From Bacteroidetes bacterium GWF2_35_48 (GTDB lineage: Bacteria > Bacteroidota > Bacteroidia > Bacteroidales > GWF2-35-48): 36,447 nucleotides of DNA. Below the pieces are notes generated by a model. The model was not told the origin of the DNA. It saw nothing but the letters and a program-made list of their open reading frames with translations, and ran no database searches. Positions 1-36,447 of this stretch are shown one piece after another. A program made the translations under genes and the position numbers. Location of the stretch: positions 1-36,447 of the forward strand of contig MEOG01000067.1 of NCBI GenBank assembly GCA_001769125.1. The letters run 5' to 3'. The number at the start of each line of letters is the position of its first letter. The first letter of the stretch is position 1.

Positions 1-2412
1 GGTTAAATCTTCATAATTCTGATATAAATTTCCAAAACCACCGGAATCATAAAAAATGCCGGAACATGTGGTTACAGTACTATTAGACATAATGTATCCT
101 ATTCCTGGCGCATTTATCGTGATGTAATTTGTTTTGGTCATAGTATTTGCAGGCGTTCCAACAGTTAAGATTGCATCATAAACACCTGCTGTGTTATATA
201 CAATAGTATGTGGTCCCACTCCTGTTGCTGTAGATGGTGTACCACCGGGAAACGACCAGCTATATGAGGTAATCGTTCCTGTAGATTGATTTGTAAATAC
301 GACAGATTCTCCCTCAATTATTATTGTAGGGCTGCCTGTAAAATCAGCAACAGGGCTATTCGTGGGTTGCGTAGTGAAAGTCAAATCACTACCATAAGCA
401 GTATCTATAGTGTTTATGGCATAAGCCCTGATATGATATGTTGTATTTGGTGTTAATCCTGTAACATTACTGGTAAAAATCCCAGTTCCTGTTCCATCGC
501 TTGTATGAAAGTCTAAAATAGTCGGATTTGCAGTCAATCCGCCACAAACGCCGCGGGAAGTTACCGGATATCCTCCATCAGTTGTAACATTTCCGCCTAT
601 TGTTGCTGTTGTTTCAGTAATTGCTGTTGCAGCAGTAGTTGTTACAGTAAGCACAGGATTTGAAGAAATGCAACTGATGGAAGCAGACCAGCCTTGTCCT
701 ATCGCTGCTTCGTCAGAATGAAAAACATAAGTCAAAGCCCCATCGGCATTGGTAGCAGTCACTGTTCCTGGCGAATTGACTCCACAATATTTGCCTATTA
801 ATGGTGCGCTGATAGAATTTCCATCAAAAATTTGCAAGTAGTCATACCCGCAGTTAGGCTCTGCTTCTACATCAAATGTGGAGAATACCATTTGAAGTTT
901 ATTCCCTGCTATATCTGGTAAAAAAGTCATAGTTTTATTTTCTAAGTTTTGATACTGCCCACTAGATCCGCCGGGGTCGAAAAATTGTCCGGCACATGTG
1001 CTGATGGTTGAATTTGACATAATAAATGTTGTTCCTGGTGCATATACCGTGATATACCCTGATTTAGTCAGGGAATTGGTAGCAGATACTGAATTTGTTA
1101 CTGTAAGACTTACCGAATATGTTCCGGGGTTTAGATAAGAATGTGAAGGTGTCTGGATGTTTGATGTAGATCCATCGCCAAAATTCCACAACCATGTAGT
1201 CATTGTGGTTCCAGTTGGTGTTGTAGAGTTATCGTTAAATTGAACATTTAATGGTGCATCTCCACTTAATGGAGTTGCTGAAAAATCAGAGGTAAGAACA
1301 CTATTGTGAGGAATCCCTCCTTTATAAACGAGGTAACTGGTATTACTACCAACCAGATTAACTCCATAAGCTATTCTCATGTAACCATTTTCACCCCAAC
1401 CTGAACCCCAAGAATTTCTCAATATCCAATAGCCACTGCTGCCATTACTTAATAGAGTATCTTTCCAACCAACAAGAACGATTGCATGATCAACAACCCC
1501 ACCTCCATCATCATACATTGAAATACCACCACTATAGCCACTAAAACCATATCCGCTGGCATAAACACAAGACCATACAGGACCATAATCATAAATAGCC
1601 TGTTTAATATCTGCGTCAGAATATGCGCTTCCAAAAAGATCAATTTGTTCATGATACGGATAAGACGGTTGACAAGTACCATCTACACTTTGATAAGGTT
1701 CATCAATTTCATAAACCGCTCCCGGAGACATCCAATCTCCAAACGGACACCACCCGCCAGAACAATCTCCATGTGTTGAACAATTCACCATCCACTGTTC
1801 TGAAAGATTTTTAACCACATGGTCTATAATATTAATATTTGCTTCAAAAGCACCCACTGCGGCAAAAGCCCAACAACTACCACATGTACCCTGATATTTA
1901 ATCGGTGAACATTCAGATTGCCAGCTAAAGGATGACGGAACTGATTTTGGAGTAGATGAAGGAGTATGTTTACTTACAAATTTTGATTTTAAAGGGGGTG
2001 TATAATTACCTTGATATTTCCCGTCTGAAACTAACGTAATTTGAAAAACATCATGACTCGCCTTGTCCTTTAACCATATTTGCTTATATTCCAGAGTAAG
2101 CTCGGAAGTTCCCTGAGAAACTCCTGCAAACCGAATAATCCTTGTCCCGTGCTGCCCAATCATGCGGCTATTAGGATCTGGTACAAATTCATCAGTACCT
2201 ATTTGGGTTATCACCCCTTTATCCATGTTTGTAATATACCAATTGTACCCTGTTGATGGTGTTGCTGGTAATTTGATTTCAAGAATCTGATTGCTATTCA
2301 GATGAATCGTTTGTCTTGTGTTACTCATAGTAACTTCAATGAAATTCTGACTGCTTATACTATAAGCAAATAAAAATACAAGAAATGCAAGCAGGAATAA
2401 TTTTTTTTTCAT
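1..2412 (-). CDS. I42-inhibitor/C1A papain-like protease, T9SS-type multidomain (C-terminus off window)
   Basis: Open frame of 804 codons from an ATG at 2412 to the window edge, with no stop; the C-terminus is missing. It begins with a signal peptide (about residues 1-22). Residues 24-128 form a chagasin-like (MEROPS I42) inhibitor domain with TPSTGYNW near 51-58, a GQHG loop near 86 and an IWLKD loop near 112. A papain-family C1A catalytic domain follows (about 160-370), with the oxyanion Gln174, nucleophile Cys180 in GTCGSCWAF, a His in VVDHAIVLVGW and an Asn in RNSWGSGW. Next come a PKD domain, a CUB domain, an Fn3-like domain, a second PKD and the start of a second CUB. It is a tandem paralogue of the 2704-5634 gene with the same domain order, so a T9SS type A sorting domain is expected off the window. 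Secretion and proteolysis are inferred from the family. Whether the I42 domain inhibits the enzyme in cis is unknown. Confidence 0.9.
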   Translation of the reverse strand, partial: MKKKLFLLAFLVFLFAYSISSQNFIEVTMSNTRQTIHLNSNQILEIKLPATPSTGYNWYITNMDKGVITQIGTDEFVPDPNSRMIGQHGTRIIRFAGVSQGTSELTLEYKQIWLKDKASHDVFQITLVSDGKYQGNYTPPLKSKFVSKHTPSSTPKSVPSSFSWQSECSPIKYQGTCGSCWAFAAVGAFEANINIIDHVVKNLSEQWMVNCSTHGDCSGGWCPFGDWMSPGAVYEIDEPYQSVDGTCQPSYPYHEQIDLFGSAYSDADIKQAIYDYGPVWSCVYASGYGFSGYSGGISMYDDGGGVVDHAIVLVGWKDTLLSNGSSGYWILRNSWGSGWGENGYMRIAYGVNLVGSNTSYLVYKGGIPHNSVLTSDFSATPLSGDAPLNVQFNDNSTTPTGTTMTTWLWNFGDGSTSNIQTPSHSYLNPGTYSVSLTVTNSVSATNSLTKSGYITVYAPGTTFIMSNSTISTCAGQFFDPGGSSGQYQNLENKTMTFLPDIAGNKLQMVFSTFDVEAEPNCGYDYLQIFDGNSISAPLIGKYCGVNSPGTVTATNADGALTYVFHSDEAAIGQGWSASISCISSNPVLTVTTTAATAITETTATIGGNVTTDGGYPVTSRGVCGGLTANPTILDFHTSDGTGTGIFTSNVTGLTPNTTYHIRAYAINTIDTAYGSDLTFTTQPTNSPVADFTGSPTIIIEGESVVFTNQSTGTITSYSWSFPGGTPSTATGVGPHTIVYNTAGVYDAILTVGTPANTMTKTNYITINAPGIGYIMSNSTVTTCSGIFYDSGGFGNLYQNYEDLT

Positions 2413-2561
2413 AGCGTAAACAATATTATATTTCTAATAGTAAAACATTCAAAATCATTTCTCCCAAATATAATGATAAATCAGGTAATTTAGCTCATGT
2501 ATTTGAAGATAATAATCATTTTTTTCATAGTAATCACTTTTTGTTTACTGACTGATTATTT

Positions 2562-2686
2562 AGTGTTTGTCCATAATGTCCGATAGCTGCGTTACTCTCG
2601 AATTGAAAACAGTCATTTACAAAAGTAAACTCCTTGGTTTTCAATTCTTCGAAAGCCTTGCTCTCGAACATTCTGAATGAAACACT
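2562..2686 (-). repeat. Nested-hairpin intergenic element, copy 1
   Basis: On the minus strand this gap holds three nested stems: an outer AGTGTTT/AAACACT (2562-2568 with 2680-2686, plus a weaker AATGTTCG/CGGACATT pair inside it), a perfect 11-bp middle stem GAATTGAAAAC/GTTTTCAATTC (2600-2610 with 2637-2647), and an inner 5-bp stem TTTAC/GTAAA with a TTTT loop (2616-2629). The unpaired segments AGGAG and TGACT flank the inner stem, and CAAGGCTTTCGAAG and AGAGTAACG flank the middle stem. The same layout and unpaired segments recur at 21420-21590 with different stem sequences. It lies just after the stop codon of the upstream protease, in the same orientation. Function is unknown. It could be a REP/RAYT-type mobile palindrome or a 3'-UTR structure. 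Confidence 0.7.
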
Positions 2687-2703
2687 GACTTTATAGACAG
2701 ACT

Positions 2704-5634
2704 CTATTTAATCAAACTAATTTTTTTTATTATTGATTGATCTTTTGATATTACCTGTACCAAATAATGTCCTGTTGAAAACTGTGACATATCAACCTGG
2801 GTAAGCGTTTTTGCTGCACTGTTTTTATAAATTAATTCTCCTAACACATTGTAAATACAAATCATATTATTTTCAGCATTTGTAATATTTATGATTCCTG
2901 TTGTCGGATTCGGAAAAATCAATACACAATCTTTAGTCAGTTTTTCTTCAATTCCTACAGTTGCACAGTTAATGGAAGCCTCCCAGCCTAAACCATTTGC
3001 AAGTTGATCTGAATGAAAAACATAAGTCAAAGCACCGTCAGCATTAGTGGCGGTTACAGTCCCCGGGGAAATAGTTCCACAATATTTGCCTATTAATGGT
3101 GAACTGGTGGAGTTCCCATCAAAAACCTGTAAGTAGTCATATCCGCAACTTGGTTCTGCTTCCATATCAAATCCGGTAAATATCATTTGAAGTTTATTCC
3201 CTGCTACATCAGGCAAAAAAATCATAGTTAAATCTTCATAATTTTGATATGATCCATCTAATCCGCCAGAATCATAAAAATTACCGGAACAGGTACTTAC
3301 AGTAGTTGATGCCATATTAAATATAATTGGAGGCACATTAACCGTAATATAATTTGTTTTGGTCATTGTATTTGTAGGCGTTCCGACAGTTAAGACTGCA
3401 TCAAATACACCTGCTGTATTATAGGTAATCGTATGCGGACCCGCTCCCGTACCTATAGATGGTGTTCCACCGGGAAACGACCAATTGTAAGAGGTGATTA
3501 TTCCTGTAGATTGATTTGTATAAATTACCTGCCCACCCTCAGTTATAGTTGTAGGGCTGCCTGTAAAATCAGCAACAGGGATGTTTGTTGGCAGCGTGGT
3601 AAACATCACATCATTGCCATAAGCAGTATCTGTGCTATTTATAGCATAAGCACGTACATGATATGTTGTATTTGCGATTAATCCTGTAACATTATTGGAA
3701 AAAATGCCTGTGCCGGTTCCATCGCTTGTATGAAAGTCTAAAATAGTCGGATTTGCTGTTAGTCCTCCACAAACGCCACGGGCAATAACTGGATTACCCC
3801 CATCATCAATAACATTACCTCCTACTGTTGCTGTTGTTTCAGTAATTGCCGTTGCAGCAGCAGTTGTTACCGTAAGAACAGGTATGTAATTAATACAATT
3901 AATAGAAGCAGCCCAACCTGGCCATGCGCCCCAAGCATTAGAATGAAAAACAAAGGTTAAAGCTCCTTCTTGATTTGTGGCGGTGATAATCCCTGGAGAT
4001 GTAGTTCCGCTGAATGTACCTATTAAAGGCGAGCTAATAGAACTTCCATCATAAATTTTTAAATAATTGTATGGATCAATGTTTAATTGAAACGCCGTGA
4101 AAGTCATCTGAAGTTTATTTCCGGGGACATCTGGTAAAAATGTCATTGTTTTGTCTTCATCTAATTGAATTGTACCGTTATATCCTCCTGAATCAAAAAA
4201 ACCACCGGAACATGTTGTAATAGTAGTGTTGGATAGGTTATAAGTTGTTCCGGGTGTTACTACTAAAATATATGCAGTTTTTGTCATAGTGTTAGTCATA
4301 GATGCAGTGTTTGTAACTGTTAGACTAACTGTGTATAATCCTGGGTTCGGATAAGAATGAGGAGGAGGGGTTTGACTGCTAGACGTTGTCCCATCGCCAA
4401 AGTCCCACAACCATGAATTTATGGTTGTTCCGGCAGGGGTATATGAATTTTGCGAAAATTGAACATTCAATGGGGCATTTCCACAAACTGTATTTGCAGA
4501 AAAACTAGCGGTGAGAACATGTGGTATAATTCCTCTGTAATTAACCCAGCTTGTACCTGTACCTCCCCCTATTTGGTTTACCCCATAAGATATTCTCATG
4601 TATCCGTTTTCTCCCCAACCTGAACCCCATGAATTTCTTAATATCCAATAGCCACTGCTACCATTACTTAACAAAGTATCTTTCCACCCGACAAGAACCA
4701 CAGCATGATCTATCTGAGAGCCCTCGTCAGTTGTTACAATACCGCCAGTATAGCCCATAAAATTAGAACCACTGGCAAATACATTAGTCCAAACAGGTCC
4801 ATAATCATAAATTTTTTGCTTCATATCTGCATCAGAGTATACAAATCCATAATCCAATGCTTGTTCGTGATAAGGGTAGGGTGGCATGCAGGTATCTTCA
4901 TAGCTAACATACGGAACATCGCTTTCATAAACCGCACCTGGTGTTACCCAATACCCATGTGGGGAATACCCTCCTGAACATCCGAACATATCCGTTGCGC
5001 AATTTACAAGCCATTGTTCTGAAAGATCTCTGACTACATGATCCCATATATTTATGCTTGCTTCAAAAGTTCCGCATCCGGCAAATGCCCAGCAACTGCC
5101 ACAAGATCCCTGACTCTTTACCGGAGTACATTCTGACTGCCAGCTAAATGATGATGGTAGTGATTTTGGTGTTGTTGAGGGTTTAATTTTTTTAACTGGT
5201 TCTATTTTAACGGGAGGCACATAATCCCCAGTATATCTCCCACTGGAAACAATATTAATTTTAAAAATATCAATAGATGCTTTATCTTTTTCCCATAACC
5301 TTTTATATTCTAAAGTAAGCTCTGAAAGCCCCTGAGAAACCCCTGCAATCCGAATAATTTTCGTACCCGGTTGCCCTACTAAATCCTTACTCTGACCTGG
5401 CAAAAATTCCTCATCGCCAATTGTCGTTATCACACCTTTATCCATGTTCGTTATATACCAGTTATAACCTGTTGAAGGAGTTGCCGGCAATTTGATGTAA
5501 ATAATCTGATTATTATTCAGATGAATGGTTTGCCCTGAATTACTCTGTGTAAGTTCAAGGAAATCTTGACCGTTTACGCTAAAGACGAATAAAACTGTTA
5601 TTATTGTCAGCATAAAGAATAATTTTTTTCTCAT
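2704..5634 (-). CDS. I42-inhibitor/C1A papain-like cysteine protease with PKD, CUB, Fn3-like and T9SS type A domains
   Basis: A 976-residue secreted protein. Order: signal peptide (1-22); chagasin-like I42 domain (about 25-128) with loops TPSTGYNW (52-59), GQPG (87-90) and RLWEKD (112-117), matching the three inhibitory loops of that family; C1A papain-like catalytic domain (about 160-370) with Gln175, Cys181, His310 and Asn334 all present; PKD (about 375-458); CUB-like (about 465-580); Fn3-like (585-680); PKD (685-766); CUB-like (770-890); and a T9SS type A sorting domain (about 900-976, beginning with a FPNPTTG motif). No classical I29 propeptide is seen; the I42 domain takes its place. Predicted to be exported by Sec, then across the outer membrane by T9SS and anchored or released at the surface, where it would cut proteins. 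The downstream gene is a tandem paralogue. The ATG at 5634 is followed by a good signal peptide. Confidence 0.93.
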   Translation of the reverse strand: MRKKLFFMLTIITVLFVFSVNGQDFLELTQSNSGQTIHLNNNQIIYIKLPATPSTGYNWYITNMDKGVITTIGDEEFLPGQSKDLVGQPGTKIIRIAGVSQGLSELTLEYKRLWEKDKASIDIFKINIVSSGRYTGDYVPPVKIEPVKKIKPSTTPKSLPSSFSWQSECTPVKSQGSCGSCWAFAGCGTFEASINIWDHVVRDLSEQWLVNCATDMFGCSGGYSPHGYWVTPGAVYESDVPYVSYEDTCMPPYPYHEQALDYGFVYSDADMKQKIYDYGPVWTNVFASGSNFMGYTGGIVTTDEGSQIDHAVVLVGWKDTLLSNGSSGYWILRNSWGSGWGENGYMRISYGVNQIGGGTGTSWVNYRGIIPHVLTASFSANTVCGNAPLNVQFSQNSYTPAGTTINSWLWDFGDGTTSSSQTPPPHSYPNPGLYTVSLTVTNTASMTNTMTKTAYILVVTPGTTYNLSNTTITTCSGGFFDSGGYNGTIQLDEDKTMTFLPDVPGNKLQMTFTAFQLNIDPYNYLKIYDGSSISSPLIGTFSGTTSPGIITATNQEGALTFVFHSNAWGAWPGWAASINCINYIPVLTVTTAAATAITETTATVGGNVIDDGGNPVIARGVCGGLTANPTILDFHTSDGTGTGIFSNNVTGLIANTTYHVRAYAINSTDTAYGNDVMFTTLPTNIPVADFTGSPTTITEGGQVIYTNQSTGIITSYNWSFPGGTPSIGTGAGPHTITYNTAGVFDAVLTVGTPTNTMTKTNYITVNVPPIIFNMASTTVSTCSGNFYDSGGLDGSYQNYEDLTMIFLPDVAGNKLQMIFTGFDMEAEPSCGYDYLQVFDGNSTSSPLIGKYCGTISPGTVTATNADGALTYVFHSDQLANGLGWEASINCATVGIEEKLTKDCVLIFPNPTTGIINITNAENNMICIYNVLGELIYKNSAAKTLTQVDMSQFSTGHYLVQVISKDQSIIKKISLIK

Positions 5635-5697
5635 GGTATTTTCAATTTTAAAAATTATTTCAAGTATGATTATTTATTAATAAACTGATATTATTTC

Positions 5698-8600
5698 TTA
5701 TCTAATTAAATTCACTGCGCCATATCTTGTAACAGTTTCACCAACCTTTTTTTTAAAATTAACAAGCCATGTATAAGTTCCTGTCTGGCACAATTTCTCA
5801 CCTGCATATCCATTCCATCCTCTTTCAATATCATTTGATGTAAAAATTATTTCTCCCCATCGGTTATATATAGACAAATTGAAATTATTATTATCTATCC
5901 CATATCCAAAAACTTTGAATACATCGTTCGTTCCATCTCCATCAGGAGAAAAATAATTTGGAGCATAAAAAGTAATACAGTCCTGAATGGTTACTACCTG
6001 TATCAACGTATCTGTACAGCCCTTATCCGTGGTAACAATTAGTGTTGCCTCGTAGCTGCCTGCTGCTTTATAAGCATGCTCAGGATCATTTACCAGAGAG
6101 GATTCCCCATCACCAAACAACCAATAATTTCCTATATTTCCTGACGACATATTTGTAAAATCAACCAAAGGTTTTAGGATACTCGGTGTAGAAGGGTAAT
6201 AACTAAAACGGGCTTCAGGCAACGGGTTTGCCAAAATGTAATTCATATAAGTAGAATCAGCAACACACCCGTCGGCTGAGGTTACGGTCAGTGATACATC
6301 ATAAGAACCGGATGTAGTGAACACATGAACAGGATTTTTCATTAGTGATAAATTGTTTTCATTAATATCATCAAAATCCCAGATATATGTCTGTCCCGCA
6401 TTTGGTGATGTTTCATGAAAATAAACAGTAAGCGGTATACAGCCTTCATGTTTATCTGCAGTAATATTTAATCCTGGCATTGGAAATACGTTGATTGTTA
6501 CAGAAGATGTATCCATTGAGTTGCATTGGTCTTTAACAGAAAAAACAAACTGTTGGGTTTGCTGGGGACTGACAAAGTATAATGGATTCGGAGTTATTGT
6601 CGTACCATCCGATAAATGAAAAAAATAAGGTGGAGCTCCGCCATTTGCAGCAATATACACTCCTGATGAATCGTCAGGACAAATACTCCTTTCATAAGTG
6701 AAAACCTCAATACTCACGGGTGGAAATATGTTTACTGTTATAATTTGTATCCCGCTTGTACAATTATTGGCATCTGTAACATAACAGGTGTAAAATGCAG
6801 TTGTAACGGGTGAAACGGAAATAGAAGGAGTGATCTCATTATTGCTCCAGTGGTAGAAGTAGGGCGCTGTACCCCCGGTAACTGCAATTGACAGTATTGC
6901 TGCAGAATCCGCACAAATGGATACATCAGAAGAAGGTACTACCGCAAGCTGCTGAGGTTCAGAAATTGTAATATTCATGGTGGTTAAACAACCATTCACA
7001 TCTGTTACAGATACAGTAGTTATCCCTGCTGACAAGTTAAAAATTGATGCATGATTCCACGAAAAATTTGAACTCCAATTGTAAGTATAAGGCGGTGTAC
7101 CACCAGTTACAGTTGCATCCGCAGCTCCATTATTAAATCCAAAACATGTAATATTAGTTCCTGTAATACCAACAACAGGATTTTGATTTACCGTAACAAT
7201 GACACTGTCAGTATCAGAGCAACCGTTATTGTCAGTAGCTGTAACCGAATAAATTGCTGTTGAAACAGGAAAAACAGAATTGTATGCAGCGTTAACTCCA
7301 TTATTCCAATGAAAAGTAGTCCCTCCTGTTGCATTAAGCAGAGCTGAAAGCCCTAAGCAAATAGAAGTATCATTTCCGGCATTTGCAGAAGTATTTTGAT
7401 TAACCAAAACAGTTACACTATCACATTCAATGCACCCATTCAAATCTGTCACAGTTACCGAATAAATTGTTGTTAAAACAGGAGAAACAATATTGGTTGC
7501 AGAGTCAATCCCGTTACTCCAATGATATGTATTTCCTCCCGTAGCAAAAAGCGTAGATGAATGACCTAAACAAACCGAAGTGTCATTGCTCACATTTAAT
7601 GTATTCGGATAAATGGTAACAGTTACACTATCACTGTCAATACATCCATTCGCATCTGTAACAATAACCGAATAAATAGTAGTTGAATCAGGAGTGACGG
7701 TTATGTCGGCAGTATTCACGCCATTACTCCAATGATATGTATTGCCTCCAGATGCAATAAATATCGCTGGAAAGCCTACACAAACAGCTGTATCCATACC
7801 AGCAAAAGCAGATGTGTTTTGATTAACCACCACTGTTACGCTATCGGTATCAATGCAGCCATTTACATCGGTTGCTGTTACTGAATAGATAGTAGTTAAA
7901 AAGGGAGAAACAGAGTTGCTTGCAGAATTTGCACCATTGCTCCAGTGATAACTATTTCCACCAGCTGCGTTAAGCATAGCTGAAAACCCTAAACAGATAG
8001 CAGTGTCGCTTCCGGCATTTGCAGACGTATTCTGATTCACGGTAACAATCAAACTATCGCTGGCAATGCATCCATTTGCATCAGTGATTGTAACCGAATA
8101 AATTGAAGTAAGAACTGGAGAAACTGTATTGACTGCAGTATTCACACTATTACTCCAAAGATATGAATTCCCTCCGGTAGCATTAAGTGTAGTTGAAAAA
8201 CCTAAACATATCGCAACATCGGTACCAGCATTGGCAGAAGTATTTTGATTTACTGTAACAATTACACTATCGCTGTCAGTACAACCATCAGCATCTGTAA
8301 CAGTAACCATGTAAAGAGTCGTTGCTGTAGGAGTTCCGGAGATTGTTGCGGTATCTTGCCCTGTACTCCAATGATAGGAACCTCCACCGGTTGCAGTTAA
8401 TGTAGCGGAATCGCCCATACAAATGGCAATATCAGCTCCTGCACCTGCATTTATAGTAATTGGATTTACAGTCATAGTCCGAAATATGCAATTACCATTT
8501 ATCGTTAAACTTACCTGATAAACACCATCTACATAATTATTTTGAGAAACACACAAGGTGTCGTTTGTTTCACCGGGTAAAGCAACTCCGTTATAAAACC

Positions 8601-9474
8601 ATTGATATGTAGCACCGGATGGAAGATCAGAAGATTCAGTATATAATATTAAATTATCAGTACAAAGCATCCCTGATGAAAGCAAATCAAACGAGTAATA
8701 GTTTAATATGAGACCATCGAAAACTGTATATACAGAATGATTTGATGGTAATAACCAATCTGGAGACAATGTACAGGGTGAACCTAAAATTACAGCATTA
8801 ATATTTATAGGAGGAGTAAATGAAATTGTTACAGTCTCCCATTGTGATGTCGGGTCATAACTTACATGCCCAAGCTCAATCCACGATGGGTCCGCATTAC
8901 TAGGACAGCCATACGTATTAATTGGCATTGCAGAACAATTTGAATTTCCATAAATAGTAATGTCTATTGGTGTTAAACTGGGTACCCCTCCAGGATACAA
9001 TGCATTAGACGTATATCCATAATTATTAATGACTACTGTAGCGATATTAAACGATATTTCATAAAAAACTCCTGCTGTCATTGTTGAAGTTAAGCAAGAT
9101 CCCACATATTCCTGCCAGTTTTGTGAATTCATACATCCCAAAATTCCGTTTCCATCTGGGAAAGGAATAAGACCTGCATCAATAACAGCTCCAAATACAA
9201 AACCACATGTATTCTGGTAATCACTTGTAGCATTCGTTGCCTGTATCCATCCACTGGCACAATTAACCTGAGAAAAATTATCAGGACAACAATTCATTTC
9301 TTCAAAAGAATAATTCGGGATTAATGATGTTTGTTGTATACTATCTAAGTTAAGACAATTATTGAGATCCTGAGCTTGAATATTGATAGAAAATATTAAA
9401 GCGATAACTAACAAAAAGACTTCTCTCTTTTGATTTTGCTTATTAATAACAATATGGCGACACTTTATATTCAC
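5698..9474 (-). CDS. Giant secreted adhesin-like protein, six Ig-like repeats, SprB repeat, PKDs, CHU_C (T9SS type B)
   Basis: A 1258-residue surface protein. The start is a GTG at 9474; no in-frame ATG precedes the hydrophobic signal segment (about 20-35), so the start is uncertain. Residues about 50-260 form a jelly-roll-like region beginning with a SFEEMNCCP segment that also occurs in the upstream 2250-residue protein. Residues 341-764 hold six tandem Ig-like repeats of about 70 residues, each with an ICLGF-type start, a GGNxYxWSNG core and an SVTxTDxNGC end. An SprB-type repeat (about 767-842), Ig-like segments and two PKD domains (about 1000-1165) follow. The last 85 residues form a gliding-motility-associated C-terminal domain (NYFSPDGDGTNDVF, YNRWGEIIF, GTYTWLV), which is a T9SS type B sorting signal. 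The gap to the upstream gene is 43 bp, so they are probably cotranscribed. A role in adhesion or gliding is inferred; no catalytic domain was recognised. Confidence 0.9.
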   Translation of the reverse strand: MNIKCRHIVINKQNQKREVFLLVIALIFSINIQAQDLNNCLNLDSIQQTSLIPNYSFEEMNCCPDNFSQVNCASGWIQATNATSDYQNTCGFVFGAVIDAGLIPFPDGNGILGCMNSQNWQEYVGSCLTSTMTAGVFYEISFNIATVVINNYGYTSNALYPGGVPSLTPIDITIYGNSNCSAMPINTYGCPSNADPSWIELGHVSYDPTSQWETVTISFTPPININAVILGSPCTLSPDWLLPSNHSVYTVFDGLILNYYSFDLLSSGMLCTDNLILYTESSDLPSGATYQWFYNGVALPGETNDTLCVSQNNYVDGVYQVSLTINGNCIFRTMTVNPITINAGAGADIAICMGDSATLTATGGGSYHWSTGQDTATISGTPTATTLYMVTVTDADGCTDSDSVIVTVNQNTSANAGTDVAICLGFSTTLNATGGNSYLWSNSVNTAVNTVSPVLTSIYSVTITDANGCIASDSLIVTVNQNTSANAGSDTAICLGFSAMLNAAGGNSYHWSNGANSASNSVSPFLTTIYSVTATDVNGCIDTDSVTVVVNQNTSAFAGMDTAVCVGFPAIFIASGGNTYHWSNGVNTADITVTPDSTTIYSVIVTDANGCIDSDSVTVTIYPNTLNVSNDTSVCLGHSSTLFATGGNTYHWSNGIDSATNIVSPVLTTIYSVTVTDLNGCIECDSVTVLVNQNTSANAGNDTSICLGLSALLNATGGTTFHWNNGVNAAYNSVFPVSTAIYSVTATDNNGCSDTDSVIVTVNQNPVVGITGTNITCFGFNNGAADATVTGGTPPYTYNWSSNFSWNHASIFNLSAGITTVSVTDVNGCLTTMNITISEPQQLAVVPSSDVSICADSAAILSIAVTGGTAPYFYHWSNNEITPSISVSPVTTAFYTCYVTDANNCTSGIQIITVNIFPPVSIEVFTYERSICPDDSSGVYIAANGGAPPYFFHLSDGTTITPNPLYFVSPQQTQQFVFSVKDQCNSMDTSSVTINVFPMPGLNITADKHEGCIPLTVYFHETSPNAGQTYIWDFDDINENNLSLMKNPVHVFTTSGSYDVSLTVTSADGCVADSTYMNYILANPLPEARFSYYPSTPSILKPLVDFTNMSSGNIGNYWLFGDGESSLVNDPEHAYKAAGSYEATLIVTTDKGCTDTLIQVVTIQDCITFYAPNYFSPDGDGTNDVFKVFGYGIDNNNFNLSIYNRWGEIIFTSNDIERGWNGYAGEKLCQTGTYTWLVNFKKKVGETVTRYGAVNLIR
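7183..8454 (-). repeat. Six in-frame tandem repeats (about 210 bp each) in the CHU_C protein gene
   Basis: This segment encodes residues 341-764 of the 1258-residue protein as six consecutive units of about 70 codons. Each unit reads as an Ig-like strand set, and most are joined by a VNQNTSA linker; the fourth-fifth junction instead reads IYPNTLN. Neighbouring units share long runs of near-identical DNA, which suggests recent expansion and makes copy number likely to vary between strains and to be misassembled from short reads. Confidence 0.85.
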
Positions 9475-9517
9475 ATTTCTTTTATTGCTGACTCTATATG
9501 TTTTTTTGTAACATTAA

Positions 9518-12500
9518 TCATCTGATCAAATTCGCTGCTCCATATTTTGTAACAGATACTCCAGATATTTTTTTAAAATTAACAAGCCAAGTGTATGTTC
9601 CATTTTGAGACATTTTTGACCCTACATAACCATTCCATCCTTCTTCAATATCTGTTGATATAAAAATTATTTCTCCCCATCTGTCATAGATATATAACTT
9701 GAAATAACTATTATCAATCCCATATCCAAAAACTTTGAATACATCGTTAATTCCATCTCCATCAGGAGAGAAATAATTAGGAGCATAGAAAGTGAACTCA
9801 TCATTTACCATCACGGTCATTGAGATGGAATCTTTGCATCCATGATTAGATACAGCGATCATTTGAATAGTATAATTTCCAGGAGCAGGGTAATTGTGAA
9901 CCGGGTTTATATTATTAGAGGAATCTCCATCTCCAAAAGACCATAAATAATTTACGGCACCATCAGAATTATTATAAAATTCTATCTCTGGTTTTAAAAT
10001 GCTTGTAGTTATTGGATTTGCATTAAATGATGCCAAAGGAACAGGATATGCATTAATCATGTGAGATATGGTTTCAGTACTAGTGCAGCCATATTGATTT
10101 TCAACAGTGAGTGAGATATCATAACTGCCAGGGCTTTGAAAAATATGAGAAGGATTACCGGATGTAGATATGGACTGATTTTCTCCAAAGCTCCATGAAT
10201 ATTGAAACCCAGGCTGAAATACCATTGGCAAAAAATAAACAGTTAGGGGTACGCAACCGCTCATTTTATCAGCAGTAAAAGTTGCCTCAGGCACAGGATA
10301 TAAAGCTACATGCACCGTATCTCTTACGCTTGTACCACATCCGTCTTTAGCAATTATTATATAATTTGAAGCTCCGACAGGATAAACAATATACGGATTA
10401 TCTATCAGTTCATTATTGCTATTGTATAGGTAATAAGGACCTCCATCGCCTCCTGAAACTAAAGCAGAAATAGATATAGGATTCCCCGGACAGATGGTAT
10501 CCTGATTAGTGAAAAGCACAATATTCAGCGGTGGCAATACATTCACTATTGTAGAACCCGTAGCACTTACACAGCCATTTGCATCGGTTATAAAAACAGA
10601 ATACGTTGTATTTGTTATTGGTTGAATCGTGATTTGCTGTGTTGTTGCTCCGGTACTCCAATGATAGCTATAAATACCTGTCCCACCTGTTGCTATAACT
10701 GAAACAGGAACACTTTGTCCATTACATATCAATTGATCTGGTGACGTAATAATTACCAAAGCAGGAGGTTCTGTGATTGTAACCGTATTCATACCGGTGC
10801 AATTATTGGCATCGGTAACAGTTACAGTATAAATTCCTACGGCGAGGGCACTAACATCCTGAGTAACGAGTGAATTACTCCACAGATAAGTATAACCCGG
10901 AGCACCTCCGGTTACAGTTGCTGCTGCAATTCCATTATTAAAACCAAAACACGTACTATTGGTTCCGGTAATGCTGACAACAGGATTTTGATTAACTGTA
11001 ACGGTGGCACTTGTAGTGTCAGAACAACCGTTGCTATCAGTAGCGGTAAGGATATAAACAGTTGTTAAAACAGGATGCACAGTAGTGCTTGCAGAGTTGC
11101 TTCCATTACTCCAAAGATAGCTGATGCCACCCGAAGCAATTAAAATGGCAGAGTCTCCGTTACAAATAACCGCATTTTCGACATAAGCAGAAGTATTTTG
11201 ATTAATTGTAACTGTAACGCTATCGCTATCACTGCACCCATTCCCATCAGTAGCAGTAACCGTATAAATTGTTGTAGCAACAGGAGAAACAGTAATACTT
11301 ACAGTGCTGTCGCCATTACTCCAATGATATGTATTCCCTCCGGTTGCACTAAGCAAAGTTGAAAAACCTAAGCAAACAGCAGTGTCATTTCCTGCATAAG
11401 CAGAAGTATTTTGATTAACTGTAACTGTAACGCTATCACTCGCAGTACACCCATTCACATCAGTAGCAGTAACCGAATAAATTGTTGTTAAAGCAGGAGA
11501 AACAGAATTAGTTGCAGAGTCTATCCCATTATTCCAATGAAATGTGTTCCCTCCTGTTGCACTTAACAAAGCAGAAAATCCCAAGCAAATAGAAGTGTCG
11601 TTGCCGGCATTTGCAATTGGATTTGGGTTGCTTGTAACAGTTGTGCTTGATGTATCAGAGCAGCCATGTATATCTGTAGCAATAAGCTGCGTGGTAAATA
11701 GTCCTGCATTTGTATATATATGTTGTGGATTTTGTTGAATGCCGGTTTCTCCATCGCCAAAGTTCCACTGCCAATTATGTATAGTTCCTTCAGTCGAAAT
11801 GCTTTGGTCTTGATAAAAATGAGCTAACCCAACACAGGTATCATTTACTGAAAATAAGGCTTGTGGTTGTGGTAAATAAACAACAGAATCCGTTTGAGTG
11901 CATATTTCTCCAAAAAAGATATCATCAAGAGCGAAATCATTGCCTTCAGTAGCAGTGCTTTGATTTACAATACAAATATTTGCGCTTGTATTGCTTCCTG
12001 AATTCCATGTTGCAAAAAATTGAGTCCAATTACATAAAGTTGAAGATGCATTAAATGGTTGATTAAGGGATATCCCGTTTACAGAGAATTGTAAAATTGC
12101 CGGGTTATTTGCCTGGATGGAGGTAATCCATGTATTAAAAATATAATCAGTATTTGGAGCAACATTTACTGTTTGACACCAAACTGGAACATCTGGTTGA
12201 TCTGCACCATCAATAATCATAACATTTCCAGTACCGGAGGTATGATCAAGGCATGGTGCCCAAAATGTATCGTTCACCGCAGTATTTGTAACAATCCCAT
12301 AATGACCTGCGACAACACCATTTCCATTGTAAATATAGGAACTTGAAAACCCAGTGTTTCCCTGCTCGAAATCACCATTGATAATATTATTAGACTGATT
12401 GATTGTTGAAACGGTGCAAACATAAGTCCCCGGTGCAGGTATATTTATCAATTGCGTAGTGTCCCCCGTGCTCCATTGGTACAGATCAAAACCATTTGTA

Positions 12501-15500
12501 GCGGTTATTGTTGTCGGGGAGTAATAGCAAATGGAATCAATTCCCAAATCTAATTGTAAAAAAGGAAGAAGATTGATTGTTGTTGAAGTAGTATCTGTGC
12601 ATTGAGGATTTATACCTTGAACTATTAATTGTGCATTATACACACCAGAAGATGTAAAATCAACTACAGGATTTTGTAAATTATAGGTATTCCCGTCAAT
12701 GAGCCATTGCCAACTTGTTGGTGCAACTCCGCCATTGATACTTCCTGAAAATGAAACCTGATAACCCGCACAGGTGGTTGTGTAATTAATTTGCGGTGTC
12801 ATATTCTCGGGAGATATAGTAATAACCTGTATTTCACAATCAGCATTTACCGTTAAACGAATTTCGTACTCTCCGGGAGAATAGTTGTTTTGCGAAAAAT
12901 AAAGCGTATCATTTGTTTCTCCTACCAAAGCTACACTGTCCTTATACCATTGCCATTGGGGATTAGAAATTGTGTCCGTAAGCTGTGCATATAATATAAG
13001 ATCATTATTACAGAAACTACCGATTGTTTGAGTAGTAAATGAATGATTCGTGGTTTCTGTTAACATTAAATCGTCAAATACTGAATAAACGAGGTTACTA
13101 TAATTATTAAAAGCGGCCATCCATGTTGCTGGTAAGGTACAAGGTGAACCCAAAATAATTGCATTAATATTAAAGGAAGGGTTAAGCGACATTGTTATTG
13201 ATTCCCAATTAGAAGCAGGATCATAACTAACATGTCCTAGTTCAACCCATGAAAGATCAGCCGAGCTCGGGCAGCCTGTAGTGCTTATAGGCATCGCTGA
13301 GCAAAGCGTGTTCCCATAAATTGTAATATCTATGTTTTCTAAACCACTTATTCCCCCCGGTAGTATCGAGATAGGTGTATCTCCCATTCCATCAATCAGT
13401 ACTGTTGCGATATCAAATGTCATATCATAAGAATTTCCTGCTGTCATTGTTGCAGTTAAGCAGGAACCAACATATTCCTGCCAACCTGGAGAGCTTATGC
13501 ATCCAAGTATTCCATTACCATCAGGAAAAGGGACAAGATTAGCATTTGTTACTGCTCCAAATACGTATCCACAGGTATTCTGGTAATCACTTGTCGCACT
13601 TGTTGCCTGTATCCATCCGGTTGCACAATCTACCTGAGAAAAAGACTCGGGGCAACAATTCATCTCCTCAAAAGAATGATTTGGAATAAGAGATGATTGT
13701 TGTGTGGTATTTATACCAAGACAATTACAATCGGTTGTATCATTCAAATCAATTAATCCATCACCGTCATCATCAATTCCATTGTCACAGATTTCAGAGC
13801 AAGGATTTACCGTTACGTTAACAGAAGCAGAACCTGTGCATCCACCAGTTCCTGTAACAGTAACCGAATAATTTCCGGCTGTTGTTACATTAATATTTTG
13901 TGTATTTACATTTGTTGACCATTGATATGATAAATATCCTGCACCAGCGTCAAGAGTAGTTGAACTTCCAGAGCATATTACAAGATTCCCGGTAATAGTC
14001 GGAGTTAAATTTGCGCCAACAGTAATAGTAATAACATCAGTAGCTGTGCAATTATTGGCATCTGTTCCCGTAACAGAATAGGTAGTTGTAGTGGCAGGAG
14101 AAACAGTATGCGAGCTACCAGCGCCAAGTCCATTGTCCCATAAATAAGTAATTGCTCCGGTTGCAGTAATAGTTGTTGAATTTCCCGTACAGATACTAAC
14201 ATCTAACCCAGCATTAACGGGTGATGCCGGATTCACAGTTACAATACCCGAAGCTATTGCAGTTATCCCACCCGCATCTGTTGCCGTAACAGTATAGGTT
14301 GTTGTCCCAGTCGGGCACACATTATGTGGACCTGCTCCGGTGAATCCTCCTGTACTCCAAGCGTAAGTAATTGGAGCTGTCCCGCCTGATGGAGTAGCTG
14401 TAATATTAGCGCAGTTACCCGTACAAACTGTTGCTGAATTTACGGAAACAGATAAAGGTGTATTGCAATCCACAAGCACAACTGACTGTGCATTGCAACC
14501 ACCACTACCGGTACATGTAGCCTGATATTGTGTCGCGTATGGCGGTGTTACATTTATTGATGAAGCGGTACCAATATTTACCCATCCGAGGATTGTAGAA
14601 GGACAAGAATTACCGATGGAACAACTTATATAAAGACCAAATAATAAATTGGGTGTTCCACCACAAGCTGTACATTCTGCAGCATTTGTTATTGGTGTTG
14701 ATGAAGGAACATCGCCCCATTCCTGCCACTGAATTGTACCTGTGCATCCTGTAACAGATAGAGTGGCATCACTTCCGTTGCATGAATAAGAAGTATTGAT
14801 AACAGGAGCAGATATAGTATTTATTATTTGACAGTCATTTGCAGTAGAACTACATACATCTGAAACTGTAACACAATAAGTTCCTGCTGTAGTTACCGTT
14901 AATGAAGAATTATGTGATCCATCGTCCCATGTGTAAGTTAACGGGGCAACTCCGGTAACAGCAGTTGTTAATGTACTTGAAGAGCCTGCACAAAAATCTG
15001 AGCCGGTTATGATAACGCTAACAGTTGTTGTACTAATTGTAATTAGGATATTATCATTTAGCGGATTGCCGCACATGTCTGTCATATCTTGTCCTGATAA
15101 TGTATAGGTTCCATTTGGCAAAACGGGTGATATATTAAGCGTGACAGATTGTGTCATATTATTGGAACATCCTGAATTGGCAATGGTAACCGTATATCCG
15201 AGAATTGTAAAATCTGATGCATCCAGAGTTGTACAATCAATATTTTCAGAAAAAGAAACTTGTACCTGGCTTCCATTGCAACCGGGTTGAGATACTTCCG
15301 TAAATGTAGGGGGTGTGTTATCCATGATAGAAACAGTACCTGGATCATTCTGAAATTGTAATGTAAACCCATCGTTCGAACCGCCATAAAAATTAACCAT
15401 CAACATATAAGTATGAGTGGTATTCACTGCTTCTTGTTCGTTCCAAACGCCACAATCCTGCGGAGCACTGTTATATTCATTTCCGCCACAACCGTTATAA

Positions 15501-16270
15501 GAATTTTGATAATCAGAGGAATTGGTTGTCATGCCTGTGTTTCCATAGGTTGCGGAAAAATTACAACTCATTTCCTGAAGATCGTTACATCCATTAGTTG
15601 CATCATAAAGAACAAAATCATAATCTGTACTTCCGGAAGGATTAATATAAAAGTCCAGGTTCCCGTTTGCCTGAGGGCTGAATGTATACCATACAGAACC
15701 GCCATTTCCTGTTCCGGAAAAACAACTTCCCACATCATCGTCCTCATTACCGGTATCGTCATACTGATTTGTTGACACAATAACGGTTTGGTCTGAACAA
15801 AGAGGTATTGCACCAACACAGTCGCTGGCAGGATCGGTTCTTACCATTCCTCCTGTGCAGGTTACACATTTAATGAATGCTTCCCATCCAGGAATGTTAC
15901 CCATGTATATAATTGGAGGAATATATTCAAAAGTAAGTACAGGTGCTTCAATAAGAGGAGGAATGCTGTTCCCTGAAAAGGAACCGATTAAAGTTCCGTT
16001 GGCGACACTGGCTCCTTGATAAATTTTTAATTCAGCACCAAAACCAAGATCAAATTGTGAAAAAATAACAGCTAAGCATTTTCCATTTTCAGCACCAATA
16101 GTAGTTATTTTGTATTCATATCCGGCATACCCGGAAGAGCCACCTGCATCGTATAATTTTGAATTACATGTAGTATATTGAGGGCTACCTATGTTCACAT
16201 TCTGTGCATTCATCATTAAAAATGAAATAACAAAGCATATCAGCAGAAAATATTTTAACGTATATCTCAT
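9518..16270 (-). CDS. Very large secreted multidomain protein (2250 aa), CHU_C T9SS type B sorting domain
   Basis: The ATG at 16270 overlaps the upstream stop as ATGA. Approximate domain order: signal peptide (1-22); CUB-like (24-137); PPC-like beta-sandwich (150-315); SbsA/Big_5-like Ig domain (318-418); several Ig-like domains (420-820); an acidic CDNGIDDDGDGLIDLND calcium-type motif (about 823-850); the SFEEMNCCP jelly-roll shared with the 1258-residue neighbour (855-1075); PKD/Ig-like segments; a second jelly-roll resembling carbohydrate-binding modules, starting NIINGDFEQG (1293-1460); PKD; three Ig-like repeats (1553-1760); an SprB repeat; Ig-like segments; two PKD domains; and a CHU_C domain in the last 85 residues. 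The C-terminal halves of this protein and its downstream neighbour are close paralogues. Likely a T9SS-exported surface protein used in adhesion, gliding or polymer binding (inference). No enzyme domain is visible. Confidence 0.9.
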   Translation of the reverse strand: MRYTLKYFLLICFVISFLMMNAQNVNIGSPQYTTCNSKLYDAGGSSGYAGYEYKITTIGAENGKCLAVIFSQFDLGFGAELKIYQGASVANGTLIGSFSGNSIPPLIEAPVLTFEYIPPIIYMGNIPGWEAFIKCVTCTGGMVRTDPASDCVGAIPLCSDQTVIVSTNQYDDTGNEDDDVGSCFSGTGNGGSVWYTFSPQANGNLDFYINPSGSTDYDFVLYDATNGCNDLQEMSCNFSATYGNTGMTTNSSDYQNSYNGCGGNEYNSAPQDCGVWNEQEAVNTTHTYMLMVNFYGGSNDGFTLQFQNDPGTVSIMDNTPPTFTEVSQPGCNGSQVQVSFSENIDCTTLDASDFTILGYTVTIANSGCSNNMTQSVTLNISPVLPNGTYTLSGQDMTDMCGNPLNDNILITISTTTVSVIITGSDFCAGSSSTLTTAVTGVAPLTYTWDDGSHNSSLTVTTAGTYCVTVSDVCSSTANDCQIINTISAPVINTSYSCNGSDATLSVTGCTGTIQWQEWGDVPSSTPITNAAECTACGGTPNLLFGLYISCSIGNSCPSTILGWVNIGTASSINVTPPYATQYQATCTGSGGCNAQSVVLVDCNTPLSVSVNSATVCTGNCANITATPSGGTAPITYAWSTGGFTGAGPHNVCPTGTTTYTVTATDAGGITAIASGIVTVNPASPVNAGLDVSICTGNSTTITATGAITYLWDNGLGAGSSHTVSPATTTTYSVTGTDANNCTATDVITITVGANLTPTITGNLVICSGSSTTLDAGAGYLSYQWSTNVNTQNINVTTAGNYSVTVTGTGGCTGSASVNVTVNPCSEICDNGIDDDGDGLIDLNDTTDCNCLGINTTQQSSLIPNHSFEEMNCCPESFSQVDCATGWIQATSATSDYQNTCGYVFGAVTNANLVPFPDGNGILGCISSPGWQEYVGSCLTATMTAGNSYDMTFDIATVLIDGMGDTPISILPGGISGLENIDITIYGNTLCSAMPISTTGCPSSADLSWVELGHVSYDPASNWESITMSLNPSFNINAIILGSPCTLPATWMAAFNNYSNLVYSVFDDLMLTETTNHSFTTQTIGSFCNNDLILYAQLTDTISNPQWQWYKDSVALVGETNDTLYFSQNNYSPGEYEIRLTVNADCEIQVITISPENMTPQINYTTTCAGYQVSFSGSINGGVAPTSWQWLIDGNTYNLQNPVVDFTSSGVYNAQLIVQGINPQCTDTTSTTINLLPFLQLDLGIDSICYYSPTTITATNGFDLYQWSTGDTTQLINIPAPGTYVCTVSTINQSNNIINGDFEQGNTGFSSSYIYNGNGVVAGHYGIVTNTAVNDTFWAPCLDHTSGTGNVMIIDGADQPDVPVWCQTVNVAPNTDYIFNTWITSIQANNPAILQFSVNGISLNQPFNASSTLCNWTQFFATWNSGSNTSANICIVNQSTATEGNDFALDDIFFGEICTQTDSVVYLPQPQALFSVNDTCVGLAHFYQDQSISTEGTIHNWQWNFGDGETGIQQNPQHIYTNAGLFTTQLIATDIHGCSDTSSTTVTSNPNPIANAGNDTSICLGFSALLSATGGNTFHWNNGIDSATNSVSPALTTIYSVTATDVNGCTASDSVTVTVNQNTSAYAGNDTAVCLGFSTLLSATGGNTYHWSNGDSTVSITVSPVATTIYTVTATDGNGCSDSDSVTVTINQNTSAYVENAVICNGDSAILIASGGISYLWSNGSNSASTTVHPVLTTVYILTATDSNGCSDTTSATVTVNQNPVVSITGTNSTCFGFNNGIAAATVTGGAPGYTYLWSNSLVTQDVSALAVGIYTVTVTDANNCTGMNTVTITEPPALVIITSPDQLICNGQSVPVSVIATGGTGIYSYHWSTGATTQQITIQPITNTTYSVFITDANGCVSATGSTIVNVLPPLNIVLFTNQDTICPGNPISISALVSGGDGGPYYLYNSNNELIDNPYIVYPVGASNYIIIAKDGCGTSVRDTVHVALYPVPEATFTADKMSGCVPLTVYFLPMVFQPGFQYSWSFGENQSISTSGNPSHIFQSPGSYDISLTVENQYGCTSTETISHMINAYPVPLASFNANPITTSILKPEIEFYNNSDGAVNYLWSFGDGDSSNNINPVHNYPAPGNYTIQMIAVSNHGCKDSISMTVMVNDEFTFYAPNYFSPDGDGINDVFKVFGYGIDNSYFKLYIYDRWGEIIFISTDIEEGWNGYVGSKMSQNGTYTWLVNFKKISGVSVTKYGAANLIR
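10988..11611 (-). repeat. Three in-frame Ig-like tandem repeats (about 208 bp each) in the 2250-aa protein gene
   Basis: Three consecutive units of the same Ig-like repeat found six times in the 1258-residue downstream gene (AGNDTxxCLGF start, GGNTYHWSNG core, VNQNTSA linker). They are followed by the same SprB-type repeat beginning NPVVSITGTNSTCFGFNNG. The copy number (3 versus 6) is a visible difference between the two paralogues. Confidence 0.85.
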
Positions 16271-16638
16271 TTGTTACCGGATAAAATATGTCGTACATGA
16301 ATATCAACTGTATTTTTTGAATCAAGTTCAATCACTAGACCAGGGTAAGCATCATAAATGCGGGAATATTTATCCTGTTTTCTGGCTTTTAAAAAATGTC
16401 GTATATCAATAGTATCCCTGTTAAATGCTATTACAGTATCTTTTCCTTTATCCCAGCGACCGTAAATATTCCAAGAATAGCGAACGAGATAATTTTGGGC
16501 TTTAATAAATTGTTGAGACATTGTGTCTATCTGGCTTTGAGAAAAGTATTCTGTAGCCAAAGGGTCAAGAACTTCTTTTTGTGTATAAGCAAGAAAACCA
16601 GATACTGTGAAAAAAATAAGAAGTAATGATTTTTTCAT
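16267..16638 (-). CDS. Small secreted protein coupled to the giant T9SS protein gene, function unknown
   Basis: 123 residues from the ATG at 16638. This start is chosen because the protein then begins MKKSLLLIFFTVSGFLAYTQ, a clean signal peptide; a longer frame upstream adds only a charged non-signal stretch. The mature part has about 100 residues, is rich in charged and aromatic residues (YLVRYSWNIYGRWDKGKD, then DIRHFLKARKQDKYSRIYDAYPG) and has no cysteine, so it lacks a lipobox. I do not recognise the family. Its TGA overlaps the ATG of the 2250-residue gene (ATGA at 16267-16270), so translation of the two is probably coupled and the products may work together, for example as a periplasmic partner for export (inference). 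Confidence 0.7.
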   Translation of the reverse strand: MKKSLLLIFFTVSGFLAYTQKEVLDPLATEYFSQSQIDTMSQQFIKAQNYLVRYSWNIYGRWDKGKDTVIAFNRDTIDIRHFLKARKQDKYSRIYDAYPGLVIELDSKNTVDIHVRHILSGNK

Positions 16639-16675
16639 ATTAAATTTTCTTAACTTTAATTCATATCTAAAAACT

Positions 16676-16710
16676 AAACCCTGCAAAAGCTATTTCTATT
16701 TGCAGGGTTT
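16676..16710 (-). terminator. Intrinsic terminator after the propeller/PKD gene
   Basis: Perfect 12-bp inverted repeat AAACCCTGCAAA/TTTGCAGGGTTT with an 11-nt loop, starting 8 bases past the stop codon at 16718 and followed on the minus strand by a T-rich run (AGTTTTTAG). It separates the propeller gene from the next gene (start 16638) by under 40 bp, leaving little room for a separate promoter, so partial readthrough is possible. Confidence 0.75.
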
Positions 16711-16717
16711 AGAATAT

Positions 16718-18376
16718 TTATTTAATAATTGTTACTTTTTTTGTTATTGTTTTATTTCCGTTATTGATAGAAATAAAATATAAACCTGCGTCTATGCCAG
16801 AGCAGTCAATTTGAACAATATCATTTGAAATTGCTTTTACCTGTTTTGAAACAACAACCTGTCCCGTGATATTATAAAAAGTAATAGTCATATCATCATC
16901 TTCTACTGTTTTTAATAGAATATTGATAATGTTTTTTGCAGGGATTGGATATAAGGTTATATTATTATTTTCTTTAAAAGCAGTTTCATTGTTAACCGTA
17001 ATAAATAATTGATTCCATTTATAAATACCCCCATCTGTTGCGCTTGTTGTAATACCACCAGCCCAGCCTGTATGTATATCATGAAATTTTACAGTAGTGT
17101 AAGAAACTCCTTGGTCAATACTAATAAACGAATAACCGTCATCTGTGCTATAAGATGATTTAGTAGTAAGATTCGAACTGACATTAATCCACGTTGAGCT
17201 TGTTCCTGGAACAAAATCAAGATGAGGATATATTGAAAATTCTCCTGTTGGAACAAAATCAATCCAACTTGCGCCACCATCATTTGTCTTTTTTAGATTA
17301 TTAGGGGTTTCACTATTAACCGCAAAACCAATGTTATCATTTTTAAAAATTAATCTGGCAGTGCTTAAAAAACCATTTGGAGTTTTAACCCAATGAAGAC
17401 CCTTGTCTGTAGATTTATACACGTTACCGGAATTTGTAGGAAACCAGATAGTATTTCCTACCACATCGTAATCATTGAGTGTTCCATATTCTCCGGTCTG
17501 AGCATTAGGAATATCTGCTCCACTAACCTGAGTCCAGGTGTCCCCTCCGTCAGATGTCGTAAGAATTACAAATTCTAAGCTGTAAGGATCACCCATTGCA
17601 ATACCATCATTCGCATTAAAAAAATATACAAAATTAGCCCAGCTGTTAGTAAAAGAGGCAGATGTTTCAGTCCATGTATTCCCTCCATCTATAGTTTTAA
17701 CTATTTTCCCACCTGTTCCTGATAATGGGAAAAAACAAGAAAATGCAGTAGAGTCACTTATTCCAATAATATTAGAACAACCAAAGGATGAAGATCCAGT
17801 AAACGTAATGATGCCCGGTATCCAGGTATTTCCACCGTTTGTTGTTCTTGTAAAATCGCTTATATAATTTGTTTGATAAATTCTGTCATAAGCTTTTGCC
17901 CAAACAACACTGCTGTCAACAATTGAAATTTGTTTAATACCCCAGGCTGAAGTAAAACCTGTATTTTGTTTAATCCATGCTGATTGAAAATCACTCACAT
18001 TTATATATTGAGTTTTGATTAAGGTATCAGCTCCATCTGCGTTGGTTACAATCAAAGAAACATCATAGCTGCCACTGGTGTAATAAATAATATTTTGAGG
18101 ATTTTGCTCGGAAGAAGAAGAAGGTGTTCCCCCCTGAAAAGTCCACGTCCAACTAGTTGGAGAATTTGATGAATGATCAGTAAAATAAGCACTACCTCCT
18201 AATGAAAGCGTTGAATCGTTTACAGAAAAATCAGCTACAGGAGCAGATAAAAACGCTTTCTGCTTGTCTAAATTGGGAGCAACAGCTTTTTCAAAATCAA
18301 TTGATGCAGAGTTGGCATAAACCGATATGCACAATACCAATAGATAAAAATTCAAAGTAATAAGTTTCATTTTCAT
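16718..18376 (-). CDS. PKD plus BNR/Ycf48-like beta-propeller protein with T9SS type A sorting domain
   Basis: 552 residues, starting MKMKLITLNFYLLVLCISVY, a signal peptide (cleavage near 22). A PKD domain spans about 46-128 (PVADFSVNDS...SGSYDVSLIVTN). Residues about 130-450 contain repeats of the form TTNGGNTW, TIDGGNTWTE, TSDGGDTWTQ, STDKGLHW, TNDGGASW and STDDGYSF, the bladed-propeller pattern of sialidase BNR/photosystem-stability-like proteins. Residues about 465-552 are a T9SS type A sorting domain (LYPIPAKNIINI...GLYFISI...KKVTIIK). Probably a secreted or surface-bound binding protein; sialidase activity should not be assumed, because these repeats are common in non-enzymatic T9SS cargo. 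It heads the minus-strand secreted block and is followed by an intrinsic terminator. Confidence 0.88.
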   Translation of the reverse strand: MKMKLITLNFYLLVLCISVYANSASIDFEKAVAPNLDKQKAFLSAPVADFSVNDSTLSLGGSAYFTDHSSNSPTSWTWTFQGGTPSSSSEQNPQNIIYYTSGSYDVSLIVTNADGADTLIKTQYINVSDFQSAWIKQNTGFTSAWGIKQISIVDSSVVWAKAYDRIYQTNYISDFTRTTNGGNTWIPGIITFTGSSSFGCSNIIGISDSTAFSCFFPLSGTGGKIVKTIDGGNTWTETSASFTNSWANFVYFFNANDGIAMGDPYSLEFVILTTSDGGDTWTQVSGADIPNAQTGEYGTLNDYDVVGNTIWFPTNSGNVYKSTDKGLHWVKTPNGFLSTARLIFKNDNIGFAVNSETPNNLKKTNDGGASWIDFVPTGEFSIYPHLDFVPGTSSTWINVSSNLTTKSSYSTDDGYSFISIDQGVSYTTVKFHDIHTGWAGGITTSATDGGIYKWNQLFITVNNETAFKENNNITLYPIPAKNIINILLKTVEDDDMTITFYNITGQVVVSKQVKAISNDIVQIDCSGIDAGLYFISINNGNKTITKKVTIIK

Positions 18377-18418
18377 AACGGGTTAGTTTAGGTTAAAATT
18401 TGAATTATTCACACTTTA

Positions 18419-18426
18419 CAAAGATA
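18419..18426 (-). promoter_or_regulatory. Probable -7 promoter box (TATCTTTG)
   Basis: On the minus strand this reads TATCTTTG, an exact match to the Bacteroidota -7 element TAnnTTTG, about 42 bp upstream of the ATG at 18376. No clear TTG is seen at the usual -33 distance, so the call rests on the -7 box and its position. Confidence 0.5.
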
Positions 18427-18585
18427 CAGAAAGTAGATGCTTGTATTTTTAAGTGAAATAACCGGACTTGTATCCGTGAAATCACTGATATTGAAAAAAA
18501 ATAAATTACCGTTATCAGGTATTCTGTAATTTTGCACAATCATGTAAGTTTTCTTGCTGACACTTATATTTTATCACTGGGAATC

Positions 18586-18603
18586 ATATCAGATTTCTGA
18601 TAT
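18586..18603. promoter_or_regulatory. Operator-like palindrome ATATCAGA-TT-TCTGATAT
   Basis: Two perfect 8-bp arms separated by 2 bp, midway in the divergent intergenic region. The size and symmetry fit a dimeric regulator site; nothing in the sequence identifies the regulator. The neighbouring histidine kinase/NarL regulator pair is a candidate by position only. Confidence 0.35.
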
Positions 18604-18636
18604 ATACATTAACCGATCATTAATTGCGCTTATGAA

Positions 18637-18685
18637 AAACCCTTGAGGTCTCCCTTGGATAGGCGCAATGAAATCTCGAGGGTTT
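18637..18685. repeat. Imperfect hairpin in the divergent intergenic region
   Basis: AAACCCTTGAG (18637-18647) pairs with CTCGAGGGTTT (18675-18685) with one G-U position. The nearby ATTGCGC (18623-18629) and GCGCAAT (18663-18669) form an overlapping, mutually exclusive pair. It may be a structured leader, an old element end or a terminator-like structure; no U-run follows. Confidence 0.35.
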
Positions 18686-18883
18686 ATGCGATTGAGAAAA
18701 ATATAACAGGTATATAGCTCAGGAAAAGTAAAGTTAAAGCCTGTACACTGTATAAATGAATATTGATTTTATTAAAATTAATTATTCCCCTAAAAAGAAA
18801 TATAAGGGAATTTACATATTTATTAACTGTGATTTCACGGATTTTAAAAAATAGTTTCTATTTTAGTATATTATTTCAGATTG

Positions 18884-20758
18884 ATGATGAAAGTAATGTT
18901 AATCATATTATGCTTGCTTTTAATAAAAGGCTTAGAATATAGTTTTGCTTTGAATACAATTCGGGTTGACAGCCTTGAACAAATTATATCAAGTCTTCCT
19001 GAAAAGAACAAAGCAAGAAAATTAATTGATATGGCAGGTTTGTGTCTGTATAGTTTACCACAAAAAAGTATATATTTATCCCAAAAGGCTTATGAATTGG
19101 CAACAAAAAGGAATAATAAAATTGATAAAATAGAAGCACTCAGAACTATAGGTGTTGCTTTTTTTATACAAGATAAGTACGAAGAAGCATTGAAGTATTA
19201 TCTCAAATCGCTGAAAATTTCAAAACAAGTAAAAGATGAAAATCAAGTCGCTGTGAATTTGATGAATATAGGGACATTGTACTCTGCATGGAAAAAGTAT
19301 CCTGTCGCATTAAAATACTACGAAGATGGGCTTGAAATATTAAAAAAAAATAATGAAAACAAAGGGCTTACAAAAGTCTATAACAATATAGGAATGATTT
19401 ATTTAATCTGCGATAAATATAACGATGCCCTGATGTCTTTTACAAATTCTTTAAAAATTTCAACGATGCTGAAAGATAGTTTAGGTATTGCACACACACT
19501 TGATAATATAGGTATTGTTTATTCTAAAAAAGGAAATTATACTCTTGCCTTACAAACTATGGAAAAAGCATTGTTAATTTCCGAACGGAGCTCTGATAAT
19601 CAAGGAACAGCATTAACAATGAATGACATAGGTGAAGTTTATATGAAAAAAAAGATGTATGAAAAAGCATTGTTTTATTTTGAGAAAAGTCTGATTATTT
19701 TAAAAAAAATTAATGACAAAAATGCAATGAAAATTTGCTATGAAAACATGTTAAAAGTAAACTTTGCAAGTAATGGGAATGATAAATTTCATGATTATTT
19801 TAAGTCATTTATTGCTGTAAGTGATAGTCTTTCACTAGAAGAAAATTCAAAACAGCTTGCGGAATTACAGGTAAAATATGAAACAGAAAAGAAAGATGAT
19901 GAAATAAATATTCTTTCTAAAGAGCAAAAGATCCAAACTCTTGAAATATCAAAGCAGAAAAACTTTAGAAATTATCTTATTATTTCAGTTTTTCTTGTAA
20001 CAATTCTTGTTTTTGTTATTTACAGTCGCTTCCTTATAAAGAAGAGATCCGAAACAACTTTACAAAAGATGAATCAAACGAAAAATAAATTTTTCTCCAT
20101 TATTTCACACGATCTCAGAGGACCTATCAACGCATTGTTTACAATTACGGATCAAATGACAAAAAGATTTGAAGAGCTTAGTAAGGAAGAAATATTAACC
20201 AGTTCTCAAAAGCTTCTGAAATCAACAGAGAATATTAGTATTTTGCTTGAAAATCTGCTCCAATGGTCTTTATCCCAAACAGACAGACTCGATTTTAAGC
20301 CAGCAAAGTATAACCTGCATGATATTGTTGTAAAACAAATTTCATTAAGAATTACTACAGAAAAAAAAATTAATATTCTATGTCATATTTCTCCTGATGT
20401 TTTTGTTTTTACTGATGTGAATGTGTTAAAAACAGTATTAAGGAATCTGTTAAATAATGCTTGTAAATTTTCATATCCCGGTGGAACAGTTGAAATTTTT
20501 GCTGAAAATAAAGACAGGTTTTATGAAGTACAGATTGTTGATGCAGGTATTGGCATTAAACCGGAAGATATTATTAAACTTTTCAGATTAGATGTTAAAC
20601 ATTCAACTATAGGAACAGCAAATGAAAATGGCACTGGACTTGGTCTGATTCTGTGTAAAGAATTACTTGAAAAAAATGGTGAAAAAATTTGGGTGGAAAG
20701 TGTTATAGGTAATGGTAGTATTTTTAAATTCACATTAAAAAAAAATGATATTTGTTAA
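18884..20758 (+). CDS. TPR-containing transmembrane sensor histidine kinase
   Basis: 624 residues from the ATG at 18884; the frame extends one codon upstream to a TTG, and the ATG at 18887 is also possible. Signal peptide or N-terminal membrane segment at about 3-23, then tetratricopeptide repeats over about 45-300 (repeated pattern ALKYYLKSLKIS, ALKYYEDGLEIL, ALMSFTNSLKIS, ALFYFEKSLIIL). A coiled stretch (320-360), a single membrane helix (about 364-386), a HisKA dimerisation domain with the phospho-His near 409 (IISHDLRGPINALF) and an HATPase domain with an N-box (RNLLNNACKFS), G1 (DAGIGI) and G2 (NGTGLGL) follow. Periplasmic TPRs sensing an unknown signal and a cytoplasmic kinase are the usual layout. 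It lies 12 bp upstream of a NarL-type regulator, its likely phosphorylation partner. Confidence 0.93.
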   Translation: MMKVMLIILCLLLIKGLEYSFALNTIRVDSLEQIISSLPEKNKARKLIDMAGLCLYSLPQKSIYLSQKAYELATKRNNKIDKIEALRTIGVAFFIQDKYEEALKYYLKSLKISKQVKDENQVAVNLMNIGTLYSAWKKYPVALKYYEDGLEILKKNNENKGLTKVYNNIGMIYLICDKYNDALMSFTNSLKISTMLKDSLGIAHTLDNIGIVYSKKGNYTLALQTMEKALLISERSSDNQGTALTMNDIGEVYMKKKMYEKALFYFEKSLIILKKINDKNAMKICYENMLKVNFASNGNDKFHDYFKSFIAVSDSLSLEENSKQLAELQVKYETEKKDDEINILSKEQKIQTLEISKQKNFRNYLIISVFLVTILVFVIYSRFLIKKRSETTLQKMNQTKNKFFSIISHDLRGPINALFTITDQMTKRFEELSKEEILTSSQKLLKSTENISILLENLLQWSLSQTDRLDFKPAKYNLHDIVVKQISLRITTEKKINILCHISPDVFVFTDVNVLKTVLRNLLNNACKFSYPGGTVEIFAENKDRFYEVQIVDAGIGIKPEDIIKLFRLDVKHSTIGTANENGTGLGLILCKELLEKNGEKIWVESVIGNGSIFKFTLKKNDIC

Positions 20759-20770
20759 CCGAATAAATTT

Positions 20771-21421
20771 ATGAGAAAATTAATTAGAGTAATGTTAGTT
20801 GATGACCACGAAATTGTTCGTGATGGGATTACAGCCTTAATCCAAGGGACAAGTGACATTCAGGTTGTTGCCGAAGCATCTGACAGTACAAACCTTTTCA
20901 ACAAATTAAAAACGGTTAAACCGGATATTTTAATTTTGGATATAGCTCTTCCTGATACTTCAGGAATTGAAATCACAAAAATGGTAACGTCTAATTATCC
21001 GGAAATAAAAATAATAATCTTTTCTGGTACACACAATGATGATGATGTTTTTGAAACGCTTAACTCAGGAGCAAAAGGATTTGTTACTAAAGATTCTATC
21101 AGGGAAGATCTTCTAGAAGCAATTTATTCTGTTTATAATGGGAAAGAATATCTTAGTGATACCATCTCCAACACAATGTTAATAAAATACATTAGCAAAA
21201 ATAAACAAATAATAAATACTCAGGAACAAATAAATTTGACTCAACGTGAAATTGAAGTTTTAAAGCTAATCGCTGAAGGATTTCGGTATAAAGAGATTGG
21301 TGAAAAATTATTTCTAAGTGCAAGAACAATTGAAACCCATAAAAACAATATACTTCAAAAATTAGACCTTAAAACGATTACAGATCTTGTTAAATATGCA
21401 ATAAAAAATAAATTAATATAA
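20771..21421 (+). CDS. NarL/LuxR-family response regulator
   Basis: 216 residues. The receiver domain (about 1-125) has the acidic pair Asp11/Asp12, phosphoacceptor Asp57 (LILDIALPD), Ser85 and Lys107. A LuxR-type helix-turn-helix follows (about 150-212: LTQREIEVLKLIAEGFRYKEIG, then LSARTIETHKNNILQKL), so this is a DNA-binding output regulator. It sits 12 bp after the histidine kinase and is the probable cognate partner. Targets cannot be read from the sequence; the divergent T9SS propeller gene across the palindrome-bearing gap is one possibility. A nested-hairpin element begins at its stop codon. Confidence 0.95.
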   Translation: MRKLIRVMLVDDHEIVRDGITALIQGTSDIQVVAEASDSTNLFNKLKTVKPDILILDIALPDTSGIEITKMVTSNYPEIKIIIFSGTHNDDDVFETLNSGAKGFVTKDSIREDLLEAIYSVYNGKEYLSDTISNTMLIKYISKNKQIINTQEQINLTQREIEVLKLIAEGFRYKEIGEKLFLSARTIETHKNNILQKLDLKTITDLVKYAIKNKLI

Positions 21422-21590
21422 TTAGCGCCAGCAAGAAAACTCATGTTTTTTACTCACAATGTATGTGCCTGATAAGAAAACATCAAGTTCAAGGCTTGCG
21501 AAGACCTGAAAATTAGGAGTGTACTAATGTACATGACTACTTTTCAGGTCAAGCGTAACGATGAAATTGATGTTTTCTTGCAGGCTAATT
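21420..21590 (+). repeat. Nested-hairpin intergenic element, copy 2
   Basis: Starts at the stop codon of the response regulator and fills most of the gap to tRNA-Asp. Stems: an outermost pair AATTAGC..GCAAGAAAAC (21420-21440) with GTTTTCTTGC.GGCTAATT (21572-21590); a competing perfect 13-bp stem AAGAAAACATCAA/TTGATGTTTTCTT (21474-21486 with 21567-21579); a perfect 10-bp stem GACCTGAAAA/TTTTCAGGTC (21503-21512 with 21541-21550); and an inner 5-bp stem TGTAC/GTACA with a TAAT loop (21520-21533). The segments CAAGGCTTGCGAAG, AGGAG, TGACT and AGCGTAACG are shared with the element at 2562-2686, while the stems differ by compensating changes. Family not recognised. Confidence 0.7.
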
Positions 21591-21692
21591 AGCTTTTGCT
21601 GTAAGCTCTGTACAATGATAAACTGATAATACTTCATTGTTGATGTTTTCCACACTTGTTTTAATGAGTTTTTTTGAGGATGGTAAAAATAA

Positions 21693-21726
21693 AAAACCGC
21701 TTATCCTGAGGAGAATAAGCGGTTTT
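21693..21726 (-). terminator. Intrinsic terminator after tRNA-Asp
   Basis: On the minus strand a perfect 12-bp stem AAAACCGCTTAT/ATAAGCGGTTTT with a 10-nt loop, followed by TTATTTTT. It lies about 25 bp past the 3' end of tRNA-Asp and would end its transcript. The A-run on the other side means it could also stop plus-strand transcripts. Confidence 0.85.
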
Positions 21727-21750
21727 GAGGTGTTTTGAAACTTACTTTTG

Positions 21751-21825
21751 CGGTCCGGACGGGGCTCGAACCCGCGACCCCATGCGTGACAGGCATGTAT
21801 TCTAACCAAACTGAACTACCGAACC
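21751..21825 (-). tRNA. tRNA-Asp (GTC)
   Basis: 75-nt cloverleaf on the minus strand: acceptor stem GGTTCGG/CCGGACC (one U-G pair), D arm GTTC/GAAT, anticodon stem CATGC/GCATG around CTGTCAC (anticodon GTC), T arm GCGGG-TTCGAGC-CCCGT, discriminator G. The 3' CCA is not encoded. A terminator follows at 21693-21726. Confidence 0.97.
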
Positions 21826-21886
21826 GTAAATTTGGAATGCAAATATAATACTTTTTTCGAACTTTGAAACATTTATTTCATTTTTT

Positions 21887-23677
21887 TTATTTCATTTTAT
21901 AATGATCACCTGTTTGTTTGATTATCAACTCATACCATTCCTGCGGATAGGCAGGTTGTTTAGGGAACTTAAGCAATGGTTTCTGGCTTCCGTTTAATTC
22001 AAACCTGCTATCTTTCTCATGTTTTATATTGCCGTCCAAATATTTTACCATAAGATATTGACCGAATTTTTCCCACTGCTTTGTCGTTTTATCTCCTTGT
22101 TCAACCGAATATTCTGTGATTATAGCCAATGCTTTTTTAGGGTTAGTTTTATAAACAGATTCTGCTTTTTTATCAATTTCTGAAGTCCCTTTAAAGAAAG
22201 CCTCTTCCATTTCGCCCTGTAGTTTACGGATATCTTTAATAATATCTTCATATCTTGTATATGCAAAATTAGAAACCCAGTTAAACACCCAAAAAGCTGA
22301 ATTCCATGAAAATTCAGTCATACTGCCATTGCCTTCTTTAAAAGTCTCAGGGACTTTTGTAATACCGCAATACATGGGAACATACACTGTGCTATAGGTA
22401 TCATCTACACTGAACCATAAAATACCTCCTATGGGATTAGGCAAAAACGCTCTTGATTGCGCAACAAAAGAGAAGCCTGTTTGTTGTGTTGAAATGGCTC
22501 TTTCATGAAAATAATTTGTAGTATCTTTTTTATTTTTATCAATATATTTCCAGGTCATCGGTCTCCAGCGGTAAGGACAATGATATGGACCAGCGCCAAC
22601 ATCTTTTGTCATATCAAGCTCTGTGCCTGTAAAGTGGTCGCGCATCATTTCCATGACATCTTTTACTGATAATTTCTGGTCGGGCTTTATCCATAAGGGC
22701 ATGCGGGTTTTACTTTTTCCCAGTATATAATCAACATGTTGATCCATCTGTGAATTAACTTTTCTGAATCCCGCCCAAACCCTTGCTTCACAGAAACGGA
22801 TACCGCCATAATCAACCAATTTTCCTGTTTCATCCCATAAAGGAGCATAAGTATCTGAAAAGCTGAAATCTTTATCTTCTCCTTTAAAATAGCCTTTTTC
22901 GCGAGCAAAAGAAATTACATCATGTGCGTAAATAACTTCTAATTCAGGATTGTTAATCTTATCAAGGCTTTTCGAGGATATTGATTTTTTCCAGTCCTCT
23001 TTTGGAAATGTAGTTATTCTTGGATGATTGGCATGACCGGAAATATATCCGTCAGGTATTCTGTATGCTACAAATACTGCGCCTTTGCTGTCAATTTTTT
23101 TTGCATCTTTCTTATCTTTATCTTTTGCTGGGATATAATCTGGTCCTTTGCTTATCATTTCTAATATCCATACTTCATTTGCATCGCTTATTGAAATAGA
23201 TTCGCCAGAGCTAGCATAGCCATATTCTGTAAAAAGCTCTATCATAATTTTTATTGCTTCACGTGCTGTTTTTGCTCTTTGCAGAGCCATGTACATCAAA
23301 GAACCGTAATCCATAATTGCTGTCGTGTCCATTAATTCTTCCCTGCCTCCATAAGTTGTTTCGCCTATTGCAACCTGATATTCATTCATATTTCCTACAA
23401 CAGAAAATGTATGCGGAACCTGTTTAATTTTTCCCATAAATTTACCTGTATCCCACTCATAAATATCAAGCATTGTACCGGCAGGGTAATCTTTTGCAGG
23501 ACGATAATAAAGCTCGCCGTAAAGAGTATGTGAATCTGCTGCATAGGTTATCATACAAGAGCCGTCTTTTGATGCGCCTTTTGTAACTAAAAAATTTGTA
23601 CAGGCGAATAAAGGTTGAACAAAAAATGAGGCTAAAATAAATGCTGTAATGCCAAGAAATAAATTTTTATGTTTCAT
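21887..23677 (-). CDS. C69-family dipeptidase
   Basis: 596 residues. Signal peptide 1-25 (MKHKNLFLGITAFILASFFV, then QPLFA) followed by Cys26 in ACTNFLVTKGASKDGS, the N-terminal nucleophile of the Ntn-hydrolase C69 (PepD/U34) family, exposed after signal or propeptide cleavage. Other family marks are SCMITYAADSH, GNMNEYQVAIGETTYGGR and YGSLMYMALQRAKTAREAI. Expected to hydrolyse dipeptides in the periplasm or at the cell surface and so feed amino-acid uptake. The length and the long C-terminal part match secreted Bacteroidota members. It stands alone between tRNA-Asp and a 132-bp AT-rich gap holding no recognisable feature. Confidence 0.92.
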   Translation of the reverse strand: MKHKNLFLGITAFILASFFVQPLFACTNFLVTKGASKDGSCMITYAADSHTLYGELYYRPAKDYPAGTMLDIYEWDTGKFMGKIKQVPHTFSVVGNMNEYQVAIGETTYGGREELMDTTAIMDYGSLMYMALQRAKTAREAIKIMIELFTEYGYASSGESISISDANEVWILEMISKGPDYIPAKDKDKKDAKKIDSKGAVFVAYRIPDGYISGHANHPRITTFPKEDWKKSISSKSLDKINNPELEVIYAHDVISFAREKGYFKGEDKDFSFSDTYAPLWDETGKLVDYGGIRFCEARVWAGFRKVNSQMDQHVDYILGKSKTRMPLWIKPDQKLSVKDVMEMMRDHFTGTELDMTKDVGAGPYHCPYRWRPMTWKYIDKNKKDTTNYFHERAISTQQTGFSFVAQSRAFLPNPIGGILWFSVDDTYSTVYVPMYCGITKVPETFKEGNGSMTEFSWNSAFWVFNWVSNFAYTRYEDIIKDIRKLQGEMEEAFFKGTSEIDKKAESVYKTNPKKALAIITEYSVEQGDKTTKQWEKFGQYLMVKYLDGNIKHEKDSRFELNGSQKPLLKFPKQPAYPQEWYELIIKQTGDHYKMK

Positions 23678-23809
23678 ATATAATATAAAATTAAATTACA
23701 AGTTTTTTAAAACAAAAAGTAAAATAGCAAAAATAAATAAATTAAAATAAGTTCAAAATAATTGTTATCAAAGTAATGTATCAGGAACAAAGACTTCGTT
23801 CAGAAAAGA

Positions 23810-24193
23810 CTATTGCTGTAATTTTTTAATAAATTTTTCTGTGTCAATAATAAAACGTTCGTGTGTGCCATGCCCGATTTCTCCTTGTTCGTCCCATGCT
23901 TTTACTGTAAATGATAATTTTCTGTCATCAGCAACTGTCAGCTCTGATTCGCATGTAACCTTCATTCCTACAGGGGTTGCTTTGATATGCTTAACACAAA
24001 TTTCTGTACCAACTGTATTGAAGCCCTTTTCAAGATGGGGCAAAACACTTTCAAGACAGGTTTTTTCCATTAATGCAACCATGGCAGGTGTTGCAAATAC
24101 TTCAATCAAACCTGATCCATATTTTGAAGCAGTATCATCTAAACTTACCATCCGCTCAATTTTCCCTTTTATTCCGGGTAAAATAATACGCAT
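23810..24193 (-). CDS. FlK-like hotdog-fold thioesterase
   Basis: 127 residues. The fold and motifs match the fluoroacetyl-CoA thioesterase (FlK)-like group of hotdog enzymes: Thr35 (EVFATPAMVALME), Glu43 and His69 (CVKHIKATPVG) have the same spacing (8 and 26 residues) as the FlK catalytic Thr42/Glu50/His76. Related bacterial proteins are general acyl-CoA thioesterases of unknown substrate, so fluoroacetate resistance should not be assumed. The start codon lies one base after the stop of the receiver-TM gene, so the two are cotranscribed. Confidence 0.85.
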   Translation of the reverse strand: MRIILPGIKGKIERMVSLDDTASKYGSGLIEVFATPAMVALMEKTCLESVLPHLEKGFNTVGTEICVKHIKATPVGMKVTCESELTVADDRKLSFTVKAWDEQGEIGHGTHERFIIDTEKFIKKLQQ

Positions 24194-24194
24194 G

Positions 24195-24731
24195 TCAGAA
24201 AATATCTGGATTTGTATAATATAAAATTGCCAATCCTGCCAGACAAGCTAAAATCACGGCTACAAAAATCTTTATTGTCAACCTGCTTTGCGTATGTTTT
24301 AATTCAAGACTGTGCTTAGAAATAATCCCCTTAATACTATTATGAATGCGGGTAAAAGAATTTTCATTTTTTTTGACAAAAGTTACAGCACCAAGTTGTA
24401 TTCCCTGACTAACGATGCTGTCATCTTCAATGCCCGAATAAAGAATCACTTCAATCTCCAGATTGATCTCTTTAACAAGCTTTAATATTTCCACACCATT
24501 CTTTGCATCCTGATTTTCCATGGATCTTAAATAGTAATCAAGCACAACTATATGGACATATTTCGTCGGCAATGGTTTTCTTCTGAAAAACTCAATCAGC
24601 GATTCTCCGGAATTAAATGTGAAAATATTATATTTTGTAGAAGTTTTAAATTTATTTTCAAAAACCTTCAAATAGAATTCATCATCTTCAACAAGATAAA
24701 CACATACATTGCTATCTAAAAATTCAGTCAT
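24195..24731 (-). CDS. Receiver-domain protein with C-terminal membrane anchor
   Basis: 178 residues. Residues about 9-125 form a CheY-like receiver with acidic Glu15/Asp16/Asp17, phosphoacceptor Asp65 (VVLDYYL), Ser99 and Lys120; a small insertion follows the phosphorylation site (SMENQDAKNG). Instead of a DNA-binding output it ends in a basic linker and one hydrophobic helix (about 153-172, IKIFVAVILACLAGLAILYY) and a short tail. This suggests a receiver tethered to the inner face of the membrane, acting through protein contacts. No histidine kinase is adjacent. It lies directly upstream of the thioesterase gene (1-bp gap). Confidence 0.85.
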   Translation of the reverse strand: MTEFLDSNVCVYLVEDDEFYLKVFENKFKTSTKYNIFTFNSGESLIEFFRRKPLPTKYVHIVVLDYYLRSMENQDAKNGVEILKLVKEINLEIEVILYSGIEDDSIVSQGIQLGAVTFVKKNENSFTRIHNSIKGIISKHSLELKHTQSRLTIKIFVAVILACLAGLAILYYTNPDIF

Positions 24732-24792
24732 ATCAAACGAAATCGTATAAATTCACTTGTAAATTTAAAAAAGAAGTTTTAAAATACAAATT

Positions 24793-25659
24793 TTACTTTT
24801 TAGGTTTCTTCAAAGGTTTGGGGTTTCTTGCGTCAATATCAATAATATAATGCCATTTTCCTTTTTTGAATTTCAGAGCGTCGTAGGATCCATCTGGACC
24901 GTAATACTGAAATAATCCTTTTAAAGAAGTATTGGAGGGAGACAAATGATCAAAAATTATCAAATCTTTCTTAATATCAAATGATAAAGCCATACTTGAC
25001 CTATTTGCAAATTCAAAAATAATTCTTCGTTGCTCTTGTTTATTTTCATTATAAAATACCGGCGCTCCAAATTTAGGATTTCCGGATCCTGAAAAATAGA
25101 ACACATCAATAATTTTCCTGTTTCTTAAATCATCGAATCCGTCCCAGCCTAAAAGAAAGTAATACTTTTTTCCCCAATATGACTTTTCAATAATCTGATA
25201 ATATAAAGCACCATACCATGTTTCATTAGATAAAGTAGCATGCTCTGGTTCGTTGATGTCTTTTTTTCTATCATTCAGTACAAAAACCTGATATTTTTTT
25301 CTGTTTTTTGAAAAATACTGAACAATTCCAAAATATTTAAATGAACCGTCATCAAAAACAAGATTCCAGTTAAATATTTTAATACGCTTATCCGATGATA
25401 TTAATTTCCCTAAATTAGGAATCGAATCATAAGCAATTTCGGGCGTTTGCGGATCGTTGATAAGAGATAAAAGAATATCTGAAATCTCATTATTTATAAT
25501 CAGTCTTTTTTTATCAATATTTGTATTTTTTATCTGATTGAAAAATGAAATCAAGCTGTCTTTTTTTTCTTTCCACAAATCGGAATCCTGCGCATTTGAA
25601 TACGACAAAAGGAAAATATAACCTATAGTGAAGAATATTTTGTAAGAAATATTAGGCAT
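24793..25659 (-). CDS. Secreted hypothetical protein
   Basis: 288 residues with a signal peptide (about 1-23, MPNISYKIFFTIGYIFLLSY then SNAQ). The mature protein is mixed alpha/beta with aromatic motifs such as WYGALYYQIIEK, YYFLLGWDGFDD and LKGLFQYYGPDGSYDALKFKKGKWHYI. This type recurs in Bacteroidota, but I do not know a function. It lies 10 bp downstream of the HupE-like gene and may be in its operon. The gap to the next gene (61 bp) holds no clear terminator. Confidence 0.75.
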   Translation of the reverse strand: MPNISYKIFFTIGYIFLLSYSNAQDSDLWKEKKDSLISFFNQIKNTNIDKKRLIINNEISDILLSLINDPQTPEIAYDSIPNLGKLISSDKRIKIFNWNLVFDDGSFKYFGIVQYFSKNRKKYQVFVLNDRKKDINEPEHATLSNETWYGALYYQIIEKSYWGKKYYFLLGWDGFDDLRNRKIIDVFYFSGSGNPKFGAPVFYNENKQEQRRIIFEFANRSSMALSFDIKKDLIIFDHLSPSNTSLKGLFQYYGPDGSYDALKFKKGKWHYIIDIDARNPKPLKKPKK

Positions 25660-25669
25660 GGTATTTAAT

Positions 25670-26263
25670 CTATTTTAATATAAACGGATTTCTTTCAAGC
25701 ATTAATATAATGGAGACCCCGAGTCCCATTCCTGAAAGAATAAGTGACCAATCCCTCTGAGCCATTTTTAAAAATCGAATGAAAATTACAGCAAGTAAAA
25801 ATATACCGATAATAATTAAAATCTGACCAATTTCTATTCCCAGATTAAATGAAAATAAGGGTAAGGCTAAATTCTCTTCCTGTAAAAGAAGCGATCTCAG
25901 GTAATTTGAAAATCCGAATCCATGAATCAACCCGAAAAACATTGCTGTTATATATTTAAAAATATGAAACCGCAACGACACATTTTCTGTTTTCAACAAA
26001 ATATTGCTAATCGCTGTTATAAATATTGTCAGAGGAATCAAAAATTCAATCAGACCTGAGTCAATTCTGATAATATTAAATGTCGCCAGCACCAAAGTTG
26101 ATGTGTGCCCAATCGTAAATGCTGTAATAAGAATTAATACACGCCTCCACTCTGATACGGTATAAACCGCGCACAGCGTAAGAAGAAAAAGGATATGGTC
26201 ATAGCCCTTCAAGTCTGTGATATGACTTATTCCAAGCTTCAGATACATTTCAAAAATACTCAT
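25670..26263 (-). CDS. HupE/UreJ-family membrane protein
   Basis: 197 residues, about six membrane helices. It shows the conserved His-rich motifs of the HupE/UreJ_2 group: GISHITDLKGYDHILFLL (His14, Asp22, His23), FTIGHTSTL (His53), GLIHGFGFSN (His114) and FNLGIEIGQ (Glu144), which suggest metal binding or transport (nickel in HupE proper). No hydrogenase or urease genes are in the window, so the substrate is open. It is divergently arranged with a DUF6702 gene, 45 bp apart, an arrangement I associate with Bacteroidota genomes. Confidence 0.88.
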   Translation of the reverse strand: MSIFEMYLKLGISHITDLKGYDHILFLLTLCAVYTVSEWRRVLILITAFTIGHTSTLVLATFNIIRIDSGLIEFLIPLTIFITAISNILLKTENVSLRFHIFKYITAMFFGLIHGFGFSNYLRSLLLQEENLALPLFSFNLGIEIGQILIIIGIFLLAVIFIRFLKMAQRDWSLILSGMGLGVSIILMLERNPFILK

Positions 26264-26308
26264 ATTGCTTTTTTCAAATAATAAAAGAAATTTTCCTTAC
26301 TTTGCAGT

Positions 26309-26797
26309 ATGAAAATATTCCTTTTTATAATTACCTTTTTATACTTTTCTGCGCCTCATCCGCTGCGGCTTTCCGTTACAAATATTATTTATGATAAGAA
26401 CGAAAAAACAATTACAATTCACATTAAAATATTTAAAAATGATTTACTGAACGCAATAATAATAAAAAATCCGAAAGTTACTTGTAAAGAAGATGATTTA
26501 TATAAAGAAGTAAAATCTGTTACTAATTATTTAACAGAAACATTCCAGATTGAAATTGATAAAAAGAAAATTTCTTTAAAAGATTTGGAACTTTCTGAAA
26601 GTAAAAACACAGATGATGCCGTATTGTTTGTGTACAAACTAAAAAATATAAAATCTCTGAAGCACATAAAGATTAATAATCAAATCTTATTTTCTCTTTA
26701 TTCTGATCAGAAGAACATGGTTATTTTTAAAGCCGGATCGTTTGAAAAAGGCTGTATTAGTGAAAAGTCTGAAAGCAATTGTGAGTTTCAGTTTTGA
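26309..26797 (+). CDS. DUF6702-like exported protein
   Basis: 162 residues. A short signal peptide (MKIFLFIITFLYFSA) is followed by PHPLRLSVTNIIYDKNEKTI and IKIFKNDLLNA, the start pattern of the DUF6702 family (HPxxxSVTxI, then IRIFxDDL). It is predicted periplasmic, with beta-rich segments and two cysteines near the C-terminus (CISEKSESNC). It diverges from the HupE/UreJ gene; the pair is likely one functional unit for metal handling (inference). A TTACTTTG sequence (26297-26304), one base off the -7 consensus, lies just upstream of the ATG, so the leader may be very short. It converges on the helicase gene with an 88-bp gap lacking a clear terminator. Confidence 0.75.
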   Translation: MKIFLFIITFLYFSAPHPLRLSVTNIIYDKNEKTITIHIKIFKNDLLNAIIIKNPKVTCKEDDLYKEVKSVTNYLTETFQIEIDKKKISLKDLELSESKNTDDAVLFVYKLKNIKSLKHIKINNQILFSLYSDQKNMVIFKAGSFEKGCISEKSESNCEFQF

Positions 26798-26885
26798 TTC
26801 TGCCCTGTAAGTCTGTTTTGCCACGAAATCACTAAATTTCACAAAAAAAATGATTGTCTTTTATTACGGCAATTGTGATAATGTT

Positions 26886-29408
26886 CTAATGTCGTGTTTC
26901 TTTCTTTCCTAAAAACTCCAGATGCTTTATTACAAAGCGAATTTCGCTGTATGAAAATTCATCTTTAAAATGTGCTTTAACTTCATTCATCTTAACAGGA
27001 TTTTGTATAATAAAATCTGATAAACGTGAAACTTTTTCAGTCTCCATAAATTTATGAATTTCCAATTCCCCTGTAGCAATAAAACCCGCAAGATGCCCTT
27101 CAATGGTTGAAACCACCATTTGCCTTTCTGCTGCAATTTCAGGAATTGATTTCCCCTCATTAAAAAGTTCAAGACTTTTCAGTTGCGAAAAACCTACAGG
27201 TTGCTTCTTAGATTTTTCTTCGACCTTCAAATCATAATCATCGTTTTCTGCAACATTCATTCTTTGAAATCCAGGATTTTTTTCAATTCTGTAAGGAAGG
27301 ATAATTTCTGTTAATTCATCTCCGAATGCAGCATATTTATGTTTCCCGAAACCTTTTATTGCAAGAAATTCATTTTTTGAAACAGGTAAATCAACTGCAA
27401 GTTGCAACAGCACTTTCTGAGATAAAATATTATAATGTGGAACATCTGCGATATCTGCCTTATCATCTCTCCACGCTTTTAATACGCTGTAAGCAGCAGG
27501 TTTATTAACTTCTCTTTCCGATGCATAAGATTTCGGCGCTTTCGCTTTTGATGCAAGCGGATTTATATTTTCAATAAATGCCTTTGCACGTGTATTCAGA
27601 TATAATTTTATAATAAACCCGGATTTGCAAACTTCCAGACAACGATATTTTACAGTAGCATCAAAATAATATTGTTCAAGATTTTTTTTAATTTGTGTTC
27701 TTATAGCCTTATTGTCTGATTCAACTTCATTCTCAAAAACTGGTTGAAGAATTATGGTTTTAATTTTATCTTCAAAATACGCTGCTGCTTTTTTTACACG
27801 TTCCTGTAAATGATCTTCCTTTTCAGGAGAATCGGAGCTCATAAATATTTCACGAAGCTGCATCCTGAATTTTGCTGAAACATCAATAATTTCTTTATTT
27901 AATGCTCCTTCCATCCTTGCAAAAACATCAATAAAAGAAATATGCAGTGTAGTATGATTTTCTCTGATTTGCTTGAATACATAGTAAAAATTTTTCTGCA
28001 AAAAAGTAAAATCGAAAAGATCAAATACTAATTCCTGTTCATATTTTTTTCGCTGCAATACAAGATCATTTACTGTAGGTTGGTTATTGCGTGCATTTTC
28101 AGAAAACCCTTCAATGGTGCGGTCTGTTTTAATACAATCTGTATTTAGAGGAGTGCTCAACACAATTCCTTCAAAGGTTCTACACCTGCTGAGCGCAACA
28201 TAAACCTGACCAAAAGCAAAAGCTGCGCGCGCATCAATTATAACTTTTTCAAATGTCAACCCCTGACTTTTGTGAATGGTTATAGCCCATGCTAATTTAA
28301 GTGGAAGTTGTTCAAATTTACCAATGCTTTCTTCGGTAATTTCTTTATTTTTTTCATTAATGGTATATTTTGTATTATCCCAGATTTCTGCTTTAACATC
28401 AATCTCTGCATAATCTTCAGGACATTTTACAAAGACCTGCCCGTCTTCTATCCTTGTAATTTTTCCGATTTTACCATTATAAAAAAGTTTTCCGGGCGAG
28501 CTGTCGTTTTTAATAAACATCACTTGCGCATCTTTTTTAAGATAAAGGCTAAAGTCGCTTGGATACATGTGTTCCGGAAAATCGCCGCTTACTCTGGCTT
28601 CAAAAATTTCAGCATTTCCGGGTAATTGCTTTAATTTAAAACTATTCAGCTCATTTGACTGGGCATTATGCGTTGTAAGTGTAATATAGCCGGGATTATC
28701 TTTTCTGTCAAATCCGGGAGTATGTCTTTTATTCAGTTCCTGTATTAACTCTGAGTCAATTTTATTTTCACGGACTTTATTAAGAATATCAATAAAACGC
28801 TGTTCGCTTTGCCTGTAAATATGATTAAGCTCAATCGTTATATATTTAGTTTTTTTAAGCGCAATAGCACTGAAAAAATAAGGAGTTTCATAGAATTTAC
28901 TGATCATCTGCCATTCGTCATCTTTCACAACAGGGGACAACTGTTGAAGATCTCCTATCATTAATAACTGGACTCCGCCAAAAGCTTTATCGTGATCGCG
29001 ATAGCGACGCAATACACTGTCAATTCCATCAAGAAGATCGGCACGAACCATGCTTATCTCGTCTATTACAAGCAAGTCGAGACTGCGAATAATTCTGATT
29101 TTATCTTTCCCGAAACGTTGAATTCTTCTTCCGGAATCATTCTTAATGTGAATAGTCATAGCCGCATCAGCAGGTGGTATCGGGCCAAAAGGTAATTGAA
29201 AAAAAGAATGAATAGTAACTCCTCCTGCATTGATTGCAGCAACACCAGTAGGTGCTACAACAATCATTCTCTTAGGCGATTTCTTTTTAATAGTATGAAG
29301 AAAAGTTGTTTTTCCCGTGCCTGCTTTTCCTGTTAAAAACACATTGGAATCTGTAAATTCAACAAATTCGTTTGCTAATTTTAATTCGGTATTTGAAAAT
29401 TCTTCCAT
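26886..29408 (-). CDS. PIF1-like DNA helicase with HRDC and helix-turn-helix C-terminus
   Basis: 840 residues. The SF1B helicase core has Walker A FLTGKAGTGKTT (about 24-35), APTGVAAINAGGVTIHSFF, Walker B VIDEISMV, a GDLQQLSPV motif and the late motif TIHKSQGLTFEKV followed by YVALSRCRTFEG, typical of PIF1/RecD-type enzymes. After a long linker, about 645-710 resembles an HRDC domain (LPVSKNEFLAIKGFGKHKYAAFG). The last 100 residues carry an HTH_40-like domain (FNEGKSIPEIAAERQMVVSTIEGHLAGFI) as seen at the C-terminus of RecQ-type helicases. It would unwind DNA 5'-3' and may act in recombination or replication through structures (family knowledge). Domain composition is usual for this Bacteroidota group. 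Monocistronic in appearance. Confidence 0.9.
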   Translation of the reverse strand: MEEFSNTELKLANEFVEFTDSNVFLTGKAGTGKTTFLHTIKKKSPKRMIVVAPTGVAAINAGGVTIHSFFQLPFGPIPPADAAMTIHIKNDSGRRIQRFGKDKIRIIRSLDLLVIDEISMVRADLLDGIDSVLRRYRDHDKAFGGVQLLMIGDLQQLSPVVKDDEWQMISKFYETPYFFSAIALKKTKYITIELNHIYRQSEQRFIDILNKVRENKIDSELIQELNKRHTPGFDRKDNPGYITLTTHNAQSNELNSFKLKQLPGNAEIFEARVSGDFPEHMYPSDFSLYLKKDAQVMFIKNDSSPGKLFYNGKIGKITRIEDGQVFVKCPEDYAEIDVKAEIWDNTKYTINEKNKEITEESIGKFEQLPLKLAWAITIHKSQGLTFEKVIIDARAAFAFGQVYVALSRCRTFEGIVLSTPLNTDCIKTDRTIEGFSENARNNQPTVNDLVLQRKKYEQELVFDLFDFTFLQKNFYYVFKQIRENHTTLHISFIDVFARMEGALNKEIIDVSAKFRMQLREIFMSSDSPEKEDHLQERVKKAAAYFEDKIKTIILQPVFENEVESDNKAIRTQIKKNLEQYYFDATVKYRCLEVCKSGFIIKLYLNTRAKAFIENINPLASKAKAPKSYASEREVNKPAAYSVLKAWRDDKADIADVPHYNILSQKVLLQLAVDLPVSKNEFLAIKGFGKHKYAAFGDELTEIILPYRIEKNPGFQRMNVAENDDYDLKVEEKSKKQPVGFSQLKSLELFNEGKSIPEIAAERQMVVSTIEGHLAGFIATGELEIHKFMETEKVSRLSDFIIQNPVKMNEVKAHFKDEFSYSEIRFVIKHLEFLGKKETRH

Positions 29409-29503
29409 CTTAAATTTAAAATCGCTAAATTAATTTTTTTTATTTTATGAGATTGATAATACGGAAAAAGAAATGTTTTATTAACAAAAAATATTGCCAA
29501 CTC

Positions 29504-29533
29504 TTGATTTTATGGTGTAAGTAAATATATTTG
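29504..29533 (+). promoter_or_regulatory. Bacteroidota-type promoter, TTG-N19-TATATTTG
   Basis: TTG at 29504-29506, a 19-bp spacer, and TATATTTG at 29526-29533, an exact fit to the Bacteroidota sigma consensus (TTG, 19 bp, TAnnTTTG). Expected to drive the secreted YD-like gene (ATG 29667), leaving a leader of about 125 nt. Confidence 0.7.
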
Positions 29534-29546
29534 TAAGATTATGGTG

Positions 29547-29638
29547 TTTGAAGATGGATTAATTTGAAGATGTACTATATTCAGTATTATAAATCTTTTT
29601 TTCAAATTTTCAAATAATAAAATCTTCAAATAATAAAA
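29547..29638 (+). repeat. Paired short direct and inverted repeats in a 5' leader
   Basis: TTTGAAGATG occurs at 29547-29556 and 29563-29572, and TTCAAATAATAAAA at 29609-29622 and 29625-29638; both pairs have a 16-bp period. ATCTTCAAA (29622-29630) is the exact reverse complement of TTTGAAGAT in both upstream copies, so the leader can form either of two alternative 9-bp stems. Confidence 0.5.
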
Positions 29639-29666
29639 AAAGAAATTGATAATTTTAAAAAAAAAT

Positions 29667-30530
29667 ATGAGGAAAATTATGTTATTCGTAGTTCTGTTTT
29701 TCATTTTAACTACCATTATTCTGGCACATGAAGAACCCACAAAAACACTAAAAGAAAGACAAGAAAAAGTTAAGCGTAAAACAGCAATATTTATTGCAAA
29801 AGTTAAAACATCCACAAGCTGGGAATATGAAATTATTAGCGGAAAAGCAAGTGAAAAAAAATGGAAAATTTTACATCAGGAATATGACAAAACAGGAAAT
29901 CTGACAGGTGTTTCAACCTATAAAAACGATTCTTTGGTTGAGCGTGCTGAATACACCTATAATGCAAATCATGATATGATGACGGATATTGACTTTACGC
30001 CTCATGGAATAATCCTCGAAAAAAATGTTTATACATTTGATAAGCAGGGAAGAGTTTTGTCAGGCGAATGTTTTAATGGAAGAAATATAATGACAGAGCG
30101 TTTTGTAAATAAATTTAATCGTACTAATAATACGATTGAGTTTATCAAATACGGAAAAAACAACAGTCTTGATTATACTATTTTATACAAATATCCTAAT
30201 GATTTTGATAAATTCGAGTACAACGAAGCAATAAAGAAAAATGCACAGGGAGAGCAATTGCAAAAAATTGAAAAAAAAATCAGCCCTGCAAAATTACTTA
30301 CTGAAAAAAAAGTTTTTGGTAAAGACGATCAAGGCACTTATTCATTCGAATTCAAATACAATGCAAAAAAAGATATTCAGGAAATTATTAAAAAAAATAA
30401 AAACGGAAGTGTAGTGTGGAAAGAAGAATATTTATATCAACAAAATGGAAATCTATACGAAACACAGAAAACAGATGCGCAGGGGAATTTGATTTCGGTT
30501 GTAAAATATACTTATGAATTCTATAAATGA
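29667..30530 (+). CDS. Secreted protein with YD/RHS-like repeats, function unknown
   Basis: 287 residues from the ATG at 29667, chosen because it opens directly on the signal peptide MRKIMLFVVLFFILTTIILA; the frame continues seven codons upstream to a TTG. The mature part contains spaced beta-strand repeats of the YD or toxin_A type: EYDKTGNLTGVSTYKND, EYTYNANHDMMTDI, YTFDKQGRVLSGE, FKYNAKKDIQEII and LYQQNGNLYETQKTDAQGNL. It is too short to be an RHS toxin and has no toxin domain. Such proteins are common unstudied exported proteins of Bacteroidota. A good promoter lies at 29504-29533, and a heptamer tandem repeat follows the stop. Confidence 0.75.
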   Translation: MRKIMLFVVLFFILTTIILAHEEPTKTLKERQEKVKRKTAIFIAKVKTSTSWEYEIISGKASEKKWKILHQEYDKTGNLTGVSTYKNDSLVERAEYTYNANHDMMTDIDFTPHGIILEKNVYTFDKQGRVLSGECFNGRNIMTERFVNKFNRTNNTIEFIKYGKNNSLDYTILYKYPNDFDKFEYNEAIKKNAQGEQLQKIEKKISPAKLLTEKKVFGKDDQGTYSFEFKYNAKKDIQEIIKKNKNGSVVWKEEYLYQQNGNLYETQKTDAQGNLISVVKYTYEFYK

Positions 30531-30578
30531 GATTGAAGATGTAGTCGGCAGTCAGACAGTCTACAGTCGGCAGTCGAA

Positions 30579-30697
30579 CAGACTGTAGACTGTAGACTGT
30601 AGACTGCAGACTGTAGACTGTAGACTGCAGACTGTAGACTGTAGACTGTAAACTGTAGACTGTAGACTGTAAACTGTAGACTGTAAACTGTAGACTG
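30579..30697. repeat. Heptanucleotide tandem repeat, 17 copies of TAGACTG-type unit
   Basis: Seventeen uninterrupted 7-bp units (119 bp): 12 TAGACTG, 3 CAGACTG/TAGACTG variants starting with C, and TAAACTG variants that cluster toward the right end. The preceding 40 bp (GTCGGCAGTC twice, with CAGTCTACAG) look like degenerate copies of the same words. It lies between the secreted YD-like gene and the methyltransferase gene, about 50 bp before the latter's promoter. A frame through it on the minus strand is open only because of the periodicity. Confidence 0.95.
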
Positions 30698-30742
30698 ATT
30701 TGTATCATCTTTAAATCAAATTGCTATAAAATCACAATAATA

Positions 30743-30782
30743 TTGCTGAACTAATTTATATATTTGCTGAACTAATTTATAT
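30743..30782 (+). promoter_or_regulatory. Duplicated promoter segment upstream of the methyltransferase gene
   Basis: A 19-bp sequence TTGCTGAACTAATTTATAT occurs at 30743-30761 and again at 30764-30782, exactly 21 bp apart (two helical turns). TATATTTG, a perfect -7 match, spans 30759-30766 across the junction; a near-match TAATATTG sits at the equivalent place of the first copy. The ATG at 30794 is about 27 bp after the better box. Confidence 0.5.
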
Positions 30783-30793
30783 CAAAGAAAAAA

Positions 30794-31408
30794 ATGAATG
30801 AATTCGACATAAAAGCAAAATCATGGGATGAGAACCCCCTGAATATTGAAAGAGCAAAAGCTATTGCTGACATTATTAAAGAAAAAATTTCTTTCACAGG
30901 AAACGAGAAAGCACTTGATTACGGATGCGGCACAGGCTTGCTGAGTATGAATCTTTTTAATGATTTAAAAAATATTATTCTTGCCGACACATCAACAAGA
31001 ATGCTGGAAGTCGTAAATGAAAAAATCAGAAATAATGCCATTAAGAACATGACTGCGATTGATGCAGATCTGAATTCTGAAGCGCTTTCTGAAAATAATT
31101 TCAATATCATATACACTTCAATGACCTTGCATCATATAGAAGATGTTGAAGGAAGCCTTCGCAAATTCTACTCTCTTCTGAAACCTGAAGGACAACTTTG
31201 TATTGCTGATCTCGATTCTGAAGACGGCACATTTCATGATGACAGCTTTACCGGACATTTTGGTTTTGACCGCGGCGATTTGAAAATCAAAACACTTAAT
31301 GCAGGTTTTAACGAAGTTCTTTTTTATGATTGCTTTACAATAAACAAAATAAATTCACAGGGTCAAAAGCAAAGCTACACAATGTTTTTAATGATTGCAC
31401 AAAAATAA
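30794..31408 (+). CDS. Class I SAM-dependent methyltransferase
   Basis: 204 residues. Motif I ALDYGCGTGLLSMNL (about 40-54), an acidic ADTSTRMLEVV (motif II region), a DADLNSE segment and NIIYTSMTLHHIEDVEGSLRKFYSLLKPEGQLCIADLD (motif III to post-motif region) are those of UbiE/Methyltransf_11-type enzymes. The substrate cannot be told from the sequence. The start is the ATG at 30794, next to a duplicated promoter element. The DUF6132 gene follows 4 bp after its stop, so they are probably cotranscribed. Confidence 0.9.
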   Translation: MNEFDIKAKSWDENPLNIERAKAIADIIKEKISFTGNEKALDYGCGTGLLSMNLFNDLKNIILADTSTRMLEVVNEKIRNNAIKNMTAIDADLNSEALSENNFNIIYTSMTLHHIEDVEGSLRKFYSLLKPEGQLCIADLDSEDGTFHDDSFTGHFGFDRGDLKIKTLNAGFNEVLFYDCFTINKINSQGQKQSYTMFLMIAQK

Positions 31409-31412
31409 AATT

Positions 31413-31643
31413 ATGAATAAAATTGTATTATTTCTTAAAAAAAACAAATTAACAATCTTAGGAGCTGTAGTAGGAGCACTTGGTGGTTATTTGTATTTCT
31501 ACTTCGTGGGTTGCTCAAGCGGTTCCTGCGCCATCACATCGAAACCATTAAACAGTACGCTGTATGGAGCAATTATGGGGGCGCTTCTTTTCAATATGTT
31601 TAAGAAAAAAACCGAGAAAAAGAATAGTGAACCGATGAATTGA
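31413..31643 (+). CDS. DUF6132-like small membrane protein
   Basis: 76 residues from the ATG at 31413; an upstream in-frame TTG would overlap the methyltransferase and is rejected. Two hydrophobic segments (about 12-32 and 49-63) flank a conserved-looking YFVGCSSGSCAITSKPLNSTLYGAIMGALL with Cys34 and Cys39, the pattern of the DUF6132 family of Bacteroidota. The paired cysteines could bind metal or form a disulfide (inference). Function unknown. Confidence 0.8.
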   Translation: MNKIVLFLKKNKLTILGAVVGALGGYLYFYFVGCSSGSCAITSKPLNSTLYGAIMGALLFNMFKKKTEKKNSEPMN

Positions 31644-31675
31644 TGGTGTGGTGGGGATAAATATTTTCGTTCTGT

Positions 31676-31696
31676 GTTGCAGGTTGCAGGTTGCAG
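31676..31696. repeat. Three tandem copies of GTTGCAG
   Basis: A perfect 7-bp unit repeated three times (31676-31682, 31683-31689, 31690-31696), just upstream of the miaA -7 box. Each unit contains a TTG trinucleotide, so the array supplies candidate -33 elements. Confidence 0.8.
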
Positions 31697-31724
31697 GTTA
31701 TCAAAACAAATTATTCTATCTTTG
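31691..31724 (+). promoter_or_regulatory. Probable miaA promoter (TATCTTTG -7 box)
   Basis: TATCTTTG at 31717-31724 is an exact TAnnTTTG match 19 bp before the miaA start codon. The nearest TTG (31691-31693) lies in the last GTTGCAG repeat with a 23-bp spacer, a little longer than the usual 19. Confidence 0.55.
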
Positions 31725-31743
31725 TTTATCTTAAATAAATATT

Positions 31744-32658
31744 TTGGAATACAATCTCATATCGGTAATTGGTCCAACAGCTACAGGAAAAACATCGCTT
31801 GCTGTTGCTTTTGCTTCAAAAAAAAATGCTGAAATCATCAGTGCTGACTCAAGACAGGTGTATCGTGGTATGGACATCGGCACAGGAAAAGATCTTGATG
31901 AGTATGGCATAAGTGGCGCTTCTATTCCCTATCATTTAATTGACATTGTTGAGGCAGGTTATAAATATAATGTTTTTGAGTACCAGCGTGATTTTTTAAA
32001 GATTTTTGAAAAAATTACCAATGAAGGAAAACTTCCTGTTTTATGCGGTGGATCGGGTTTGTATATTGAAGCCGTTTTAAAAGGGTATAAATTAGTAGAA
32101 GTTCCACCAGACGCTGAACTCAGAAAATTGCTCGAAAACAAATCGCTTGTAGAATTAATCAATATGTTGTCATCTATGAAAAAACTTCATAATACGACAG
32201 ATGTTGACACTGTAAAACGAGCGATTCGTGCTATTGAAATTGAAATTTATTCTCAAAAAAATCCTGCAAAAAAAACATTTGGAGCAGAAATAAAAAGTTT
32301 GAATTTCGGAATATATTTTGACCGTCAGAAACAAAAAGAAAAAATTTCAATCAGACTGAAAGAACGCCTTGAAAACGGAATGATTGATGAAGTACAGAGA
32401 ATACTGAATCAGGGCATCAGTTCGGAAGACCTGATTTATTATGGGCTGGAATATAAATTTGTAACAGAATACCTTATCGGTAAATTAAAATACGATGAAA
32501 TGTTCCGGCTTCTTGAAATTGCTATTCATCAGTTTTCAAAACGGCAAATGACCTGGTTTCGCAGGATGGAGCGCAATGGTGTAGAAATTCATTGGATTAA
32601 TGGCACTTTGTCAACAGAGGAAAAGGTTGGGGAGATGGAGAGGGTGTGGGGGAAGTAA
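31744..32658 (+). CDS. miaA: tRNA dimethylallyltransferase
   Basis: 304 residues beginning at a TTG (31744); the next in-frame ATG would remove the P-loop, so the TTG is the credible start. P-loop GPTATGKTSLA (10-20), DSRQVYRGMDIGTGKD (35-50), HLIDIV, VFEYQRDF and GGSGLYIEAVLKG are MiaA signatures, and the C-terminal part contains KRAIRAIEI and FSKRQMTWFRR. The enzyme transfers a dimethylallyl group from DMAPP to N6 of A37 in tRNAs that read UNN codons. The length is normal for the family. A perfect palindrome follows the stop, before convergent ligA. Confidence 0.97.
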   Translation: MEYNLISVIGPTATGKTSLAVAFASKKNAEIISADSRQVYRGMDIGTGKDLDEYGISGASIPYHLIDIVEAGYKYNVFEYQRDFLKIFEKITNEGKLPVLCGGSGLYIEAVLKGYKLVEVPPDAELRKLLENKSLVELINMLSSMKKLHNTTDVDTVKRAIRAIEIEIYSQKNPAKKTFGAEIKSLNFGIYFDRQKQKEKISIRLKERLENGMIDEVQRILNQGISSEDLIYYGLEYKFVTEYLIGKLKYDEMFRLLEIAIHQFSKRQMTWFRRMERNGVEIHWINGTLSTEEKVGEMERVWGK

Positions 32659-32678
32659 AATCGTTCCATGGAACGATT
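32659..32678. repeat. Perfect 20-bp palindrome between convergent miaA and ligA
   Basis: AATCGTTCC-ATGGAACGATT starts at the base after the miaA stop and is perfectly self-complementary over 20 bp. It lacks a U-run on either side and has no loop unless the centre opens, so it is not a typical terminator. It could be a protein-binding site or a remnant of a palindromic repeat. Confidence 0.7.
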
Positions 32679-32696
32679 CTACAATCCCCACAATTA

Positions 32697-34745
<2,049 letters not shown>

Positions 34746-34761
34746 TTAGATAATGTTTCTC

Positions 34762-35739
34762 TCATTTCCCCCACTTATATTCCCTCCTGAATACAGGAAT
34801 CCATCGCTTTTGCTTTTCAATCCAGATTTTTTCTGTTTCATGAAGCAGTTTCAAATATGAGTTATAGAGATAAAATATACTTCTATTATTTTGCCATGCA
34901 CTATCAGTATCCAAAAATTTTTGATTAATTTTTTCAATTATCAAACCAAAATTATTGTACACAAAAGTGTCTCTGGAAATTGCTTTCCATGAAAAAAAAT
35001 CCTGATTCCATTCAAAACGTTTGCTCTCAACAATAAATTTTTCCTGATTATAACTATATTCGATTTTCTCTTTATTCCGACCAAACGTACTGAGTGTTTC
35101 AGCCTTTTTTGTTGAATCTTCATTATACACAATCGTTTTTTTTAAAGGAGGGTCAGCCGGACCTGAACAGGTATTTTCCCATTCTATTTCTTTAAGGAAA
35201 GAAAGTGAATCATAGGTACGAGTTTCAGTTGCGCAAACGACAAAAGTTTTTTTATTGAACTTTGAGGTAATGCAACGTTTCGTTTTTCCAAGACTATCGT
35301 ACTCATAATTATTAATACAACTGGCTAACCAGGCTTTTTTCTCGCTTACATCATAAATTTTTTCTTCAGTCAGAAGTTTCTTTCGATAAGTAAAAACCGT
35401 CTTTTTTGAATTTAATAATTTACCGGTTTTATAGCTTCTGTTTTTATAAAAACTTTCTATCAGTTGTTTTGTTTTATTATATTTATGAATCGTTTGAGAT
35501 TGCGCAACCCATTGTTTGTTCTCGCTATTCCACGATTTAAAAAATTCTTTTTTCAGTTTGCCCTTTTTATCGTGAACAAAAGATAATTTGCCTTTGGTAT
35601 TCCATCTGTTATTGATTGTGTCAAAACCATATTCAATAAAATTTATACATCCTTTCAAATAATGCGGATGCACCTGACATGCTCCCTGTAGCGTGAGAAA
35701 TAACAAGAAAATAAATATTATTTTTTTTGAGGGTGTCAT
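34762..35739 (-). CDS. Secreted hypothetical protein, YD-like strand repeats
   Basis: 325 residues from the ATG at 35739, chosen because it begins MTPSKKIIFIFLLFLTLQGA, a signal peptide. A longer frame starts inside the upstream cyclo-ligase gene and puts a hydrophilic stretch before the signal. The mature part has irregular repeats such as WNSENKQWVAQSQTIHKYNKTKQLIE, YEYDSLGKTKRC, RTYDSLSFLKEIEWE, WNQDFFSWKAISRDTFVYNNFG and WIEKQKRWIPVFRREYKW, that is, W...Y-N/D-G type strands like those of T9SS-genome secreted proteins. No T9SS sorting domain is present. Function unknown. Confidence 0.7.
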   Translation of the reverse strand: MTPSKKIIFIFLLFLTLQGACQVHPHYLKGCINFIEYGFDTINNRWNTKGKLSFVHDKKGKLKKEFFKSWNSENKQWVAQSQTIHKYNKTKQLIESFYKNRSYKTGKLLNSKKTVFTYRKKLLTEEKIYDVSEKKAWLASCINNYEYDSLGKTKRCITSKFNKKTFVVCATETRTYDSLSFLKEIEWENTCSGPADPPLKKTIVYNEDSTKKAETLSTFGRNKEKIEYSYNQEKFIVESKRFEWNQDFFSWKAISRDTFVYNNFGLIIEKINQKFLDTDSAWQNNRSIFYLYNSYLKLLHETEKIWIEKQKRWIPVFRREYKWGK

Positions 35740-35773
35740 AACTATAGTAAGATGTGAAACATCTTCCCTTATT

Positions 35774-36316
35774 TCAATCATGCGCAACATGATTCATTTT
35801 TATATCAAAATCCTCAGCAGGTATTTCTTCAAAAAACTGAAAATCGAAACAAACACCGACCTTGAATGCATTTGAGGGAGACAGAAGCCGGTCGTAATAC
35901 CCCCTACCCCTTCCCATGCGGTTATTGTTTTTATCAAACGCAACTCCGGGAACAATAATGAGATCAATTTTTTCTGAATTTTTATATTCTTCACTTGAAG
36001 GCTCTCCAATACGATGACTTTCTCCTTCTATCATATTTTCAATTCCTGTAAATTGTTTCAGCAATAAATTATTTCCGGAAACCGAAGGAAGGATAATTGT
36101 TTTGTGAGTATGCCATTTCAGAATAAAATCATGGGTTTGTACTTCATCCGGCAAAGACCAGTACAGCATAATTACATCAGCATTTTTAAAAACATCCATT
36201 GTTTCTATTTGCTGAAAAATCAAATTTGACTTTTGCGCTTTATATTCAGTTGTATATAGTTTCTTTATTTCACGGATTTGATTTCTGAGTACATTTTTTT
36301 GTTCATGAATAGTCAT
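35774..36316 (-). CDS. 5-formyltetrahydrofolate cyclo-ligase
   Basis: 180 residues, near the usual size. Family motifs: an N-terminal basic helix (RNQIREIKK), MLYWSLPDEVQTHDFI, LPSVSGNNLLLKQF, DLIIVPGVAFDKNNNRMGRGRGYYDRLL (nucleotide and substrate loop) and VGVCFDFQ. It converts 5-formyl-THF plus ATP to 5,10-methenyl-THF in the cytoplasm. Its stop lies 34 bp before the start of the downstream secreted hypothetical gene. The ATG at 36316 is preceded by an AT-rich leader. Confidence 0.93.
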   Translation of the reverse strand: MTIHEQKNVLRNQIREIKKLYTTEYKAQKSNLIFQQIETMDVFKNADVIMLYWSLPDEVQTHDFILKWHTHKTIILPSVSGNNLLLKQFTGIENMIEGESHRIGEPSSEEYKNSEKIDLIIVPGVAFDKNNNRMGRGRGYYDRLLSPSNAFKVGVCFDFQFFEEIPAEDFDIKMNHVAHD

Positions 36317-36389
36317 TTTTCTAAATTTAAAAACTTTGTAAGCTAAGGTTATTTTTAACTAATGTTTCGGACTTCATATTTGTTTAATA

Positions 36390-36447
36390 ATGAATGATAT
36401 GCAGTTAGAAAATATTTCCATTTTGCGTTGTTTTCCTATTTTAATCA
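36390..36447 (+). CDS. Start of a possible membrane acyltransferase (C-terminus off window)
   Basis: A frame opening at the ATG 36390 (a second in-frame ATG is at 36399) reads MNDMQLENISILRCFPILI to the window edge without a stop. The pattern ISxLRxFPILI resembles the N-terminal membrane helix of acyltransferase family 3 (OafA/YrhL-like) proteins, but only 19 residues are visible, so this is a guess. It is divergent from the cyclo-ligase gene. Confidence 0.35.
   Translation, partial: MNDMQLENISILRCFPILI

Follow-up and report, generated by a model that had tools for sequence, protein, structure and literature searches.

Miniature transposons (MITEs) are usually regarded as decaying scraps between inverted repeats, and Cardinium is one of their hosts in the Bacteroidota. 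MITECca01 of Cardinium has a length of about 240 bp, is derived from a resident insertion sequence of the IS982 family and was described in one strain (available sections of PMC9769881). An element of P. gingivalis has IS5-type ends and duplications of varying length (available sections of PMC4596501), and is therefore a different thing from the one treated here. The BOX elements of Streptococcus are presented in the available sections of PMC3049150 as modular MITE-like repeats numbering about 100 per genome; their ends resemble a resident insertion sequence, and stable RNA folds are predicted for them. In S. suis, the same type of inner boxB module occurs with two sets of end modules around it. 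ERIC (IRU) and Correia (NEMIS) elements are MITEs of 100-200 bp whose transcripts form stable hairpins, with reported effects on mRNA via RNase E for ERIC (depending on orientation) and via RNase III for NEMIS (available sections of PMC2229807). REP/RAYT (GTAG) and CGTC repeats are palindromes of 20-40 bp with conserved unpaired tags, the CGTC type being reported in Bacteroidetes among other phyla and having no dedicated transposase (available sections of PMC3733652).

Here, we analysed a window of 36,447 nucleotides from a contig of Bacteroidetes bacterium GWF2_35_48, in which a first-pass annotation had pointed out a structured repeat at 2562-2686 with a second copy on the opposite strand. 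A published description of such an element was not found in open PMC text.

Anatomy of the two window elements

Both copies are complete miniature transposons. Copy 1 lies on the minus strand, has a length of 142 bp (2563..2704) and carries type-1 ends of the GTCCATAA class; its boundaries are set by inverted ends and identical 6-bp duplications, the target site duplication TAAATA being located at 2557..2562 on the right side and at 2705..2710 on the left side. The span proposed at first contained only the hairpin, and the complete element adds to it an outer left terminal repeat of 18 nt, GAGTCTGTCTATAAAGTC (2687..2704). This is followed by an inner left arm (2661..2686), a degenerate second copy of the terminal repeat which pairs with the right arm, then by a conserved structured core of 71 nt (2590..2660), and by the right arm with the right terminal repeat (27 nt, 2563..2589). 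The core of copy 1 scored 101.4 bits with the covariance model R1, in which this sequence is included. Upstream of copy 1, and also on the minus strand, a gene at 2704..5634 encodes a 976-aa protein whose domains are a papain-type protease, PKD, CUB and a type IX secretion tail. The TAG stop of this gene consists of the last two duplication bases and the first base of the element; the insertion completes the stop by providing the G.

Copy 2, on the plus strand, has a length of 161 bp (21425..21585) and type-2 ends of the GCAAGAAAAC class, its right end being two bases shorter than in sister copies. The duplication TAATTA is found at 21419..21424 on the left side, where it contains the TAA stop of the upstream gene, and at 21586..21591 on the right side. 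Between them are the outer left terminal repeat with a linker (21425..21463), the inner left arm, in which GATAAG replaces GCAAG (21464..21489), the conserved structured core (21490..21560; 71.2 bits with R1), and the right arm with the right terminal repeat (21561..21585). The gene directly upstream, at 20771..21421 on the plus strand, encodes a response regulator with a receiver and a LuxR-type domain.

Elements of this kind have a general order of 6-bp duplication, outer terminal repeat, sometimes a linker, inner left arm, 71-nt core, right arm ending in the right terminal repeat, and second 6-bp duplication. Outer terminal repeats belong to the classes GTGTCTGTCCATAAAG, GTGCCTGCAAGAAAAC, GTGCATCTTAGAAAAC and others. 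By reading, sequence changes in the inner arm relative to the terminal repeat follow a pattern (TTCAGAATGTTCG for TCCATAATGTCCG, GATAAG for GCAAG), and some of these changes leave U.G pairs on the sense strand.

The stretch around copy 1 folds at -50.4 kcal/mol (z -6.3) and that around copy 2 at -67.3 kcal/mol (z -8.6), with none of 200 shuffles as stable in either case. The shared unpaired words and the differing, still paired stems reported for the two copies are all in place; the nested triple hairpin is real as to both folds, its form being instead one long hairpin of stacked helices. By reading, neither window copy has an intrinsic-terminator T-run directly after the hairpin.

Distribution and single-strand selection of the core

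With R1, a covariance model of the shared core built from 13 sequences of the own genome, at least 126 matches to the core were found in this genome (E <= 1e-3; a lower bound, with 150 candidates scored). BLAST against the 5.98-Mb genome gave 44 matches with copy 1 and 59 with copy 2 (40 candidates scored per query), those of copy 2 including opposite-strand matches at the same places. The core is also present in 25 of 98 other genomes of the same order (26 of 99 including the own genome), seven of them having from 20 to at least 50 matches each, with 50 candidates scored per genome. The copies beyond the window that the first-pass annotation had looked to thus do exist in number. Scanning the named genomes of 84,980 species with a pattern revealed at least 109 stretches with the core. 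All 109 listed records are MAGs, with titles naming Bacteroidales, Bacteroidota or Bacteroidetes, Prolixibacteraceae, Draconibacterium, Dysgonamonadaceae, Salinivirgaceae, Saprospiraceae, Cryomorphaceae, Vicingaceae and Flavobacteriales, six “Chlorobiota” and four plain “bacterium”; the listed elements come from relatively few genomes, several MAGs contributing many rows, and the counts are not independent. A sample spread evenly over the phylum (83 genera including the own, genomes at least 90% complete) was searched with a broader model, R2, at E <= 1e-5 and with strict filters, and none of its 147 other genomes matched. Because nearly complete genomes of the phylum seldom carry the element and all listed named records are MAGs, it may have been overlooked. 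Blastn of copy 1 against plasmid and phage collections gave no match and viral contigs gave no exact pattern match, and a phage, plasmid or viral origin was rejected on these grounds.

Covariation was analysed in an alignment (A3) of 94 cores, 91 of them distinct, from 78 loci: 56 of the 109 listed named ones, 10 of the own genome and 12 of relatives. Standard pairs occupy 97.0% of the pair cells, the stems thus being preserved in homologues, and 17 of the 20 core pairs show changes on both sides. The covariation score was 0.448 compared with 0.130 after shuffling, none of 500 shuffles reaching the observed score, and it fell to 0.087 or less once partners were slid by 1-3 columns; A3 was fitted to R1 and so leans towards the R1 structure. 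A tree-based null, which keeps the tree and the changes per column and uses the same alignment (90 sequences kept, core only), gave 0.132 (sd 0.022, maximum 0.205) against an observed 0.472, again with none of 500 simulations reaching the observed value. Covariation around fixed single-stranded motifs had been taken as a sign of selected structure from two copies, a view which these results bear out. The pair at columns 9-108, for instance, is for the most part G-C (47) or U-A (36).

The non-canonical parts rank among the most conserved positions of the core. Of the 91 distinct cores, 85 have tandem G.A facing G.A and 86 have a G.U pair next to this position; CGAA faces RAG in most cores, and AGGCTT occurs with RTAACG at the base. 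The GGAG which had been compared with a REP-like tag at a hairpin foot is in fact one half of this tandem G.A internal loop, facing TGAC. Outside the G.U pair beside the tandem G.A, G.U wobbles outnumber A.C mismatches on the sense strand (36 vs 13). Among the named elements, arms pair better with their own partner than with permuted arms of the same rough end class, none of 2000 permutations doing as well in each of three classes (59, 16 and 11 elements; the classes are simple-pattern ones and a few elements look misplaced). Folding energies favour the sense strand over its complement in 93 of 94 elements under RNA parameters (mean -46.4 vs -32.8 kcal/mol) and in 91 of 94 under DNA parameters; sequences from one genome are related, and these counts are not independent trials.

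If the element acted as a cruciform in double-stranded DNA, neither strand would be preferred, and quasi-palindrome correction would remove the fixed mismatches; the unit of selection is therefore a single strand, either RNA or DNA, as the first-pass annotation had suggested. Given the wobble pattern and the precedents of ERIC, NEMIS and BOX, the selected structure is probably RNA. Within families, private mutations are too few to show selection after insertion.

No described RNA family accounts for the fold. Rfam release 15 revealed only a tRNA at gathering score in the whole window, the best sub-threshold matches at the elements being Mahella-1 (18 bits vs 70.7) and mir-87 (18.3 vs 49), and a known RNA family was rejected. 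A small coding element was rejected as well. Stem 3 has a Shine-Dalgarno-like AGGAG and an ATG at its flanks; this ATG, the sole candidate start viewed, is not conserved, being lost by eye in L015, L018 and L019, and the downstream frame shifts between types.

Gene neighbours, called with a crude open-frame caller, were counted for both strands. Tandem neighbours in the own genome were sense in 23 cases and antisense in 44 (p 0.014), and in the listed named genomes sense in 26 and antisense in 20 (p 0.46). They do not favour sense co-transcription, and an element of read-through mRNA with a fixed sense orientation was rejected. The right end abuts a gene stop more often than the left end in the own genome (26 vs 8, p 0.003), the figures for the listed named elements being 11 vs 5 (p 0.21). 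By GC skew of the flanks, a weak test on drafts, no replication-strand bias was seen, the sense strand having positive flanks in 52 of 103 listed named and 53 of 118 own elements.

Terminal repeats and the candidate mobiliser

An exact 6-bp duplication accompanied by matched ends was identified in 73 of the 126 own and in 43 of the 110 listed named elements, and the duplication has the form TANNTA in 68 of these 73 and 42 of these 43, the same counts being obtained after dropping the small TA bonus of the duplication finder. Duplications with one mismatch add 7 own and 10 listed named elements. As a control, the left side of each element was joined to the right side of another, which gave only 3-9 own and 4-15 named exact calls (five shuffles each). 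Ends and duplications remained uncalled in 46 of 126 own and 57 of 110 listed named elements, likely by reason of decay, contig edges and inserts. The right arm measures exactly 27 nt in 62 of the 73 own and 42 of the 43 listed named elements with exact calls. Elements of the own genome are commonly 141-143, 161-164 or 185 bp long, those of the named genomes 141-143 or 151-153 bp. One core is shared by elements with different end types.

A search for type-1 ends in the own genome yielded 55 + 54 places, with none for the reversed-pattern control. As a rough estimate, 109 + 158 end matches correspond to about 134 elements, compared with 126 cores, so that most elements with these ends carry the core; isolated ends without an intact core also exist. 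One pair of type-1 ends, 1.65 kb apart, bounds an insertion sequence on contig C133 with TAATTA duplications, and its DDE transposase passes the cut-off of the NCBIfam model ISNCY_1 (NF033593; 331.9 vs 325 bits). Matched ends with TANNTA duplications were found at 6 of 30 ISNCY-type loci examined (C133 and five in other genomes), with end types GTGTCTGAAAGAAAAC, GTGTCTCTAAGAAAAC and GGGTCTGCTGA; the other 24 are without TANNTA-flanked ends, many of them being weak or truncated matches. The core was not found in 32 loci with ISNCY-type matches, C133 included (31 distinct places, L130 being the same as L259), and the idea that it is part of an autonomous transposon was rejected for that reason. 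Of the 26 core-bearing genomes, 13 have an ISNCY match, as do 22 of the 73 others, a loose association that draft assemblies would blur. Since the small elements agree with the ISNCY family in their ends and target rule, mobilisation in trans is the natural inference, and transposases of the ISNCY-type DDE family, not RAYT, likely mobilise them. A complete autonomous partner for type 2 was not found in the own draft genome, only related ends being seen elsewhere (L262, L263); type-2 ends sit at contig edges, and such a partner may thus have been lost in assembly. Type-1 ends TAGTGTCTGTCCATACAGTC likewise lie at many contig edges of G000 (for example C45:27455, C39:65-84, C57:77-96, C72:79-98, C89:79-98, C101:61-80, C125:64-83 and C135:72-91), which suggests that the draft lacks another high-copy insertion sequence.

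Several single loci show variations of the basic design. L141:632-671 (G000:C27) is a minimal element, consisting by eye of hardly more than its two terminal repeats set back to back, with TAAATA on both sides; here the ends alone seem to have moved. L030 (G000:C82) combines a type-2 left half with a type-1 right half, which suggests an exchange of modules. Close pairs of cores (gap below 400 bp) have the same orientation in 3 of 3 own cases and in 6 of 6 cases among the listed named loci with multiple matches (close-pair loci L010, L055, L202, L172, L188, L168, L209 and L191, and G000:C100:61516-61813), which would reflect either head-to-tail insertion or loss of inverted pairs. In some pairs a single TANNTA borders both the right end of the first element and the left end of the second, also where the end types differ (L055). 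Many copies carry a palindrome of 21 bp (CCTGCCTTGCCGGTAGGCAGG and CCTGCCTGTCCGGTAGGCAGG forms) inserted at one point of the core, CAAG^GCTT (L013, L016, L017, L020, L025, L026, L044, L049, L052, L053, L055, L056 and L058-L060), and a similar palindrome stands ahead of stem 3 in L044 and L049. In L022, L029, L133 and L145, a second recurring module (AACAGGGCAAAC.., a hairpin, ..TTTGAGCCAGCT.GTGCG) comes after the core or replaces it.

Possible function, alternatives and known systems

The reading we lean towards is that both copies are non-autonomous MITEs mobilised in trans, with a hairpin that is selected as a single strand and acts as RNA. ISNCY-type DDE transposases would recognise the outer inverted ends, move the element and duplicate a TANNTA target of 6 bp; for type 1, the ends, the duplication and a matching transposon are established. 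Inside the ends, the degenerate inner end copy, the 71-nt core with its tandem G.A and CGAA/RAG loops, and the right end together form the hairpin. Once the element is transcribed, from a neighbour or by itself, the selected strand would act as RNA, and a conserved host RNA-binding protein or RNase may bind the core, whereby the insertion would be processed or insulated within the transcript as for ERIC and NEMIS/Correia. Only lineages keeping an intact core would continue to amplify. To judge from the sequence, pairing of the inner arm with the right end via U.G wobbles and bulges may serve to keep the hairpin, while the degenerate state of this arm would deny the transposase a second good end and avoid a perfect DNA palindrome. 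That the RNA is bound or processed in transcripts running through the element is held with modest confidence.

Selection on one strand would also be explained if the fold acted as single-stranded DNA, a hairpin extruded in replication or excision and used by a host factor or by the transposase, for which attC sites, IS200/IS605 ends and single-strand replication origins are the models. The sense strand is favoured under DNA parameters too, and tandem G.A mismatches are stable in DNA as well; yet the sense strand is unrelated to local GC skew (the weak test on drafts given above), a folded strand is not known to be required by DDE elements that have inverted ends and make target duplications, and the ISNCY-type loci examined do without the core. 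We regard this DNA-level role as possible but improbable. Somewhat more doubtful still is a core that works as a trans-acting small RNA or as a transposase tether, helping the MITE to compete for a transposase that prefers to act in cis. It would fit a core which is common to differing end types, present, by the rough estimate, in most elements with these ends and not found in the ISNCY-type loci, but no promoter was identified, and the end types, and so presumably the transposases, differ while the core does not. More speculative again, the core could be an undescribed class of structured RNA riding on several transposon ends, its RNA binding the ISNCY-type transposase or a host factor during transposition and so giving non-autonomous copies access to a cis-acting enzyme; if true, this would be RNA-assisted DDE transposition in bacteria.

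Two further readings fare worse against the same data. Palindromic DNA is prone to template-switch correction, and family copies differ by few private changes, so the pairing might be a mutational by-product of template switching in quasi-palindromes combined with recent copying of a few masters. Such correction would erase mismatches, yet the tandem G.A and the CGAA/RAG-type loops are kept, and it does not predict the preference for G.U over A.C or for one strand; we think this very unlikely. Kinship with REP-like palindromes moved by a RAYT (IS200-like) transposase, which the first-pass annotation had brought up from the GGAG motif, has next to no probability left. The elements are multicopy structured repeats, and a search for an IS200-like or RAYT gene, as then proposed, did reveal 10 Y1_Tnp matches in the genome. 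None of the six listed Y1_Tnp places, however, lies within 2 kb of a listed core, and the genome G046 (89% complete), in which at least 50 cores were counted, gave no match to Y1_Tnp. IS200/RAYT elements work by single-strand transfer; their repeats are moved by an IS200-like tyrosine transposase whose gene they flank, and are not known to have two-sided terminal repeats and target duplication; the terminal inverted repeats and 6-bp TANNTA duplications seen here, with ends matching an ISNCY-type DDE insertion sequence, fit a DDE transposase instead, and REP/RAYT was rejected. In one isolated case, L146 (G000:C82:73145-73489), a truncated type-1 element is found with an IS200-like Y1_Tnp gene a few hundred bases away.

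Among the known systems to which the elements come close, the insertion sequence at C133 has the same terminal repeats and a TAATTA duplication and differs by its transposase gene and the lack of the core. With REP and CGTC repeats, the elements have in common short dispersed palindromes with unpaired tags, and they differ by their inverted ends and target duplications. MITECca01, too, is a MITE whose host belongs to the Bacteroidota; the text of PMC9769881 does not use the term “secondary structure”. Action of MITEs at the RNA level has precedents in the available sections of PMC2229807 and PMC3049150. ERIC and NEMIS, whose hosts in the former are Enterobacteria and Neisseria, are likened here by description and not by sequence; compared with them, the Bacteroidota elements show a conserved non-canonical core and a doubled left end.

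The covariance models are now available to annotate more than 100 repeats in one genome, and could explain hairpins of uncultured Bacteroidota otherwise read as terminators, REPs or orphan RNAs. Selection on one strand only makes the need of bacterial MITEs for an RNA or single-strand fold directly testable.

The element shows the testable features of a MITE and is closest in design to BOX. The sequence, the ends and the mobiliser of BOX are not known to be shared, and the likeness is one of design and not of alignment, so that the element is not filed as a member; the word stem “covaria” is absent from PMC3049150. Unlike BOX, which the available sections of that paper place in a few streptococci, the core spans many Bacteroidota lineages. 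As with the BOX of S. suis described there, different ends surround one core, and in the Bacteroidota this core, with near-invariant non-canonical loops and covarying helices, persists across the phylum while the ends change.
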